DNA from: Clostridioides sp. ES-S-0010-02
GTDB lineage: Bacteria; Bacillota; Clostridia; Peptostreptococcales; Peptostreptococcaceae
DNA length: 64,000 bases
NCBI GenBank assembly: GCA_020641055.1
Contig: CP067345.1
Span: forward strand, 2,535,317 to 2,599,316
Reading direction: 5' to 3'
The notes under the pieces were generated by a model. That model did no database searches. It saw only the letters and a program-made list of their open reading frames with translations, and was not told where the DNA came from. The translations under genes were made by a program, and so were the position numbers. The stretch's first letter is position 1. Every line of letters begins with the position of its first letter. Shown here piece by piece: positions 1 through 64,000 of this stretch.

Positions 1-26
1 CATTCTAAATATAAATTTAATACTTA

Positions 27-140
27 ATCTTCGGGGTAGGGTGAAATTCCCAATCGGCGGTATAGCCCGCGAGCTGAGTTAAAACTTGGTTGATTTGGTT
101 AAATTCCAAAGCCGACAGTAAAGTCTGGATGGAAGAAGAT
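27..140 (+). ncRNA. FMN riboswitch (RFN element)
   Basis: The leader carries the conserved RFN core (GGGGTAGGGTGAAATTCCC, then CGGCGGTATAGCCCGCGA, and a GCCGACAGTAAAGTC-like 3' part). It is closed by a P1 helix ATCTTC (27-32) with GAAGAT (135-140). A terminator follows at 212-238 ahead of ribD, so FMN binding probably ends transcription of the riboflavin operon early. Family assignment rests on the conserved core and on the downstream genes. Confidence 0.97.
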
Positions 141-211
141 ATATGCTAAATAAGTGTTTTTGTAGAGCCGTTTTGCTATACATTTATACAATATTTATTG
201 TAGATTATTCT

Positions 212-238
212 AAACCCCGAGTTAATTCTCGGGGTTTT
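212..238 (+). terminator. Riboswitch-controlled terminator of the rib operon
   Basis: The hairpin AAACCCCGAG / CTCGGGGTTT is followed by a T run. It lies between the FMN aptamer and the ribD ribosome-binding site, the usual place for the expression platform of a transcription-attenuating riboswitch. Confidence 0.93.
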
Positions 239-281
239 TTGTTTGAAAATTATCTAAGTTTAAATAGGGGGTGTAAATATT

Positions 282-1394
282 GTGAAATTTATAAGTCAAA
301 AAGAGAAAGATATTTATTATATGAAAAAAGCTATTGAATTAGCCAAAAATGGAGAAGGTTTTGTAAATCCAAATCCATTAGTGGGATGTGTAATCGTTAA
401 AGATGATGACATAATAGGTAAAGGATATCATGAGAGATTTGGCTCTAATCACGCTGAAATAAATGCTATAAATAGTGCTAATCAAAGTTTAAAAGACACT
501 ACCCTTTATGTGAATTTAGAACCCTGTTCTCATTATGGCAAAACACCTCCTTGTGTAGATAAAATTATTCAAAATAAGATTAAGAGAGTCGTAATATCTA
601 CATTAGACCCAAATCCAATCGTTTGTGGTAATGGAGTAAAAAAACTAAGAGACAATAACATTGATGTTACTGTAGGTATATTAGAAAAAGAAGCAAAACA
701 ATTAAATGAAATATTTTTTTACTATATAAAAACAAAAAAACCTCTTTGTATTGTAAAATCAGCAGTAAGTTTAGATGGCAAGATTGCCACAAAATCGCTA
801 GAATCAAAATGGATATCTAATGAATCATCAAGATATCTAACTCATAAGTATAGAAATAAATATCAAGGTATAATGGTTGGGATAAACACAGTTTTAAATG
901 ATAATCCATTGCTAACTTGCAGACTTAACCAAGAAAATGTATCTCACCCTGTAAGAATAATAATAGACACAAACTTAAAATTGCCAGTTGATAGCAAATT
1001 AGTTAAAGATAAAAACAATAAAACTATAGTTTTTACGTGTTGTGAAGATAGTGAAAAATCATTAGTTCTAAGAAAAAATAATATTGAAGTAGTACTTTCT
1101 CCTAAAAAAAATAATATGGTAGATTTAGAATTTGTAATGTATAAATTAGGAGAATTAAAAATTGATTCTGTTTTAGTTGAAGGTGGTGCTACACTTAATG
1201 ACAGTCTATTTAGAAACAATTTAGTTGATAAAGTCAAATTGTTTTTATCACCTAAAATTATAGGTGGAAAAGATGCTCCTACTTTCGTTTCTGGAGATGG
1301 AATAGATTACTTATCAGATGCTATACAATTAGAAATTAAGAATGTAACTTTAATAGATGGCGATATTTTGGTAGAGTCTGATGTTTTAAATTAA
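282..1394 (+). CDS. ribD: Bifunctional pyrimidine deaminase/reductase RibD
   Basis: RibD deaminates and then reduces the pyrimidine intermediate after GTP cyclohydrolase II in riboflavin synthesis. The N-terminal CMP/dCMP deaminase-type domain shows the zinc-binding HAE at about residues 57-59 and PCSHYGKTPPC at about 81-91. The C-terminal half is the RibD reductase domain, with VEGGATLNDSLF near residue 300. The 370-residue length is normal for the family. The start is a GTG preceded by AGGGGG at 266-272; an ATG 39 bases further in would cut into the deaminase domain. It is first of four rib genes and is governed by the upstream FMN riboswitch. Confidence 0.96.
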   Translation: MKFISQKEKDIYYMKKAIELAKNGEGFVNPNPLVGCVIVKDDDIIGKGYHERFGSNHAEINAINSANQSLKDTTLYVNLEPCSHYGKTPPCVDKIIQNKIKRVVISTLDPNPIVCGNGVKKLRDNNIDVTVGILEKEAKQLNEIFFYYIKTKKPLCIVKSAVSLDGKIATKSLESKWISNESSRYLTHKYRNKYQGIMVGINTVLNDNPLLTCRLNQENVSHPVRIIIDTNLKLPVDSKLVKDKNNKTIVFTCCEDSEKSLVLRKNNIEVVLSPKKNNMVDLEFVMYKLGELKIDSVLVEGGATLNDSLFRNNLVDKVKLFLSPKIIGGKDAPTFVSGDGIDYLSDAIQLEIKNVTLIDGDILVESDVLN

Positions 1395-1425
1395 ATTTAT
1401 AAATATACACGTCTAGGAGGTTAAA

Positions 1426-2091
1426 ATGTTTACTGGCATAGTAGAAGAAGTTGGAATACTTAGAAAAATTACTGCTAATGGCAAAAGTGGAAAAGTCACC
1501 ATACAATCAAATAAAATACTAGATGGTACAAATCTTGGAGATAGTATTGCTGTAAATGGAGTTTGCTTAACTGTTTCAAGTTTAGGTAAAAATGAATTTA
1601 CTGCTGATGTCATGATGGAAACAGTCCGTTCCACAAATTTAAGTTCATTAAATCCAAGTGATGAAGTAAATCTTGAAAGAGCTATGAGTCTTTCTTCTAG
1701 ATTTGGTGGACACCTAGTAACAGGTCATGTTGATAGTAAAGGTACTATTTGTAAATTTGAAAAAGATGAAAATGCAGTTTTAATAAGCATACAACCGTCC
1801 AAAGAACTTTTATCAACAATGATACACAAAGGTTCTGTTGCTATTGATGGTGTAAGTCTAACTATAGCTTATTTAGATAATGAGATATTTAAGGTTTCGG
1901 TTATACCTCATACTAAATTTAACACTACTCTCTTGACAAAGAATATTGGAGACTTTGTCAATTTAGAAAGTGATGTAATTGGAAAGTATGTTAATAATTT
2001 TCTTGTAAAAAACTACAAGGAATTAAATTCTAATAGTAGTAACTATAAATCAAATATAGATAAAGAATTTTTATTTAAAAATGGTTTTTAA
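1426..2091 (+). CDS. ribE: Riboflavin synthase alpha chain
   Basis: This enzyme joins two lumazine molecules to make riboflavin. The protein starts with the typical MFTGIVEEVG and contains two internally related lumazine-binding domains. The first has the CLTV segment and the second begins around GGHLVTGHVD near residue 98. At 221 residues it is normal length, although the last 25 residues (Asn/Ser-rich) look like a loose tail. AGGAGG lies 6-7 bases before the ATG. It is the second gene of the rib operon. Some species call it ribC or ribB. Confidence 0.95.
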   Translation: MFTGIVEEVGILRKITANGKSGKVTIQSNKILDGTNLGDSIAVNGVCLTVSSLGKNEFTADVMMETVRSTNLSSLNPSDEVNLERAMSLSSRFGGHLVTGHVDSKGTICKFEKDENAVLISIQPSKELLSTMIHKGSVAIDGVSLTIAYLDNEIFKVSVIPHTKFNTTLLTKNIGDFVNLESDVIGKYVNNFLVKNYKELNSNSSNYKSNIDKEFLFKNGF

Positions 2092-2114
2092 AAATAATAA
2101 AAGGAGTGAATTAC

Positions 2115-3308
2115 ATGTTTAACACTATTAAAGAAGCTATTAATGATATCAAAAATGGAAAAATGGTAATCGTAGTTGATGATGAAAGCAGAGAAAATGA
2201 AGGAGATTTATTGATGGCAGCTGAAATGGCTACACCTGAGACAATAAACTTTATGGCTACATATGGTAGGGGCCTTATTTGTCTTCCTGCTACTGAAGAA
2301 AAATTTAAAAGTCTAAATATACCTCTTATGGTTAAAGAAAATACAGACACATTTCAAACTGCATTTACTGTCACTATAGATGGAATAGATACTTTAACAG
2401 GTATATCTGCATATGAGAGAGCTGAAACTGTCAAACTATTCTGTAATGAAAGTTCCACAAGTAAAGATTTTAAAACACCTGGACATGTATTTCCATTAAT
2501 AGCAAAAACTGGAGGTGTCCTAGTTAGAGATGGTCACACAGAAGCTTCTGTAGACCTTGCTAGACTTGCAGGATTTAAAGAAATTGGTCTTATCTGCGAA
2601 ATAATGAAAGATGATGGTACAATGGCAAGAGTTGATGATTTAATGATATTTAAAGAAAAACATAATTTAAAAATAATTACTATAAAAGACTTGATAGAAT
2701 ATCGAAAAAGAAATGAAACCACTATAGAAAAAATTTCTAGTGCTTTTCTTCCAACAAAATATGGAAATTTTGAAATAATAGGATATAAAGATATTTACTC
2801 AAATGAAGAACACATTGCCCTTACTTATGGAAATGTAAATGAAGAAAATACACTAGTCAGACTTCATTCTGAATGTTTAACAGGTGATGTATTTCATTCT
2901 TTAAAATGTGATTGTGGGCTACAGTTAGAAACTTCTATGAAAAAAATTGTAGAAAATGGAAGTGGTGTTTTAATTTATATGAAACAGGAAGGCAGAGGTA
3001 TTGGGCTTTTAAATAAAATTAAAGCTTATAAACTTCAAGAAGAAGGTTATGATACTGTTGAAGCGAATTTAATGCTTGGATTTGAAGAAGATATGAGAGA
3101 TTTTTATATCGCTGCTCAGATATTAAAAAATTTACATATAAAAAGTATAAACCTTTTAAGTAATAATCCTGACAAAATAAATCAATTAGAAAAATATGGA
3201 ATAAAAATTGAACATAGAGTTCCTATTAATGAAGAAATTAATGATTTTAATAAATTATATCTGAAAACTAAGAAGGATAAAATGGGACATCTATTAGATA
3301 TTATATAG
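2115..3308 (+). CDS. ribBA: Bifunctional DHBP synthase / GTP cyclohydrolase II
   Basis: The fusion supplies both entry substrates of riboflavin synthesis. Residues 1 to about 200 are the DHBP synthase domain, with DDESRENEGDL and the TPGHVFPL segment. Residues from about 205 are GTP cyclohydrolase II, with zinc cysteines in CLTGDVFHSLKCDC and the QEGRGIGL loop. I place the start at the ATG at 2115, because the AAAGGAG site at 2100-2106 runs into an earlier in-frame GTG at 2106. It follows ribE by 23 bases and precedes ribH. Confidence 0.95.
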   Translation: MFNTIKEAINDIKNGKMVIVVDDESRENEGDLLMAAEMATPETINFMATYGRGLICLPATEEKFKSLNIPLMVKENTDTFQTAFTVTIDGIDTLTGISAYERAETVKLFCNESSTSKDFKTPGHVFPLIAKTGGVLVRDGHTEASVDLARLAGFKEIGLICEIMKDDGTMARVDDLMIFKEKHNLKIITIKDLIEYRKRNETTIEKISSAFLPTKYGNFEIIGYKDIYSNEEHIALTYGNVNEENTLVRLHSECLTGDVFHSLKCDCGLQLETSMKKIVENGSGVLIYMKQEGRGIGLLNKIKAYKLQEEGYDTVEANLMLGFEEDMRDFYIAAQILKNLHIKSINLLSNNPDKINQLEKYGIKIEHRVPINEEINDFNKLYLKTKKDKMGHLLDII

Positions 3309-3414
3309 CTAATGGTATTTAATTTTTATTCTACTAAGTAATTTTTATTACAATAATATGCATATATACTAAAAATATAGATTTATAACCTAAATAAAAT
3401 TGGAGGAAATAAAA

Positions 3415-3876
3415 ATGATATATGAAGGAAAACTTATTGGAAAAGATTTAAAAATAGGTATAATAAACTCTCGTTTTAATGAATTTATAACATCAAAACT
3501 TTTATCTGGTGCTCAAGATTGCCTTTTAAGACACGATGTTACTCAGGAAAATATAGAAGTGGTTTGGGTACCTGGAGCTTTTGAGATTCCTCTCGTTGCT
3601 CAAAAAATGTCTAAGAGTGGTAAGTATGATGCTATAATATGCTTAGGATGTGTTATAAGAGGTGCTACTTCTCATTATGATTATGTATGTAGCGAAGTAT
3701 CTAAAGGCATTGCAAAAGTATCTTTGGATAATGAATTACCTGTTATATTTGGAATAGTAACAACAGAAAATATTGAACAAGCTATTGAAAGAGCTGGAAC
3801 AAAAGCTGGAAATAAAGGATATGATTGTGCTATGAATGCACTAGAAATGGCAAACCTATTTAAGGTTCTAGATTAA
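3415..3876 (+). CDS. ribH: 6,7-dimethyl-8-ribityllumazine synthase
   Basis: RibH condenses the two pathway branches into lumazine and normally assembles into a hollow capsid. Family motifs are SRFNEFIT near the N terminus, PGAFEIP, and [14 protein letters not shown] with the catalytic histidine region. The length of 153 residues is typical. GGAGG at 3402-3406 fixes the ATG at 3415 rather than the in-frame TTG at 3400. A 106-base gap separates it from ribBA, and a hairpin follows the gene. Confidence 0.95.
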
Positions 3877-3927
3877 ATACCTTTATTGATTAAATAGTGG
3901 AAATTAAAATAGAGGCTATAAAATACT

Positions 3928-3979
3928 ATTAAGTACCAATATGGCAAAGCATACTTGTCTTTTGGTACTTAATAATTTT
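3928..3979 (+). terminator. Hairpin after ribH
   Basis: A 12-bp inverted repeat ATTAAGTACCAA / TTGGTACTTAAT (3928-3939 with 3962-3973) is followed by AATTTTA. It is the likely end of the rib operon transcript, although the T run is short. Confidence 0.6.
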
Positions 3980-4229
3980 AAAGATAATTATCTATTTGAA
4001 CAACCTTACCCATATCTTCATATTCATTAGAAATGCCAACTCTATTCACGTATATTTTGAAATTAGAATATATACAATCATTATGTAAATTTTTAAGGAC
4101 ACAAGATAGATTTTTAGTGTTAAATTCCCTGTAATCTAGGAAATATAAGTTAATAATAAAAAATACTTTTAAAAGCTTAAAATAACTACAAATATAAATC
4201 TAAATATAAAATACCATAAATTTGTACAT
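3978..4229 (-). pseudogene. Possible gene remnant with an in-frame TAG at codon 10
   Basis: On the minus strand a frame opens with ATG at 4229, meets a TAG at codon 10 (4200-4202), and then stays open to a TAA at 3978, giving 83 codons in all. The second part reads like real coding sequence, with a balanced mix of charged and hydrophobic residues (for example NFKIYVNRVGISNEYED). I see no ribosome-binding site before the ATG and do not recognise the family. It could be a decayed small gene or chance. Confidence 0.3.
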
Positions 4230-4401
4230 ATTACTATCAAAGCTATCGTTTTTATTTATAGCATATATTAATGTTATATTAATTATCTATTTTATTATTT
4301 TCTCGATTAATTATACAATATAATTAAGTAAGCAATAATAAACTATAAATGAACACCATAATTTAATGGTTGTTTATTGAATATTTATGGGGGACTGAAT
4401 T

Positions 4402-4830
4402 ATGAAAACAAGTTCAATACAAGATTTAACACTAGAAAAACGTAACCTTATAAAAAAATATTCTCTTACTTTGAATGAAGATTTAATTTGGGAATTTAAA
4501 CACGATAAATACCACACTGTAAAATACTTCACACACAAGTTTGCAGTTAAAGAATCTATATTTGCTCTTTTATTCAATATACACAGATTATGTTATGCTA
4601 AAATAAAATACTTTGAATCAAATTTTTCAAAATATGAACCTTATAAATACAACTATCAAGAAGGATTTGTTAAATGTGAAATATATGATATGAGTTTTAT
4701 GTTGCATAAATATAGCAACATGATGATAGACTTAAGAAATTTACAAGAAATCAAAAATATAGAAGAGTTTAGATTATTTTGTGATTACTTAGAAAGCTTT
4801 GAAGATAACTTACAAGATTTAATTGTGTAG
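4402..4830 (+). CDS. Hypothetical protein, 142 residues
   Basis: I do not recognise this protein. It is soluble in appearance, rich in Lys, Tyr and Phe, with no signal peptide, no membrane segment and no metal motif. The N-terminal half includes FKHDKYHTVKYFTHKFAV and the C-terminal half looks helical and acidic. The ATG follows GGGGGA. It stands alone between the rib operon and a convergent transporter gene, with a terminator hairpin downstream at 4931-4959. Confidence 0.75.
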   Translation: MKTSSIQDLTLEKRNLIKKYSLTLNEDLIWEFKHDKYHTVKYFTHKFAVKESIFALLFNIHRLCYAKIKYFESNFSKYEPYKYNYQEGFVKCEIYDMSFMLHKYSNMMIDLRNLQEIKNIEEFRLFCDYLESFEDNLQDLIV

Positions 4831-4930
4831 TATTTAAAAAGAGAGGTTTTAATATATTATTTATGATAACTAAATTATATTAAAATACTAAAAACTCTTA
4901 ATAAAATATAATATACTTGATATAAAAAAA

Positions 4931-4960
4931 TATTACTGGAATTAAAAATTCCAGTAATAT
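4931..4960. terminator. Hairpin between convergent genes
   Basis: A perfect 13-bp inverted repeat TATTACTGGAATT / AATTCCAGTAATA has a 3-base loop. It sits between the 3' ends of the plus-strand hypothetical gene and the minus-strand symporter, so it may serve either. Flanking T runs are weak. Confidence 0.55.
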
Positions 4961-5041
4961 AAGTTAACTAAAATACTATATTCACATAAATTAAATACAT
5001 TCTAATCTATCAAAATTACTCTATAATTTTTATACTACTTT

Positions 5042-6493
5042 TTATCCTAAACGTTCATCAGATAATTCAGTGTGCCACTCTGATACATTTTCTAGTCCTT
5101 CTATTTCATCTGCAATAAATACAGGGTCTTTTATTCCAGATTTTTTTTGGCTTGTATAGTCTTTTAAAGCAATAAATGCGTACTTACCTAAAAGAGTTAT
5201 TGCTATTAAGTTTATTATAGCCATCAGTGCCATAAATAAATCTGCTAAATTCCAGACTACTTCTACTTGAGTAAGAGAACCAAATAAAACCATACCTACA
5301 ACGAAAACTCTAAATACATTAAGTTTAATTTTACTTCCACTCATAAACTCCATATTTGATTCTCCATAGTAATAATTTCCTACTATAGAACTAAATGCAA
5401 ATAAGAATATACAAACTGCTATAAAAATATTTCCTATTGGACCTATATGGTGAGTTAAAGCTTCTTGAGCTAATTCAATTCCTGTTGCTCCACTACTAGC
5501 ATAATCTGAATATAATAATACCATGAATGCTGTACAACTACATATAATTATAGTATCTGTAAAAACACCTAGAGATTGGATTAAACCTTGTTTTACAGGG
5601 TGAGTTACATGTGCTGTTGCAGCAGCATTAGGTGCACTACCCATTCCTGCTTCATTAGAAAATAAACCTCTTTTTACTCCAGTCATTACAACTCCCATAA
5701 ATGTACCAATTGCCATTCCTCTAAAATCAAATGCGCTTTCTACTATTAATGATATAACTCCTGGTATTTCTGTTATATTCATTACAACTATAGCTAAAGC
5801 AACTAATATGTATAATCCTGCAAATACAGGAACTATTATTTCTGAAACTTTTGCTATTCTATGAACACCACCAAAAATAACTATTGCTGTTAAAATTCCA
5901 AGACCTATTCCCATAGCCATTTTACTTATACCAAATGCATTATTAAAAGCCAATGAAACAGTATTTGCTTGAACTGCATTGAATACAAATCCATAACAGA
6001 TAGTTATAAGTATTGAAAATAAAACACCCATCCATCTTTTATTTAAACCTTGTTCCATATAATAAGCTGGTCCACCTCTAAAAGCTGGTCCATTCTTAAC
6101 TTTATAAATTTGAGCCAATGTACTCTCCACAAAACTTGAAGCAGAACCAATTAAAGCTATAAGCCACATCCAAAATACAGCACCAGGACCTCCTGCTACT
6201 ACTGCAATTGCTATCCCTGCTATATTTCCAGTACCAACTCTTGAAGATGTACTTATACAAAAGGCTTGAAATGAAGATATTTTTCCTTCTTTTTTTGCAT
6301 TTTTATTTGCTGCACCATCACCTAAAAGCCTAAACATTTCTATAAAATATCTGAATTGTACAAAATTTGTTTTAATAGTAAAGTAAATACCAATTACAAC
6401 TAACATTATAATTAGAATATAAGACCATAAGTAATTATTTACAAATACTACTGCATTGTTAATGCCTGTTAAAATACCATTTAAAAAATCCAT
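5042..6493 (-). CDS. Sodium:alanine/glycine symporter, AGCS family
   Basis: This is a multi-pass membrane transporter that takes up alanine or glycine with sodium or protons. It has about ten hydrophobic segments and the family signature around SNEAGMGSAPNAAATA, plus GTGNIAGIAIA near residue 90. The length of 483 residues is typical of AGCS proteins. AGGGGG lies ahead of the ATG. It is a single-gene unit; I looked for a glycine riboswitch in the 466-base upstream gap and saw none. The exact substrate cannot be told from sequence. Confidence 0.9.
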   Translation of the reverse strand: MDFLNGILTGINNAVVFVNNYLWSYILIIMLVVIGIYFTIKTNFVQFRYFIEMFRLLGDGAANKNAKKEGKISSFQAFCISTSSRVGTGNIAGIAIAVVAGGPGAVFWMWLIALIGSASSFVESTLAQIYKVKNGPAFRGGPAYYMEQGLNKRWMGVLFSILITICYGFVFNAVQANTVSLAFNNAFGISKMAMGIGLGILTAIVIFGGVHRIAKVSEIIVPVFAGLYILVALAIVVMNITEIPGVISLIVESAFDFRGMAIGTFMGVVMTGVKRGLFSNEAGMGSAPNAAATAHVTHPVKQGLIQSLGVFTDTIIICSCTAFMVLLYSDYASSGATGIELAQEALTHHIGPIGNIFIAVCIFLFAFSSIVGNYYYGESNMEFMSGSKIKLNVFRVFVVGMVLFGSLTQVEVVWNLADLFMALMAIINLIAITLLGKYAFIALKDYTSQKKSGIKDPVFIADEIEGLENVSEWHTELSDERLG

Positions 6494-6959
6494 TTTATTA
6501 ATTACCCCCTGTTAATATTGTTTTCTCAATAAATCTTAAAATCAAAAAAATGCATAATTCCTTGTGAAAAATTCATTAATTTAATTATAATATTTATAAA
6601 ATTAAATTACAAGGTTTAAAATGAATAATTTCTTTAATAAATTGCAGTTTTATCTTTGAATTCAACTTTATTTTATTAATTTTATAACTTAGATGTAATT
6701 AATACTTTATATTGCTTATCAAATACAATAAATTATACTTTTGAAGTATATTTTTTCGTTTGTCGTTTAATATTATAAGTAATGATATGATTTTAAAATT
6801 TATTTAAATAACAAAAATTTTCTCTAAATTCTGTTAATTTTTTAAAAACTTTGTTAAATAATATACTTTTATACATCCATTGAAAAAACTAGAAAAAAGT
6901 AATACTATATATAGTACTAGCATTAGACACAAAAGAATACAAATGGAGGTACTTATATT

Positions 6960-8225
6960 ATGGAATTTCAACAAATAATAGCTATATGTATATTTTTAAT
7001 AGTTATGGCAGCTATTATTACAGAAAAGGTAAACAGATCTGTAGCAGCGGTTGGTGGTGCACTATTAATGATAATATTCAATATACTTACACTTGATGAA
7101 GGATTAAGCCATATAGACTTCAATACTATTGGAGTATTGGTTGGTATGATGCTATTTGTTGCTGTTGTTAAAAACTCAGGACTATTTGAATATATAGCTA
7201 TTTGGACTGCAAAAAAAGCTAAAGGTGATCCATGGAGAATAATGATTTGTTTTGCTATTATAACAGCTATTTTATCTGCTGTATTAGATAATGTTACTAC
7301 TGTTTTACTTATAGGTCCAATGACTATAGTTATTACACAAATTCTAGGACTTAATCCAGTTCCATTTTTAATAACACAAATTTTAGCTTCAAATATCGGA
7401 GGTACATCTACTCTTATAGGTGACCCTCCAAATATTATGATTGGTAGTGCTGCCAATCTTAGTTTCATGGATTTTGTAATAAATTTAGGACCTGCTGTTA
7501 TAGTAATACTTATTATAACAATAATATGTTTTAAATTTATTTATGGAAAAGAACTTGTTGTAGATGATAAAGCCAAAGAAGTAATATTAAAGCTTGATGA
7601 AAAAAAATCTATTAAAGATAAACCCTTACTTATAAAAAGTCTTCTTTTAATAGCATTTATACTCTTTGGTTTTATGTTTCATAGCACAATCCATATAGAT
7701 TCTTCTGTTGTAGCATTAACTGGTGCATCTATAATGCTTCTTATAGGAAAACAAGATGTAGATGAAATTATGGCAGGTATTGAATGGTCTACAATCTTAT
7801 TCTTTATGGGATTATTTGTAGTAGTTGGTGGATTAGTAGAAGTGGGTATAATAAATAAATTAGCTCAAGCATTGATTGGACTTACAGAGGGCCATATTGT
7901 ATTTACAATGTTATTAATATTATGGTTATCAGCAATAGTTTCTTCATTCTTAGATAATATTCCGTTTGTTGCAACATTAATTCCACTTATTTTGACTATG
8001 CAAGCTGAAGGAATTGATGTAATGCCACTATGGTGGGCAACATCCCTTGGAGCTTGTCTTGGAGGTAATGGGACACTTATTGGAGCCTCTGCCAATGTTG
8101 TACTAGCAGGTATAGGCAATAAGCATGGTCATCCTATATCTTTTAAAGAGTATTTTAAGATAGGTTTTCCACTTATGATTATATCTATTATTATATCTAC
8201 TGTTTATTTAATTATAAAATTTTAG
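6960..8225 (+). CDS. ArsB/NhaD-type ion transporter permease
   Basis: This is a 421-residue polytopic membrane protein of the ion-transporter superfamily that includes ArsB, NhaD and the CitM group. The first half carries SNIGGTSTLIGDPPNIM and the second half the matching LGGNGTLIGASANVV, the two inverted halves typical of the fold. The substrate is unknown; no arsenic genes sit beside it, so an arsenite role is not supported. GGAGGT precedes the ATG. It is followed by a small cytosolic gene at 8264, probably in the same transcript. Confidence 0.85.
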   Translation: MEFQQIIAICIFLIVMAAIITEKVNRSVAAVGGALLMIIFNILTLDEGLSHIDFNTIGVLVGMMLFVAVVKNSGLFEYIAIWTAKKAKGDPWRIMICFAIITAILSAVLDNVTTVLLIGPMTIVITQILGLNPVPFLITQILASNIGGTSTLIGDPPNIMIGSAANLSFMDFVINLGPAVIVILIITIICFKFIYGKELVVDDKAKEVILKLDEKKSIKDKPLLIKSLLLIAFILFGFMFHSTIHIDSSVVALTGASIMLLIGKQDVDEIMAGIEWSTILFFMGLFVVVGGLVEVGIINKLAQALIGLTEGHIVFTMLLILWLSAIVSSFLDNIPFVATLIPLILTMQAEGIDVMPLWWATSLGACLGGNGTLIGASANVVLAGIGNKHGHPISFKEYFKIGFPLMIISIIISTVYLIIKF

Positions 8226-8263
8226 AAAATATAGTATAATAGTATTAAAGGGGATGTGTATAT

Positions 8264-8719
8264 ATGAATATTAATACTGTTCAAGGAGATTCAATTGAAG
8301 TTCTTTTAAGACAACTTGGAGCTACAAAAATATCAAAAGTAAGTAGTACATTATATTTTATTAAGTTTGATTTAGGAGACAACTGGGAAATATCTTATAC
8401 TTATAATATTAATGCTAAAGATCAATATTTTTTACAAAGAATTGAACCATATCCTATTGGTAGAGGTCTATTTAATGATGAATATGAAATAATATCATTT
8501 ATATCAAAGGATTTAAACAAATTTCTAAATGCTAAAAATAGTAGTAACTTTAAAACTTTTGTTGAAGTTACTAGAAAAGTCAATTCTATTATTGATAATG
8601 TAGAAGAGTTATTTTTAAACTATAATGTAGATGGAGATGATTTAAAAACACTCAATAAAGAACTTAACGATATATTAAATGATATTAACTATATAGAAAA
8701 GCATACAAAGAAAATCTAA
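8264..8719 (+). CDS. Hypothetical protein, 151 residues
   Basis: I do not recognise this family. The N-terminal 80 residues look like a small alpha/beta domain (GDNWEISYTYNINA). The C-terminal 60 residues are helical and could form a coiled coil (LNKELNDILNDINYIEK). There is no signal peptide or membrane segment. AAGGGGATG precedes the start at good spacing. It follows the permease gene by 38 bases and ends before the strong terminator at 8818, so it is probably co-transcribed with the permease. Confidence 0.75.
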   Translation: MNINTVQGDSIEVLLRQLGATKISKVSSTLYFIKFDLGDNWEISYTYNINAKDQYFLQRIEPYPIGRGLFNDEYEIISFISKDLNKFLNAKNSSNFKTFVEVTRKVNSIIDNVEELFLNYNVDGDDLKTLNKELNDILNDINYIEKHTKKI

Positions 8720-8817
8720 AGTAAGATACTTATAAATTTAAGGTTATATATAAAAACTTTGTACAACCTCAAAATTTAATACTAAATATAAAGAATCTTA
8801 TTTGTTAAAATGATAAA

Positions 8818-8857
8818 ATAGCTGATGAAGCATATGCTTCATCAGCTATCTTGTTTT
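8818..8857. terminator. Strong terminator between convergent genes
   Basis: A perfect 16-bp palindrome (8818-8833 with 8834-8849) is followed by CTTGTTTTT on the plus strand. It ends the permease operon and lies just past the 3' end of the minus-strand NifX-like gene, so it may act both ways. Confidence 0.85.
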
Positions 8858-9228
8858 TAATGATGCCCACATCCATCGTGTGAACAAGTATGATTTGATG
8901 GAAATTCTACTAATTTTCCATCTTTAAGTAAGTCCAAATTACCACTGATAGTATCAGCTTCAGCTCTATAAACTTTTATTCCCATACTATTTAATTTAAC
9001 TATGGCACCTTGCCCTATTCCTCCAACTACTACTGCATCTACAACTGTACCTGATAATGCTTTTATTGGTTGGCATTTCCCATGTTCATGACCTAAATCT
9101 CCATTGTCTAAAGATTTAACTTCTCCACTTTCTAAGTCACACACAACAAAGATTGGTGCAGAACCAAAATGACCATATGGTTTACTATCTAATCCTTTAT
9201 TTTCTTCTACTGGTATACATACTTTCAT
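8857..9228 (-). CDS. NifX/NifB-type dinitrogenase iron-molybdenum cofactor family protein
   Basis: This 123-residue protein of the NifX/NafY/NifB C-terminal fold is found widely in anaerobes without nitrogenase. It shows MKVCIPVEEN, the YGHFGSAPIF segment, VVGGIGQGA and a His/Cys-rich tail (CSHDGCGHH) that could bind metal. I start it at MKV because GGGAG lies 9 bases upstream; the longer frame begins inside the regulator. It is 2 bases from the ArsR gene, so the two form an operon. An iron-sulfur or metal-handling role is inference from the family. Confidence 0.85.
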   Translation of the reverse strand: MKVCIPVEENKGLDSKPYGHFGSAPIFVVCDLESGEVKSLDNGDLGHEHGKCQPIKALSGTVVDAVVVGGIGQGAIVKLNSMGIKVYRAEADTISGNLDLLKDGKLVEFPSNHTCSHDGCGHH

Positions 9229-9230
9229 TA

Positions 9231-9599
9231 TTATTTCTCCCTTCTCTTGCAACATTTTTTCATAGATTTACATTCTTTACTGCATCCTAGATGTATTGTA
9301 TTTATATCAAATACATCTATAAAGCTTTCACTAGAATTACTTAACATAGAATTTATAAAATCCATACATATGTTAAACACTTCTTTGTTAATATGATATA
9401 AAACATAGTATCCTTCTTTATATCCTGTTATTATGCCAATTTCTTTTAATATTTTTATATGTTGTGAAACAGCAGAATCTGAAATTCCTAAATATTTAGA
9501 AATTCCTTTTTGGCAGATATTTCTTTTAGATACTAATATAAGTATGTTAAGTCTAGTTTCATCACTCAATGCTTTAAATATTTTAACCAAATTTTCCAT
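9231..9599 (-). CDS. ArsR-family metal-responsive regulator
   Basis: A 122-residue winged-helix repressor of the ArsR/SmtB type. The HTH region is LGISDSAVSQHIKILKE, followed by the wing GYYVLYHI. The C terminus has clustered cysteines (CSKECKSMKKCC), a plausible metal or redox sensor. It sits directly upstream of the NifX-like gene and likely controls this operon. The T/A-rich stretch just before it (TAATTACTTAATTA near 9620-9634) is a possible operator. The ligand is not known. Confidence 0.88.
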   Translation of the reverse strand: MENLVKIFKALSDETRLNILILVSKRNICQKGISKYLGISDSAVSQHIKILKEIGIITGYKEGYYVLYHINKEVFNICMDFINSMLSNSSESFIDVFDINTIHLGCSKECKSMKKCCKRREK

Positions 9600-9801
9600 A
9601 AAGACCTCTTTTTGATTAAGTAATTACTTAATTAAATTATAGTACTCTTAATTAGATTTTTCAACTATTATTTTGAAATTTTGGAACTTATTATAAATAA
9701 TTCTAATTATTTCTATATATATTTCAATTGCCAATTTAAATCTATCAAAATAAACATACCTATAGATACATCTCTAATGTATCTTGAAGTAAAATAATAA
9801 T

Positions 9802-9861
9802 ATACAAATAAAAAACTGTCTAAAATAATTATATTATTTTAAGACAGTTTTTTATTTGTAT
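9802..9861 (-). terminator. Terminator after trxB
   Basis: A long, nearly perfect inverted repeat (ATACAAATAAAAAACTGTCT... with ...AGACAGTTTTTTATTTGTAT) lies just past the trxB stop. The stem includes the T tracts, giving a U-rich 3' end on either strand. Confidence 0.8.
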
Positions 9862-9887
9862 ATTTAAAAATTTACTTACTAATTATA

Positions 9888-10766
9888 CTAAGCTCTTTTT
9901 AATTTATCTAGATAATAAACAGCATTTAATGCTGCTATTTGACCTTGCCCAGCTGCTTTGATATAAGAATAGGGTTTACCTACACAGTCTCCTGCGGCAA
10001 AACATCCTTCTATATTAGTTTTCATATTATTGTCAACCTTAATATGGATACCATCAATTTCTATTCCAGGAATCAATGTACTTGGAGCTGTGCTATCTTT
10101 TATAACGAATACTCCATCAACTTCAATATGATTTTCTTTAAAAGATATCTTATTTACAAGTTTATCTCCATCTATTTGCACTGGTCTATCATGTATAATC
10201 TCAATAGAATCATCTAAATTATCTGAACTTCTCATAAGGTTTTCTTTTTTATACATAGGTATAAAATAAGTTTTTGAAGTAAGTTCACTTAAGAAATTTG
10301 CCTCTTCTTTAGATTCTTCATTATATCCTATAACTGCTACTTTTTTATTTCTATAAAGTGGTGCATCGCATGTAGCACAATATCCTACTCCTCTTCCTAG
10401 AAATTCTTCTTCACCTTTTATTGGTCTAGTATATTCTACACCAGTTGCAAGGATTACAGTAGTAGCTTCATACATATCATTTCCAGACATTATTGCAAAG
10501 TATTCTCCCATAGCATAAATATTATTTATTCTTTTATTTTCAATTGAAATATCCATGTTATCTATATGGGATTTAAATTTGTCTTTTAATTCATCTCCAC
10601 TTATATCATAAAAACCTAAATAATTATCTATTGAAGGAGCTTTAACAAGCTTATTGCTTAAATTATCATTGCCAAACATAATCATTGTTTTATTTCTTAT
10701 TTTTGCATTTATAGCAGCAGATAATCCTGCTGGACCACTACCTATTATAGCTATGTCATATCTCAT
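9888..10766 (-). CDS. trxB: Thioredoxin reductase (TrxB-like)
   Basis: A two-domain flavoprotein that reduces thioredoxin with NAD(P)H or another donor. It begins with the FAD-binding GSGPAGLSAAI, has the redox pair CATC near residue 130, and ends with the second FAD motif (FAAGDCVG). At 292 residues it is slightly short. The NAD(P)H site is atypical: the usual GGGNSA is replaced by VIGYNEESKEEA, so the electron donor could differ (some clostridial relatives use ferredoxin). GGGTG at 10772-10776 sets the start at MRYD. It lies 15 bases after trxA in one operon. Confidence 0.88.
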   Translation of the reverse strand: MRYDIAIIGSGPAGLSAAINAKIRNKTMIMFGNDNLSNKLVKAPSIDNYLGFYDISGDELKDKFKSHIDNMDISIENKRINNIYAMGEYFAIMSGNDMYEATTVILATGVEYTRPIKGEEEFLGRGVGYCATCDAPLYRNKKVAVIGYNEESKEEANFLSELTSKTYFIPMYKKENLMRSSDNLDDSIEIIHDRPVQIDGDKLVNKISFKENHIEVDGVFVIKDSTAPSTLIPGIEIDGIHIKVDNNMKTNIEGCFAAGDCVGKPYSYIKAAGQGQIAALNAVYYLDKLKRA

Positions 10767-10781
10767 AATATTCACCCATTT

Positions 10782-11099
10782 TTATAAATATGATTTTACT
10801 TTCATCTCAATTTTGTTCTTAGGCATAAATCCAATTAGAGTTTCAACTGGCTCTCCATCTTTAAATATAATCATAGTTGGTACTGTAGATACACTAAATT
10901 GTTGAGCTATTTCTAAGCTTTCATCTATATCAACTTTTACAAATCTAGCTTCGTCTTTCATCTCTTCGCCTAATTCTGCAAATACAGGTCCTAACATATT
11001 ACAAGGTCCACACCAAGTTGCAAAGAAATCTACTACAACTACTCCTTTACTACCTTCAACACTACTTCTAAATTCAGATGTATTTATAATTTTTGCCAT
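10782..11099 (-). CDS. trxA: Thioredoxin
   Basis: A 105-residue thioredoxin with the canonical WCGPC active site at about residues 30-34 and the cis-proline segment STVPTMIIF. It reduces protein disulfides and is recycled by the adjacent reductase. AGGAGG precedes the ATG. It is the first gene of a two-gene trxA-trxB unit, and the 149-base gap before it probably holds its promoter. Confidence 0.96.
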   Translation of the reverse strand: MAKIINTSEFRSSVEGSKGVVVVDFFATWCGPCNMLGPVFAELGEEMKDEARFVKVDIDESLEIAQQFSVSTVPTMIIFKDGEPVETLIGFMPKNKIEMKVKSYL

Positions 11100-11248
11100 T
11101 TTTTTAATCCTCCTAAAAATTTATTATCCTTATAATTATACTATGAAATTTATAAATATAATTTTACTTTTATAAATTCTTTTATATTTTATTTTATACT
11201 ATTAGTATACCCATTCTTTATTTGTAAAAACAGATTTTTATATTTTTA

Positions 11249-12481
11249 TTATTTTAATTTTTTTGGTATTGATATTTCAAATGTAGTTCCAATACCTATA
11301 TCAGAAGTTACATCTATTTCGATAGATAAATTCAAGCTAATCATATGTGCTATTGAAAGACCTATTCCAGAACCTTCTAAATCTTTATTTCTCACATTTT
11401 CACTTCTAAAAAATCTGTCAAATATAAAAGGCATTTCTTCTTTTTTTATACCTATACCAGTATCTCTTATAAGTAATGTTACTTCATCTTCCACATCTTC
11501 TTTTAATTCTAATACTATCTCATCACCTAGTTTAGTATATTTAAAAGCATTATCAATAAAAATTAATATAAGTTGTCTCAATTTATTTTTATCTGTTATT
11601 ATAACTTTATTCTTTAATTCAGAGTTAAATGTAAATTTTTTTTCTTGAAACTCAGCAATATCCACATAATCTTCTGATATTTCTTCTAGTAATTTTTCTA
11701 AATCAATTTCCTCCAAGTTAACTTTAACAATAGAATCTTCCTTAGTAAGAGATAGTAAATCCGTTATCATCTTTTTAAGTCTTCTAGTTTCTTTCATTGC
11801 AGTAGCTATTGTTTCAACTTCATCATTTACTGTATTTTCTGGAGATTTTAACATACTTTCTAATTTTGATGAAACTATTGTTATTGGAGTCCTTAACTCA
11901 TGTGAAGCATCTTGTATAAATTTAGCTTGGTTCCTCCAAGCAGTCTCTATTGGAATTAATGCTTTTCGAGTAAGATATACAGCTACAAAGTATGTTATTA
12001 TAACAGAAATTAGTATTCCAATTATAAGTACAGATGTCAACTGTTTTAAAGAATTCATCTCTGAGTCAATGTTTCTGATTATTTGTATCTGATATCTGCC
12101 CACATCCACATTTAATTCTCTAAATGTATAACCATTTTCTGTATATTTAAAAAATGTATTTTTCTTATCTAGTCTTCTGTCTGGAAGTAATTCATCAAAA
12201 TATTCATTTTGAGTATAGTAACTTATTCTGTCATTCTCATAAACATATACCATATCTTTAGGGTCTTTAAGTCTTATTGGGTTTAAAAATGAGGTTCTCT
12301 TAAATTGAGAAACTATATACTCCAGTTCATCATTGATTTCACTATCAATTCCACTATATGTAAGACCTCTAAAATATGAATATATAAATATAGAAAATAT
12401 TATTAAAAAACTACCCACTACAACAATGTACATTTTTATCAAATGGTTTTTAGTGCTGGTAAATACATTCTTATTTATCAT
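11249..12481 (-). CDS. Sensor histidine kinase
   Basis: A 410-residue membrane-bound sensor. Hydrophobic segments at about 14-35 and 148-170 flank an extracellular domain of roughly 110 residues. The H box is DASHELRTPIT, with the phosphorylated His near residue 193. The N box is around FIDNAFKYT and the G boxes are DTGIGI and GSGIGLSI. It overlaps the response-regulator stop by 11 bases, so the two are translationally coupled. The signal is unknown; a lipoprotein gene upstream in the same operon may be linked to sensing. Confidence 0.94.
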   Translation of the reverse strand: MINKNVFTSTKNHLIKMYIVVVGSFLIIFSIFIYSYFRGLTYSGIDSEINDELEYIVSQFKRTSFLNPIRLKDPKDMVYVYENDRISYYTQNEYFDELLPDRRLDKKNTFFKYTENGYTFRELNVDVGRYQIQIIRNIDSEMNSLKQLTSVLIIGILISVIITYFVAVYLTRKALIPIETAWRNQAKFIQDASHELRTPITIVSSKLESMLKSPENTVNDEVETIATAMKETRRLKKMITDLLSLTKEDSIVKVNLEEIDLEKLLEEISEDYVDIAEFQEKKFTFNSELKNKVIITDKNKLRQLILIFIDNAFKYTKLGDEIVLELKEDVEDEVTLLIRDTGIGIKKEEMPFIFDRFFRSENVRNKDLEGSGIGLSIAHMISLNLSIEIDVTSDIGIGTTFEISIPKKLK

Positions 12482-13142
12482 CGAATATGTATCCTACCTT
12501 ACGCTTAGTTTTAATATATTTATCATATCCATATTTACTTAGTTTTTTTCTCAGATTACTTACATATACCTCTACTATTTCAATAGTTGCATCTGAATCA
12601 ATTCCCCATATTCTATCATAAATCTGTTCTTTTAATAAAATTGAACCTTTATTTAAAACAAAATATTCCAATAAGTTAAACTGTTTATTTTGAAGTTTTA
12701 TTTCTTCTTCTTCAATATACACTCTTTTTTCTAATGTATCTAGATATAAAGATTTAAATTCTAATCCATTTCTTTCTTTTATTTTTCCATTAGTCCTCAA
12801 TATGGCATATACTCTTGCTACTAGTTCCTCCATATAAAAAGGTTTTGTTAAATAATCATTAGCTCCTATAGTAAATGCTTCTACTTTATCATCTAATGCT
12901 TCTTTAGCAGTCAATATAAGTACAGGTGTATCTATATTATTGATTCTCATTTTCTTCAAAATATCAATTCCATTTATATTAGGAAGCATTAAATCTAAAA
13001 TAACTAAATCATATATATTTTGATTTATTAAATATAATGCTTCTTCTCCATCTTCACACTTTTCAGTTTCAAAATGATTACTAAGTTCTTCTACTACACT
13101 TTCTAAAAGCACCCTATTATCTTCAACTATCAAAACCTTCAT
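12471..13142 (-). CDS. OmpR-family response regulator
   Basis: A 223-residue regulator with a receiver domain and a winged-helix DNA-binding domain. The acceptor Asp is in LVILDLMLP (near residue 51) and the conserved Lys is in YLTKPF. The C-terminal domain carries the VYVSNLRKKL recognition region. Its partner kinase follows with an 11-base overlap. It is downstream of a lipoprotein gene by 15 bases. Targets cannot be inferred. Confidence 0.94.
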   Translation of the reverse strand: MKVLIVEDNRVLLESVVEELSNHFETEKCEDGEEALYLINQNIYDLVILDLMLPNINGIDILKKMRINNIDTPVLILTAKEALDDKVEAFTIGANDYLTKPFYMEELVARVYAILRTNGKIKERNGLEFKSLYLDTLEKRVYIEEEEIKLQNKQFNLLEYFVLNKGSILLKEQIYDRIWGIDSDATIEIVEVYVSNLRKKLSKYGYDKYIKTKRKVGYIFDDK

Positions 13143-13157
13143 AAATATCCCCTACCT

Positions 13158-13997
13158 TTACTTGTCTATCTTGACTTTATGAGATTTCAAATCAATATCT
13201 ACATTTGCTTTTTCTTTTATATCATCATAAGTATATCCTACTATTTCAACATTCTTTGCTTTTGTTGAACATGTTATATCTATATCTGTTTCTTCTGAAG
13301 CCTTCAAAACTTTGTATGATGGTACACGACTTACTGTCAAGTATTCCCCATTATCATTAACTTCTGCCGTCTTAAGGATAATATTTCCTAAGTCTTTTGA
13401 TGATGAATTCTTTACTTTTATTTGATATGTAATTCCCTCTTTTGACTCATTTACTTTTTTAAGTTCTGAAGTAGATAATACTTCATACTGACTACTATTT
13501 TCTAGCTTAATTTTATTGTTTCTTATATCAATAGTATTTTCTTTTAAATTAACATATACAATTTTACCCTCTGCTTCATATTCATATGCATAGACTTCTA
13601 CACTTTTGGCAAAAGTTTTATGTCCACATTCTACATAAGCAACTTTCCCAGGCATTAAAGTCATATCTAACAGAGATTTACTATCAGATGAAGTAATTTT
13701 TTTATTATCATCGTATTCATTATATATTAGTTCAACATTCGATATATTAAATGTTGAATTATTTTCTATCTTTGTGGATGTATCTATTTTTCCACCTTCA
13801 TCTACAGTTATAATCTCTGTTGCTCCTATATTCAATACTTTTGCATTGTCCTTATCTATTGTTACTTCATTATTGTCTTCTGCTTGAATCTCAACTGAAT
13901 CAGATTGTTCTTCTTCCCTTTTACATGCAGTCAGTGTAAAAATAAATATTGTTAATATAATCATTAAAAAAATTAATTTTTTTACTATTTTATTCAT
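13158..13997 (-). CDS. Lipoprotein with repeated FxLYD-like segments
   Basis: The N terminus is a lipoprotein signal peptide (hydrophobic run ending LTAC, followed by KREEE), so the mature protein should be tethered outside the membrane. The 279-residue chain contains two related stretches resembling secreted domains with conserved NNST and ISNVELIY-type strands. I start at MNKIV because GAGGTG overlaps an upstream in-frame GTG. It is 15 bases upstream of the two-component genes, so it may present or modulate the signal. No enzymatic motif is visible. Confidence 0.8.
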   Translation of the reverse strand: MNKIVKKLIFLMIILTIFIFTLTACKREEEQSDSVEIQAEDNNEVTIDKDNAKVLNIGATEIITVDEGGKIDTSTKIENNSTFNISNVELIYNEYDDNKKITSSDSKSLLDMTLMPGKVAYVECGHKTFAKSVEVYAYEYEAEGKIVYVNLKENTIDIRNNKIKLENSSQYEVLSTSELKKVNESKEGITYQIKVKNSSSKDLGNIILKTAEVNDNGEYLTVSRVPSYKVLKASEETDIDITCSTKAKNVEIVGYTYDDIKEKANVDIDLKSHKVKIDK

Positions 13998-14022
13998 ATT
14001 AAGCACCTCATATAGTAGTATT

Positions 14023-14661
14023 TTATAGTAGATTTTTATACTTTTTCATAAATTCCTTCAATGCTTGTGTAAGTATTTGGTGTTTTTCAAAATTTGAGTT
14101 GCTACATAATCTTTCAAAGTCACTCCAAGTTTCTTTATCTATACGTACTCTTGTTGTTTTTAATTCACTTAAAGATTCATTATCTATATGTACATCTTTT
14201 TTATTAGATATTTTTTTAGGTTTTATATTATAATCCTTCACTTCTAAATACCAATCATACACTTCACAAAGCTTATCTAAATCTTCTTGAGTTATATTTA
14301 TTTTTCTGTCTTTTTTAGGTTTAATATTTTTTCTTGATTTTATATTTTTTAAATCTGTGTCGTTAAACTCAATTTGTTCAATACTCTTATTTAAAACCTT
14401 TTCATTAGATTTCTTCTTTTTGGTGCTTACCTTTTTTACATTATTAGTGTTATCTTCCTTAGTTTTTTCTTTATCCAAATCTTCTTTATTCTTTAATTCG
14501 TCTTTTAATATGTATTTACCTTTTTCTGACTTATATCCTTTTTTATTTAAAAAAGTTCTTAAAGTACTTTGACTAATTTTTAGATTTTGAGCTATCTCTG
14601 TAAATTTGATTCCTTTACTTTGAAATTCTAAAAATTTATCAATTCTTTCCTCATTATTCAT
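14023..14661 (-). CDS. DNA-binding-type protein with N-terminal HTH and C-terminal ribbon-helix-helix-like segment
   Basis: The first 45 residues look like a resolvase-type HTH (FTEIAQNLKISQSTLRTFL). The middle is a Lys/Asn/Asp-rich low-complexity linker (residues about 50-150). The last 45 residues (TTRVRIDKETWSDFERLC) resemble a ribbon-helix-helix or partner-binding segment. It has 212 residues and I do not recognise the family. It lies between the AlkD-like gene (13 bases) and the lipoprotein gene, in one transcription unit. A regulatory role is inference. Confidence 0.7.
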   Translation of the reverse strand: MNNEERIDKFLEFQSKGIKFTEIAQNLKISQSTLRTFLNKKGYKSEKGKYILKDELKNKEDLDKEKTKEDNTNNVKKVSTKKKKSNEKVLNKSIEQIEFNDTDLKNIKSRKNIKPKKDRKINITQEDLDKLCEVYDWYLEVKDYNIKPKKISNKKDVHIDNESLSELKTTRVRIDKETWSDFERLCSNSNFEKHQILTQALKEFMKKYKNLL

Positions 14662-14674
14662 TAATACTCCTCCG

Positions 14675-15403
14675 TCAATATCTTCTTGTCTTTCTTTTCA
14701 TACTTCTTATTATATTCTTCTTTTCTAAATCTACTCTGTTTGATTCAACTATTTTTTGTAACATTTTATTATAAGTAAAATCATCTAAATTATTATTTTT
14801 TATATAAAGAAGTGTTTCTTCTTCATACTTAACAAAACAAATTGACAATAGCCATGCCATACCCATTTTAACATAATATTCTTCACTTTGTATATTGTTA
14901 CAGTATTCAAAAATATCTTTAATATGTTCATCATCAACATAATATATTAAAAACATAACTAATGCAAATCTAATCTCCCACGGATTTTCTGAACAAACAT
15001 ATTTTTTTAATATATCATACATGTATTCTTTATAATTATTTGTACATTTTAGTCCAGAACAAAATCCATCACAAATTGCCCAATTACTAATTTTAGGTAC
15101 AAATTTTTTTATGTAATATAAAATCTCTTCAAAATTACTATTTATATTGCCAATCACCATACCCTGTAACATAACTTCTTCATAATAAGTATCTTCTGCT
15201 ACTTCTAAAAATTCTTTCCAGTTGCCTTTACTTATTTCTTTTGACAACTTTCTTAAATTAGGAATTCTAATACCTATTATATTTTCTGTTCCTGGTATAA
15301 GTTTCTTATTAAAATCTCTATACTTAACATCTTGCATAGATTTCATATACTCTAAAAATTCGATATATTCCAATTTATCCCATTTTTCCCTACTAAGCAT
15401 CAT
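14675..15403 (-). CDS. DNA alkylation repair protein (AlkD-like)
   Basis: A 242-residue all-helical protein of the AlkD/HEAT-like DNA glycosylase family, which removes bulky or cationic alkylated bases. Typical features are the N-terminal MKSMQDVKYRDFNKKLIPG, the RIPNLRKLSKEI segment, ISNWAICDGFCSGL and the WEIRFALVMFLIYY helix. AAGGAG is 7 bases before the first ATG; a second ATG follows directly. It heads the minus-strand run leading to the two-component system. Confidence 0.88.
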   Translation of the reverse strand: MMLSREKWDKLEYIEFLEYMKSMQDVKYRDFNKKLIPGTENIIGIRIPNLRKLSKEISKGNWKEFLEVAEDTYYEEVMLQGMVIGNINSNFEEILYYIKKFVPKISNWAICDGFCSGLKCTNNYKEYMYDILKKYVCSENPWEIRFALVMFLIYYVDDEHIKDIFEYCNNIQSEEYYVKMGMAWLLSICFVKYEEETLLYIKNNNLDDFTYNKMLQKIVESNRVDLEKKNIIRSMKRKTRRY

Positions 15404-15456
15404 TTATTTACTCCTTAGTTCCTTTTTTCTTATTGTAACATAAAATTATATAAAAA

Positions 15457-15486
15457 AAAGCTTCTACATATCAGAAGCTTTTTCAA
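15457..15486 (-). terminator. Terminator after the queuosine salvage operon
   Basis: The hairpin AAAAGCTTCT / AGAAGCTTTT (7-base loop) lies between the last salvage gene and the start of the AlkD-like gene. On the minus strand the stem ends in a T-rich tract, separating the two units. Confidence 0.8.
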
Positions 15487-15565
15487 AAATGTACTAAATT
15501 TTTCAATTTAAAATTTAAATTAAATTAATCTTTACTACAGCATAATATCTCTTTAGAAAATCTTA

Positions 15566-16255
15566 CTAATCTCCCACACCGAAGTCTGTATTATTGTATA
15601 AAACTTCTATATTTGGATTTTCATTTAAAAATTCATACTTATTAATAAACCATTTAACCAACTCTTCATCTCTTTTTATTTTAGAAGAATTGTTTATAAA
15701 AACATTCACAGTTGCTTTTTCAAAAGTATTTAGAATAATATCCATGTCATTATCTATCATTTCTTTAGTCTGTCCTTTTATTCCAACCATAATACAAGGC
15801 GAATCAAAATATTCTTTTACATCTTCTGGAGTTTTAAATCTTGCATTCTTATTTAAAAAATTATTTCTAAAATCATAATCAAATGTTTCAACCCCAATTT
15901 TAAATATTATAGGAATTTCAAAATAATCTCTCATTTCCTTTAGTCTATTTTTGTAGGACCAATGACTTTCTAAGAATAGTTTTTTTATATTTTTTTCTTT
16001 TATAATCTTCTTTATTCTCTCTAAAGTATCTTTAGGTATTTCAAAACAGCTACCAGAATTTATGACTTCAAGAACTCCATATTTTCCAGTTATATTTTTT
16101 AAAACTTCAAAGTTTACTTTGTTCATTTCTTCTTCCAAATTAGAATTATCATCTATATAATCACAAAAAGAACATCTTCCCCATATACATGGAAAGCTTT
16201 TAAGTAAAACTATTTCTCTTTGATTTTTATTTATTATCTCACTATATCTATCCAT
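15566..16255 (-). CDS. queL: Radical SAM protein, likely queuine lyase QueL
   Basis: A 229-residue protein with an N-terminal CIWGRCSFC cluster (Cys-x4-Cys-x2-Cys), a variant radical SAM iron-sulfur motif. A short TIM-barrel-like body follows, including FKIGVETFDYDFR. In C. difficile such a protein beside a nucleoside hydrolase and an ECF component has been described as a queuine lyase that releases preQ1 from queuine. I assign it by that context plus the cysteine motif. It is 8 bases after qrtT in the operon. It is shorter than most radical SAM enzymes, and the ending GVGD is intact. Confidence 0.82.
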   Translation of the reverse strand: MDRYSEIINKNQREIVLLKSFPCIWGRCSFCDYIDDNSNLEEEMNKVNFEVLKNITGKYGVLEVINSGSCFEIPKDTLERIKKIIKEKNIKKLFLESHWSYKNRLKEMRDYFEIPIIFKIGVETFDYDFRNNFLNKNARFKTPEDVKEYFDSPCIMVGIKGQTKEMIDNDMDIILNTFEKATVNVFINNSSKIKRDEELVKWFINKYEFLNENPNIEVLYNNTDFGVGD

Positions 16256-16263
16256 ATTCTCTC

Positions 16264-16827
16264 CTATCTTTCTCCAGTTAATGATACTTTTAAAGTCTTT
16301 GGAACTGCATTTAATCCCAAATTTACCAAAACAACAGCAATTAATTTATCTGTATAATCTGTGAACACTTGAGTTATAAACACACTAAATACATCTCCAA
16401 GCCCTAGTACTTTTAAAATTTGAACTATATAAGAAGAACCCGATGATGTCACCCCGCCAAACAAAAAAGCTGAAATTACTGAGCTTACTATAGATGTTGG
16501 TATGGCAAACAACAATACTCCTAATGGAGTTTTTAAACCAGTTAAGAATTTCTTTTTAAAAGCAATACCAGCAAGTAATCCTGTTGATATCTGAACTGGT
16601 GCAAAATAAAGAGAATATACATCAAATGTAACTCCACTTATTAAACTTCCAAACACACCTGTAATAACAGCATATTTAGGCCCCAAAAGTGAAGCTATCA
16701 TTATAGTTCCTATTGAATCTAAATATATAGGTAGCCTCAGCCCCATAGCTATAAACGCACCTACTATATTTATAGAAATCCCAAAGGCTATAAGTGTAAT
16801 AGTTTTGACACATATTTTTCTTTTCAC
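16264..16827 (-). CDS. qrtT: ECF-type substrate-binding membrane protein, likely queuosine-family transporter QrtT
   Basis: A 187-residue integral membrane protein with about six helices and the small-residue pattern of ECF transporter S components (ISINIVGAFIAMGLRLPIYLD). It should bind a vitamin-like substrate and use a shared ECF energising module encoded elsewhere. Position between a nucleoside hydrolase and a radical SAM lyase behind a preQ1 riboswitch points to queuosine, queuine or a related deazapurine. The start nearly touches the previous stop (1-base gap). Confidence 0.85.
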   Translation of the reverse strand: MKRKICVKTITLIAFGISINIVGAFIAMGLRLPIYLDSIGTIMIASLLGPKYAVITGVFGSLISGVTFDVYSLYFAPVQISTGLLAGIAFKKKFLTGLKTPLGVLLFAIPTSIVSSVISAFLFGGVTSSGSSYIVQILKVLGLGDVFSVFITQVFTDYTDKLIAVVLVNLGLNAVPKTLKVSLTGER

Positions 16828-16828
16828 A

Positions 16829-17797
16829 CTATATCACTCCTTCCACAGAGTCTATAATGTTTTCATATCCTTTAAAAAGTCTTTTTAAAAACATATACAT
16901 AAATTTCTTTTCATCAACCTCATTTAAAATAATCGCATTAGCATGTTTTTTGTAGAAATTAAATGAGTCTACTATGGATTGACCCATAGCTATTCCATCT
17001 TCCACAATTTCTACATATGATTCAAATCCTTTACATATACTTCTGTCTATAAAATATGCCACTGCTAGAGGGTCATTTATTACACAACCTATTATTCCTT
17101 CTTGCTCCCAATGAAAATCAATATAAAATCTAGTGATTTCAGTTATATATTTTGCCATTTTTTCATCAAGTCTATTTATAAACTCAATAATATTAGGAGT
17201 AAGTACAATTTTTCTAGTTACATCTAAACCTACCATGTGAATTTTTTTAGATAAATTCTTGTAAACATAATCTGCTCCATGTGGGTCTACCCAATAGTTA
17301 AATTCTGCTACTGGAGAACAATTTCCATGAATTTTAAAAGCTCCTCCCATAGATACAAATTCATCAAGATTTTCAAAGGCTTTTTTATCTTTCATAAGTG
17401 CTTTAGCTATGTTTGTAAGTGGTGCAAGTGCTATTATAGATACTTTTTCACAATTATGTAAAGTATTTATTATAAAATCTACTGCTCCATTTTTTGCTTT
17501 AACTTCTGTCACTTTTTGATAAAAATTTTCTCCTATACCATCTTCTCCATGTGTATCTTGAGCTGTTACAAGTGTTCTTTTTAGTGGTGCTTCTTCTCCT
17601 ATATATACTGGAATATTTAGTGAAGAACACATTTGAAGTGTTTTTAGTGCATTTTCTGCACCTACATTTGCTGGTACGTTACCACAACATGTGGTAATTC
17701 CAATTACTTCTAGCTCTGGTGAGTTTAAAGCCAAAAGGATTGCCAAAGAATCATCAATTCCTGGGTCACAATCAATTATTACTTTTCTTTTTTCCAT
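16829..17797 (-). CDS. queK: Nucleoside hydrolase family protein, likely queuosine hydrolase QueK
   Basis: An inosine-uridine-type nucleoside hydrolase of 322 residues. The calcium-binding signature DCDPGIDD is at residues 9-16, and a later NDPLAVAY segment supplies more active-site residues. In the queuosine salvage setting this enzyme is expected to release queuine from the nucleoside or its 5'-phosphate, feeding the lyase. AAGGAGG fixes the start at MEKRK; a longer frame begins 42 bases upstream without a site. It is first in the operon, behind the preQ1-I riboswitch. Confidence 0.86.
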   Translation of the reverse strand: MEKRKVIIDCDPGIDDSLAILLALNSPELEVIGITTCCGNVPANVGAENALKTLQMCSSLNIPVYIGEEAPLKRTLVTAQDTHGEDGIGENFYQKVTEVKAKNGAVDFIINTLHNCEKVSIIALAPLTNIAKALMKDKKAFENLDEFVSMGGAFKIHGNCSPVAEFNYWVDPHGADYVYKNLSKKIHMVGLDVTRKIVLTPNIIEFINRLDEKMAKYITEITRFYIDFHWEQEGIIGCVINDPLAVAYFIDRSICKGFESYVEIVEDGIAMGQSIVDSFNFYKKHANAIILNEVDEKKFMYMFLKRLFKGYENIIDSVEGVI

Positions 17798-17900
17798 ATT
17801 ACTATCCTCCTTGATTTGTGGTCGAGGAGAACTACACATCTTTTTTCCACTTTCAAAAAGGTGTGTCTAAGGGTATTAATTATATACTGCCACTATATAA

Positions 17901-17938
17901 TTCCTTAGTTTTTTATACTTGGAGTTCTCGAACAAGTA
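17901..17938 (-). ncRNA. PreQ1-I riboswitch
   Basis: Read on the minus strand, the leader has a 5-bp stem ACTTG / CAAGT around a TTCGAGAACTC loop. It is followed at once by ATAAAAAACTAAGG, the A-rich tail that docks into the stem in class I preQ1 riboswitches. It lies about 100 bases before the nucleoside hydrolase gene. Downstream are a 9-bp hairpin (AATTATATA / TATATAATT) and a second weaker hairpin (ACACC... GGTGT type) but no clear U run, so the expression platform is uncertain. Confidence 0.88.
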
Positions 17939-18238
17939 CAGATGTTAAGTTTAGTTATGATTTTAAGTCATTTATTATAACCTGTCAATCAACTAAAACC
18001 TTTCAAACACCTGATTTACTAACTACAAAAACACTGTTTGTAGTTTAAAAGAATTTATTATATTTTTATGTGTCTCATTAAAGCATGCTTAAATAATAAA
18101 CAAACTTTAATAAAATGTGGCACGTTTAAACCGATTATTATTATACAACAATATTATAAATATTACAATTAATACCTTTAATTAAATTTACATATAAAAT
18201 TTATACTAAATTTAATTTTTATGTTGCAAATAAGCATC

Positions 18239-18283
18239 AAATGTTATATATTTTTAACAAGAAGTTAAAAATATATAACATTT
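18239..18283. promoter_or_regulatory. Long perfect palindrome upstream of the first DUF3796-HTH pair
   Basis: A 20-bp perfect inverted repeat (18239-18258 with 18264-18283) around the loop AAGAA ends 3 bases before the ribosome-binding site of the DUF3796 gene. A decayed copy with the same AAGAA centre precedes the paralogous pair at 43695-43739. It may be the operator for the HTH protein or an RNA hairpin in the leader. Confidence 0.75.
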
Positions 18284-18302
18284 ACTAAAGGAGTTGTTAA
18301 TA

Positions 18303-18659
18303 ATGAAAAGTTTTAGGGAATTAAATAAACTAGGATTTTTAGGTTTCTTAGGTTTTTTAGGACTAGCTGGAATATATGCTGGTGAAATACGAACTATTAG
18401 TTTTTGTGCATTCTTTGTTTTTTTTAGATACTTTAATATTATGCCAGATGAATTATTTAGAGAAAACCTGAGAAAAGCAGCTGTGCCAGCATTTTTCTTT
18501 ACACTTTCATCGCTATCAGTAGCTATGGTTTTATCCATCATCTCAGATAATATTTCTACTATTGAAAATGGTCTAGGAATAAGTTTTTCTATATCAATGA
18601 TTAGCTTTGTTGCAGTTTTTGCATACTTACAGTATAAAGAAGGAAAAGGACTAGAGTAA
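18303..18659 (+). CDS. DUF3796 family membrane protein (copy 1)
   Basis: A 118-residue protein with about four hydrophobic segments starting with [15 protein letters not shown], and the conserved [16 protein letters not shown] centre. DUF3796 proteins in Firmicutes are commonly paired with a small XRE-type regulator, as here. The function is unknown. AAAGGAG sets the ATG at 18303. Its stop overlaps the start of the HTH gene (TAATG). A close paralogue is at 43762. Confidence 0.82.
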
Positions 18660-18862
18660 TGATGATTCGTTCAAGAACTAAAGAATATAGAGCAAAATAT
18701 AATATGAAACAAGATGAACTGGCATCATTAGTAGGAGTAAGAAGAGAAACTATAGGAAATCTTGAAAATGGAAAATATAACCCTTCATTAAAATTAGCAT
18801 TTGACATTGCTAACGTATTCAATGTAAGTATAGAAGAAGTTTTTGAATATATAAAGGATTAG
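18659..18862 (+). CDS. XRE-family small HTH regulator (copy 1)
   Basis: A 67-residue one-domain helix-turn-helix protein ([19 protein letters not shown]) of the YozG-like group. It overlaps the DUF3796 gene by one base, so the two are translationally coupled. By my count it differs from the copy at 44121 at only 6 of 67 residues, and the recognition helix is unchanged. Both may therefore bind the same operator, for which the upstream palindrome is the best candidate. Confidence 0.9.
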
Positions 18863-18935
18863 TAACTATTCTCTTCTTAAAATTTTTGCTATACTTTTCT
18901 TAAATAGATTAAAACTAATACAATTTGGTGATTAT

Positions 18936-19163
18936 ATGAAAAGAAAACTTTCAACACGCTTTTTTGGATATATTTGGTTTGTTCATATTCTTTTTAGTGG
19001 CTTTTATATTAAAAAAATTAGTACTAGATACTATGATAGGAATAATAATTCAACCAGTTTTACAGTTGTAATATCCAGTTTTGCATATACACTTGTAAAA
19101 TATATTAAAGCGAAGTATTATACATATATATTTTCAAATAAAATAATTTATTTTATTTACTGA
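18936..19163 (+). pseudogene. Small membrane protein gene, probably frameshifted
   Basis: The promoter and start region (GCTATACTTTT ... GGTGATTATATGAAAAG) closely match those of the zinc-ribbon membrane gene at 34344, so the two are probably related units. The annotated frame starts MKRKLSTRF, but after the T run at about 18960 the next frame gives a hydrophobic stretch (DIFGLFIFFLVAFIL) typical of a membrane helix. The original frame resumes near VVISSFAYTLVKY. This suggests one or two small indels. It could also be a genuine 75-residue protein. Confidence 0.4.
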
Positions 19164-19191
19164 ATATTTTTATTTTTTAGGGGGATGTATT

Positions 19192-19374
19192 GTGTTTAAA
19201 GACAAAATTGATGAATGTGTTCATATAATGACTGCATACATTGTTAGTTTAAAAGAATACTATTCATTTATAGAAACTCAGATTGATGATTTTATTAAAA
19301 GATATGGAGAAGATATTGTAGAGTCTTGTCTTCATAGAATTATGATTTTATTATGTGAATGTGGTTTGGCATAA
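19192..19374 (+). CDS. Small conserved protein, 60 residues (copy 1)
   Basis: The protein is acidic and cysteine-containing, with the pattern HIMTAYI ... FIETQIDDFI ... YGEDIVESCL. A second copy at 35342 conserves this pattern (HILTAYI, FIDTQLDDFI, YGETVVESCL), which argues that both are real. The start is GTG behind AGGGGGA. No known domain is visible. A terminator hairpin follows at 19395. The function is unknown. Confidence 0.75.
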   Translation: MFKDKIDECVHIMTAYIVSLKEYYSFIETQIDDFIKRYGEDIVESCLHRIMILLCECGLA

Positions 19375-19394
19375 AATTTAATTCATCAAAAAGA

Positions 19395-19425
19395 ATAAGA
19401 AGAATTTTATATAAATTCTTCTTAT
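19395..19425. terminator. Hairpin between convergent genes
   Basis: A 13-bp inverted repeat ATAAGAAGAATTT / AAATTCTTCTTAT with a 5-base loop. It lies between the 60-residue protein gene and the convergent amidase gene. Confidence 0.7.
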
Positions 19426-19455
19426 CTAAATATTTAATTTAATAAAGATTTTAAA

Positions 19456-20283
19456 TTACGCTTTTTCTTTTATAAATGCTCTTACTTTATCCATTGTTGA
19501 CCACACATCACTATCATATATTTGTGTAAATTTTTCTCCTGTGCTCTTACTCATTTCTTCCATCTTGCTACAAGCACCTCCGCCAATAACATACAAATTT
19601 TCTGTTTTATATGGCTTATAATCTTTTATATCTGTTACTAAACAGCTTTCATCTTTTCTTTTATAATATAACCCTATTATTTCTGCTGAAACTCTATCAT
19701 CTCCACTATAAACTATTGTATGTTTAATCTGCTTGATATCTCCACCATTTATATTATTATTTAATACGCCTTCTACGATTAACTTAGCCACACCCTCATA
19801 TCCAAGTTTTTCTGCTTTCTCATAATCCTCTTTATTGTCACAAAAAAAACTTTCTATTAATATAGCAGTAGGTTTTGAACTATTTAGAATATACAATCCT
19901 TTATCTAATTTGGCTCCTCTATTTTTAAATACCATACCTAATTTATTACATATTCTAGTTGCATATTCTAAACCTTTATTACTATAATATAACACTTCTG
20001 AGCCTTTTCCTTGACCATCACTTGCATTTAAATGTAACTCTATAAGTAAATCATATTCTCCATTATTAACTTTAGGTATTTTATAAGACTTTTCCTCATT
20101 TTTAGAACTAAACTGTTTTTCAGGGCATATTATTACGCTTACTGTATGCCCTTTTTTCCTAAATATATCTGCTAATATTGGTGCCAATAATTTGTTATAC
20201 TGATATTCATTAACTAATCCATCAGCAGAAGTACATGCACCATTTTTTAGAATACTGTGTCCTACTGTAATACATATTTTCAT
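19456..20283 (-). CDS. Phage-type N-acetylmuramoyl-L-alanine amidase (stray endolysin)
   Basis: A 275-residue lysin. The N-terminal Amidase_3 fold has zinc ligands in TVGHSILKNG and IELHLNAS and the catalytic Glu in ILIESFF. The C-terminal domain (DIKDYKPYKTENLYVIGGGA) matches that of the prophage endolysin at 47968. It has no signal peptide, so it would need a holin or lysis to act outside. There is no holin or tail gene nearby, so it looks like a phage remnant or a domesticated lysin. It is followed upstream by a long non-coding gap. Confidence 0.88.
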   Translation of the reverse strand: MKICITVGHSILKNGACTSADGLVNEYQYNKLLAPILADIFRKKGHTVSVIICPEKQFSSKNEEKSYKIPKVNNGEYDLLIELHLNASDGQGKGSEVLYYSNKGLEYATRICNKLGMVFKNRGAKLDKGLYILNSSKPTAILIESFFCDNKEDYEKAEKLGYEGVAKLIVEGVLNNNINGGDIKQIKHTIVYSGDDRVSAEIIGLYYKRKDESCLVTDIKDYKPYKTENLYVIGGGACSKMEEMSKSTGEKFTQIYDSDVWSTMDKVRAFIKEKA

Positions 20284-20731
20284 AACATTTTACTCCTTTA
20301 ATTAAATTTTATCCATGTATATGTCCCATAATAATGAAAATCTAAATTTATATAAATCATTCATCTTCATAAAAAAAATAATTATCATTTTATTTTTTAT
20401 AAAAATATCACAAATATTCTTAATATTCAATATATAATACATAAGTGGTAATCTAAAACGCATAACTAGACAAAAACATTTTTATTTTCATTTATTTTCA
20501 TCTGATTTGATAAACTTTTATGTGATTCTACTATATAATCTCTATTGTCTATTTTTATTTAAAAATTCGTAAAATTATTAATTGATAATACTTTTTTTAA
20601 CTATAACACTTTTTTATCATTTATATATTTTATAAATACTCTGTTTTAATTTTTTTATGTTAATATCTAATGATTACATTTTTTAGTATAACTTTAGTTA
20701 TATCAAAAATATTTTAAAAATCTTAAATATA

Positions 20732-20826
20732 TTCACACATTCTCATAAATTATGTTATAATGAGAATATTGCGATGACAGTTTTAGATTTTTGACAACTG
20801 GAGTGTAAAATCACTCCCTTTTCTTT
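20732..20826 (+). ncRNA. Candidate small RNA transcription unit
   Basis: A promoter-like pair TTCACA (20732-20737) and TATAAT (20756-20761), 18 bases apart, is followed by a hairpin GGAGTG / CACTCC (20800-20817) and a T-rich tail. A dyad ATTCTCAT / ATGAGAAT (20739-20746, 20760-20767) surrounds the -10 box and could be an operator. The predicted transcript is about 60 bases and non-coding. Only promoter and terminator resemblance supports it. Confidence 0.4.
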
Positions 20827-20957
20827 TTACTAATTATGATAAATATTTAGTTAATACTAATATGCTATTATATAAAGTAAATATAAAAAATAAACTTTGT
20901 TATATGTACATTTTGCATTAATGCAAAAATGAATTTCATATATATTTCTCACAATAG

Positions 20958-20979
20958 GAGTGCTATGGCACTCTTTTTT
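20958..20979 (+). terminator. Orphan terminator
   Basis: The hairpin GAGTGC / GCACTC with a 4-base loop is followed by TTTTTT. No protein gene precedes it on this strand, so it may end a second small RNA or readthrough from the unit at 20732. Confidence 0.6.
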
Positions 20980-21263
20980 GTTTTTTATAATTATGTGAAA
21001 TATTCAGATACCATGTAATAAACCTTCATTTTTCAATTTTATATAAGAATCAATCATTAGATAAATACTATCTTTTTTATCTTAATATTATCCAAATCAG
21101 CACATAATAAATCCAATGTATCTTCTTAATATCACATAAGAAGATTCTAATCAATTTTAGTATCCTAAATTATTTTGCAAAACCAAATTAATTTGATTTA
21201 ATAGTAATTCAATTAAAATGTGTAAGTACTGTACCAATATAGAAAGTATAGAAATCTAGATTG

Positions 21264-21320
21264 TTGACAAACTTAAAAATAAAACATACAATAACATTGT
21301 AAATTAAATTAACACTGTTA
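21264..21320 (+). promoter_or_regulatory. Promoter and likely TetR operator
   Basis: TTGACA (21264-21269) and TACAAT (21287-21292) are spaced 17 bases apart. Overlapping the start site is an inverted repeat TAACATTGT / ACACTGTTA (21292-21300 and 21312-21320, one mismatch). This is the expected position for an autoregulatory TetR operator. Confidence 0.75.
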
Positions 21321-21338
21321 AGTTAAAGAGGTGATTAT

Positions 21339-21968
21339 ATGAGTGTCAAAGAAAGACGTAAAAAGGAAAAAATAGAAATGAAGAAAAAAATTATGGATGC
21401 TGCCATTGAAATTATCAATCAAGAAGGATATGAAAATTTATCAATTAGAAAAATTGCTACAAAAATAGAATATTCTCCAACTACTATTTATCTTTACTAC
21501 AAAGATAAGGCACAGATTATTAATGATATGGCTAATGAACTTTATAATAAAATAGAAAATGATTCTATTACTGTTATGGATAAGTACTCCTCATTTTCAG
21601 TAGATAAACAAATCAGAGAAATTATGCTTACTTTTATCAAAATTCTTTCTAGCAATCCAGAAATGACAAAAGCCATAATGTATAGTGGAATAAATATTAT
21701 ATTTGCATCTCAAAATACTGCTAGTACTCCTGCTAATAATGGTATAGAGATGTTTGATAAACTTCTTGCTATTGGAATTAAGCAAAAAATATTTAAACCA
21801 AACATAGATAATGCTTCTTGGATGCTTATAAGTGCATTATTAGGTTTTGTTTTATGTGCTGTTGAAAATCACTTGTATTCTTTACATAACTTCCCACAAT
21901 TTATAGACAATTTCGTGGATATTTTACTTGGAGGAATTTACAATGAGCATTCACATCAAAAATCTTAA
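21339..21968 (+). CDS. TetR-family regulator
   Basis: A 209-residue regulator with the N-terminal TetR HTH (LSIRKIATKIEYSPTTIYLYY) and a C-terminal ligand-binding domain. It is the first gene of a three-gene unit whose other members are an FMN-binding membrane protein and a flavodoxin. The next gene overlaps its end by 26 bases. The palindrome over its own promoter suggests self-repression. The inducer is unknown. Confidence 0.92.
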   Translation: MSVKERRKKEKIEMKKKIMDAAIEIINQEGYENLSIRKIATKIEYSPTTIYLYYKDKAQIINDMANELYNKIENDSITVMDKYSSFSVDKQIREIMLTFIKILSSNPEMTKAIMYSGINIIFASQNTASTPANNGIEMFDKLLAIGIKQKIFKPNIDNASWMLISALLGFVLCAVENHLYSLHNFPQFIDNFVDILLGGIYNEHSHQKS

Positions 21969-22356
21969 TAAGAAAAATAAATTTTTAAGAATTCTAAAAG
22001 TATTAATAGTTTTATTTTTTATATTTATATGTATTATTATTGTAGCTGTAGTTAATTTGAAACCAGAAAAATTAGTAGTACAAAATATAAATCCTACTAA
22101 AATAAAAAATGGTACTTATCTTGGAAATGCTGATAATGGTCTAGTAAAAGCTACTGTATCTGTCAAAGTTAACAATGGAGTAATAAAAGATATTCATATA
22201 TTGAAACATGACACTCTTTTAGGTAAACCAGCTGAAAAGATTGTAAATAATATTATTAAGCAACAATCTTTAGAAGTGGATGCTATAACTTCTGCAACTT
22301 ACAGCAGTGATACTATACGAAAAGCTATAGAAAATGCTTTACAAAAAGGAGAGTAA
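21943..22356 (+). CDS. Membrane-anchored FMN-binding domain protein
   Basis: A 137-residue protein with one N-terminal membrane segment (about residues 17-38) and an extracellular FMN_bind domain. The ITSATYSS motif near residue 110 resembles the threonine site used for covalent FMN attachment in NqrC/RnfG-type proteins. GGAGG places the start at MSIHIKN, overlapping the tetR gene. With the flavodoxin gene 3 bases downstream it suggests a small electron-transfer route across the membrane; the partner is unknown. Confidence 0.85.
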   Translation: MSIHIKNLNKKNKFLRILKVLIVLFFIFICIIIVAVVNLKPEKLVVQNINPTKIKNGTYLGNADNGLVKATVSVKVNNGVIKDIHILKHDTLLGKPAEKIVNNIIKQQSLEVDAITSATYSSDTIRKAIENALQKGE

Positions 22357-22359
22357 AAT

Positions 22360-22836
22360 ATGGATACTATTATTGTATATTCAAGTAAATATGGTTGTAC
22401 AACAGACTGTGAAAATATATTAAAAAGTAAACTATCAAATAATGTTACTATTGTTGATATTAAGGATAAAAACAGTAAAATTGAATTATCAAAATTTGAT
22501 ACAGTTATTATTGGAAGTTCAATATATGTGGGTTCAGTTTCAAAAGAAATTCGTACATTCTGTAATGATAATATAGAGTCATTAAACCAAAAGAAAGTTG
22601 GAATTTTTCTTTGTTGCGCATTCTCTGAACAGACGGATAAATATCTATCAAGTAATTTCCCATCATCATTATTAAAGAGTGCAAAATCAATAAGTGTATT
22701 TGGTGGTGAAGCTAGATTAGAGAAAATGAAATTTTTTGATAAATTGATTATGAAGTCAGTTACAAAAAATGATTACAATGGTTTGAAAATATCACAGGAT
22801 AATATAGATAATTTTTTAAGAAATTTTAATGACTAA
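22360..22836 (+). CDS. Flavodoxin-domain protein
   Basis: A 158-residue flavodoxin fold protein with the FMN phosphate loop YSSKYGCTT at the N terminus and GSSIYVGSV near residue 51. It resembles the menaquinone-dependent protoporphyrinogen oxidase (HemG) type of flavodoxin, but no heme genes are nearby. It is third in the TetR operon, 3 bases after the FMN-binding gene, and probably trades electrons with that protein. Confidence 0.88.
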   Translation: MDTIIVYSSKYGCTTDCENILKSKLSNNVTIVDIKDKNSKIELSKFDTVIIGSSIYVGSVSKEIRTFCNDNIESLNQKKVGIFLCCAFSEQTDKYLSSNFPSSLLKSAKSISVFGGEARLEKMKFFDKLIMKSVTKNDYNGLKISQDNIDNFLRNFND

Positions 22837-23062
22837 AATAAGCTATACTCTTCGTTAACAATCCCATCTACCCCTACTTTATGGCAAAGAGCTCAAAAGT
22901 CATGGAATGTTTTACCATATATTTTTATATCAAAAGTTACATAACTTTCCCTTATATAACTTTTGATATAAAATATAATAAAGTATACAATATGTTTTCA
23001 CATTTAAACTTGAACATTATAAAACAAAAACTATTATATTTACTACATTGGAGATGATACTT

Positions 23063-23662
23063 ATGGGAAAAGTTAAAATCAGACTAGCAAAGGAAACAGA
23101 TGCTGAAGAAATATTAGAAATATATACACCATATATCACTAATACAGCAATTACTTTTGAATATGATATACCAAATATTAGTGATTTTAAAAATAGAATA
23201 AAAACAATTTGTTCAAAATATCCATATCTAGTATGTTTAATTGATGAAAAAATTGTTGGATATACTTATGCTCATGAACATAATGAAAGAACTGCTTATC
23301 AATGGAATGCTGGATTATCAATTTATATTGATGAAAGGTTTGTAAGTTGTAAAATAGGCATAGCTCTTTATAATTCAATAATAGATATATTAAAATTACA
23401 AAATATTCAAAACTTATATGTTAGCATTGCATCGCCTAATATTAAAAGCGAAAGACTTCACCAACACTTTGGTTTCAAACCATGTGGAATTTATCATAAT
23501 ACAGGATATAAGTTTGGTAGTTGGCATGATGTTATGTTATTTGAAAAATACATAGGTACTCATCCTATAAAACCAGACTACATAAAAACAATCAAACAAA
23601 TTGATACGAAAGAAATCGACACTATTTTAAAAAAAAGCAGTCTTCTTGTCAAATTACTTTAA
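23063..23662 (+). CDS. GNAT N-acetyltransferase (phosphinothricin acetyltransferase-like)
   Basis: An acetyl-CoA-dependent N-acetyltransferase of 199 residues. It has the PAT-like pattern IRLAKETDAEEILEIY, a conserved arginine patch near ITFEYDIP, and the C-terminal YKFGSWHDVMLFEK. Family members acetylate phosphinothricin, methionine sulfoximine or similar small amines, and the real substrate is unknown. GGAG at 9 bases fixes the ATG at 23063. It is monocistronic and has a strong terminator. Confidence 0.88.
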   Translation: MGKVKIRLAKETDAEEILEIYTPYITNTAITFEYDIPNISDFKNRIKTICSKYPYLVCLIDEKIVGYTYAHEHNERTAYQWNAGLSIYIDERFVSCKIGIALYNSIIDILKLQNIQNLYVSIASPNIKSERLHQHFGFKPCGIYHNTGYKFGSWHDVMLFEKYIGTHPIKPDYIKTIKQIDTKEIDTILKKSSLLVKLL

Positions 23663-23691
23663 AATAAAAACTTTAAATAAACCAAAATAAA

Positions 23692-23745
23692 AATAAGAAA
23701 GTAACTTTAAAATAAGTATTTTAAAGTTACTTTCTTATTTTTTAT
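23692..23745 (+). terminator. Strong terminator after the acetyltransferase gene
   Basis: A perfect 23-bp inverted repeat (23692-23714 with 23717-23739) has a 2-base loop and is followed by a T run. Confidence 0.9.
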
Positions 23746-23853
23746 TAAATTTTATAATAATAGTCATATTAACGTAAATACTATAAAAAGAGTTTAAATT
23801 TATTTATTTAGTAAAATTAAATCAAAATAGAAAAAATGGAAGGAGAATAATTG

Positions 23854-24519
23854 ATGATAAAACTGATTGGTATATTAATAGTTGTGATTGGATTTATACT
23901 TAAAATTGATACATTATTTACTGTATTATTAGCAGGAATAGCAACAGGACTTGTAGCAGGATTAGATTTTAACCAAATCTTTACAACTCTAGGAGATTCT
24001 TTTGTCTCAAATAGAGGTGTGTCATTGTTTATACTAACATTACCTGTAATTGGTGTTTTAGAAAGATATGGATTAAAACAAAGAGCAGTTTCTCTAATAG
24101 AAAAATTACAAAGACTCACAACAGGAAAAGTACTGAGTATATATATGTTTGCTAGACAAATAGCTGGAGCCTTATCAATAAGAATGAGTGGACATCCTCA
24201 ATTTGTAAGACCACTTGTTAACCCCATGGCACAAGCTGCTGGATTAAGCAATAGTGATGAATTAAAAGAATCAGACGAAGAAGCTATAAAAGCATTATCT
24301 GCTGCATCAGAAAACTATGGTAACTTCTATGGTCAAAACTTATTTGCAGGTAGCAGTGGAGTTTTACTTATAGCATCTACTCTTACTCAATTTGGATATA
24401 ATGTAACTGGAATTGAGATTGTAAAAGCTAATATCATTATGGCCGTAATAGCATTTATAGCTGCCACAATCCAATTTACTCTATATGATAAAAAATTAAA
24501 TAAAAGTCATAAGAGATAG
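23854..24519 (+). CDS. 5-oxoproline transporter, DUF969 subunit
   Basis: A 221-residue polytopic membrane protein of the DUF969 family, with GHPQFVRPLVNPMAQAA and ASENYGNFYGQNLFAG. DUF969 and DUF979 proteins form a two-subunit permease genetically linked to pyroglutamyl peptidase, as here. AGGAG puts the start at the ATG at 23854 rather than the TTG at 23851. The next gene follows after 21 bases. Confidence 0.9.
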   Translation: MIKLIGILIVVIGFILKIDTLFTVLLAGIATGLVAGLDFNQIFTTLGDSFVSNRGVSLFILTLPVIGVLERYGLKQRAVSLIEKLQRLTTGKVLSIYMFARQIAGALSIRMSGHPQFVRPLVNPMAQAAGLSNSDELKESDEEAIKALSAASENYGNFYGQNLFAGSSGVLLIASTLTQFGYNVTGIEIVKANIIMAVIAFIAATIQFTLYDKKLNKSHKR

Positions 24520-24540
24520 ATTTATTTAGGAGGTATAAAA

Positions 24541-25473
24541 GTGCAAAATTTTATAAACATATCATTAGAAATTTTTTATGCATTAATGGGGCTTTTAATG
24601 ATTGTCATAGCATACAGGTCTTTTACTACAATAGACAATAATAAAAAATACGGTACATCATTATTTTGGATACTAATATCACTACCATTTATATTTGGAA
24701 GATTAATTCCAGCTAATATAATAGGAATCATACTAATATTATCTAGTTTATTAACACTTACTAAACAAGTCATATTTGCAAAATACGAAGAGCCAAATGA
24801 AAATTTTGGGAAAGAACAGGCAGACAAACTTAAAAATAAAATATTCATACCATCATTAATATTAGCTTTTGCAGCAGTAATTGTAGCTATGAGTCTTTCT
24901 AATTTCGATAATTCTTCACAGTTTGCAATAGGTGTAGGTTCAATAATTGCACTAATATCTGCTCTTATAATAACCAAATCAAAATCATCTACCTCAGTTC
25001 ATGATGGTTCAAGATTATTGCAACAAATGGGACCAGCTAGCATGCTACCACAACTTTTGGTTGCATTAGGTGCTTTGTTTACTCAAGCTGGAGTTGGCGA
25101 AGTTATCTCAGGTATGATATCAGGAGTAGTTCCTACTGACAATAGATTATTTGGCGTTATAGCTTATGTATTGGGTATGGTTATATTTACTATGATAATG
25201 GGAAATGCATTTGCTGCATTTTCAGTCATAACGGCAGGAATTGGAATTCCTTTTGTATTGTCTCAAGGTGGAAATCCTGCTATAATTGGAGCATTAGCAT
25301 TAACAGCAGGATATTGTGGAACTCTACTTACTCCAATGGCAGCTAATTTTAATATAGTTCCAGCCGCTTTACTTGAATGTAAAAATGATTATGTTGTTAT
25401 AAAGTATCAAGCACCAGTTGCTTTAATATTAATTGTAGCACACATATTAGTAATGTATTTTTTAGGATTTTGA
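24541..25473 (+). CDS. 5-oxoproline transporter, DUF979 subunit
   Basis: A 310-residue membrane protein of the DUF979 family with about eight to nine hydrophobic segments. Conserved parts are GPASMLPQLLVALGALFTQ and GYCGTLLTPMAANFN. It is the second permease subunit beside the DUF969 protein. The start codon is GTG behind AGGAGG. The pyroglutamyl peptidase gene lies 20 bases downstream, supporting a joint role in using pyroglutamyl peptides or 5-oxoproline. Confidence 0.9.
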   Translation: MQNFINISLEIFYALMGLLMIVIAYRSFTTIDNNKKYGTSLFWILISLPFIFGRLIPANIIGIILILSSLLTLTKQVIFAKYEEPNENFGKEQADKLKNKIFIPSLILAFAAVIVAMSLSNFDNSSQFAIGVGSIIALISALIITKSKSSTSVHDGSRLLQQMGPASMLPQLLVALGALFTQAGVGEVISGMISGVVPTDNRLFGVIAYVLGMVIFTMIMGNAFAAFSVITAGIGIPFVLSQGGNPAIIGALALTAGYCGTLLTPMAANFNIVPAALLECKNDYVVIKYQAPVALILIVAHILVMYFLGF

Positions 25474-25493
25474 TATAAATAGGAGGTAAAATA

Positions 25494-26135
25494 ATGAAAG
25501 TTTTATTAACAGGGTTTGACCCATTTGGTGGAGAACCAATTAATCCCGCTCAAGAAGCTGTCGAAAGGGTCAAAGATAATATAAATGGCTCAGAAATTAT
25601 AAAAATAACTATACCAACAGTTATGACAAAATCTGTTGAAGCAATAGATAAAGCTATTCAAAAACACAGCCCTGATATAGTAATATCAGTCGGACAAGCA
25701 GGAGGTAGATTTGATATTACACCTGAGAGAGTTGCTATAAATGTAGATGATTTTAGAATAAAAGATAATGAAGGAAATCAGGTTATAGACACGGTTATAA
25801 AAGAAGATGGTCAACCTGCATATTTTTCAAAATTACCTGTAAAAGCTATGGTAAAACATATGAATGAAAATAAAATTCCAGCTAGTGTTTCAAATACTGC
25901 AGGTACATTTGTTTGCAATCATGTAATGTATGGAATTCTTTACATGATAGATAAAAAATATCCTAATATAAAAGGAGGCTTCATACACATACCATACATG
26001 ACTTCTCAAATAATAGATAAAAAGAATACACCATTTATGTCTTTAGAAGAAATAGTTAAAGGTTTGGAATTAGCCATAGAAGCTTGTGTAATCTACAAAG
26101 ATGATATAAAAGAAATTGGTGGTGAAATTTCATAA
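25494..26135 (+). CDS. pcp: Pyroglutamyl-peptidase I
   Basis: A cysteine peptidase that removes N-terminal 5-oxoproline from peptides. Over 213 residues it has the N-terminal [11 protein letters not shown], the Glu-containing ITPERVAIN, the catalytic Cys in [10 protein letters not shown] and the His in GFIHIPY, so the triad is complete. It is the last gene of the DUF969-DUF979-pcp operon, with AGGAGG upstream and a terminator at 26194. Confidence 0.96.
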
Positions 26136-26193
26136 AAAATATCTAAAATAAATTTTTTAAATTATAAATGAAAATAGACATTTTTTTAAATAT

Positions 26194-26240
26194 AGACTGT
26201 AAGTATATTTGTTTAAATTCAAATTTACCTACAGTCTTTT
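26194..26240 (+). terminator. Terminator after pcp
   Basis: A near-perfect 18-bp stem (AGACTGTAAGTATATTTG / CAAATTTACCTACAGTCT) is followed by TTTT. Confidence 0.8.
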
Positions 26241-26268
26241 ACAATATGTACAATCTTCAAATGTAAAA

Positions 26269-26601
26269 TTAAATTCTATTCTGTTCTCCCCACTCACACA
26301 TTGCATCTAAAATCTTAATCAAAGACTTCCCTCTCTTTGATAAACTGTATTCTACTTTAGGTGGTATTTGAGGATATTCAGTACGAATAATCAAATCATC
26401 TGCTTCTAATTCCTTTAAAGATAAACTCAGAGTCTTATAAGAAATAGTCTTTATATAACGTTTTAGTTCATTATATCTAACAACTTTAAATTCAGCAAGG
26501 CAATAGAGAATTACCATCTTGTATTTTCCATTAATCAGTGAAAGTGTATAACTAAACCCTGTTTCACTTAAATCTGCTTGTGAGATACAATCCATATCCA
26601 T
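26269..26601 (-). CDS. HxlR-family regulator (copy 1)
   Basis: A 110-residue MarR-like winged-helix regulator of the HxlR family. It shows INGKYKMVILYCL, the HTH around ISYKTLSLSLKELEADDLI and the wing PPKVEYSLSKRGKSL. It is divergent from the flavin reductase-like gene at 26972, its likely target. AAAGGAGA precedes the ATG. It is related to the HxlR protein at 36151, with the same PPKVEYSLSKRG and CxWGE tail. Many family members respond to aldehydes or redox stress. Confidence 0.92.
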   Translation of the reverse strand: MDMDCISQADLSETGFSYTLSLINGKYKMVILYCLAEFKVVRYNELKRYIKTISYKTLSLSLKELEADDLIIRTEYPQIPPKVEYSLSKRGKSLIKILDAMCEWGEQNRI

Positions 26602-26839
26602 GTGCTACACTCTCCTTTAGGTTAGTATTGAACAAAAATGTGCGTACTTGTCTTTTAGCTAATTTATAATAAAATTATAGTGTAAGAACAATTAAAAGTC
26701 AATTTGCTATAATACATATAAATTCTACTTAATACTAGTACTTTAGCATATTGTCAAATTTTAATTTATTTACTCTTTAATTCAAGTTATAAAAAACTTC
26801 TAACAAATGTAGTTTCATATCACTGATAAATTTAGTAAT

Positions 26840-26859
26840 AGGAGGTGTTTTAAATGTAA
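26840..26859 (+). other. Ribosome-binding site followed by ATG-TAA
   Basis: AGGAGGT (26840-26846) is followed at good spacing by ATG (26854) and immediately TAA. It lies in the leader of the flavin reductase-like gene. It may be a start-stop element or the trace of a lost small gene; nothing else supports a function. Confidence 0.3.
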
Positions 26860-26971
26860 ATCTAAGAACAAATGGAATATACCTGTACTTATAGATTCAT
26901 AGAAAACCTATTTTAGAAAAAGCAAAGACCCTTGAATATCTATTAAATAAATTTTACTGGAGGAATTTCTA

Positions 26972-27592
26972 ATGAAAGTTTTATTAATAAATGGTAGCCC
27001 AAACCAATACGGGTGTACTTATACAGCATTAAATGAAGTTGCTAAAACATTAAATAAGCACGACATTGAAACCGAAATATTATATTTAGGTAAAAAACCA
27101 ATACCAGGTTGTATTGCTTGCTCATCATGCTTTCAAACCGGCAAATGTACTTGGAATGATAAGGTCAATGAGTTAGCGAAAGAACTAGATAATATTGATG
27201 GTATTATTGTTGGTTCACCTGTATATTATTCTGGTGCAAGTGGACAACTAACTTCATTTCTTGACCGCTTATTTTTTTCAGCTGGAAGTAAAATGGCAAA
27301 GAAACTTGGTGCATCAGTTGTATCATGTCGACGTGGTGGAGCAACTGCAACATTTGACCAACTAAATAAATATTTCTCAATCAGTAATATGCCTATTGTA
27401 TCATCACAGTACTGGAATCAGGTTCATGGTTTTACACCAGAGGATGTTATGAAAGATAAAGAGGGATTACAAACTATGAGAACTTTAGGTGAAAACATGG
27501 CATGGCTTCTTAAGTGTATTTCAGCTGGGCAAAAAACAGGAGTCAAAGACCCTCAATATGAAGAAAAAATTATGACTAATTTTATACAATAA
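26972..27592 (+). CDS. NADPH-dependent FMN reductase / iron-sulfur flavoprotein family
   Basis: A 206-residue flavodoxin-like reductase with the N-terminal LLINGSPNQYGCTYTAL and the cysteine segment PGCIACSSCFQTGKC, as in iron-sulfur flavoproteins of anaerobes. The FMN-contact region is IVGSPVYYSGASGQLTSFLD. GGAGG precedes the ATG. It is read away from an HxlR regulator, which suggests induction by a toxic electrophile or redox signal. The exact substrate is unknown. Confidence 0.88.
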   Translation: MKVLLINGSPNQYGCTYTALNEVAKTLNKHDIETEILYLGKKPIPGCIACSSCFQTGKCTWNDKVNELAKELDNIDGIIVGSPVYYSGASGQLTSFLDRLFFSAGSKMAKKLGASVVSCRRGGATATFDQLNKYFSISNMPIVSSQYWNQVHGFTPEDVMKDKEGLQTMRTLGENMAWLLKCISAGQKTGVKDPQYEEKIMTNFIQ

Positions 27593-27676
27593 ATAATTTG
27601 GTTTTATTAATTGTTAATTTAAAATTAAAGTGATACTTAATAAATGGAATAGCGCATAGAAAGCAGTATAATACCT

Positions 27677-27725
27677 AAATAGTGGTTTTGATTCTATTTA
27701 TATCAAAACCACTATTTTATTATTT
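27677..27725. terminator. Terminator between convergent genes
   Basis: A perfect 16-bp inverted repeat AAATAGTGGTTTTGAT / ATCAAAACCACTATTT is followed by TTATTATT. It closes the flavin reductase gene. Confidence 0.85.
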
Positions 27726-27741
27726 AATCTGTTTAAAACGA

Positions 27742-28330
27742 TTAATTTCTGACATGCTCAGTTATACCCTTCCATTTTCTTTTATAAAAATAGATTAACC
27801 CAATAATAGCTGGGAGTATTGGTGATAAAGATTGAGCAAAATAAACGCCTATAAATCCATATTCTAAAATAGTTCCTAGTGTATAACTAAGGGATAGTCT
27901 AATAACTACAGAATCTAATAATGCATTAAACATAGCTAGACTAGTAAAACCTATACCAGTTACAAATGAATCATAAATATGCATTACTGCATAAATCAAA
28001 CTGTTAATTAAACAATAAATTCTAAGATACACAATTCCCTCTCTAATAACTGCTTGATTTTTAGACCCCCAAAATACAACTATTGATTCTGCAAATATTT
28101 GTACAAAAACAATGGAAATAAATGTTACAACCAAGCTTAATAATGACAGCTTGACCAACTGCCCAACATAGCATCCCTGCAAAAGTATTTATCTTCAATC
28201 CAATTCCAGATACTGCTGAGACAGCAACTCCATAATTATTTAACATGCCAGTCATTAATAAGTAGAATATATTGACCATAGACATTTGTATGAAATATAG
28301 AAAGTTATTAATAACCATACTTATCAATGT
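27742..28330 (-). pseudogene. MATE efflux transporter remnant
   Basis: Only the C-terminal half of a MATE (multidrug/Na+) transporter remains, split into two frames. The upstream piece ends near GMLCWAVGQAV in one frame, and the downstream piece resumes at LSLLSLVVTFIS in another. The residues expected between them (the GQN-type segment) are missing, which suggests a small deletion plus frameshift near 28140. The whole N-terminal half is absent, as normal proteins have about 450 residues. It is not expected to function. Confidence 0.8.
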
Positions 28331-28341
28331 CTTCTATATTC

Positions 28342-29163
28342 TTAGATTTTTATCAAATACACTCCTAAAATATACAATATATATATATGTATTGGATAGT
28401 ATAAATAAAACAAATATTTCATACTCTTACCTTTTTCTCCATTATAAAGCAACATAAAAGGAAGTGACGCAATCATCATCCATTGGTAATTTTCTAGAAG
28501 AGATTTTTTCAAGCTATAATCTCCTCCTGCTATGGCTACAAATATAAATATACACATCAAAAAATAACAAATACTTAAACTAAACTTCTTTCCTCTACAT
28601 AAATAAAAAATAATCCCCAGTGCAATCAAAATTGGTCCACCTTCTACCAAAAATGGTACTGGTACAAAAATCATAATAAACATAAGTACTTTATCCGCTG
28701 AGCTAAAAAGTAAAGTTAATATAACGATTCCTAAAATTATAGGAACACTTATCATCAAAAGCCCTCTCACAAGATACTTTTTTTCTTTTTCTGTTCTAAA
28801 TTTCTTTATAAATTCTATAGCCTGTAAATAAATTACTACCAAAAATAATGTTGCAAAAATATTATTCATAATAATTGAACCTTCTGGATTTTGGAAAGCA
28901 GTATTAATTATTTGATTCCCTATTGCCATAATGATAGCCCCTACATATAATCTAGCAATATACTTTTTTTTGTTGCTTGTATGACAAAACCCTTCTACTA
29001 CCATAAACGTAAACAATGGTGCTGATATTCTACCTAACCAATGAAACCAAACTGGTATATGCATTGTTTGTGGCATAAAAGCTGCTATATGGTCAAATGT
29101 CATAAATACCAGTGCTAATATTTTAATAGTAAATCCATTGAAACCTTTTTTAAGAAAATCCAT
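28342..29163 (-). CDS. TraX family membrane protein
   Basis: A 273-residue polytopic membrane protein of the TraX family, named from conjugative pilin acetylation but common in Firmicute chromosomes. Features are FDHIAAFMP near residue 25, FHWLGRISAPLFTFMVVEGF, and a C-terminal YYPIHIYILYILG. It starts 10 bases after the histidine kinase stop, so it is at the end of that operon. The true role in Clostridia is unknown. Confidence 0.88.
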   Translation of the reverse strand: MDFLKKGFNGFTIKILALVFMTFDHIAAFMPQTMHIPVWFHWLGRISAPLFTFMVVEGFCHTSNKKKYIARLYVGAIIMAIGNQIINTAFQNPEGSIIMNNIFATLFLVVIYLQAIEFIKKFRTEKEKKYLVRGLLMISVPIILGIVILTLLFSSADKVLMFIMIFVPVPFLVEGGPILIALGIIFYLCRGKKFSLSICYFLMCIFIFVAIAGGDYSLKKSLLENYQWMMIASLPFMLLYNGEKGKSMKYLFYLYYPIHIYILYILGVYLIKI

Positions 29164-29173
29164 ATCATATCTC

Positions 29174-30577
29174 CTACTTCTGATTTATTTTTATGACGAC
29201 TTCTGTTCCTATTCCTATTTCACTATTCACATAAATACTACCTTTATGAATCTCTATTATCTCTTTAGAAATAGCCATTCCAAGACCAGAGCCTTTATGT
29301 AATTCACCTGTATTAGTACCTCTATAATATTTTTCAAAAATATGCTTTAAATCATTTTTACTTATTCCTACTCCACTATCTTTTATTATAATTTCTATAG
29401 TATCTTTTTTTACTATTTCTATTTTTATCAGAGTTTCTTCTTTATTATGCACTATTGAATTAAATATAAGATTTGTTATAGCTCTTCTAAATAAAATTGA
29501 ATCTACATATACTTCAATTAAATCTTCATAACTTACAAACTCAATATTTCTATTTTTATATCTATTGTCATTTAGAATATCTATTATTATATTTCTAACC
29601 AAACTAACTAAATTTATTTTCTTCTTGTTCAAAACTAAGCTATTATTTTTTAATCGAGTTGATAAATTTAAATCATCAACCAAATTTTTTATATACTTGG
29701 ACTTATTGTATATAATCTCTGTATATTCTCGTAATTCCTCTTCCACAAATTCATAATCTTTATCATTGATTATCTCTGCATATCCTTGTATAGAAGCCAG
29801 TGGTGTATTTATATCATGTGTTATATTAGCTAACCATTCCTCTCGCATCTCTTCATTTTCTTTTCTCTCTGCTTCGTTTACCCTCAATGTATCAGCCAAC
29901 ATATTGATATTTTCAAAAACTTCTTCATATATTCCCCTGTTTTTAAGATATAAACTATAATTTCCGTTAGCCATAGTTTCAATACTCCATATTACATTGG
30001 ATATTGGCTTTGTAAGTTTTCTACTAAATAAGTATCCTATGCTTAAAGCTACCATCCCATCAATTACCAATGTCAAAGTGATAATTTTATTTAAAATTGC
30101 TTTAGCATTATCTTGAGAATAAGTTAAAATTATTCTCGATACATCTCTACTAGGCATACCTATTATTATATTTAGATGTTTGTTGCCTAAATATTTTTCT
30201 AAAACAAAATTAGTATACTCTGTTTCTATATATTTGTAGTTATTAACCATTTGAAAAGGAGTATATTTTTTTGGAGTATTCGTTGGCACATTTACTCCAT
30301 ACAATTCTTCTCCTGAGTCATTTAAAACTTGTACCCAAGAATGTGATTTTTTTAATTTGTCAATGCCAGCTTTTGATAACTTGAACTCTCCATTTTTTTC
30401 ATATAGATCTTTTTCAAAAGAACGAGCAAACTCTTCAGGACTGTTTTTAGAACCTACAACATTAAAAAAATTATTAGTCGAAATCACATATAAAATAGAC
30501 GCAATATTTATAATAACCACTGATATAACTACAAATACGATTGTAAACATAAAGTTTCTAGTAATCTTCCACTTCAT
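29174..30577 (-). CDS. Sensor histidine kinase
   Basis: A 467-residue kinase with membrane segments at about residues 8-32 and 163-185, a roughly 130-residue extracellular sensor, and a HAMP-like linker. The H box is ITHDINTPLASIQGYAEI, the N box NLIFNSIVHN, and the G boxes DSGVGI and GSGLGMAIS. It starts 3 bases after the response-regulator stop. The two follow three ABC-2 exporter genes, a layout typical of modules that sense and export antimicrobial peptides. Its partner regulator is frameshifted, so signalling may be broken. Confidence 0.92.
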   Translation of the reverse strand: MKWKITRNFMFTIVFVVISVVIINIASILYVISTNNFFNVVGSKNSPEEFARSFEKDLYEKNGEFKLSKAGIDKLKKSHSWVQVLNDSGEELYGVNVPTNTPKKYTPFQMVNNYKYIETEYTNFVLEKYLGNKHLNIIIGMPSRDVSRIILTYSQDNAKAILNKIITLTLVIDGMVALSIGYLFSRKLTKPISNVIWSIETMANGNYSLYLKNRGIYEEVFENINMLADTLRVNEAERKENEEMREEWLANITHDINTPLASIQGYAEIINDKDYEFVEEELREYTEIIYNKSKYIKNLVDDLNLSTRLKNNSLVLNKKKINLVSLVRNIIIDILNDNRYKNRNIEFVSYEDLIEVYVDSILFRRAITNLIFNSIVHNKEETLIKIEIVKKDTIEIIIKDSGVGISKNDLKHIFEKYYRGTNTGELHKGSGLGMAISKEIIEIHKGSIYVNSEIGIGTEVVIKINQK

Positions 30578-30580
30578 ATT

Positions 30581-31302
30581 CTAATCTTCCTTTACTGCTA
30601 ATTTATATCCAAGTCCTTTTATCGTAAGGATATATTCTGGCTTTGAAGGATTATCTTCTAATTTTTCTCTAATCTTTCTAATATGAACCATTATAGTATT
30701 ATCAAATCCAATATAATCTTCACCCCATACTTTATCCCATAACTTTTCTTTACTTATAATTTGATTTTGATTGTGTGCAAATAAAGACAATATTTTTAAT
30801 TCTTTTGCAGATAATGCAATAGACTTACCATCTTTTATGAGTTCTGCTCTACTTTCATTTAATTTATATGGACCAAATGATATAATCTTTTCTTTATTAT
30901 CTGAGTTTATGCTTTCATTTTGTTCTTCATTAAAATAATTTAGTCTTCTTAGATGAGCTTTTGCCCTAAAAGCGACTTCTTTAGGACTAAAAGGCTTTGT
31001 AACATAATCATCGCCTCCAATTGCTAGTCCAAGTAATTTATCTAACTCTTCCGTCTTAGCTGATAAAAATATGATTGGTACATTAGAGTTTTTTCTTATT
31101 TCTTTACAAATATCGTACCCTTCACCATCTGGCAACATAATGTCCAGAATGATTAAGTTGGGATTATATTTTTAAATACTTCCAATCCTTCCTTTCTTGT
31201 TTTTGCAGTATACACATTGTTAAGACCTTCTTTCTTAAATACAGTTTCTAAGAGTTTTAAAATTTCTACCTCATCATCTATTACTAAAATGCTATTTTCC
31301 AT
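30581..31302 (-). pseudogene. OmpR-family response regulator with a one-base frameshift
   Basis: The gene starts at ATG 31302 behind AGGAGG and reads MENSILVIDDEVEIL to about VFK. It then loses frame at a run of five T (31169-31173 on the plus strand). Adding one base restores VFKKYNPNLIILDIMLPDGEG, which carries the phospho-acceptor Asp. The rest is intact: KPFSPKE and the winged-helix domain ending GLGYKLAVKED. The only frame kept open starts at MLPDGEG and lacks the acceptor Asp. It is a homopolymer mutation, a phase-variable switch or a sequencing error. Confidence 0.85.
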
Positions 31303-31420
31303 AAATAACCTCCTATGATAATTTATCTATATATTAACATATATCTTCTCTAAGCTTCATTTATATTATTTTAAATCAAGTCAATATATAAACAAAATCA
31401 TTGTTCTTTTTTATTCTTAA

Positions 31421-32194
31421 TTAAAACCTTTTACTTGATGTAAAATTTTTATATGTTATTTTAGTTAATATTATTATCAATATGATTGAGATTAATATAG
31501 ATAAACCTATTAAAGTATTTGGTACATTATACTTAACAATTTGTTGACTCATCATAATCCAGTTTGGAGTAATAGAAACAAATTTTATAGCATTATCTGG
31601 TATAAAGCCTGTAATAAAGTATGGAACAGCCATAATTAAGCCTCCTAATATGAAAGGCATTACAGCTGATTTAAATATTGAAGAAAGTGCTAGTCCTATT
31701 TGTGCAAATATGAAAGAACCAAAAATGACTGATACTATAACAATCAAGTACATTTGTATTACGGTAAGATTTAAATTACTATTACTAAAATACCATAAGT
31801 TCTTAATTGGTTCATTCAAATTTTTAAATTCAAAAAAACTAAATCCTCTAATCCCAACCAATAATACAAAAGAAATGTTAATCATGGACAAAGTCAATCC
31901 ATTAGCTATTATTTTTGATACTACTACTGACTTTTTCCCATTTTTAGTTGTATTTATTAGACTTGTCATATTAGAATCATATTCTTTTGTATAGTTTCCA
32001 GAAGTTATTATAAACATTATCAACCCTATTAAAGGTATAGAACCCTCTATCTTATAAAATATATCTGAATATGTGTCAAAAACATTAAATTTTCTAATCA
32101 ATACAAACCCAAATAATAGTAAAAATATCCAAAGCATCCAAACACTTTTTAATTTTAAGGCTTTTATTATTTCTGCTTTAACTAAATTTATCAT
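31421..32194 (-). CDS. ABC-2 type exporter permease
   Basis: A 257-residue membrane protein with six hydrophobic segments, the size and layout of bacitracin/lantibiotic-type permeases. The N terminus MINLVKAEIIKALKLKSVW and the middle NYTKEYDSNMTSLINTTKNG are typical of ABC-2 subunits. It begins 5 bases after the ATPase gene and is followed by the two-component genes. The cargo is unknown. Confidence 0.87.
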   Translation of the reverse strand: MINLVKAEIIKALKLKSVWMLWIFLLLFGFVLIRKFNVFDTYSDIFYKIEGSIPLIGLIMFIITSGNYTKEYDSNMTSLINTTKNGKKSVVVSKIIANGLTLSMINISFVLLVGIRGFSFFEFKNLNEPIKNLWYFSNSNLNLTVIQMYLIVIVSVIFGSFIFAQIGLALSSIFKSAVMPFILGGLIMAVPYFITGFIPDNAIKFVSITPNWIMMSQQIVKYNVPNTLIGLSILISIILIIILTKITYKNFTSSKRF

Positions 32195-32199
32195 ATCTG

Positions 32200-33087
32200 T
32201 TATATCTCCTTTGCATCTTCTAAATCAAAGTAAAGCATATATACATCCTCAAATTTTGCTTGAACTAGTTGTGCATTAGCTTCAGTTGGAGTATTTTCTG
32301 ACACAACTCTAATTACTATTGAATTAACATCACTTTGAATACTTATAACTTTATATTTAGATTGAATCTCATCAATATCACACTCATCTTCAACTTGAAT
32401 ATTATAAACTTTATCTTGCATATGATTTAATATTTCTTTATGTGTTCCTTTCATAAGAAGTTTACCATTTTTAATCATTATTGTTTCTTTTGCAACTGAT
32501 TCTATATCTGAAATTATATGAGTAGAAAGAATTATTATCTTATCCCTTGATATTTTTGCTATTAGATTTCTAAACCTCGCTCTTTCTTGTGGGTCAAGGC
32601 CTGCTGTTGGTTCATCAAGTACTATTATTTTAGGATTGTTTAATAAAACTTGTGCTATGCCAACTCTTCTTTTCATACCTCCAGAGAATTTTCCTATAGC
32701 CTTATTTCTGACATCATAAAGACCTACTAGCTCTAACAATTCATCTATCCTACAATTTAAATTTCTACCTTTTAGACCTTTCAACGCTCCTATATATTGT
32801 AAAAATTGTCTAGCTGTAAAGTTTTTATATACTCCAAATTCTTGTGGTAAATATCCTAAAATATTTCTATAATCATCATCCATATTAAATATATCCTTAC
32901 CATTGTAAAGTATTTGCCCACTCTCAGGTTTTATTAGTGTGGTTATTTGTTTCATTAGAGTGGATTTTCCTGCTCCATTTGGTCCTAAAAGACCATAAAC
33001 TCCATTTTCTAATGTAACTGTAATTTTATCATTTACTACTTTTTTTCCATATATCTTTGAAATATTTTTAACTTCTAATTTATTCAT
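32200..33087 (-). CDS. ABC exporter ATP-binding protein
   Basis: A 295-residue ATPase. Walker A is GPNGAGKST near residue 35, the Q loop is YLPQEFG, the signature is FSGGMKRRVGIAQ, Walker B is IIVLDEPTAGLDP and the switch His is in LSTHIISD. The C-terminal 80 residues are the extra domain common in drug- or peptide-export ATPases. It lies between two permease genes, so the transporter is probably a heteromer. Confidence 0.93.
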   Translation of the reverse strand: MNKLEVKNISKIYGKKVVNDKITVTLENGVYGLLGPNGAGKSTLMKQITTLIKPESGQILYNGKDIFNMDDDYRNILGYLPQEFGVYKNFTARQFLQYIGALKGLKGRNLNCRIDELLELVGLYDVRNKAIGKFSGGMKRRVGIAQVLLNNPKIIVLDEPTAGLDPQERARFRNLIAKISRDKIIILSTHIISDIESVAKETIMIKNGKLLMKGTHKEILNHMQDKVYNIQVEDECDIDEIQSKYKVISIQSDVNSIVIRVVSENTPTEANAQLVQAKFEDVYMLYFDLEDAKEI

Positions 33088-33100
33088 TTTAATTCCCCTT

Positions 33101-34123
33101 TTATCTATTTATATACTTTGACTTTATTACTGAGAAACACAAAGTCATTATACCTAAAAATATTACTACTAAAAGTCCTATTGATAGATTGACAATATCT
33201 ATATTCATTTTAAATATTCTAATATCACCTAAATAATTTCCTATTATTTTATTAAATCCAAATATTAAATCATAGTAATTTACCGTTGAAATAATCGAAA
33301 GCAATCCTTTAGGTAATATGTGAACTACTGACATCACTTTAGCTACAGCTATACTTAAAATAAGAAAACCTACTGATGATATTGAAGATTTGCTAATAAA
33401 AGAACCTAACATAGCTATCATTGCCCATCCTTCAAACATTAAAATATCTATAGCTATATTTGATATTACATAATTGGTTATATTTGAATTTGCTTTTAAT
33501 GTAGCTATATTGTCTACTATCCTAAACGATTCTAAGTCACCATTAATTGGTAATCCTTGTTGTATGCAGGTCATAATAAATATCCAGATTAAATAAACAA
33601 AATAAATTACTAATGGTATAAATATAGCAATAACTATTTTAGATTTTAATGCCTTTTCCTTCTCTTTTGATGATAGTATAATATCTTTTACTGAAGAAGT
33701 TACTTCATCTGTATAAAGATTTGATACAGTTATGATTATGACAATCAACATCCCTATATTTATAAGTGAATTTGTGGCTCTATAATTAAATACCTTCCAA
33801 AAGTCAACATTTTTATATTCATCAACATTTAGATTATCAAGTTTTTCTTTTGACATGGATTTAATCTTTTTAGAAAATTTATCACTATATGTTTGATTTG
33901 AAAGTTGTTTTAAAATATCAAGTTTTTTTTGAAATTTATCATTAGCTATATCTGTTCTATTACTTGTATATTCTATATGACCTTTTTTCTCATCAATATA
34001 ATAATCTTCTGTTTCTAAAACAGGTTTAACAAATATACTGATTAATAATATGAATATTAATATCCCTAAAGATATCAACATGCTCTTAGATTTAATCAAT
34101 TTCTTTATTTCCCAACTTATCAA
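33101..34123 (-). CDS. ABC-2 type exporter permease with large extracellular loop
   Basis: The first membrane segment is followed by a hydrophilic loop of about 90 residues (rich in Lys, Asp and Asn) and then five or six more segments. I place the start at TTG 34123 (ISWEIKKLIKSKSM) because AGGAGG lies 9 bases upstream. A longer frame from ATG 34171 has no site and runs through that AGGAGG. It is the first gene of the exporter and two-component operon. Confidence 0.78.
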   Translation of the reverse strand: MISWEIKKLIKSKSMLISLGILIFILLISIFVKPVLETEDYYIDEKKGHIEYTSNRTDIANDKFQKKLDILKQLSNQTYSDKFSKKIKSMSKEKLDNLNVDEYKNVDFWKVFNYRATNSLINIGMLIVIIITVSNLYTDEVTSSVKDIILSSKEKEKALKSKIVIAIFIPLVIYFVYLIWIFIMTCIQQGLPINGDLESFRIVDNIATLKANSNITNYVISNIAIDILMFEGWAMIAMLGSFISKSSISSVGFLILSIAVAKVMSVVHILPKGLLSIISTVNYYDLIFGFNKIIGNYLGDIRIFKMNIDIVNLSIGLLVVIFLGIMTLCFSVIKSKYINR

Positions 34124-34343
34124 TATACATTTCCTCCTAAGTCTTTTTAATTGCTTTTTATTTATATACATAATAAAACTTAAATCTTATATCAATATAA
34201 TTCTAACCTTAAATAAAACTTAAATTATGTGTTTAGTTTTATTCGCTACTTATTTTTATTGTAATTTTTTAGTTTACATTTTTTATAATAAACTTGCTAT
34301 ACTTTTATTAATAGGATTAAATCTAAGATAAGTTGGTGATTGT

Positions 34344-34592
34344 ATGAAAAGTATAGATATTTATACAAAATTAAAAATAATCTTCTTAACATCTATGGCT
34401 ATGTTTATTATTGGAGCAGCATTTATCTTTTTTATAGAAAATTATATAGTATCAATTATTTTTGTACTTGTTGGTATTTTTATTGATTGGAAATTTTATC
34501 GTTGCCCAAATTGTAATCATTATTTAGATTCAAGAATGGAACTTGTAAAGAATAGTACTTATTGCCCATATTGCGGAAAAATTATCAAATAG
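34344..34592 (+). CDS. Small membrane protein with zinc ribbon
   Basis: An 82-residue protein with two hydrophobic segments (about residues 12-48) and a C-terminal zinc ribbon (CPNC ... CPYC, about residues 53-77). The function is unknown. The region upstream, including GCTATACTTTTATTAATAGGATTAAA and GGTGATTGTATGAAAAG, resembles that before the broken gene at 18936, which suggests a duplicated unit. It is a single gene. Confidence 0.75.
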   Translation: MKSIDIYTKLKIIFLTSMAMFIIGAAFIFFIENYIVSIIFVLVGIFIDWKFYRCPNCNHYLDSRMELVKNSTYCPYCGKIIK

Positions 34593-35341
34593 TGACTTAA
34601 AATGCATTTTATATTTAAAAGGAATTTTTTAATATAAAAACTTTATTATTAATAATCAAGATATTACATATAAATAATATAGTTTAACCAAATTTAATTG
34701 CATTGTTTTATTTATTTTTATAAAAGAACATATATATGTGTTATAGATATGCTCTTATCTTTTTTGTTGTCTCTTAAAATTTTTTATCATAACAAAAAAG
34801 ATATAAAGAGTTATCTACAAGCTCTTTATATCTTTTAAATATCTATAAGTAAATCAATTAGTTTTTATATCTGTTTTAAAATATCTATCTTAAAGTTCTT
34901 ACTAACAATAAATTTTATTTTTTATATTATTGTTAATTTTAATATTCTAGCATTTCACTTTATTTATTCTTACATTCATTTTAATAATATATCCTGAATA
35001 CTTTTTTAGTTTATCCTCTACTTTGAATCTAATTAATTCAAATATATAAACCTTTAATTCAATCTATTCATGTAAACCTTATCAGTTTATTGTCAGAGTT
35101 TATTCTTCAAAAAATAAATATAATTTTATAATATTTTTTAATCTAAAACAAGCATGTTGAATAATAAATCATATTCTAGTATTATTAACTTGTAGAATAA
35201 AAGCTAAATTGGTAAAACTAGAAAAATTTAGTAATAAAGTTATAGTGATAAGTACTAAAAAATTCTTTGTAAGTTATGTTAACAAATTAGCACATATATA
35301 ATTTTTTTATTTTTACTAAAGTTTTTAGGGGGATGGATAAT
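34593..35341. other. Intergenic region with one long hairpin
   Basis: About 750 bases without a convincing reading frame. It contains a perfect 15-bp inverted repeat AAAAGATATAAAGAG / CTCTTTATATCTTTT (34796-34810 with 34822-34836), which could be a terminator for the zinc-ribbon gene or part of a small RNA. The rest is AT-rich and I see no other structure. Confidence 0.5.
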
Positions 35342-35518
35342 ATGTTTATTGGAGAAATAGACAGATGTACACATATATTGACTGCTTATATAAGTAGTTC
35401 ATATGATTATTGTAATTTTATAGATACACAATTAGATGATTTTATATCAGAATATGGAGAAACTGTAGTTGAATCTTGTTTATATCAAGTTTTATTGTTA
35501 GTAAGTAGATATAATTAA
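35342..35518 (+). CDS. Small conserved protein (copy 2 of the gene at 19192)
   Basis: A 58-residue acidic protein with HILTAYI, FIDTQLDDFI and YGETVVESCL, the same pattern as copy 1. GGGGGATGG lies before the ATG at 35342; the frame can also be opened 9 bases earlier, but that would overlap the ribosome-binding site. It stands alone with a strong terminator. The function is unknown. Confidence 0.75.
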   Translation: MFIGEIDRCTHILTAYISSSYDYCNFIDTQLDDFISEYGETVVESCLYQVLLLVSRYN

Positions 35519-35613
35519 AATTAAGTTTCATTTTCTAGAAAAACCTTTTTAGATTTTCTACCTTAAATAACTATATAATTTTTTATACTTTTCAAGTAAC
35601 TATAACTTATTTT

Positions 35614-35653
35614 AAAGTAAAGATGTATTGGGAGTACATCTTTACTTTTTCAC
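35614..35653 (+). terminator. Terminator after the second small-protein copy
   Basis: A perfect 14-bp inverted repeat AAAGTAAAGATGTA / TACATCTTTACTTT with a 7-base loop and a TTT tail. The 460 bases beyond it, up to the next gene, hold only AT-rich sequence and the motif ATAACTAGACAAAT near 35922, similar to one near 20463. Confidence 0.85.
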
Positions 35654-36116
35654 TATATAATTTAAAAGTATATACTATAAAATAAAACAACTATACAAAT
35701 TACATCCTTTATATTCTCTTGAAACACAAGAATCATTCTATACACATATTCTACAATTTCATCAAATATGAATCTAAGTTTTTACTACTCCAAATTTTAT
35801 CTATCTATAACGCAAATCATATTTATAAAATATCCCCCTATTATACTTAAATCATATATAAAGTAACATCAATATTTAGAATATTCAATATCAATTGCGT
35901 AACTGGTCAATAAAAATGTATAACTAGACAAATTTCCATATTTATATAAAAAATTCAAGAAAAATAATCATTTTATTTAGATATATTTTTTATTTTTTTA
36001 TTTAATTTATATTAAAAAATATCACTAATAAAGATTTTAATTAGTGATTTTCAAAGTATTAATCACAGAAAATTATATACCTGTAAATTAACTTTAGCAT
36101 TTCTAATTTATAAAAT

Positions 36117-36150
36117 AAAAGCCCAGCAAAATCTTTACTGGGCTTTTATT
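36117..36150. terminator. Terminator of the second HxlR gene
   Basis: The inverted repeat AAAAGCCCAG / CTGGGCTTTT with an 11-base loop sits directly past the 3' end of the minus-strand HxlR gene. It is flanked by A and T runs, so it could act in both directions. Confidence 0.85.
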
Positions 36151-36498
36151 TTATAAATTGAGTTTATTATTTTCACCCCATTTACACATTTCTTCTAAAA
36201 TAGGCATTAATGACAATCCCCTTTTGGAAAGTGAATATTCAACTTTAGGAGGAATTTGAGGATATTCTTTGCGTATGATAATACCATCTCGTTCCAATTC
36301 TTTTAACTGATTATTGAGAATCTTATCAGTTATTGAACCAATACATCTTTTAAGTTCTCCATAACGTAATACATCATACTCGACTAACCAAAACATTATA
36401 ATCATCTTCCATTTTCCTCCAATAATTGAAAGAGTATATCCAAATGGTGTAGAAGTTATATTAGTTAAATCAGATGTATTATAGTTTTTCATACTCAT
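36151..36498 (-). CDS. HxlR-family regulator (copy 2)
   Basis: A 115-residue HxlR winged-helix regulator (SIIGGKWKMIIMFWL, HTH around ITDKILNNQLKELERDGII, wing PPKVEYSLSKRGLSL). It is divergent from the TIGR04076-type gene at 36632, its likely target. Its relation to copy 1 at 26269 suggests an old duplication in which each regulator acquired a different divergent partner. The inducer is unknown. Confidence 0.92.
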   Translation of the reverse strand: MSMKNYNTSDLTNITSTPFGYTLSIIGGKWKMIIMFWLVEYDVLRYGELKRCIGSITDKILNNQLKELERDGIIIRKEYPQIPPKVEYSLSKRGLSLMPILEEMCKWGENNKLNL

Positions 36499-36631
36499 TT
36501 AATCACCATCCTATAATAAAGATACTATCCTAAATGTTAGTACCTTACTTAAAAGTAAATACTTGTTTAAATATAAGATAGCACATATACTTATATAAAT
36601 AAAAGTTACAAATTATGAGGAGATGACTTTC

Positions 36632-36970
36632 ATGAAAAAATGTAAAATAGAAGTAATAAAAACAACATTCCATAAAGATTTAGCAGATGAGTATGGATGT
36701 AAAGGTATTGGAAAATGCCCTATGCATAAAGTAGGAGAAGTATTTTTTGGAGATTTTGCTAAACCTGAAAAATTATGTGACGAAGCATGGAAAGCAATGT
36801 ATCAATATGTATTTGCTTTGTCTCATGGTAGTGAAAAATTTTACTATGGAGATTGGATAGATAAAGAAGGAGTGGCTATATGCTCCTGTAATGATGGAAT
36901 TCGTCCTGTCATTTTTAAAATTGAGAGAACTGATGAAGAATCTAAAATGGAATATAAACCCATAAGATAG
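36632..36970 (+). CDS. TIGR04076 family protein
   Basis: A 112-residue small protein with conserved cysteines (GKCPMHKVGEVF, CSCNDGIRPVIFKIER) matching TIGR04076 proteins of anaerobes, whose function is unknown. GAGGAG sits 9 bases before ATG 36632; an ATG at 36623 lies too close to the site. It is read away from an HxlR regulator, so it probably responds to the same signal. Confidence 0.82.
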   Translation: MKKCKIEVIKTTFHKDLADEYGCKGIGKCPMHKVGEVFFGDFAKPEKLCDEAWKAMYQYVFALSHGSEKFYYGDWIDKEGVAICSCNDGIRPVIFKIERTDEESKMEYKPIR

Positions 36971-37231
36971 ATAATAGTCTTAAACTAATTTTACTAATCA
37001 TATTTTAAATGCATTATTCCAATTTATTCCTTAAAATTTAATGCTTATAGTGAAATATAGTACTAAAATTAAATTAATGAAATACAATAAAAGGAAATTG
37101 TATATTGTACAATTTATGTCATAAAAAAGATTCATTTAAATCGATTTTAAAAACTGTTAAGTAATGTACCTAATATTTTTTTAATCCAGTTATAAAGAGA
37201 ATACTCCTACCAATAGATGTCTCTAACATGA

Positions 37232-37429
37232 TTATAATATATGATAAATCTTGTTCATTTTGTCATATATTATAATCTTATTAATTCCTAATATATTTTT
37301 TGTAATACAAAATTCCCTAATGTAAGAATCCTTTGAAATTTCACTTTTATATAATTTTATTATTTTATTCTCTCCATAATCATAAATTTTAGATGTATTT
37401 CCTTTACCAATACATTCGTATTGTTTCAT
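37232..37429 (-). pseudogene. N-terminal fragment of a kinase/phosphotransferase-like protein
   Basis: The 65 residues include a nucleotide-binding glycine loop (IGKGNTSKIYDYGENKIIKLY begins it) as in protein kinase or aminoglycoside phosphotransferase folds. The frame then stops near YHIL. The catalytic loop and Asp are missing, so it is a truncated remnant unless it serves another role. GAGAGG precedes the start. Confidence 0.6.
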
Positions 37430-37489
37430 TATTTTCATCCTCTCAAATTCAATAATATTTATTATTATTTAATAGTATTTATAACTCAG

Positions 37490-37530
37490 ATTTGATATAA
37501 TACATAGGGTAAAATTTTAATTAATAAACC
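37490..37530 (+). promoter_or_regulatory. Putative promoter and dyad before the guanine deaminase gene
   Basis: TATAAT at about 37496 is followed by a dyad ATAGGGT / ACCCTAT separated by about 16 bases. It could be an operator controlling the deaminase gene. I see no purine riboswitch core in this leader. Confidence 0.4.
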
Positions 37531-37584
37531 CTATATATTTACTTATATATTAAAGCTAACAAATTTAAAACTAAGGAGAGCTAT

Positions 37585-38862
37585 ATGTTAAAAGCAATAA
37601 AAGGAAATATAATTTTTACAAAGACTTCAGATACTTTCACAGTATTTGAAAATAGCTACATTATACTAAACAAAGGCAAAGTAAAAGGTGTCTTTAAAGA
37701 TATACCTAAAGAATATAAAAACTCAGAAATCATAGACTATACTGATAAACTTATAATACCTGGTATGAACGACCTTCATTGCCATGCACCTCAGTTTAGA
37801 AATTTAGGCATGGCTATGGACAAGGAACTTATACCATGGCTTGAAACTTATACATTCCCAGAAGAATCAAAGTATATAGATATAGAATATGCTACAAAGA
37901 TGTATAAAAAATTTGTAAAAGAAGTATGGAAATCAGGTACTACTAGAATAGCTGTATTTGCAACAATACATAAAGAAGCATCTATGAAACTTATGGATAT
38001 TTTTAAAGAAGCTGGTCTTGGAGCATATGTTGGTAAAGTAAATATGAACATGAATTGTCCTGACACTCTACTAGAAAATACTGAGGATTCTATCAACGAT
38101 ACAGAAGAAATAATAAACAAATACAGTGACATAAATTCTATTGTAAAACCAATTATAACTCCTAGATTTATACCTAGTTGTACAAGTAATCTCTTAAGGG
38201 AATTAGGAGATTTATGTTTAAAGTATAATGTTCCTATACAATCACATTTATCTGAAAACCATGATGAAATTGAATGGGTTAAAAGTTTAGAACCTGAATC
38301 TAAATTTTACGGAGATGCCTACAATAGATACAATTTATTTGGTCAAACAGCTACATTAATGGCTCATTGTATTCACTGCTCTCAAGAAGAAATAGATTTA
38401 ATGAAAGAAAATGAGGTTATGGCTGTTCATTGTCCTGCTTCTAATTTTAATGTTGGTAGTGGAGCCATGCCTATTAGAAAATTACTTGATAATAATATTA
38501 AACTAGCTCTTGGTTCAGATATAAGTGGTGGTCATACATTGTCAATATTTAAAGCAATAGTATCTGCAATCCAGCTATCTAAATTATACTGGGTAAATTC
38601 TAATAAGAAATGTAATTTCCTATCGTTATCTGAGGCTTTTTATATTGCAACTAAAAGTGGAGGAAGTTTTTTTGGAAAAGTTGGTAGCTTTGAAGAAAAT
38701 TATGATTTTGATGCATTAATTATTGATGATTCAGATTTAAATCATGACAGCTACTCTATACTTGAAAGACTTGAAAGATTTATCTATGTTGGTGATGACA
38801 GAAATATTATTCATAGATATGTATGTGGAAAATTAATTGAGGAACCTTCTGTAGAATTATAA
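37585..38862 (+). CDS. guaD: Guanine deaminase
   Basis: A 425-residue amidohydrolase that converts guanine to xanthine. The zinc motif is NDLHCHAPQ, and guanine deaminase-like context follows (MAMDKELIPWLETYTFPEE). Further ligands are in IQSHLSE, MAHCIHC and ALGSDISGG. AAGGAG precedes the ATG. It is a single gene with its own terminator, presumably for purine salvage. Confidence 0.92.
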   Translation: MLKAIKGNIIFTKTSDTFTVFENSYIILNKGKVKGVFKDIPKEYKNSEIIDYTDKLIIPGMNDLHCHAPQFRNLGMAMDKELIPWLETYTFPEESKYIDIEYATKMYKKFVKEVWKSGTTRIAVFATIHKEASMKLMDIFKEAGLGAYVGKVNMNMNCPDTLLENTEDSINDTEEIINKYSDINSIVKPIITPRFIPSCTSNLLRELGDLCLKYNVPIQSHLSENHDEIEWVKSLEPESKFYGDAYNRYNLFGQTATLMAHCIHCSQEEIDLMKENEVMAVHCPASNFNVGSGAMPIRKLLDNNIKLALGSDISGGHTLSIFKAIVSAIQLSKLYWVNSNKKCNFLSLSEAFYIATKSGGSFFGKVGSFEENYDFDALIIDDSDLNHDSYSILERLERFIYVGDDRNIIHRYVCGKLIEEPSVEL

Positions 38863-38908
38863 TAAAAATTTTTATTGTACATAACTTACTTAATTCATAT
38901 ACTCAATA

Positions 38909-38964
38909 AAAAGAGTATGTACTAAAATCCATGAAATCATAGATTAAAACATACTCTTTTAGAT
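38909..38964 (+). terminator. Terminator after the guanine deaminase gene
   Basis: A 12-bp stem AAAAGAGTATGT / ACATACTCTTTT with a 28-base loop ends in TTTT. Confidence 0.7.
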
Positions 38965-39129
38965 TATCTTTGATTTATTTCTAGTTGTATTTAATTTTAA
39001 TAATTATATTGTGTTTTTCATAGTCAGTTTTATTTCTAAACTTTAATTTATACACATTACTCTTAATCCTTAAATAAGAATGCTACAATTTTTATGAAGT
39101 TTAACTAAATTACTCTTTGTAATACCCTT

Positions 39130-39864
39130 CTAAGCTTTAATTTTAGTTTTATTGTATGCTTTGCATACAATAACTATTAAGCCTATACCTATAATCACCA
39201 AAGCTATTCTACTTATTACAAATCTCTGTGGAATATCAAATGCAAGATTCCCCATCGTGTCTGCAACTTTACTCTCTAATATAGAGTTCACTAAATTTTT
39301 ACCAGATATAATAGATAGTGTACCAGAATTTGTTATAAGAAATATTATTGGAATAAAAATATATAGAAAGTTTCCATTTATATTACCAATAAACATGCCC
39401 ATACCTGATATAAATAACACAGATGGTATTAAAATTAGAATTATAGGTTTTATAAATTGACTAAAATCATTAAATTGAAATAATCTATTGTAAAAAATAA
39501 AACTTATTGCAATTACAACTGCAACTGTTAGAAGATACGCAACTGCTATTGTAAAACTTTTTAAGCAAAAATATGTTGTAGGTTTTATCTTAGTGCTCAT
39601 AGTAATTGTCCTTACAGCTTCTTCTCTCTTTGAAAAGATGTACGTGCAAAACACAAGAACTATAACTAGTAAAAATGGATTTACATCAAGTAAAAAACCA
39701 GAATAACTCCACTCTGAAAATGGTGCTGTGTCGTTTAAACCATAGATTGTCTTTGTCTTAAGGACATGGTAGGAGAACCATCCTGTTATTAATATTAAAA
39801 CCAAATATACCTTAGAGAATAACAATCTCTTCATTTCATATTTTATTATTTTTAAATTATTCAA
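39130..39864 (-). CDS. ABC-2 type permease subunit
   Basis: A 244-residue membrane protein with six hydrophobic segments. The N terminus LKIIKYEMKRLLFSKVYLV is typical of ABC-2 permeases. It overlaps the end of the larger permease-peptidase gene by 8 bases, so translation is coupled. Its ATPase partner gene is truncated (42103-42870), so this transporter may be dead unless another ATPase substitutes. Confidence 0.82.
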   Translation of the reverse strand: MNNLKIIKYEMKRLLFSKVYLVLILITGWFSYHVLKTKTIYGLNDTAPFSEWSYSGFLLDVNPFLLVIVLVFCTYIFSKREEAVRTITMSTKIKPTTYFCLKSFTIAVAYLLTVAVVIAISFIFYNRLFQFNDFSQFIKPIILILIPSVLFISGMGMFIGNINGNFLYIFIPIIFLITNSGTLSIISGKNLVNSILESKVADTMGNLAFDIPQRFVISRIALVIIGIGLIVIVCKAYNKTKIKA

Positions 39865-42103
39865 AATTCAATTCCTCCCCTGTAAGATTACAAGTCTTTA
39901 AGAAATCATCATATTTTAATATATTGTACTTATATTTGTTATATAAGTCTTTAAGAATAGCTTCAAACTTATCTTGTCCTAAAATCTCTTCTGCCTTCAA
40001 AATTTGTAATGGCATTTTGTTATATAGAAGTCTCATAGAATTAGGTGATAAAATATTGAATACATAATTTTCAGGCAATTTTTCCAAATACTGCGGATTA
40101 TTCATATAGAAATTTCTCTTAAGCTTATCATTTTCTTCTTTCCAATTATCTATAGTTTTTTTACTATACTCTTTTCCATACTCGTATTCCATGAACTTAT
40201 TAGTTGCATAATTTGTTATTCCTTCTGGTGACCAAGGAGGTGTCATTTGGTCAACTTGTACTATAATCCCCCACCACTGGTGGCATATTTCATGAGCCAA
40301 AACTTCAGATCCATTTTCTCCCTCTCCTATGTGAGTATCAAATACATCTGGGTTGAAAATACTTTCATCCATATAACTTATATTCTCATGTGCTTTTCCT
40401 CCAGTTACCTGTCCTGATGAGGCTCCTCCTTCTACTAGCTTAAGCGGAATAACTTTATAACGTTCTAGTTCTCCATATTGTTTTGTATAGAAATTGATAG
40501 AATCTTTTATAATTTTCTCTGCATTCATTTTATTTATTTTATCTCCATGCTTTCTATTATAGTAAAATTGCACATCAATCCCACCTGCTTTTATATCTTT
40601 TTTTACATAGTCTGCAGCTATTATAGTCAACATTATTCCTCTTGTGCTAAATTTCCATGTACATTCATTATCCTTTTTATCACCTTTTACCTTTTCTGTA
40701 CTGATTCCACTTACTACAGGTGTTATTCCAGTAGGTAGAGTTATATTACCATGAATCATCGATTCCATTGTATTCATAGCATCAACTTTAGGTTTTGGAA
40801 ATATTGAACCTTTACTACGTAACTCAACCTTATCTTTACTTATTGTATCTCCTGCAAGAATAGTTTCAAATAGTTGATTGTTTATTAATTTCCCTCCATA
40901 CTCAATTTCAATTTTAAGATTTTTTTCTTTAGGTATATTCAAACTAAGTCTTCCTTCTGCTTGTTTCTTCTTAGAAATATCATATTTAGCTTTCTTACCA
41001 TTTATCTTAATATCTTTAATATCGTATCCAGGATTTAAATCAAATTCCAAGTTTTGATTTTCTCCACTAGTATTTTCCATAGTGTATTGTATTTTGCCAT
41101 CTAATCTTGCCTTTTTAGGATTTATTTTTATATCAAGATCTGAATCAAGTAATTTTATATTCTTATTTAGCTTTTCATCAGCACCAGTAGACATAACAGC
41201 ACCTGAGCCAGACTTCTTATCTGATACCTTTTCCATTTTAGGTGGAGGAGTATCATCATAATATGGTTCAAATGCATATACACTATAAGAACCTGCAATT
41301 AATACTATAGTTAAAATTGATAGTGATACCTTTTTCATATTAATTAGTATAGATGAAAAAACATTTTTTTCATATTTTCTTGTGCATATCACACCTAATA
41401 AATACGTTGATATTGATATAAAACTCCAAAGTAGTCTATTCCAACATAAAGCTTTTAATTGCAAAGTATTCCCAAAGCTATCAGAATAAATAGTAACTTT
41501 TGTCTGTACCCAATCAATAAGATAACTATCTTTTATATTTATAGATAAAAATACTAGAACAAGGAGTATAATCATACTTAAATCAATACGTCTTGTTATA
41601 GAATAAAATCCTGCTGAAAGTAAAATACCAAATAATAAGGCTGGTAACATTAAAACTAAATAGTTTATAAGATAAGTACTTAAACTAAAATTATCACCCA
41701 TCTTAATGATAGAATATGGAAAACATATAATCATCGAAATTATTACAGATACTATAGTTGATACAAGAATAGAAATCACTCTAGCTAAATTTAAACTTTT
41801 AGCATCCATAATAGTTTCTATGATACCATTGGTTTTGTTTCTATAAATACTATCCATCTCATATATTGTAAACATTGAGAATAAAACTGTACATATTAAA
41901 GCCCCTAACTTTGCTGGATTAAGTAAAACAGGTATACTCAAACTAAGTGATTGTCCTGAACTACCTTGGGGCAATAATCCAGGATTTTCATACATTATTA
42001 TTGATAGACCTGGTATCAGTGCTATTACTACTATGAAAGTCCATGTAATCTTTGAGCTAAAAAGCCTCTTTATCTCATCTTTGATAAATTTAATTGATTG
42101 CAT
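39857..42103 (-). CDS. ABC-2 permease fused to an M1-family metallopeptidase domain
   Basis: This 748-residue protein starts with about six membrane segments (residues 1-280) and continues with an extracellular part. From about 470 this resembles an M1 aminopeptidase: zinc motif HEICHQWWG, then the third ligand Glu in PWSPEGITNYA 19 residues after the second His. The substrate-loop equivalent is VEGGASSGQVTGG. This permease-peptidase fusion occurs in other Firmicutes; the substrate is unknown. The stop and start overlap those of its neighbours, so it is one operon. Confidence 0.85.
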   Translation of the reverse strand: MQSIKFIKDEIKRLFSSKITWTFIVVIALIPGLSIIMYENPGLLPQGSSGQSLSLSIPVLLNPAKLGALICTVLFSMFTIYEMDSIYRNKTNGIIETIMDAKSLNLARVISILVSTIVSVIISMIICFPYSIIKMGDNFSLSTYLINYLVLMLPALLFGILLSAGFYSITRRIDLSMIILLVLVFLSINIKDSYLIDWVQTKVTIYSDSFGNTLQLKALCWNRLLWSFISISTYLLGVICTRKYEKNVFSSILINMKKVSLSILTIVLIAGSYSVYAFEPYYDDTPPPKMEKVSDKKSGSGAVMSTGADEKLNKNIKLLDSDLDIKINPKKARLDGKIQYTMENTSGENQNLEFDLNPGYDIKDIKINGKKAKYDISKKKQAEGRLSLNIPKEKNLKIEIEYGGKLINNQLFETILAGDTISKDKVELRSKGSIFPKPKVDAMNTMESMIHGNITLPTGITPVVSGISTEKVKGDKKDNECTWKFSTRGIMLTIIAADYVKKDIKAGGIDVQFYYNRKHGDKINKMNAEKIIKDSINFYTKQYGELERYKVIPLKLVEGGASSGQVTGGKAHENISYMDESIFNPDVFDTHIGEGENGSEVLAHEICHQWWGIIVQVDQMTPPWSPEGITNYATNKFMEYEYGKEYSKKTIDNWKEENDKLKRNFYMNNPQYLEKLPENYVFNILSPNSMRLLYNKMPLQILKAEEILGQDKFEAILKDLYNKYKYNILKYDDFLKTCNLTGEELNFE

Positions 42104-42870
42104 TACTTTATCTCCTCCTCAGATATTAAAAGCATATACGCATCCTCTAATGATGGCTCTACAGGTATCGCAAATTCTGGAAGATTATGACTTACAATAC
42201 GATATGAAGTCCCTGTTGTAGTAAGAATACTTGATGTAACTTTAAATTTGCTTGTTTTATTGCTATGTATTTTTCCATTTTTATCTTCATAAACTCCAAC
42301 ATGTCTCTCCGCTTTTTTAATTAACTCTTCAGAACTTCCATCAAATAGCACATTTCCTTTATTTATTACTATCAATCTATTACATACAGACTGAACATCT
42401 TCTATAATATGTGTGGACAATATTACAATCTTATCTCTTGAGTTTTTTGAAAATAAATTACGGAAGTTTATTCTCTCCTCAGGGTCTAGTCCGACTGTAG
42501 GTTCATCTAGTATTAATAACTCTGGATTTCCCATTATTGCTTGAGCTATTCCAACTCTCTGTTTTTGACCACCTGATAGGGTCTTAATCTTTGAATTTCT
42601 CTTTTCTAATAAATTAGTTTGACTAATAACTTCTTCTATTATCTTTTTTGTGTTCTTATTAATACCTTTTAAAACTGACATGTACTCAAGAAATTGATAC
42701 ACTGTCAACTCATCATACAAACCAAATTCTTGTGGTAAATATCCTAATTTACTTTTTAAATCTGTTTCATTCTGTTTAAGGGGTTTACCATTTACTAAAA
42801 TCTGACCTGAAGTTTGAAGTATTCTTGAAGTCAAAAGTTTCATTAAAGTACTCTTACCTGCTCCATTAGG
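42103..42870 (-). pseudogene. ABC transporter ATPase truncated at Walker A
   Basis: The coding frame retains PNGAGKSTLMKLLT at its very beginning, but a TAA lies two codons upstream and no start codon precedes the P-loop. About 35 N-terminal residues, including the A-loop and the first Gly of Walker A, are missing. The remainder is intact (YLPQEFG, LSGGQKQRVGIAQ, LLILDEPTVGLDP, LSTHIIED). A product from the ATG at 42843 would lack the P-loop and could not bind ATP. The junction at about 42870 looks like a deletion endpoint. Confidence 0.85.
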
Positions 42871-42914
42871 ATATTATAATTTAGTCCGAATAATTAAAAC
42901 ATCTATAACAATTG

Positions 42915-42955
42915 AAATAAGTGGTATCCAATCAAATGGACACCACTTATTTTAT
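42915..42955 (-). terminator. Hairpin after the BlaI-type gene
   Basis: The inverted repeat AAATAAGTGGT / ACCACTTATTT (42915-42925 with 42942-42952) overlaps the stop of the BlaI-like gene. It lies 45 bases from the ATPase truncation point. Confidence 0.6.
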
Positions 42956-43341
42956 TCATCAATATCATCTTCTTTTAAATTTTTAAAATACTCTTCTAAC
43001 TTATCTAAGCTTTTACTATCTAAAACTTCATCATCATGCAGGGCTGAAATTAAACTCTTAAATGAATTGTTGTGCATAAAACTAAAGAAACTTTTTGTCT
43101 CAACCTTTAAATAATCTGTTTCCTTTATAGCTATAGTATAATATGTACATCTAACTACCTTATCAGTAGTTAAAAATCCTTTGTCTACTAAATTTTTTAG
43201 GAATGTTAGTGTTGTACTCTTTTTCCAATCATACTTTAACTTCATAGCTTCTATGACATCCCTTGAGGCTAAGATATCATCCACTCCCCAAATATATTTC
43301 ATCAGTTTTAGTTCTGCATGTGGTAATTTATTAATCTTCAT
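42952..43341 (-). CDS. BlaI/MecI-type repressor
   Basis: A 129-residue winged-helix repressor of the penicillinase-repressor family (ELKLMKYIWG, then the HTH around KKSTTLTFLKNLVDKGFL, then the dimerisation tail). Such proteins are cut by a BlaR1-type sensor protease, but no BlaR1 gene adjoins it here. The downstream neighbour is the truncated ATPase. It may have controlled the permease-peptidase exporter, or its own sensor may have been lost in the deletion. Confidence 0.9.
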   Translation of the reverse strand: MKINKLPHAELKLMKYIWGVDDILASRDVIEAMKLKYDWKKSTTLTFLKNLVDKGFLTTDKVVRCTYYTIAIKETDYLKVETKSFFSFMHNNSFKSLISALHDDEVLDSKSLDKLEEYFKNLKEDDIDE

Positions 43342-43761
43342 TAGTTTACACCTCTTACCAATTTATGTATAATTAAATTTTATACCAATAAGAGTGTGTA
43401 ATCAATTGAATTAGAATATATATTTATTCCAATTTATTCCATATAAAAAATAAGCACTCCTATAAAAAGAGTGCTTTGGTGTATGTTAATGTATATATCT
43501 AATACAATTATAACATGTCTTATGTTCTAGTATGATAATTTTTGTTCGTTTTATTGTTACAACTTCTACTATAGTTTTATGTATTTCTTTTTAAATAATA
43601 AAAAACTACTTATTTTATTAATAATATAGATAAGTAATATTTATAAAATATTTTTTTATTTTAAATTTATTTTTTATATTGCATGACAACCATAAAATGT
43701 TATATATTCTTAACAAGAAGTTAAAAATACATCACATTGCATAGTATGGGAGGAATTATTA
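43342..43761. other. Intergenic region with a hairpin and a decayed palindrome
   Basis: This stretch of about 420 bases has no gene. It contains a hairpin AAGCACTC / GAGTGCTT (43454-43478) and, at 43695-43739, an imperfect version of the palindrome found at 18239-18283 with the same AAGAA loop. The latter precedes the second DUF3796 gene. Confidence 0.6.
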
Positions 43762-44121
43762 ATGAAAAATTTTAAAGAACTAAATAAGCTTGGATTTTTA
43801 GGTTTCTTAGGTTTTCTAGGGCTAATTGGTATATTATATACTGGTGAAATACATACAATTAGCTTCTGTGCGTTTTTTGTTTTCTTTAGATACTTTAATA
43901 TAATGCCAGATGAATTATTTAAAGAAAATTTAAGAAAAGCAGCAACACCAGCATTTTTCTTAACACTTACATCATTATCAGCATCTATGGTTATATCTAT
44001 TATTTCAGATAAAACTTCTAATATAGAAAATGGACTAGGAATTAGCTTTTCTATAGCAATGATTAGTTTTATAGGAATTTTCGCATATCTACAACATAAA
44101 GAAGGAAAAGGATTAGAATAA
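43762..44121 (+). CDS. DUF3796 family membrane protein (copy 2)
   Basis: A 119-residue paralogue of the protein at 18303, keeping [12 protein letters not shown] and [18 protein letters not shown]. It has the same layout: its stop overlaps the ATG of the small HTH gene, and an AAGAA-centred inverted repeat precedes it. GGGAGG lies before the ATG. The function is unknown; the pair could be a regulator and a membrane modulator. Confidence 0.85.
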
Positions 44122-44324
44122 TGATAATTCGTTCAAAAACTAAAGAATATAGAGCAAGGTACAATATGAATCAAGAAGAACTTGCATCATTGGTAGGTGT
44201 AAGAAGAGAAACTATTGGCAACCTAGAAAACGGAAAATATAATCCTTCATTGAAACTAGCATTTGATATTGCTAATGTATTTAATGTAAGCATAGAAGAA
44301 ATTTTTGAATATATAAAGGATTAA
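44121..44324 (+). CDS. XRE-family small HTH regulator (copy 2)
   Basis: A 67-residue HTH protein nearly identical to the one at 18659. The recognition region [19 protein letters not shown] is unchanged, so the two regulators probably cross-talk. It is followed by a terminator hairpin CAAGAGAA / TTCTCTTG (44335-44342 with 44363-44370) and TTTTT. Confidence 0.9.
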
Positions 44325-44334
44325 CAACTTAAAG

Positions 44335-44375
44335 CAAGAGAATTGTAATAATAAAAATATAGTTCTCTTGTTTTT
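44335..44375 (+). terminator. Terminator after the second DUF3796-HTH pair
   Basis: The stem CAAGAGAA / TTCTCTTG with a 20-base AT-rich loop is followed by a T run. Confidence 0.65.
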
Positions 44376-44519
44376 ATGTTATAAAAAATGATATTTCTAG
44401 TTTTATGTATCATGTTAATATTTGTAATATTTTAGATACTCTTTGTACTTATGTTACTGATATACTTTGATTAAGAAAATTAAATCTATTTTGCTAAATT
44501 ATGAAGGAGGTATCCTACT

Positions 44520-44825
44520 ATGAATTTTGGGAATATCAATCTTATACTTATTGGAGTGGGAATTATAGTATTAACTACAATAATATCTTTAATTAAACCT
44601 AAAACTAGTTTTTGCAGTGAAAAATATTTTAATAAATTAGAATCAATGTATGGAAATATAGATAGGAAAAGAACTGTTAAACTGGAATTGCTTTATCGCT
44701 ATGTAATAGGCTTTGAATATATAGCTATAAGTTTATTAGATATTACAATAATAGCAATTATATTAATAGTTATTATAACAGCAATCTTATATTATTTAAT
44801 TAGGAAAAGGTATATTGTTATATAA
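44520..44825 (+). CDS. Small two-segment membrane protein
   Basis: A 101-residue protein with hydrophobic segments at about residues 7-24 and 70-92, joined by a basic, Glu/Lys-rich stretch. I do not recognise it. AAGGAGG lies before the ATG, so translation is likely. It stands alone between the DUF3796-HTH pair and the hairpin at 44847. Confidence 0.65.
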   Translation: MNFGNINLILIGVGIIVLTTIISLIKPKTSFCSEKYFNKLESMYGNIDRKRTVKLELLYRYVIGFEYIAISLLDITIIAIILIVIITAILYYLIRKRYIVI

Positions 44826-44846
44826 ACTTTAAATTTATTAAAAAAG

Positions 44847-44876
44847 AAGGTAACAACTAACTCTAGTTGCTACCTT
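44847..44876. terminator. Hairpin on the 3' side of the LRR surface gene
   Basis: A stem AAGGTAACAACTA / TAGTTGCTACCTT (one mismatch) is preceded by an A run, so it makes a minus-strand terminator for the surface-protein gene and could also stop the plus-strand gene. A near-copy lies at 47537-47566 on the other side of the surface gene. Confidence 0.8.
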
Positions 44877-44881
44877 TCAAT

Positions 44882-47413
44882 CTATTTAACTAAGTTTTCT
44901 ACTTCACTAAATGCTTTCTCATTTCCATTTCCACCAATTTGAGTTATATTTTTAAACTTTTTATTCTTGATTAACTCTTTTTGGCTATTATCTAATCCAT
45001 TTCCAACTAATACTACTGGAGATTCCGTTTTACCTGCGAGTACTCCTACGGATAAAGCATCTACTAAATCATCTTGTTTATTCATTCCATTCTTAGCTAT
45101 ATATAAGTCATTAAGTGTATCTTTACTATAGAAATGATTTATTACTTTTGAGTTAGTTTCTGTTCTATCAGAACCTGCTATTTTAGTTACAGATGGTAAT
45201 GTATTACTCACTTCTTTACTATTAAATAAAGATTCTCCACCTATTACATATGATTTTGATATGTTTTTATTAGCTATTAAGTCTTTTATATCTTTCATAT
45301 CATCATTTTGATTAGTAAGAAGAATTGGCATTTCCTCTTTTGCTGATATAGCTCCCATACTTACTGCATCAGCTAATCCCTTTTCTCCATTTACTACTAC
45401 TACTTTTGATAGATTAGAATTTTTATCTAATTCTTTTGCAAGTTTTATTGATGTTTCATATCTATCATTTCCAGATATTCTAATTACATTTAATCCCTTT
45501 TCCTTTAAATCAGATACTACTTTTTCATCAACAGACTTTAATCCACCTACTATGTACACATTTTTTGCTTCTAACCTATTTATTTCTTTTTCTGTTAATT
45601 TATTTAAGTTATTATTTTTAGTAAGTAATATTGGTGCATCTTTAGACTTAGCAAATGGTGTTGCTGATAAGGCATCAGATATACTAGAATCATTTATTAA
45701 CACTATATTATCAGCTTTATTCCATCCTTTTTGACTTATTTTTACTGATGTTTCATTTCTATCTGAACCAACTATTTTTTTATTTGAGGTTGTTATTTTA
45801 GGTTTAGAAGACTCTTCATTTGTGGATGATGAACCTCCTCCACCTCCTGATAATACTGATTTTTTTTGATTTGACCAATCTAACTCTTCTAATTTTGTAT
45901 TTTTGCTTACATCTAAACTAGCTAACCTATTTTCCCTACAATATAGCATCTCAAGTTCTGTGTTTTTTGTTACATCCAAGCTAGTTAATTCATTTTGTGA
46001 ACAATTTAAACTCCTCATAAGAACATTATTACTTACATCCAAACTTGTTAATTTATTCTCTGAACAATTTAAACTCCTCATAAGAACATTATTACTTACA
46101 TCCAAACTTGTTAATTTATTTTCTGAACAAGCTAAATTTCTTATCTTACTACTTTTATTTATATCTAAATTTGTTAATTTATTTTTTTGACAGTATAGGT
46201 TTAGAAGCTCTATGTTATCAGAAAAATTCAAATTCATTAATTCATTTTGTGAACAATCTAAGTATTTAAGATTGTTATTTTTACTTGTATTTAAACTATC
46301 TAATTTATTTTTATAACAAGTTAAATTTTCCAAGTCAATATTTTTACTTATATCCAAATCATTTATCTCATTGCCATAACAATATAATTCTACAAGTTCT
46401 ATATTATTCTCTGTATTCAAATTTGTTAATTTGTTTACTGCACAATCTAGATATTTTAAATTCTTATTGCTGATTATATCCAAATCCTGTAGATTACTTT
46501 CACCACAAGTTAAATCTTCTAAATTAATACAATTTTCGATATTTAGATTACTTAATTGCTCTTGATTACAATATAGCTTTACAAGTTTTTCATGGTTTTT
46601 CAAATTTAAACTCTGCAATTTATTATTTTGACAACTTAATTTAATAAGTTCTTTATTATTATCTAAATTTATATTTGTTAATTGATTAAAGGAAAAGTTT
46701 AAATCTTGTAATTCTAAATTTGTAGATACATCTAAAGTATTTAAATTATTATACTCACACTTTAAAATTTTTAATTTCTGATTCTTAGATAAATTCAAAC
46801 TACTTAATTCATTTTCAAAGCATAAAAGAGTTGTCAAATTAGTTGCTTTAGTTATATCTAAGTTTTTCAAATTATTTTTTCTACAGTTCAATTCTTCTAA
46901 TTTAGAATTTTCTACAACTAAGTTTATTAGATTATTTTCCCCACAATGTACTGTTATCAACTCTTTATTATTACTTAAATCTAGACTTGTTAATTGATTT
47001 TCATTACAATATAATTCTTTTAAATTTATGTTGTTACTTAAATCTAGACTTGTTAACTGATTTCCTCTACAACTGAAATTTTCTAGCCCAATAAAATAAT
47101 TAATTCCAGATAAATTTTCTATTGCTTTACTTCCTAATATTAAATCTTTTGTAGATTCTATAATCGTTTTTTGTGAAGTTCCAATTGGATTCCCATCATC
47201 TAAAATGCCTAGTTCATCACAAATTACTTTTCTAAAATTCTCATCTGGAAAAGCTTCTTTCATTGTCATATTTTCTAAGTTATTAATTTTCCTTGCTTCA
47301 TATCTAACTTCCGTATTCTTCTCAATATCTTGTGCACTTATCTTATGTACTAAAGGTGATACAACTACCAATGAAAGTGATAAAATAACTGCTTTTTTAC
47401 TTAAAGTTTTCAT
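44882..47413 (-). CDS. Cell-wall protein with leucine-rich repeats and three CWB2 anchoring repeats
   Basis: The 843-residue protein has a signal peptide (to about residue 27) and about 20 leucine-rich repeats of 21 residues (LxCxxNxLxxLDxSxN pattern, residues about 100-540). A Gly/Ser-rich linker follows, then three CWB2 domains (KIVGSDRNETS, RISGNDRYETS, KIAGSDRTETN). CWB2 triplets anchor C. difficile Cwp proteins to wall polymer PSII. The ATG at 47413 follows GAGGTG. Two adjacent LRR units are almost identical in DNA (about 45995-46120). A role in host or protein binding is inference. Confidence 0.9.
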   Translation of the reverse strand: MKTLSKKAVILSLSLVVVSPLVHKISAQDIEKNTEVRYEARKINNLENMTMKEAFPDENFRKVICDELGILDDGNPIGTSQKTIIESTKDLILGSKAIENLSGINYFIGLENFSCRGNQLTSLDLSNNINLKELYCNENQLTSLDLSNNKELITVHCGENNLINLVVENSKLEELNCRKNNLKNLDITKATNLTTLLCFENELSSLNLSKNQKLKILKCEYNNLNTLDVSTNLELQDLNFSFNQLTNINLDNNKELIKLSCQNNKLQSLNLKNHEKLVKLYCNQEQLSNLNIENCINLEDLTCGESNLQDLDIISNKNLKYLDCAVNKLTNLNTENNIELVELYCYGNEINDLDISKNIDLENLTCYKNKLDSLNTSKNNNLKYLDCSQNELMNLNFSDNIELLNLYCQKNKLTNLDINKSSKIRNLACSENKLTSLDVSNNVLMRSLNCSENKLTSLDVSNNVLMRSLNCSQNELTSLDVTKNTELEMLYCRENRLASLDVSKNTKLEELDWSNQKKSVLSGGGGGSSSTNEESSKPKITTSNKKIVGSDRNETSVKISQKGWNKADNIVLINDSSISDALSATPFAKSKDAPILLTKNNNLNKLTEKEINRLEAKNVYIVGGLKSVDEKVVSDLKEKGLNVIRISGNDRYETSIKLAKELDKNSNLSKVVVVNGEKGLADAVSMGAISAKEEMPILLTNQNDDMKDIKDLIANKNISKSYVIGGESLFNSKEVSNTLPSVTKIAGSDRTETNSKVINHFYSKDTLNDLYIAKNGMNKQDDLVDALSVGVLAGKTESPVVLVGNGLDNSQKELIKNKKFKNITQIGGNGNEKAFSEVENLVK

Positions 47414-47536
47414 CCCCACACCTCAATTAAAGTAATATTTATTTAATTGAATTGTAGCACATATTATACAATTTCGAAATAAACTTTGAAATTAATATTC
47501 TAATCTTCAAATAATTTTTATTTTTTATAAAAAAAT

Positions 47537-47566
47537 AAGGTAACAACTAATTTTAGCTGCTACCTT
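47537..47566. terminator. Terminator at the end of the phage lysis region
   Basis: A stem AAGGTAACAACTA / TAGCTGCTACCTT is preceded by an A run, just past the stop of the 95-residue prophage gene on the minus strand. Its sequence closely matches the hairpin at 44847-44876. Confidence 0.8.
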
Positions 47567-47573
47567 CTAATCA

Positions 47574-47861
47574 TCAATGCTTAAATTTTGATACTCTAAA
47601 ATTTTTAATTTGAGACTTGAATAACTGCTCAATCTCACCGACTATACTCTGTATCTTACTTTCATATCTTGAATCATAATATATATTTATCTCACCTATG
47701 CTATTTATGCTTATAGAATAATCTTTTCTTTCTATTATACATATGCTTCCACAATCTGATAAATCATTCTTGTATATTGATTTTAATTGTCTTTTTATCT
47801 TAAGAAAGTCTATTGCTGGATAAATATTATTTGGATAAAAACTTTTATCATTTATTAACAT
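47574..47861 (-). CDS. Hypothetical protein at the prophage end
   Basis: A 95-residue soluble protein with no recognised domain, with cysteines in SDCGSICIIERKDY and a Tyr-rich middle. AAGGGGTGG sits before the ATG at 47861; a GTG 9 bases earlier overlaps that site. It follows the endolysin gene after about 100 bases, in the place where phages often carry accessory genes. Confidence 0.65.
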   Translation of the reverse strand: MLINDKSFYPNNIYPAIDFLKIKRQLKSIYKNDLSDCGSICIIERKDYSISINSIGEINIYYDSRYESKIQSIVGEIEQLFKSQIKNFRVSKFKH

Positions 47862-47967
47862 CTTATCCACCCCTTATCGTTTTATTTATAAAACTTTATA
47901 CCTTATTAAAATTATATTAAACATATTTTTCCATATATTCATAATTATTTCATATAAAACATTTACT

Positions 47968-48765
47968 CTATCTATTAATAAAATCCAATGCTTTATAAAG
48001 TGTATCAAATCTATCATTACCTTTTATCATAGTGTATCTCTCTTTAGTTATAGAAACTATTTTATTACATGCTCCTCCACCTACAACATATAAATTCTCC
48101 GTTTGACCTGGTACATAATCTTTTATATCACATACTCTACATTCATTTTCTTTATAACTCCAACTGACTATTTGTGCTAATACCTTGTCAACTTCTCCCT
48201 CGTAAACCACTGTATGTTTATACATTTGTTTCACCTCAATATTATCTATTTTCTTATTTAATATACCCTCAGCTATTAGCTTTGCAACTGTATTTTTATT
48301 TTTAATATAGTAATCTGTATCTGCTTTACTGTCTACAAAACATACTTCGATTAGAATTGCTGGTGCTTTTGTATGACCAAGCCAGTAAAGACCCCTTACA
48401 TCCGATTTAGCACCTCTATTTTTAAATACCATTGATAGTTTATCATTGACTCTATTTGCATACATTTTGCCATTATTAGTTTTATATATAGTTTCTGTAC
48501 CCATAGGATTTAGGGTTGTATTATTTGCATTAAAATGAATTTGTACTGCCAAATCTACATCTTGTCTGTTGGCTATTTGACATTGTTCAGATAGATAATT
48601 ATTCGATTTATCTATCTTGCCAGTATATACAGTTGCTCCACCTTGTTTTAACCATTTAGCAATTAAATCAGTTAGTATTCTGTTTTCTTTTCCTTCATCT
48701 ATATATCCAACTGCTCCTGTTCCTTTACCTGTTAGCGTATGCCCTGGTATTATTGCTATTTTCAT
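47968..48765 (-). CDS. Prophage endolysin, N-acetylmuramoyl-L-alanine amidase
   Basis: A 265-residue lysin of the type found in C. difficile phages such as phiCD27. The Amidase_3 domain shows AIIPGHTLTGKG, AVQIHFNAN and ILIEVCFVDS (zinc His, His and catalytic Glu). The C-terminal domain ends near ENLYVVGGGACNK and may guide wall binding. It overlaps the holin gene by 4 bases. Together with the holin and XhlA genes it forms the lysis cassette. Confidence 0.93.
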   Translation of the reverse strand: MKIAIIPGHTLTGKGTGAVGYIDEGKENRILTDLIAKWLKQGGATVYTGKIDKSNNYLSEQCQIANRQDVDLAVQIHFNANNTTLNPMGTETIYKTNNGKMYANRVNDKLSMVFKNRGAKSDVRGLYWLGHTKAPAILIEVCFVDSKADTDYYIKNKNTVAKLIAEGILNKKIDNIEVKQMYKHTVVYEGEVDKVLAQIVSWSYKENECRVCDIKDYVPGQTENLYVVGGGACNKIVSITKERYTMIKGNDRFDTLYKALDFINR

Positions 48766-49022
48766 TGTTTATTTTCCTCCTTTAACTGTTTGTAAGTTTG
48801 ATTTATACCTATTGATATACCCCAACAAATCACTCCTTGTAATACTGAGGTTGGATTTAATCCTAACATCCATACTGAGAAACCTATCCCAAGTGCTAAT
48901 AACACTACTGGAATATACTTGTTATCTAACTGTTTATACTTCTTACAACCTGCTCCTACAACATAAAGAGCAGCAACTAAAATTAGCAACTGCTCAGGTA
49001 TGAAACTTATTAAATTATCCAT
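48762..49022 (-). CDS. Phage holin
   Basis: An 86-residue protein with two or three membrane segments (LLILVAALYVVGAG, YIPVVLLALGIGFSVWML) and a charged C-terminal tail, typical of the phage holins found beside amidase endolysins in clostridial phages. It starts 15 bases after the XhlA-like gene. It makes the membrane lesion that lets the endolysin out. Confidence 0.9.
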   Translation of the reverse strand: MDNLISFIPEQLLILVAALYVVGAGCKKYKQLDNKYIPVVLLALGIGFSVWMLGLNPTSVLQGVICWGISIGINQTYKQLKEENKQ

Positions 49023-49037
49023 TTATTTTCCTCCTAA

Positions 49038-49268
49038 TTAAAATATTCCTCTCTGAATTGCAAATATAAAGAATCCTATAAGTGTTGTAATCATTGTCCC
49101 AATCAACCACTTTAGCATACTAGTAAGTGAGTTCAAGTTCTCACACAATGCTTTTAACTCTGCTTTAGACTCTATATTTGCTACTTTTAACTCATCTATT
49201 TCATCATTATGTTTATTTATTGTTACCTCATGTCGTTTCAAATTGTCTTTGAAAAGTTCTTCATTCAT
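49038..49268 (-). CDS. XhlA-type haemolysin/lysis accessory protein
   Basis: A 76-residue protein with an N-terminal coiled-coil region (residues about 5-50) and one C-terminal membrane segment (IGTMITTLIGFFIFAI), the hallmark of XhlA proteins of PBSX-like phages. It probably helps the holin in lysis. AGGAGG precedes the ATG. Confidence 0.9.
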   Translation of the reverse strand: MNEELFKDNLKRHEVTINKHNDEIDELKVANIESKAELKALCENLNSLTSMLKWLIGTMITTLIGFFIFAIQRGIF

Positions 49269-49303
49269 GAAAACCTCCTAATTAATTGAAATAAAAAAAG
49301 AAC

Positions 49304-49486
49304 CTACTTTGTTGGTTCTGTTCCTTCTACTACCCCACTATGCTCTATAATATAATCTTCTACTGCTTTTCTATACTCTGTATTAGTTACATCATCCAGT
49401 TCAAAAACTCGATTTTTCAAGGGGTTCAATCCCTTATTTAAAATCCTCTCTGCTAATATTCTTACTACAACATTATTTATATTCAT
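49304..49486 (-). CDS. Small phage protein (XkdX-like position)
   Basis: A 60-residue protein (MNINNVVVRILAERILNKG) beginning within the stop of the previous gene (ATG overlapping TAA). It matches by position and size the short proteins between tail fibre and lysis genes in clostridial myophages. The function is unknown. Confidence 0.7.
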   Translation of the reverse strand: MNINNVVVRILAERILNKGLNPLKNRVFELDDVTNTEYRKAVEDYIIEHSGVVEGTEPTK

Positions 49487-49779
49487 TATAATAATCCTCC
49501 CACTTTTTCATTTTCTGCAATCAATATTTGATTTTCTAACTCTTGTATTCTCTTTTCTTCTTCTGTAATAAATACTGGTATTTCCTCTAAAATAGGTTCT
49601 TTTGTCTCTACATTTATACCAATGATTCTATATTTAGAATAATCTATAGAATTGTATTTTACCTCTAACCAATCAACTTTCATATCTTTATCATATGGAA
49701 TTAAATCTCCTTTTCCCTCTCCTCCTTGAAATAAGATTTTTCCTTTGTTATCATAAATTATTAATTTTCCTACTTCCAT
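49486..49779 (-). CDS. Phage tail-fibre-associated protein
   Basis: A 97-residue protein with an N-terminal beta-rich part (KLIIYDNKGKILFQGG) and a coiled-coil C terminus (EEEKRIQELENQILIAE). I start it at MEVGK because GGAGG lies 6-7 bases upstream. It begins 2 bases after the preceding fibre gene stop. By position it may be a fibre chaperone or an accessory protein; this is inference. Confidence 0.7.
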   Translation of the reverse strand: MEVGKLIIYDNKGKILFQGGEGKGDLIPYDKDMKVDWLEVKYNSIDYSKYRIIGINVETKEPILEEIPVFITEEEKRIQELENQILIAENEKVGGLL

Positions 49780-49781
49780 AT

Positions 49782-50378
49782 TTAAACCTCCTGCCCTATT
49801 GCTAACCATTGTACTTCATAAGTGTCTCCTGAAGCCCCATAAAGATGTATTACTGTTTCTATAGAAGTTCCATTGTTTAGCTCTGGTAAAAAAAAATCCT
49901 TCAACTCTGTTCTTACATTATCTTTTTTCCCATAAAAAATAAATTTAGAAAAAGGACTATTTATCCAAATAGAAAGCCGTCTATAGTCAGCATAAACAAA
50001 AACAACAAGTGGCACAAAATTTAGTTGTGGTAAATTTACACTCCATAAGTAATAATAATCATCATAAAATCTACCTTTAAATGCACTAGCTGTACCACTT
50101 GCTTGTCTTAAATCTTTTATACTGCTAACTTTACTTATCATATCTTGCAAACTTTCTGTACTGTTTGTTACAATACCTTTATTAGTTATGTTACTCGCAA
50201 GTGTATTTTTTAATGTTTGTGTTTTTGTTTTAGTTGTATTTAATTTATCTGTTCCTAAAAATGGACTTCCCAATGTACTTGCTATATTATTTTTACCTAT
50301 CTGCAAGTCATTTTTTGTACTTTCAAATGCTATCATAAGTTCTCTTAAACTAGCATTATCAGTCAATTTTTCTGTCAT
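49782..50378 (-). CDS. Phage tail fibre-type protein
   Basis: A 198-residue protein with a helical N-terminal region and a C-terminal beta-rich domain (FKGRFYDDYYYLWSVNLPQ, and IHLYGASGDTYEVQW at the end). It lies between the tail-collar fibre gene and the short lysis-side genes. A receptor-binding role is plausible from position, but no known domain confirms it. Confidence 0.7.
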   Translation of the reverse strand: MTEKLTDNASLRELMIAFESTKNDLQIGKNNIASTLGSPFLGTDKLNTTKTKTQTLKNTLASNITNKGIVTNSTESLQDMISKVSSIKDLRQASGTASAFKGRFYDDYYYLWSVNLPQLNFVPLVVFVYADYRRLSIWINSPFSKFIFYGKKDNVRTELKDFFLPELNNGTSIETVIHLYGASGDTYEVQWLAIGQEV

Positions 50379-50391
50379 ATTCTCACCTCTC

Positions 50392-51237
50392 TTATATCAT
50401 GTCTATCAGGCTATTTGCTATTGAAATTCCTTTTATTCTCTGTCCATTCACTTCTGTTTCTAAATTATTCTGTTTTTCCGATAATGTATTATAATTTCTT
50501 GCTAGTTGATTTAATGCTTCCTCTACATTGTCACTTTCAAATAAGTTATCTGTATCTTTTATAGTTGTTTTATCTGCTGTTGTTTCTATACTATCTACAC
50601 TAGTTTTTACCTCATTAATTACACTAACTATATTTGTTTTATCTGTTGTTTCAAGGAGTGTTGTATCTCCTATTTTATTGTTTAACTCTGTCTTAGCAGT
50701 TTCTATATTGCTCGTTAACTCTGTTTTAGTTGTATCAATTTTAGTGTCTAACGTATTGATATTTGTTAATATTTTTTCTTCATCTTTTTTAGTTGAAAAT
50801 ATTGCAGTTGGGTCAACAATTAAGGTCACTTTCTCTACATTAGATACCTCTATGATAAACTTCAAATACAAATCTTTCATAGCTCCATTGCCAACTTTTG
50901 GCTTATATGTTTCAGGACTTTTACAAATTGCAATCATATCGCCTTCATTATCTATAAGAGCCATTTCTCTAACTGTAAACCCACCTATTGAACCAGGTAC
51001 ACATGCTGTTGCAATAATCCAATTAGGATTATTTTCATCCTTGTCAAAAGCATTTATATTCCCTTCCCAAACTTTATTTTTTAATGCTGTTTGGTCTTCT
51101 GTTGGATTGTAATAGCTTCCTCCTCTATCACCTGCTTGAATCTTCTCTAGTACTACTGATTTACCTAGCATTCCTGCGTTAGCAATTTTAGCTTTACCTA
51201 TATTCGTAAGTATAGTGTAAAATTGTTCATCAGCCAT
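50392..51237 (-). CDS. Tail-collar fibre protein (DUF3751-like)
   Basis: A 281-residue protein whose N terminus (EQFYTILTNIGKAKIANA, then VREMALIDNEGDMIAI) is the tail-collar domain that attaches fibres to the baseplate. The C-terminal half is a heptad-rich stalk with repeated DTKIDTTKTEL-type segments and ends in a short tip. It overlaps the XkdU-like gene by 8 bases. Confidence 0.88.
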   Translation of the reverse strand: MADEQFYTILTNIGKAKIANAGMLGKSVVLEKIQAGDRGGSYYNPTEDQTALKNKVWEGNINAFDKDENNPNWIIATACVPGSIGGFTVREMALIDNEGDMIAICKSPETYKPKVGNGAMKDLYLKFIIEVSNVEKVTLIVDPTAIFSTKKDEEKILTNINTLDTKIDTTKTELTSNIETAKTELNNKIGDTTLLETTDKTNIVSVINEVKTSVDSIETTADKTTIKDTDNLFESDNVEEALNQLARNYNTLSEKQNNLETEVNGQRIKGISIANSLIDMI

Positions 51238-51877
51238 TTATACCACCTCCTTTTGGATATACTGTCAATATTTCTGAACTCATGTTATGAGCTAATGCAA
51301 ACTTAGCTTTGACATTAGCTTTTACTTCTTTACTTGAATAAGGATATACTGTTATTTCTTCACTCATAATTGTTGTTTGTGCAAAATAAGTTTTACTTTT
51401 TAATAAAGATACTAACTTATAACTTACAGATAGATGAGAAGGTTTTATAACATTTACTCTCTTATATAAATCTTCTAAATCTCTAGGAAAACCTTGAGTA
51501 CTGGTTAATTCAACACCAAAAGTATATGGAGATATGTTTTCATTTATTTTTATATTTGCACCTGTATAAGATTGAAGTATCATAGACATTCTTTTAGGTG
51601 TCATAATATATTTGCTTTGAAGTTTAGCAATGACTTTTCTTCTCCTAGTTTCTATATGTTCATCTAAGTTAGTAGATAAACCTACTCTATTTTCCCAAAA
51701 ACTTAAACCCCACGTTGCAGTCTGAGGAAATAATTGTAATTCTATTTCTTTATTTAATAACTCTAAATTATCAAATTCGCTTCCTATAGCTTCATATAAG
51801 CTTTGCATTATGATAGATTGTTCATATATTGGTGACAATGTAAGAAGCATTTCTCTACCTTTTTTAGAAGCTATCAT
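51230..51877 (-). CDS. Phage baseplate/tail protein, XkdU (YmfQ/DUF2313) family
   Basis: A 215-residue tail protein. The N-terminal LLTLSPIYEQSIIMQSLYEAIGSE and the RRRKVIAKLQSKYIMTPKRM segment resemble YmfQ/XkdU proteins, which follow baseplate J genes in Mu/PBSX-type phages. It overlaps the baseplate J stop by 4 bases. Confidence 0.85.
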   Translation of the reverse strand: MIASKKGREMLLTLSPIYEQSIIMQSLYEAIGSEFDNLELLNKEIELQLFPQTATWGLSFWENRVGLSTNLDEHIETRRRKVIAKLQSKYIMTPKRMSMILQSYTGANIKINENISPYTFGVELTSTQGFPRDLEDLYKRVNVIKPSHLSVSYKLVSLLKSKTYFAQTTIMSEEITVYPYSSKEVKANVKAKFALAHNMSSEILTVYPKGGGING

Positions 51878-53010
51878 CCAACCACCTCGTTAACTATTTC
51901 CCCTACTCCGACCACTTGGTCCTGCAATTTTATATTTTCTTTTACATCATTTATAGTAAGATTAGAAAAGTCCTGTATGCCTTCGTCTGTCAACATCATA
52001 GAACCTACTATAGCCTGTATAGCATTGTATGAGACCGTTCCACCTAAATCAATTTTATCCAAATATTTGTCTATCTTAGTTTTTAGATTGCTTAATACTG
52101 TTTCTTCATTAAAACTGTTACTAAATATAAAACTAGCTTTTACATTAATAAGTAGTGTTTCGGGTGTTACAACTGTTACTAAAGCCCCGATAGGAGCTTT
52201 CCCATCCCTATTTTCTCCTTCTGATATATTTAATGGATATATATAATCTTGAACTTTATTTATCAACTCTTGTGTTGCTGCTTTTCTATTTTTGTCTAGT
52301 ATTAATACTTTTACTGTCCCCTCTCCATTCCATTCTGGAACTACATAAGCATATCCAACTCCATCTACTTCTTTAGCCCATCTTATATAATCTGAACTAG
52401 CTCCACTAAGTTTGTCTTCTTGTTCTGCTACAAGAACTCTTTCTCTAAAATGTTCTTCATCTTCAATATCTATTCCGCCTTTGAAATCTTCTTTATTAGT
52501 AACTGATTTAACACCACTAATAGAACCTAATAAAACAGTTACAGTATTTTGAGATACATTTCCTATAGTTCCTGTAATCCTACATTCTGCTTTAATATCT
52601 ACTATTTCATTTTCTTCTATAATTTTAGTTTCAAGAAGCTCAAACTCTATACTCTGCTTTTCATCAGTTGCAACAGTAGTTACTACAGTCCCTTTTGCAA
52701 TGATAGTTCCTTGTACACCTGTAAATGTAACCATGCCAACCGATTTAGTTGGTTGATTTTTAAATACTCCCTTACATTCACCAAGCCACTCTAAATAAGT
52801 TCCATAGCTAGTTTGAGGAAATGCAATCTTTAAATTATTTTGTAATCCTAATTGTTTTAACTGTGCAACTTCTTCTGCCGTAGGTCTTGTTGCATCATAA
52901 ATAAAGTCTCCTTCTAGTGTGCTCACATCTTGAAAGTTGCTTAACATCCTTTCGTGTATTACTTCTTCATCTTCTGTCAAAAATACTGGTATAGGTAGTT
53001 CTCTTTCCAT
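51874..53010 (-). CDS. Baseplate J-like protein (XkdT)
   Basis: A 378-residue baseplate wedge component of contractile tails. Family features are the N-terminal acidic region, TRPTAEEVAQLKQLG, the GVFKNQPTKSVGMVTFTG domain, FKGGIDIEDEEHFRERVL and GVGYAYVVPEWNGEGTVKV. It clearly belongs to the gpJ/XkdT family and marks the prophage as a myovirus type. Confidence 0.93.
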   Translation of the reverse strand: MERELPIPVFLTEDEEVIHERMLSNFQDVSTLEGDFIYDATRPTAEEVAQLKQLGLQNNLKIAFPQTSYGTYLEWLGECKGVFKNQPTKSVGMVTFTGVQGTIIAKGTVVTTVATDEKQSIEFELLETKIIEENEIVDIKAECRITGTIGNVSQNTVTVLLGSISGVKSVTNKEDFKGGIDIEDEEHFRERVLVAEQEDKLSGASSDYIRWAKEVDGVGYAYVVPEWNGEGTVKVLILDKNRKAATQELINKVQDYIYPLNISEGENRDGKAPIGALVTVVTPETLLINVKASFIFSNSFNEETVLSNLKTKIDKYLDKIDLGGTVSYNAIQAIVGSMMLTDEGIQDFSNLTINDVKENIKLQDQVVGVGEIVNEVVG

Positions 53011-53018
53011 ATAATCAC

Positions 53019-53477
53019 CTACCTTTTTATATTGCCATCTATAGTTATATTTTCATCATCTATTGTCAATACATTAAATTCATACTCTACTAACCTGCTA
53101 TTCTCCAACCAATTAAAACTAAATTCTCCTACTTCTTTTGTGTAAGGATGAACTAAAATAGTTTCTTTTATTAACCTAGATATTTCAAGCTCTTTTGCAT
53201 TTTGTGATAAGTTACTGGCAATTAAATCTTTTATTTCACTTCCATAAACGTTTGTATAAGCTGCTTTTTTGTATCTAGGTGTTAATATAGCCTTTTGACA
53301 CCATTGTTTATATGCTTGGACTTTATCACATTTTTTTAATGTTCCATCTGCATTTTTGACAAATTCACCTTTTATAAAATCAAATAAAAAAGAACCCTTT
53401 AGGTCCAATTCATTTTCATTATTATTTTTTAATTCTACAGTTTCAAAAGTTTCATTCTGCGGAAATAGGTTTGGCAT
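53019..53477 (-). CDS. XkdS-like protein (DUF2634)
   Basis: A 152-residue baseplate protein of the DUF2634/XkdS family (GSFLFDFIKGEFVKNADGT, and the YKQWCQKAILTPRYKK segment), equivalent to the gp25-like wedge part next to baseplate J. It overlaps the XkdR gene by 26 bases. Confidence 0.88.
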   Translation of the reverse strand: MPNLFPQNETFETVELKNNNENELDLKGSFLFDFIKGEFVKNADGTLKKCDKVQAYKQWCQKAILTPRYKKAAYTNVYGSEIKDLIASNLSQNAKELEISRLIKETILVHPYTKEVGEFSFNWLENSRLVEYEFNVLTIDDENITIDGNIKR

Positions 53478-53817
53478 TTACAACCCTCCCAATTACTACA
53501 AATTCAGCCCCCATAATAGCTACTAATACATTATCACCTATATCTAGTGGCTTTAATTCTTGTGGAGTTTCTATTTTATGTTTATGTCTATATTCTGCAC
53601 CTAACATTTCATCTGAAAAAGTAAAATAATCTTCTTTCAATGTTAAATTCTCTAAAACTAAATAATCTTGTATTTCATCTTTATAACCATTCACCTTAAG
53701 ACCATTTGTTGTTATTTCTGCAAGTGAACAACCCATTCCAAAGACTCCATCATTAACACTTTTATTCATTTTTTCTTTTAATATTCTAGCAACTCCATTA
53801 AATCTAGCATCAGTCAT
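53452..53817 (-). CDS. XkdR-like protein (DUF2577)
   Basis: A 121-residue baseplate-associated protein of the DUF2577/XkdR family (LTLKEDYFTFSDEML, IGDNVLVAIMGAEFVVIGRV). Gene order between XkdQ and XkdS supports this. It overlaps both neighbours slightly. Confidence 0.86.
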   Translation of the reverse strand: MTDARFNGVARILKEKMNKSVNDGVFGMGCSLAEITTNGLKVNGYKDEIQDYLVLENLTLKEDYFTFSDEMLGAEYRHKHKIETPQELKPLDIGDNVLVAIMGAEFVVIGRVVNAKPISAE

Positions 53818-54772
53818 TGTTATAAAATTTCCTCCTTATATATTCTAAGGTTCCTATATTTAGTTTCATTTTTAGAGTAGAATCTAGTGTATGAGTCACA
53901 TCTATAACATAGTATTCTCTACCTTTTAAACTTACTTTATCACCTGCTCTTATTCTATTTATATCTACTACGCAGTCAACACTTATAGTTTCTTCACCCG
54001 AATTAAACATTGCTTCTGCTGCTTTCTTAGATTCTTTTGCATTAGTTATCTTTTCATCTTGTTTAATCTTTTGTAGTGTCCCATACTTATCTGAGTCCTT
54101 TTTATAGGTGCCAATTATAGGTGCTTTTGTATTTTCATCTTTACTCTTACCTAACACTTTTACACTTGTTACTGCATCATTAAAGCTACTGGTAAAGTTC
54201 GCATCTTCTAATATACTATCTAATTTATATACATTTGCATTAGTACCAAGCTTAAATAATTTCAATTTATTATCCATTCTTACTCTAAATAAATCTCCAC
54301 CCTTACTAGCGGTTTCCTTTAAATCCTTTTTAATCATATCTAGTATATTAGTCTTATGTATTACTTTAGTAAGCTTCTTCCCTGTGTTAGCTAGATTGTA
54401 GTAAGGTATATTCCATTGTTTACAGTAGTACTCAATTCTCTGTGTTGCTGTATTTTCTTTAAAACTATATTGTTCTTCTGATTCTTCCATGTAAATAGTC
54501 CTTTCTCTGCAAGACAATGTCAGTTTTTTACTCTTTTCACTTCTTCTAGTTTCCCATATGACTCCATCAAATATAGTTTCTTCTTTTTTACTCTCATATG
54601 CAATATCAATTAGAACTATTTTATCACCTTTTTTAATTCCTATATCTTGAAGTTGCTTAGGTTCTACTAATGATACATCCATCTTATATGCAACTCCATC
54701 TATAGCTTCACTTAATGTTATTCCCTCATTAAAATTTGCAATGTCATATTTTCCATTTAGTATTATTTTCAT
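53810..54772 (-). CDS. XkdQ-like tail hub protein
   Basis: A 320-residue protein of the XkdQ/late-control D-like hub family, with an early beta-rich half and a second domain near RAGDKVSLKGREYYVIDVTH. It stands between the LysM tail protein and XkdR, as in PBSX. It should form part of the tail hub below the tube. Confidence 0.86.
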   Translation of the reverse strand: MKIILNGKYDIANFNEGITLSEAIDGVAYKMDVSLVEPKQLQDIGIKKGDKIVLIDIAYESKKEETIFDGVIWETRRSEKSKKLTLSCRERTIYMEESEEQYSFKENTATQRIEYYCKQWNIPYYNLANTGKKLTKVIHKTNILDMIKKDLKETASKGGDLFRVRMDNKLKLFKLGTNANVYKLDSILEDANFTSSFNDAVTSVKVLGKSKDENTKAPIIGTYKKDSDKYGTLQKIKQDEKITNAKESKKAAEAMFNSGEETISVDCVVDINRIRAGDKVSLKGREYYVIDVTHTLDSTLKMKLNIGTLEYIRRKFYNND

Positions 54773-55440
54773 TTGCTAGGTATCACCAACTTTTGTCCTT
54801 TTTTAATAATATTTGGATTTTTACCAATAACTTTTTTATTTTCGGGTATATTATAAATCTCTTTCCACCTTGAACCCTTACCTAAAAGATTTTTAGCTAT
54901 CTTATATAATGTATCACTTGCTTTAACAGTATATATTTTAGATTTAGTTTGAGTATTAGGTCTATTATCTTTTAAGTCTGTTTTAGCATTACTCTTAGTC
55001 TCTTTTTTTAATGTCTCTATCTTCAGTTCTCTGTAAGTTCTAAATGTTATCTCAATGTCCCTATCTTCTTCTCTTCCCGCTGTTTGAGTATTGCTAAAAC
55101 TAGATATTGTAACTAACCCATTGTAACCAAAACCAGTTACTATTAAGCGTAATGGTTCGGCTTGGTCTACCCATTTTTCAAGCATTGCAACTACTTCGAT
55201 TGGATTTTTTAACTCGCTATATCTGCAATAAGAAGCATCATATAAGTTAGGTAAGAATGTCTTGAATGATATTTCTCTTATCTTCTCCCCTTCTTTTTTA
55301 ATGTCAAATTCACCTAAATTCACTATATCTACAGTTTCAAATCTTTTTTCTTTTTTTATAGATAAAGAATCTTGCGGATTAACTGGAAAATGGAAATCTA
55401 TTTTTTCTTTTTCATTTTTTAGGTATATGTCTATTACCAA
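54769..55440 (-). CDS. LysM-containing tail protein (XkdP-like)
   Basis: A 223-residue protein with a beta-rich N-terminal part (KIDFHFPVNPQDSL) and a C-terminal LysM peptidoglycan-binding domain (YTVKASDTLYKIAKNLLG to the end). The start is TTG behind AGGAAG. It overlaps the XkdQ gene. In PBSX-like phages it directly follows the tape measure gene, but here a 7.5-kb cargo block separates the two. Confidence 0.88.
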   Translation of the reverse strand: MVIDIYLKNEKEKIDFHFPVNPQDSLSIKKEKRFETVDIVNLGEFDIKKEGEKIREISFKTFLPNLYDASYCRYSELKNPIEVVAMLEKWVDQAEPLRLIVTGFGYNGLVTISSFSNTQTAGREEDRDIEITFRTYRELKIETLKKETKSNAKTDLKDNRPNTQTKSKIYTVKASDTLYKIAKNLLGKGSRWKEIYNIPENKKVIGKNPNIIKKGQKLVIPSK

Positions 55441-55530
55441 GTTATCACTTCCTTTCTAAAATGTTTTTAAATACTACACCGCAGTTTTCTTACCATAAAC
55501 TCACTTCCTTTGATTTTTTATATAAAAAAA

Positions 55531-55552
55531 CACCTACCTTTTGAGTAAGTGC
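55531..55552. terminator. CACCTAC/GTAAGTG hairpin, copy 1
   Basis: CACCTAC (55531-55537) and GTAAGTG (55545-55551) form a short stem flanked by A and T tracts. Similar hairpins recur through the cargo island, near 56068, 57546, 59175, 59850, 60772, 61310 and 61905, mostly just after genes. Confidence 0.55.
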
Positions 55553-55692
55553 TTACTATATTCACCTTTTTATAATTAAATTTATTCATCCAGTTAGATT
55601 TATCATCATTGTGTATAAAAAATTTCATCTTTTTATTAACTATAAAAAATATTATAGGCAATATTTTTGCTAATTTGTGGTATAATAAAAGC

Positions 55693-55814
55693 AAGAAGAA
55701 CTACAATCTATTTTGCGGTAGAGTGAAGTTCTATAACTGAAAGTTATTTTTTACGATGATATTTAAAATTTATATCAATCTTTAAGTCACTCTTTGCGGT
55801 AGAGTGGCTTTTTA
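55693..55814 (+). ncRNA. Antisense antitoxin RNA (RCd-type), copy A
   Basis: A TGTGGTATAAT promoter (TATAAT 55681-55686) drives an RNA on the plus strand that runs opposite the 3' part of the toxin gene. It ends at the hairpin AGTCACTCT / AGAGTGGCT with TTTTT (55785-55813). This is the type I antitoxin layout known beside C. difficile CRISPR arrays. The 5' end is estimated from the -10 box. Confidence 0.82.
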
Positions 55815-55896
55815 CTTTTTTGATTAACTTGCTAATCAAATAAACTATGTAACTAGCTGTTACACTAGCTAACACATTAAATAAAAAATTATCCAT
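55744..55896 (-). CDS. Type I toxin, small membrane peptide, copy A
   Basis: A 50-residue peptide with an N-terminal MDNFLFNVLASVTASYIVYL membrane helix and a basic tail (LIKKVKSHSTAKS ... YHRKK). This fits the C. difficile type I toxins (CD0956.2/CD2907.2 group) known to sit beside CRISPR arrays. GGGAGGTGAAT precedes the ATG, but CCTCCC just upstream (55921-55930) can pair with GGGAGG and hide it. The antitoxin RNA is antisense to its 3' half. TATAAT at 55991-55996 is the likely toxin promoter. It adjoins the low-coordinate end of CRISPR array A. Confidence 0.88.
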   Translation of the reverse strand: MDNFLFNVLASVTASYIVYLISKLIKKVKSHSTAKSDLKIDINFKYHRKK

Positions 55897-56143
55897 GTAT
55901 ATTCACCTCCCTTCTTATCGTTGGGAGGATAATTTTTTAATACATGAACTCCACTCTATAAATTGTAGATTACATCTTCTTGCTACAATTATTATATCAT
56001 ATAATTTTTACATATTTTACCTATATATTACTTTTTACATTATAATTACATCCTTTCAATAAAAAACACCTACCATAAGCAAGTGTTTTTGTATAAATAT
56101 TCATAGTTTAAACTGAAGGATTTAATAATAGTATACTTATTAA

Positions 56144-57297
56144 ATATAAATACATCTCATGTTATTGTTTAACTCTATAGGTATAAAGAAACTGGAGAAG
56201 ATATTTACTTATTTAAATACATCTTATGTTATTGTTTAACTCTCCATTTTTGAAAGTATAAAGTTGTTGACCAATATTTAAATACATCTCATGTTATTGT
56301 TTAACATTAAATATAGAAAAATCTAAGATAGATGGTATTTGATTTAAATACATCTCATGTTATTGTTTAACTGTAGAAGATGTGCAATACTATCAGAAAA
56401 GAATCTAATTTAAATACATCTCATGTTATTGTTTAACAACTGCAAATATAATTTAAAGACAACCAACTCAACAATTTAAATACATCTCATGTTATTGTTT
56501 AACAGATATATTTGACGTTGAACCATTGCCACCAAAATTATTTAAATACATCTCATGTTATTGTTTAACCAGATAATGTTAGAGATTGTAATCGTATTTG
56601 GTTACTATTTAAATACATCTCATGTTATTGTTTAACTACAACATATGTACTTGGAGAAAATTCTATTGATTTATTTAAATACATCTCATGTTATTGTTTA
56701 ACGGAAAATGGAATTTTAAGCGATTTAATAATAGATAGATTTAAATACATCTCATGTTATTGTTTAACCAGCTAATGTGGAGTGGCGAAACTGTTTCAGA
56801 GAAAAATTTAAATACATCTCATGTTATTGTTTAACAAAATGCGATATTAGTGATATTGTAGGATACATAAAATTTAAATACATCTCATGTTATTGTTTAA
56901 CAATTTTATAATTACTTCTCAATTTGATTTGCAAATATTTAAATACATCTCATGTTATTGTTTAACTAGAGTACCAGTATGTAGACCTAAAAGGTGATAA
57001 TATATTTAAATACATCTCATGTTATTGTTTAACGGATTCAATAAATAAAAAAGGCGATATAGTTTATGCATTTAAATACATCTCATGTTATTGTTTAACT
57101 ATGAAAATTAATCTTAAAGAACTAAAAAGAGATTAATTTAAATACATCTCATGTTATTGTTTAACTTTTGCCAAATAGTCCTTTTTTAAATTTAATTAGT
57201 TCATTTAAATACATCTCATGTTATTGTTTAACGACAATTTTAATTTTGATTCTATTTCTATCAGTAAATTTAAATACATCTCATGTTATTGTTTAAC
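56144..57297 (-). CRISPR. CRISPR array A: 18 repeats, 17 spacers
   Basis: The repeat is 30 nt. On the transcribed strand it begins GTTAAACAATAACATGAG and ends TGTATTTAAAT; spacers are 35-38 nt. The repeats at the low-coordinate end are degenerate (56144: ATATAAA for ATTTAAA; 56211: one C to T), and a leader shared with array B abuts the high-coordinate end. So transcription and spacer addition run from high to low coordinate. Repeat length and host fit C. difficile type I-B arrays. No cas genes are present in this window. Confidence 0.98.
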
Positions 57298-57390
57298 CAC
57301 TGTAAAATACACATTCTTATACAGCATAATTTTCTAAAACCATTGCAAATACTAGCACTAATCAAATTTATCCCAAGTGTCTTTAAATTT
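57298..57390 (-). promoter_or_regulatory. Leader of CRISPR array A
   Basis: The ~90 bases next to the last repeat are almost identical to those next to array B (61750-61835). Shared landmarks are CACTGTAAAATACACATTC and TTATCCCAAGTG. This conservation and the intact adjacent repeat identify it as the leader, which normally holds the pre-crRNA promoter and adaptation signals. Confidence 0.85.
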
Positions 57391-57402
57391 CGGATGTTTT
57401 TA

Positions 57403-57509
57403 CCTAGCGATTCGCTAGGACGGTGATAATTGCTACATTTTACAACTATCTTTGCGAGTGCCTATCCCAATTACTTGGGATAAGCTCACATTTAGGATGC
57501 GTAATCACC
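57403..57509 (-). ncRNA. Candidate structured RNA upstream of leader A
   Basis: Read on the minus strand, an outer stem GGTGAT / ATCACC (57504-57509 with 57422-57427) encloses a stem GTGAG / CTCGC with one G-U pair. Above this is an 8-bp stem TATCCCAA / TTGGGATA closed by a GUAA tetraloop (GNRA type). A 7- to 8-bp hairpin CCTAGCG / CGCTAGG follows. The G-U pair and tetraloop make sense only on this strand. It is absent upstream of array B. The family and function are unknown. Confidence 0.5.
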
Positions 57510-57545
57510 CTATATTTAACACTACAATTATAGCATATTTTGGAA

Positions 57546-57582
57546 GATAAAGCACTTTTATGTACTTACTAAGTGCTTTATC
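57546..57582. terminator. Terminator after the 58-residue cargo gene
   Basis: A perfect 12-bp stem GATAAAGCACTT / AAGTGCTTTATC with a 13-base loop lies just past the stop of the minus-strand gene at 57592. It belongs to the recurring AGCAC...GTGCT hairpin set of the island. Confidence 0.75.
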
Positions 57583-57591
57583 CATATTATT

Positions 57592-57768
57592 TTACTTATT
57601 TTCTCTCTCTTCTTGTTCTCTAAGAATACCTCTCAATATCTCTGCATATTCTTGAAATTTTTCTTCGCTATTCTGTTTTAGTTCATATAACGCATTAGCA
57701 AATTTCACAAAATACTCTACATCTTCATCAGTTTTTAAATTGTACTCCTTAAGTAAACTTTCACGCAT
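57592..57768 (-). CDS. Small acidic coiled-coil protein in the cargo island
   Basis: A 58-residue, Glu-rich, probably helical protein (MRESLLKEYNLKTDEDVEYF). The ATG at 57768 follows AGGGGG; an upstream TTG overlaps that site. It lies directly downstream of the BRO-type gene and may be co-transcribed with it. No domain is recognised. Confidence 0.65.
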   Translation of the reverse strand: MRESLLKEYNLKTDEDVEYFVKFANALYELKQNSEEKFQEYAEILRGILREQEERENK

Positions 57769-57826
57769 TGTATTAATCCCCCTCAAAACTAAACTAAAAT
57801 ATATTATTTAATACAATCTTATAAAT

Positions 57827-58693
57827 TTACTCAATCTTATAAACCACATGATAATTCTTCTTCTCCCCTGCAATCTTAGCAGGTCTATTATTTTCCTCTA
57901 TCCATTTGCTAATCTTGTCTATTACACTTTGTGAATACTTTGTTGTAGTTCCATTCCAATTATCCTTATTTGCTAATACTATGAGTTTTTCTTCTTCTTT
58001 AATATCTAATTTCTTAATAATCTCACAAACTGCCACAAAATCAGGTTTATTAGTTTTAGAATACATATTTAATTTAATTGCAATTTGTTTTGTATCAAAG
58101 AAATGCTCTTTTTCTTCAATCTCCAAAGGTAACTCTATTCCTGCTTTCTTATAGATAGTTTTTGCTGTAAGTAACTTTGCTTTTTCATCTATTCCAGCAC
58201 CGTTTAGAAAAGGTGTTAGTATTTCTATAGTCTTGTTAACTGTGTCTAGACTTTCAATCTCACTTGCTTTTTCTCTTAACACTTGAGGGTCAGCGTTATT
58301 AGTTATGTATGCACCAGTTTGTCTTATGCTTGGTAAAACTTCTCGTCTAAGCCATTTTCTAAATTGAACACCGATAGGTTTGTCTGTGTATTGTAAGAAT
58401 CCATATAAACCATCTTCATAAAAAATAGTTATACTTCTAGCTTTATTACTAATTATATTATTTGCGACTACATTTAAAGTAGTTACAAAATCATTAAATT
58501 CAATTCCTTTCAATACATCATACTCTTGTTCAATTTCAAATTCTTCTGCTTTTACGCAATCCTGTATTGTTTTAGATACATCTGCATAGTCGAATAATCC
58601 AACTATTTGGTTGGCTATCCAACAAGATTTTCCTTTCCATACAAAAGTATAAATTTGACTTCCATTAAACTCTTTTACTATTAAATTTTCCAT
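57827..58693 (-). CDS. BRO-N domain phage antirepressor-type protein
   Basis: A 288-residue protein with an N-terminal BRO domain (TFVWKGKSCWIANQIVGLFDY, FRKWLRREVLPSIRQTGAYI in part), as in phage antirepressors. The C-terminal region is an unassigned domain with EKLIVLANKDNWNGTTTKYSQ. Such proteins often relieve repression or bind nucleic acid. AAGGAG precedes the ATG. It is next to a ribbon-helix-helix gene behind a large palindrome and may be regulated through the dyad at 58732. Confidence 0.85.
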   Translation of the reverse strand: MENLIVKEFNGSQIYTFVWKGKSCWIANQIVGLFDYADVSKTIQDCVKAEEFEIEQEYDVLKGIEFNDFVTTLNVVANNIISNKARSITIFYEDGLYGFLQYTDKPIGVQFRKWLRREVLPSIRQTGAYITNNADPQVLREKASEIESLDTVNKTIEILTPFLNGAGIDEKAKLLTAKTIYKKAGIELPLEIEEKEHFFDTKQIAIKLNMYSKTNKPDFVAVCEIIKKLDIKEEEKLIVLANKDNWNGTTTKYSQSVIDKISKWIEENNRPAKIAGEKKNYHVVYKIE

Positions 58694-58731
58694 AACTATT
58701 ACACTCCTTAAAATTGATTTTTTTCAAGGAA

Positions 58732-58770
58732 TGACGTATACTATAGTTAGTTGATGTATAGTATACGTCA
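58732..58770. promoter_or_regulatory. Perfect palindrome between the BRO and RHH genes
   Basis: A 14-bp perfect inverted repeat TGACGTATACTATA / TATAGTATACGTCA (58732-58745 with 58757-58770) sits about 40 bases upstream of the BRO start. It is a likely operator for a phage or island regulator. Confidence 0.65.
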
Positions 58771-58815
58771 ATAAGGGTTGCTCAAACTTTGGTCGGTGGG
58801 AGTGACCCTTATTTT

Positions 58816-59004
58816 TTATTCCTTTTGTTCCAGTTCTTCGTCGATTTTTTCTTCTAGCCATTCTTTCTTTGTTAGATTCTTTTCCTCTAACACTTCATCA
58901 AATTTATCTAACTTTTCTTTGTCTAGAAGTACACTAAAACCTCTTTTATCTTTTCGACGATTCTTCATATACTCTGCTCTACTTTTAGTTGCTATTTTAT
59001 TCAC
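58816..59004 (-). CDS. Ribbon-helix-helix (Arc/CopG-like) regulator
   Basis: A roughly 62-residue protein with a beta strand KRGFSVLLDK followed by two helices (EKLDKFDEVLEEKNLTKKEWLEEKI), the Arc/CopG pattern. I start it at GTG 59004 with AGAAAAGAG just upstream; the frame extends further, but the earlier codons fall in the operator. A large palindrome lies directly upstream, so autoregulation is likely. It may act on the BRO gene next to it. Confidence 0.78.
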   Translation of the reverse strand: MNKIATKSRAEYMKNRRKDKRGFSVLLDKEKLDKFDEVLEEKNLTKKEWLEEKIDEELEQKE

Positions 59005-59011
59005 CTCTTTT

Positions 59012-59054
59012 CTGTAACTCGTTACATTAATAATAACATTGTAACGAGTTACAG
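59012..59054. promoter_or_regulatory. Operator-like palindrome upstream of the RHH gene
   Basis: A perfect 15-bp inverted repeat CTGTAACTCGTTACA / TGTAACGAGTTACAG (13-base spacer). Each arm itself contains a GTAAC/GTTAC dyad, giving four half-sites. It overlaps the expected promoter of the ribbon-helix-helix gene. Confidence 0.78.
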
Positions 59055-59169
59055 TCAAGATATTTTGGAATATTTTTCAAATAAAATTTTATTGAAGCTA
59101 GCGTCGCAAAACACTACCTCAGCTATATCATTTTTCTAATTATTTTACTCAACCGACCAATTTGAGCAA

Positions 59170-59200
59170 AACAAAAGCACCTACATATTTGTAAGTGCCT
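59170..59200. terminator. CACCTAC/GTAAGTG hairpin after the gene at 59227
   Basis: GCACCTAC and GTAAGTGC form an imperfect stem between the ribbon-helix-helix and anchored-protein genes, at the 3' end of the latter. A near-identical hairpin follows the next gene at 59850. Confidence 0.6.
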
Positions 59201-59226
59201 TATGTATAGTTAATCTAATCCTAGGA

Positions 59227-59751
59227 CTAACTTTTAGCTTCAAGTTCTAAATCATCAATTAAATTTACATCATTTTTTATATTATTCCAATCATCTAAAA
59301 ATACATTATAAGTGAGTGTTACATCGACAATAAAGCTTATTCTAACTGAATGGATATCATTCATATCTTTTATATTGTTTACAAATTCTTTAGTAAAGTT
59401 TCTACACTCATTTTCATCATTAAACCTAGAATTTTCCACTTGAATGCTAACTATATATCCCTCACCTTTTGTTGGGGTTAATATGTTAACATAATATGTT
59501 GTTTTATCTTTTAAGTCTTCTGGTATAATAGAGTCTACTTTTACCTGCATCTCTTGTTTATAAATATCTTCTTTTTCTTTTTCACTAATTATATTTTCTT
59601 TTGTAATATTTCCTTCATCTACTTCATTTCTATTTTTTGAATCTCGTATAGCTTGATGAATCATCATTGATACTGTAAATACAATAAGGTATATTAAAAA
59701 TATCACTAAAAGTTTCTTCAACAAACTTAATTTTTTAAATTTTCCCCACAT
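59227..59751 (-). CDS. Membrane-anchored cargo protein, unknown function
   Basis: A 174-residue protein with one N-terminal membrane segment (LLVIFLIYLIVFTVSMMI) and a charged linker. An extracellular or C-terminal domain follows, with an NILTPTKGEGYIVSIQVE strand pair. GGGGAG sets the ATG at 59751. Its C-terminal part has a layout similar to the middle of the SHOCT protein at 59882 (EDLKDKTTYYVNI compared with PQEYKGSHYKVDV). Role unknown. Confidence 0.7.
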   Translation of the reverse strand: MWGKFKKLSLLKKLLVIFLIYLIVFTVSMMIHQAIRDSKNRNEVDEGNITKENIISEKEKEDIYKQEMQVKVDSIIPEDLKDKTTYYVNILTPTKGEGYIVSIQVENSRFNDENECRNFTKEFVNNIKDMNDIHSVRISFIVDVTLTYNVFLDDWNNIKNDVNLIDDLELEAKS

Positions 59752-59849
59752 AATATACTCTCCCCTATTAAATTCTTTACTCAAATATAATTCTATCTAA
59801 AAATAAGAACTTAGTCTATTAATTTAAAATATTTTGAGCAAAATAAAAG

Positions 59850-59880
59850 CACCTACATATTTGTAAGTGCTTGCTATATC
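59850..59880. terminator. CACCTAC/GTAAGTG hairpin after the gene at 59882
   Basis: AGCACCTACATATTTGTAAGTGCT makes a short stem-loop with A/T flanks. It is almost the same sequence as the hairpin at 59170. Confidence 0.6.
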
Positions 59881-59881
59881 T

Positions 59882-60709
59882 CTATTCCAATAATTCCTTT
59901 TTCTTTTTATTATATTCTTCCTGTGTAATTGCTCCTGAATCTAATAACTCTTTTAGTTTTTTTATTTGGTCTAGTGGGTCTACATAACTCTGATACTTTT
60001 TCTTTTCAGCCTCATCTATACCTTTTTGAATCTCTTCATCAGTCATAATATCACTTTCACTAAGATGTAAATCTAATGCAGATTTTTCACCAGTTTGTAC
60101 TTTTCTATAGTACTGAATATAAATCCTATTATACCTACCTCCATCATCTTTAGTGTAAAATTCAAAAGTGCAACAATCTATCTTAAAATCTTTTAATTCT
60201 TCTGTTATATATTTTATGAATAGTTGACATTCTTTAGTATTTTCAAATTTTTCATTTTGTACTGTTAAATAAAATTGAGTAAGCCCAGACTCAACTACAT
60301 CAACTTTATAGTGACTACCCTTATATTCTTGAGGTACTAATTCTTCTAATTTTGCTTTTAACTCCTCTACTGAGATTTTTTTTCCATATTTTTTCTCCCT
60401 TTTTTCTTTATCTATTTCTTCTTGTTTTCTGATTCTTTCAATTTCTTTTTCTGATTCTTCTTTCTTTTGTTGTTCCTCTAAAATAGCCATCTTTTCTTCT
60501 GTATATGGGCTTATATCTTCCCAAACTGCATATAAATATATTGTAAAAATAAGAAACATATAAGATATAATACACATCACTCTTTGTTTTTTTCTAACAA
60601 AATAAAGAATTATCAATGATGCCAAAAGCACCAAACTTCCTGGCATAAATCCTATAAATATAATTATACCTAATAACATTAATATTATTGCTATTATTAT
60701 CGCTGACAT
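59882..60709 (-). CDS. SHOCT-domain membrane protein
   Basis: A 275-residue protein with two or three N-terminal membrane segments (residues 1-60) and a long charged coiled coil (EEQQKKEESEKEIERIRKQ). A mixed domain follows, then a C-terminal SHOCT motif (LKELLDSGAITQEEYNKKK). SHOCT motifs are usually C-terminal oligomerisation helices. GGGGG sets the start at MSAIII. A second SHOCT protein is encoded at 61966. Function unknown; both lie in the island between the tape measure and LysM genes. Confidence 0.8.
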   Translation of the reverse strand: MSAIIIAIILMLLGIIIFIGFMPGSLVLLASLIILYFVRKKQRVMCIISYMFLIFTIYLYAVWEDISPYTEEKMAILEEQQKKEESEKEIERIRKQEEIDKEKREKKYGKKISVEELKAKLEELVPQEYKGSHYKVDVVESGLTQFYLTVQNEKFENTKECQLFIKYITEELKDFKIDCCTFEFYTKDDGGRYNRIYIQYYRKVQTGEKSALDLHLSESDIMTDEEIQKGIDEAEKKKYQSYVDPLDQIKKLKELLDSGAITQEEYNKKKKELLE

Positions 60710-60767
60710 AATAAAATCCCCCACAAATTACTCATCTCACACAATATTATAGCATAATTTGGCAAAA

Positions 60768-60802
60768 CAAAAGCACCTACCATAAAAGTAAGTGCTTTCT
60801 TA
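60768..60802. terminator. CACCTAC/GTAAGTG hairpin before module B
   Basis: CACCTAC and GTAAGTG form the same recurring stem-loop, here upstream of the SHOCT gene and of the second toxin-antitoxin module. It matches the copy at 55531 in position relative to the antitoxin. Confidence 0.55.
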
Positions 60803-60865
60803 TTTACAATTTTTATAATTAAATTTATTCATTAATTTAGATTCATTATCATTGTTTATAAAAAT

Positions 60866-60907
60866 TAACATTAATTATTGTCAAAACTGACAATAATTAA
60901 TGTTAAA
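60866..60907. repeat. Perfect 19-bp palindrome upstream of antitoxin B
   Basis: A perfect inverted repeat (60866-60884 with 60889-60907, loop AAAC) lies about 20 bases before the antitoxin -10 box. The sequences around it align with the copy A region near 55600-55680, but the palindrome itself is absent there. It could be an operator or an inserted element. Confidence 0.7.
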
Positions 60908-60935
60908 ATTTTTTTATTGTGGTATAATAAAAGCA

Positions 60936-61058
60936 AGAAGAACTACAATCTATTTGACAGTAGAGTGAAGTTCATAATTATAAGCTAATTATTTTTTGGA
61001 TTTAAACATAAATTTAAATTCAACTTGTAAGTCACTCTTTGTGCGAGAGTGGCTTTTT
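60936..61058 (+). ncRNA. Antisense antitoxin RNA (RCd-type), copy B
   Basis: GTGGTATAATAAAAG (TATAAT 60924-60929) drives an RNA antisense to the 3' half of the toxin gene. It ends at AGTCACTCT / AGAGTGGCT with TTTTT (61030-61057). The layout matches copy A. The 5' end is estimated. Confidence 0.82.
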
Positions 61059-61141
61059 GCTTTTTTGATTAATTTACCAATTACGTAAGCTATTAGAGTA
61101 GCTGTTAAGCTAGCTAATACGCCAATCAAAAAATTATCCAT
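60989..61141 (-). CDS. Type I toxin, small membrane peptide, copy B
   Basis: A 50-residue peptide related to copy A, starting MDNFLIGVLASLTATLIAYV with a basic tail (LIKKAKSHSRTKS ... FKSKK). GGGAGGTG precedes the ATG, and CCTCCC upstream can pair with GGGAGG. The antitoxin RNA overlaps its 3' end. It adjoins the low-coordinate end of CRISPR array B. Confidence 0.88.
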   Translation of the reverse strand: MDNFLIGVLASLTATLIAYVIGKLIKKAKSHSRTKSDLQVEFKFMFKSKK

Positions 61142-61386
61142 ACATACACACCTCCCTTCTAAACGTTGGGAGGATAATCTTTTGTATGAACTCCACTCTA
61201 TAAATTGTAGATTACATCTTCTTGCTTACAATTATTATATCATATAATTTTTACATATTTTACCTATATATTACTTTTTACATTATAATTACATCCTTTC
61301 AATAAAAAACACCTACCATAAGCAAGTGTTTTTGTATAAATATTCATAGTTTAAACTGAAGGATTTAATAATAGTATACTTATTAA

Positions 61387-61749
61387 ATATAAATACATCT
61401 CATGTTATTGTTTAACTTATTATGTGTGTCATATTTGTTGTTAATTTCCCTAGATTTAAATACATCTCATGTTATTGTTTAACAGATGATAGGATTGAAA
61501 ATGTAGATAATTTTGAGTTATTTAAATACATCTCATGTTATTGTTTAACTAAAAATAAGGAGGTATTATATGTTTAATAATTTAAGATTTAAATACATCT
61601 CATGTTATTGTTTAACTTGCTTACCTTGAAAACAAAAATGGTTTAACACTTGCATTTAAATACATCTCATGTTATTGTTTAACTGTAGTATCTTTATTTC
61701 TTTGTTATCTGCATTAAATATTTAAATACATCTCATGTTATTGTTTAAC
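61387..61749 (-). CRISPR. CRISPR array B: 6 repeats, 5 spacers
   Basis: The 30-nt repeat is the same as in array A; spacers are 36-37 nt. The repeat at the low end (61387) has the same ATATAAA degeneration as the first repeat of array A. The leader-like sequence abuts the high end, so the array is read high to low. One spacer (61550-61586) looks like the start of a gene, with AAGGAGG followed by ATG. No cas genes are present in this window. Confidence 0.98.
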
Positions 61750-61835
61750 CACTGTAAAATACACATTCTTATACAGCATAATTTTCTAAAACCATTGCAA
61801 ATACTATCACTAATCAGTTTTATCCCAAGTGTTTT
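61750..61835 (-). promoter_or_regulatory. Leader of CRISPR array B
   Basis: Nearly identical to the leader of array A over about 85 bases (only a few substitutions), then diverging. It lacks the structured element found beyond leader A. Confidence 0.85.
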
Positions 61836-61901
61836 TAGATTTCTTTACATACACTTAGTTAATATAATTCTCTATCTATATTATACCATTTTTTAACATA
61901 T

Positions 61902-61944
61902 AAAGCACTTGAAACAACAGAATATCCAAGTGCTTTGTATGTTT
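61902..61944 (-). terminator. Terminator after the SHOCT protein gene at 61966
   Basis: The stem ACATATAAAGCACTTG / CAAGTGCTTTGTATGT (one G-T pair) lies just past the stop of the minus-strand gene. It belongs to the recurring hairpin family. Confidence 0.75.
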
Positions 61945-61965
61945 ATACTTATTTATTTTCTCTTG

Positions 61966-62886
61966 TTATAAATTCAATAATTCTTTTTTCTTCTTACTAA
62001 ATTCTTCTTCTGTTATTGCTCCCATGTCTAATAACTCTTTTAACCCTTTCACTTGTTGTATTGCATCATCATTTGATTTTATTTGTTTTTCTTTATTATT
62101 TTCTAAATTATTCTTACTTATATTTATTTTTCTCCTTATATTGTCAATAAATTCTTGGCTATGAAAATTAAGTATTGAATCTTCAGCTATTATTTCCCTT
62201 AATTCTCCATGAGAAAAATATTCAATACTTATAAACAACTTTTCAGTTTTACTTTTTTTATTTCCAGTTCCTGACAACCCACCAACAATTGTTCCCATAG
62301 GACCAAATAAAGTTCCTATAGCTGCTCTTCCAACAACAGACTTATTATTATATGCTATTTCTTTCTCACTATACTTATTTACACTATATAAATCAGAAAA
62401 TTTAATACGCATTTTTTCTTCTTTTAAAAGTTTGCTCTCAATAACTAAACATGCATTATGGTTGTCAATAATTATACTTATTGCTTCACCCCTACAATTA
62501 GGAACTCCAACAGAATTATAGTAATCCATCTTCATTACCCCTTGTTTAACTATTTTATTTTTATTTCTTAATATAGTATCTGTCTTTTTATCTTGCATAT
62601 CTGTTATATTTTGATTAATTATATTGCATATTTTATCTTTTGAGTTACTTTTAAAATACAATACACTTTTTTTGCTTTCTATAATTAGCATATCATTATC
62701 AATAAAGACTTTCTCTATATCTAAAAGTTTTATTTCACTAATAGGTACTTGTTGCAATGTATATACAGATACTAGTTTTTTATCTATATACATAGTACAT
62801 GTAAGTTCATTGTTAAAATGTGGGTGCCCTTTTATATACATAAGCTTAAAATTCTTTATGTCATCTTTTCGTTTAAAAAAATTCAT
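61966..62886 (-). CDS. SHOCT-domain cytosolic protein with a PH-like N terminus
   Basis: A 306-residue protein. The N-terminal half shows short beta strands that could form PH-like domains. The middle has a Gly-rich GRAAIGTLFGPMGTIVGG segment, as in many SHOCT-linked proteins. The C terminus has the SHOCT motif LKELLDMGAITEEEFSKKK. GAGGGG sets the ATG at 62886. It is the first cargo gene after the tape measure gene and is cut off by its own terminator. Function unknown. Confidence 0.8.
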   Translation of the reverse strand: MNFFKRKDDIKNFKLMYIKGHPHFNNELTCTMYIDKKLVSVYTLQQVPISEIKLLDIEKVFIDNDMLIIESKKSVLYFKSNSKDKICNIINQNITDMQDKKTDTILRNKNKIVKQGVMKMDYYNSVGVPNCRGEAISIIIDNHNACLVIESKLLKEEKMRIKFSDLYSVNKYSEKEIAYNNKSVVGRAAIGTLFGPMGTIVGGLSGTGNKKSKTEKLFISIEYFSHGELREIIAEDSILNFHSQEFIDNIRRKINISKNNLENNKEKQIKSNDDAIQQVKGLKELLDMGAITEEEFSKKKKELLNL

Positions 62887-62966
62887 TTTAATCCCCTCAT
62901 AAATCAATAGTCTATAATGTTATTATAACATCTATAAGAAGGATTTTTTCAACAATAATTCGACAA

Positions 62967-64000
62967 TTATCCAATGTCTTCTAATGCTTCTCTTAATCCA
63001 CTTTCCACTTGAGACAATATTTCTTGTATCATTTCTTCTTTGTTATTGCTACCTTGAATATTTATAGATATTCCACCAACATTAATCGCATTACTTCCAC
63101 TAGAAATTATGTTTTGTGGTTGAGCTTCTTGATAAATTCTATTTTCTGTATTATTAAATTCTTCTTGTTTGGTAGGAAATTGTCTAACATTATTAATAAT
63201 ACTAGAATTACTATTTTGGATACTACTTGTAGAATTAAAACTAGTTCCTAATTTCTGAGAAATTGGAATTACATTATTACTTGCTTTAGTTCCAAGCATC
63301 TCTCCTGCTTGTTTATACAAACTTAATGCTCTACTTCTCTTATTATTAGAAAGAGGAATAACCATTTCAGGACCTGCTTCTCCACAAATACTTGGTTTAC
63401 TTGCAACACCACCATCTGCAAAATGGTCTAGTATATTGTTTACTCCAGTTTTTACTATACTTACAAAACCAGTTATTTTGGTAGAAAGTTTCTTTTTAAG
63501 AGAATCCCAAGCAGATTTAATTGAATCCACTTTACTTTTAAATCCGTTTTCTACAAGACTTACAAATCCACTTATTTTGCCAGATAAATTTACTTTAAGT
63601 CCTTGCCACCACATTCCAACTTGTTGAACTTTTTGTTGAAAACCATTGCTTACAAAACTAACAAATCCGCTTATTTTTTGGCCTACATTAGTTTTTAAAT
63701 CAGACCACCATTGTTTTACTTGCCCTACTTTTTCTGAAAATCCATTATCAATAAAATTTACAACTGCTTTAAGTGGTGCTCCTAAAACTCCTTTTATACC
63801 TTCCCATAAAGACTTAACCACTTCCCTAATTCCTTCGAAAACATCAGAAAATCCTTGTTTTATGTTTTCGCCATCACCACTAATTATCCCACCTATGATT
63901 TCGAATATTCCTTTTATTATATCAATTACACCTTTTATAGCGCCTGCTACAGCCTTTATAACAGATGTAATTGCATTAATAACAGAAGTTATAACTAAAA
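62967..64000 (-). CDS. Phage tail tape measure protein, C-terminal part
   Basis: The frame is open from the window edge, so only the last 344 residues are seen. The visible part has hydrophobic helices (IKAVAGAIKGVIDIIKGIF), then three related segments, such as KISGFVSFVSNGFQQKVQQ and KISGFVSLVENGFKSKVDS, each ending in a Trp-containing motif. DHFADGGVASKPSICGEAGPEMVIPL, found in part in many tape measures, follows. It sets tail length in the contractile tail. The next tail gene (LysM) is 7.5 kb away, across the cargo island. Confidence 0.93.
   Translation of the reverse strand, partial: LVITSVINAITSVIKAVAGAIKGVIDIIKGIFEIIGGIISGDGENIKQGFSDVFEGIREVVKSLWEGIKGVLGAPLKAVVNFIDNGFSEKVGQVKQWWSDLKTNVGQKISGFVSFVSNGFQQKVQQVGMWWQGLKVNLSGKISGFVSLVENGFKSKVDSIKSAWDSLKKKLSTKITGFVSIVKTGVNNILDHFADGGVASKPSICGEAGPEMVIPLSNNKRSRALSLYKQAGEMLGTKASNNVIPISQKLGTSFNSTSSIQNSNSSIINNVRQFPTKQEEFNNTENRIYQEAQPQNIISSGSNAINVGGISINIQGSNNKEEMIQEILSQVESGLREALEDIG

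Follow-up and report, generated by a model that had tools for sequence, protein, structure and literature searches.

The slot between the tape-measure and LysM genes

The window, a 64,000-nucleotide stretch of a Clostridioides genome, contains part of a prophage in which a 7.5-kb block at positions 55441–62966 forms the interval between the tape-measure and LysM genes. The block holds two CRISPR arrays, two type I toxin modules, a BRO protein, p64, a small regulator-like protein, one membrane protein and two SHOCT proteins. These features and the bordering genes are listed here by position and strand.

54769–55440, minus strand: LysM tail protein, XkdP-like, bordering the slot on the right (Pfam LysM, 5.6e-05; PHROG 380, 3.1e-84)
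55690–55810 (approximate limits), plus strand: putative antitoxin RNA A, antisense to the 3' end of toxin A, with TGGTATAAT directly upstream and a terminator-like hairpin at 55784–55810 (plus strand)
55744–55896, minus strand: type I toxin A, 50 aa (NCBIfam CD_typeI_toxin, NF047374, E 5.6e-27)
56144–57297, minus strand: CRISPR array A, 18 repeats and 17 spacers, host-type repeat (repeat scan)
57298–57391, minus strand: leader of array A, which shares its 3' end TTTTACAGTG with the host array leader (leader comparison)
57592–57786, minus strand: p64, small BRO-linked protein (PHROG 2435, 1.6e-27; cluster c4)
57827–58693, minus strand: BRO-N/anti-repressor-like protein, 288 aa (Pfam Bro-N, 2e-08; PHROG anti-repressor, 9.7e-128)
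58816–59058, minus strand: small regulator-like protein (PHROGs of unknown function; weak repressor family match, E 0.003)
59227–59784, minus strand: membrane protein, 185 aa, distant member of cluster c0 (PHROG 20098, 7.9e-90)
59882–60724, minus strand: membrane protein with a SHOCT end, 280 aa (Pfam SHOCT, 3.8e-11)
60932–61055 (approximate limits), plus strand: putative antitoxin RNA B, with a terminator-like hairpin at 61029–61055 (plus strand) and a promoter region 95% identical to that of copy A
60989–61141, minus strand: type I toxin B, 50 aa (assigned by its 60% identity to toxin A)
61387–61749, minus strand: CRISPR array B, 6 repeats and 5 spacers, host-type repeat (repeat scan)
61750–61842, minus strand: leader of array B, identical to leader A at 89 of 94 bases (leader comparison)
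61843–61869, minus strand: C. difficile-type repeat relic lacking two bases, positioned where the relatives have their first old-type repeat (alignment)
61966–62907, minus strand: SHOCT protein, 313 aa, cluster c6 (Pfam SHOCT, 7.5e-09; PHROG 20665, 3.5e-211)
62967–64000, minus strand: tape-measure gene, 3' part, bordering the slot on the left; the gene continues beyond the window end (91.9% identity to the phiCD27 tape-measure protein over 284 aa)

Both borders, the arrays, the toxins, the BRO protein and the SHOCT domains agree with the first-pass annotation of this interval. Of its three membrane or SHOCT proteins, those at 59882–60724 and 61966–62907 have SHOCT domains, and Pfam finds none in the membrane protein at 59227–59784. 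No profile confirmed its ribbon-helix-helix label for the gene at 58816–59058, the start region of which is overlain by an inverted repeat (59006–59060). The antitoxin role of RNAs A and B is putative, by analogy with the published RCd RNAs. Terminator-like hairpins are abundant in the block (11 observed versus 0.7 expected from shuffles). The tape-measure gene is unbroken, because its frame stays open for 1,426 codons across the window end.

The LysM/XkdP gene has counterparts of 91–98% identity in 51 IMG/VR loci. We compared 42 complete slots of close relatives, several of whose records are near-identical, and the loci are not independent. Slot length ranges from 0.74 to 8.8 kb, and even the shortest slot (738 bp) holds a gene, as do all others (in L074, a 54-aa fragment of that gene); the block thus cannot be described, as it had been, as splitting the tape-measure gene from the LysM gene. 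Arrays are absent from 28 of the 42 slots, which have one membrane-protein gene of cluster c0 instead, and present in 14. BRO genes occur in 11 slots and toxin genes in 11, both exclusively with arrays (neither in any of the 28 array-less slots), and arrays in the related loci always have BRO or toxin neighbours, with the exception of L038. The set that is linked across slots is regulator–BRO–p64–array–toxin, and next to the tape measure, membrane protein c0 and SHOCT protein c6 can take each other's place. Slot content is mosaic throughout the relatives. This comparison indicates that the block is a variable moron (cargo) slot and no part of the tail operon, as the first-pass annotation had supposed. 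An assembly artefact, which it had raised as a possibility, is unlikely because the same architecture occurs in other sequenced phages and the genome is a single contig (99.97% complete).

The same comparison bears on the earlier proposal that the block, with its SHOCT and membrane proteins, acts as one defence system. All of the genes do lie in one slot and on one strand, and PADLOC gave a weak HEC-01A match for residues 60–161 of the 280-aa protein (8.6e-04). Nevertheless, c0 occurs without arrays in those 28 slots, c6 and c0 substitute for each other and each gene has its own terminator, and we regard a joint system as very unlikely. The 280-aa protein forms a cluster of its own (c29), to which none of the 51 relatives contributes at the threshold used for clustering. 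We also considered the SHOCT proteins as a system core and set this aside: PADLOC produced weak matches only (HEC-01A, as above, and ZorB at 0.04), two structure models (mean pLDDT 69.6 and 48.3) gave no confident fold match, and a viral fold search with the better one gave none at E ≤ 0.001. The SHOCT proteins look like variable passengers of the slot.

Repeat types, leaders and a relic repeat

One feature of the arrays had been overlooked: their repeat type is unlike that of the relatives and like that of the host array adjacent to the cas genes. The two toxin–antitoxin–array units are partly homogenised copies of one cassette. All 24 repeats of arrays A and B reach the gathering score of Rfam CRISPR-DR3, and the array A repeat shares 29 of 30 bases with that of the host cas-adjacent array. 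The leader end TTTTACAGTG precedes all three arrays of the host genome as well as two arrays in other genera; prophage and host leaders are alike at 10 of 10 of these bases and show no likeness beyond them. Trailers and spacers of the prophage arrays show no link to the host array, and all 51 spacers are distinct. Repeat folding was set aside as evidence, as none of four repeats folded better than shuffles.

The arrays of the relatives carry the C. difficile repeat, mostly with the leader end TTTTGGG, and have CCN protospacer-adjacent motifs (PAMs), a set in keeping with the Cst-type I-B cas locus that typing identified in the sister species. TTTTGGG precedes 10 of 13 distinct old-type phage leaders (it is absent in the other 3) and the cas-adjacent array of G005, a 97%-identical relative of the host. 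The new-type repeat has 54 copies in the host genome and none in seven other species of the genus; the old-type repeat has 27–155 copies in those seven and one in the host. A 20-mer of the new-type repeat, with up to three mismatches, was found in 0 of 51 related loci, and among 71 genomes of the family the repeat plus leader end occurs in two besides the host genome. In the viral_contigs collection, a 20-base part of the repeat was found in three contigs (L089–L091), none with this island, the sole resemblance being a BRO protein of L090 that is only 26% identical to that of the block; the repeat plus leader end had no match there, and we found no second phage with new-type arrays. A scan of genome_contigs with BRO returned one locus, in C. 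difficile CD10-165.

Beside array B, the relic repeat occupies, by synteny, the position of the old array and is accompanied by the promoter-like TGGTATAAT; positions 61832–61867 match the cas-adjacent old-type array of G005 at 92%. The flank is 99.6% identical over 1,328 bp to L068, a phage locus with an old-type array at this place. Sharp breakpoints flank each leader–array cassette on both sides, and copies A and B are near-identical from the array end to about position 55975 and about 80% identical thereafter. These breakpoints, and the mosaic slots, would also suit a phage line native to Csh-type hosts that always had new-type arrays and acquired by recombination with C. difficile phages the flanks that hold the tape-measure/SHOCT and toxin genes, the host match then reflecting lineage history. 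We consider this course of events rather unlikely, given the old-type relic with its promoter-like sequence in syntenic position, the C. difficile-phage-like character of the LysM gene, the tape-measure end, the BRO group and the toxin modules alike, and the lack in viral_contigs of any phage with native new-type arrays of such a kind.

Host cas locus and spacer targets

Cas1, Cas6 and an above-cut-off Cas3 are each found at one place in the host genome, at 1.99–2.00 Mb (the window lies at 2.54–2.60 Mb), and no cas genes are near arrays A and B. Profiles identify the host locus as Csh1/Cas5h-type I-B, the only cas type found in the host. It forms a 13.4-kb insert after ispG, where G005 has 64 bp; at the site of the Cst-type locus of G005, the host has intact flanks with 8.4 kb between them that does not match that locus. 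Cas3 bit scores are 217–229 in each of the other seven species genomes compared with 144 in the host. As judged from these comparisons, the host is without a Cst-type I-B locus and has instead a Csh-type I-B locus with a different repeat and leader end and, as far as its one targeted spacer shows, TCN-like PAMs.

We searched 22 prophage and 29 host spacers against 117 phage loci (1.97 Mb). Protospacers in Clostridioides phages (phiC2, phiCDKH02, AR1074-1 or a G021 phage) were found for five of the 22 prophage spacers, each with 1–5 mismatches; at ≥40 bits, 4 of 22 real spacers compared with 1 of 220 shuffled spacers found a target. The 5' PAMs of the five are TCA, TCA, TCA, TCG and TGA, the last being non-TCN. 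None is CCN, compared with 33 of 34 for the old-type arrays of the relatives (Fisher P = 1e-5); the C. difficile system itself accepts YCN in interference, according to the account in PMC8406132. The host array has targets for one spacer of 29 (PAM TCC/TCT). Single-spacer searches of the phage collection with 8 of the 22 spacers led from A8 and B4 to Clostridioides phages and from B2, A12 and A5 to short, weak matches elsewhere, with none for A16, A11 and B5. At ≥36 bits, no prophage spacer matches the window or the 13 kb that follow it.

The arrays might instead be inert, transcribed little or not at all and hitch-hiking with toxin–antitoxin modules that retain the prophage region, as is suggested by the stabilisation of phiCD630-1 by toxin modules described in PMC7699646 and by the near-constant BRO or toxin neighbours of arrays. 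The agreement of repeat, leader end and apparently PAM with the host type argues against this, as does the activity in interference described in PMC8406132 for prophage arrays CRISPR 3/4 and 16/15 of strain 630. A second, CD1801-like prophage of the host (2.33 Mb) keeps just three degenerate old-type repeats and a BRO gene with one in-frame stop, with p64 and toxin matches absent, as if mismatched arrays get lost; this decay is weak evidence, because one to four repeats likewise persist in some slots of C. difficile phages. Altogether, we judge inert cargo to be improbable. Such slots, in which the one to four repeats stand behind a promoter-like sequence, and the finding that solitary phage repeats can act as RNA anti-CRISPRs (as described in PMC10651486) would suit short arrays or single repeats that serve as decoys for the host effector. 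However, 17 and 5 distinct spacers, some with phage targets, are better suited to guides, and the lone relic repeat does not have the type that suits this host, making decoys extremely unlikely here.

Proposed exchange of the array cassette and comparison with known systems

We think it probable that arrays A and B are Cas-less arrays that use the Cas proteins of the host against rival phages, and that their leader–array cassette was exchanged to fit this host, a reading whose scope is one phage genome. The cargo includes a Cas-less CRISPR unit in which leader–array cassettes are followed by a type I toxin–antitoxin module, together with the linked regulator–BRO–p64 group. In the lysogen, both arrays would be transcribed, cut by the host Cas6 into CRISPR RNAs with the predicted handle TATTTAAAT and loaded into the Csh-type I-B effector; the prophage would thereby guard its cell, and hence itself, against rival phages. 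New spacers would be inserted by the host Cas1–Cas2–Cas4 at the TTTTACAGTG leader end, and the toxin module would penalise loss of the prophage. Related phages carry the same unit in Cst-type I-B format. Here the cassette would have been replaced, in the old-to-new direction, by one in the Csh format, leaving an old repeat adjoining array B, and the new cassette would afterwards have been copied or converted between both array positions, with exchange points inside the toxin–antitoxin modules.

Phage-borne arrays are usually presumed, from the likeness of their repeats, to use host Cas proteins. In this case a single phage lineage is confronted with two Cas branches; the repeat, the leader end and the PAM each differ between the branches, while neighbouring genes stay nearly constant. 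The case can serve as a natural experiment on whether arrays of this kind persist by virtue of functioning with the resident Cas proteins, one that simple plasmid assays in the native strain could address. We tentatively suggest, as a possibility somewhat short of an even chance, that temperate phages retune their CRISPR cargo more generally: a swappable leader–repeat cassette, bounded by toxin–antitoxin modules and leader relics, may keep the interference of a lineage against rivals after a move to another Cas branch, and mismatched arrays may decay. A search of CC-licensed papers found none that describes a phage lineage changing from one array type to another. The repeat family that a prophage carries is described in PMC10778935 as correlated with sequence type, ribotype and prophage type.

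The novelty is an array type that differs from that of the relatives and matches that of the host; a BRO gene by an array in the tail region and a toxin by an array are already published, and tail regions of C. difficile prophages are known to house arrays, as the first-pass annotation had stated. In phiCD630-1 and phiCD630-2, CRISPR 3/4 and 16/15 are likewise described as Cas-less prophage arrays beside a type I toxin of the same family (CD0956.2–RCd10 and CD2907.1–RCd9; PMC6563280, PMC8406132). Those arrays belong to the Cst-type system, whereas the block has the repeat, leader end and apparently PAM of the other I-B branch, to which the resident Csh-type locus belongs. Phage CDKM15 similarly has a tail-region array beside a Bro-N gene and no cas genes, with the old-type 29-bp repeat and a conserved 13-bp leader end, as described in PMC5127024, which reports neither exchange nor relic. 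The cargo region of phiCDKH02 and phiC2 resembles the block in its BRO, regulator and toxin genes (34 aa there) and DUF4428–SHOCT or DUF4352 genes, with arrays in phiCDKH02, but lies on the opposite side of the tape-measure gene. Like arrays A and B, the mini-CRISPR arrays of Sulfolobus viruses are Cas-less with host-compatible repeats, and a role in virus–virus conflict is described as proposed and partly shown (PMC8616872); unlike them, arrays A and B hold several spacers each, lie in a bacterial prophage alongside toxin modules and visibly differ in type from the arrays they would have replaced.

Cargo between the LysM and tape-measure genes

The host genome (G000; 4.26 Mb, one contig, window at 2,535,317–2,599,316) carries a prophage whose window gave phage matches to Clostridioides phages in 8 of 8 records. 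Its cargo slot, bordered by LysM/XkdP on one side and the tape-measure end on the other, reads along transcription (minus strand) as a 313-aa SHOCT protein (SHOCT313), array B with toxin B, a 280-aa SHOCT protein, a 185-aa membrane protein, a small regulator-like protein, BRO, the small BRO-linked protein p64, and array A with toxin A.

55441–62966, minus strand, cargo slot
56144–57297, array A, 17 spacers
61387–61749, array B, 5 spacers

The slot has 11 terminator-like hairpins compared with 0.7 in shuffles. Near-identical terminators (AAAGCACCTAC...GTAAGTGCTTT) close several cargo genes (55528–55554, 59174–59201, 59847–59872 and 60762–60801) and could supply homology for gene exchange. A 13-base inverted repeat (GACGTATACTATA...TATAGTATACGTC) at 58733–58770, between the regulator and BRO genes, is perhaps an operator.

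Among 51 IMG/VR loci chosen by a near-identical LysM gene, the slot is complete in 42 (738–8,789 bp) and cut by a contig end in 9; many records are near-identical, so counts over the 42 are not independent. The membrane-protein gene c0 stands alone, with array repeats absent, in 28, one of which (L074) retains just a 54-aa c0 fragment. Fourteen complete slots hold at least one repeat and 13 at least two. BRO and toxin genes, in 11 slots each, always accompany repeats, and neither was found in the 28 array-less slots. Repeats occur without a toxin in L038, L054 and L070 and without BRO in L038, L061 and L068; in L069 and L070 the regulator–BRO–p64–array unit is present in two copies.

The commonest slot gene, c0 (for example, L045:6257–7060, L039:9189–9932 and L060:6014–6808), joins a conserved membrane N-terminus to C-terminal parts of at least three unrelated kinds; one kind also occurs in window 59227–59784 and 59882–60724, a pattern of modular exchange. 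The CD1801 gene annotated as a partial tail tape measure protein (MW512570.1 14327–15079; L004:8688–9440) is related to SHOCT/DUF4428 proteins rather than to tape measures.

Repeat, leader end and, probably, PAM agree with the host type

Arrays of the related phages use the C. difficile repeat (Cst-type I-B, here the old type), and a 20-base part of the window repeat (Csh-type I-B, the new type) was found in 0 of the 51 loci at up to 3 mismatches. Across eight Clostridioides species genomes, the new-type repeat occurs in G000 alone (54 copies, ≤1 mismatch); exact old-type copies number 27–155 per genome in the remaining seven species, and G000 has a single one. The sole new-type host array outside the window prophage lies in the host cas locus and has 30 repeats, which differ by one base from the window repeat.

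Immediately 5' of the first repeat, all three G000 arrays have TTTTACAGTG, a leader end also found at the new-type repeat in two other genera; one further window copy, at 4515, is taken as chance. Among 13 distinct old-type phage leaders, 10 have TTTTGGG before the first repeat, those that lack it occurring in L061, L069 and L070; the motif also precedes the cas-adjacent array of G005, a relative from another Clostridioides species.

Prophage spacers with protospacers, mismatches and upstream bases
A8, 4 mismatches, TCA
A15, 5 mismatches, TCA
A16, 2 mismatches, TCA
A17, 5 mismatches, TCG
B4, 1 mismatch, TGA

The only host-array spacer with targets, H2, has TCC or TCT upstream. Old-type arrays gave targets for 34 of 145 distinct spacers (≤6 mismatches), with PAMs CCA (18), CCT (11), CCG (3), CCC (1) and GCA (1); the types differ (Fisher P ~ 1 × 10−5, with only five spacers on the new-type side). 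At ≥40 bits, matches were found for 4/22 prophage spacers versus 1/220 shuffles, and for 1/29 host-array spacers versus 0/290. An old-type spacer of a related phage matches the window phage with one mismatch and CCA; the window phage and its relatives therefore target one another.

Host cas loci and traces of a probable array exchange

G000 encodes a single Cas1 and a single Cas6, and one of its proteins passes the Cas3 family cut-off. Profile typing, which covered the cas loci of G000 and G005, identifies Csh1/Cas5h I-B in G000 (Cas7 scoring below cut-off) and Cst1/Cst2/Cas5t I-B in G005; Cas3 scores are 144 bits in G000, 218 in G005 and 221–229 in six further species. At ispG, G005 is 97% identical to G000 (other species, 91%); their Cas1 proteins are 39% identical. 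The G000 locus forms a 13.4-kb insert following ispG; the corresponding interval in G005 measures 64 bp. Flanks of the G005 locus are retained in G000 around 8.4 kb without a match to that locus. This usual cas place (G000:C1:903107–911531) holds large genes instead, whose long frames look, from sequence, like signalling proteins.

An old-type repeat, two bases short, persists at window 61843–61869 and aligns with the old-type repeat that comes first in L061, L069 and the host's second prophage; an independent search with the G005 cas region matches the same place (92%). L068 carries an old-type array after SHOCT313 and matches the window at 99.6% identity for 1,328 bp up to 61873; the likeness of L069 continues to 61843. 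Towards the toxins, the sequence becomes similar to that of relatives again at 56112 and 61355. Between the array end and ~55975, and across the leader (89/94), copies A and B hardly differ; their identity falls to ~80% within the toxin modules and reaches chance level beyond the leader, which suggests that one cassette was copied or converted between the two positions, with exchange points inside the toxin modules. In the slot of the second, CD1801-like prophage (G000:C1:2330001–2334500), a SHOCT gene is accompanied by a BRO gene with one in-frame stop and by three old-type repeats, all degenerate; no p64 or toxin match was found there.

The sequence itself establishes the anatomy and the agreements described above; we infer that the array change ran from old type to new. 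The prophage arrays would be transcribed, their transcripts processed by host Cas6, interference carried out by the Csh-type effector and new spacers taken up by host Cas1–Cas2–Cas4. We take the BRO group to be a putative regulatory neighbour of the arrays. Retention of the prophage in the cell is the most likely role of the toxin modules, as reported for phiCD630-1 (PMC7699646).

Comparison with known prophage arrays

C. difficile prophage arrays are described as adjoining type I toxins (PMC6563280, PMC6079278) and, in the tail region, Bro-N genes (PMC5127024); those of strain 630 are reported as active (PMC8406132), and viral arrays using host Cas proteins are on record (PMC8616872). In phiCDKH02, the BRO–regulator–toxin–array region lies on the opposite side of the tape-measure gene from the window slot. 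New, as far as the literature searched extends, is that the same slot and phage lineage carries arrays of another I-B branch, fitting a host that has lost the usual cas locus and keeping a relic of the old array.
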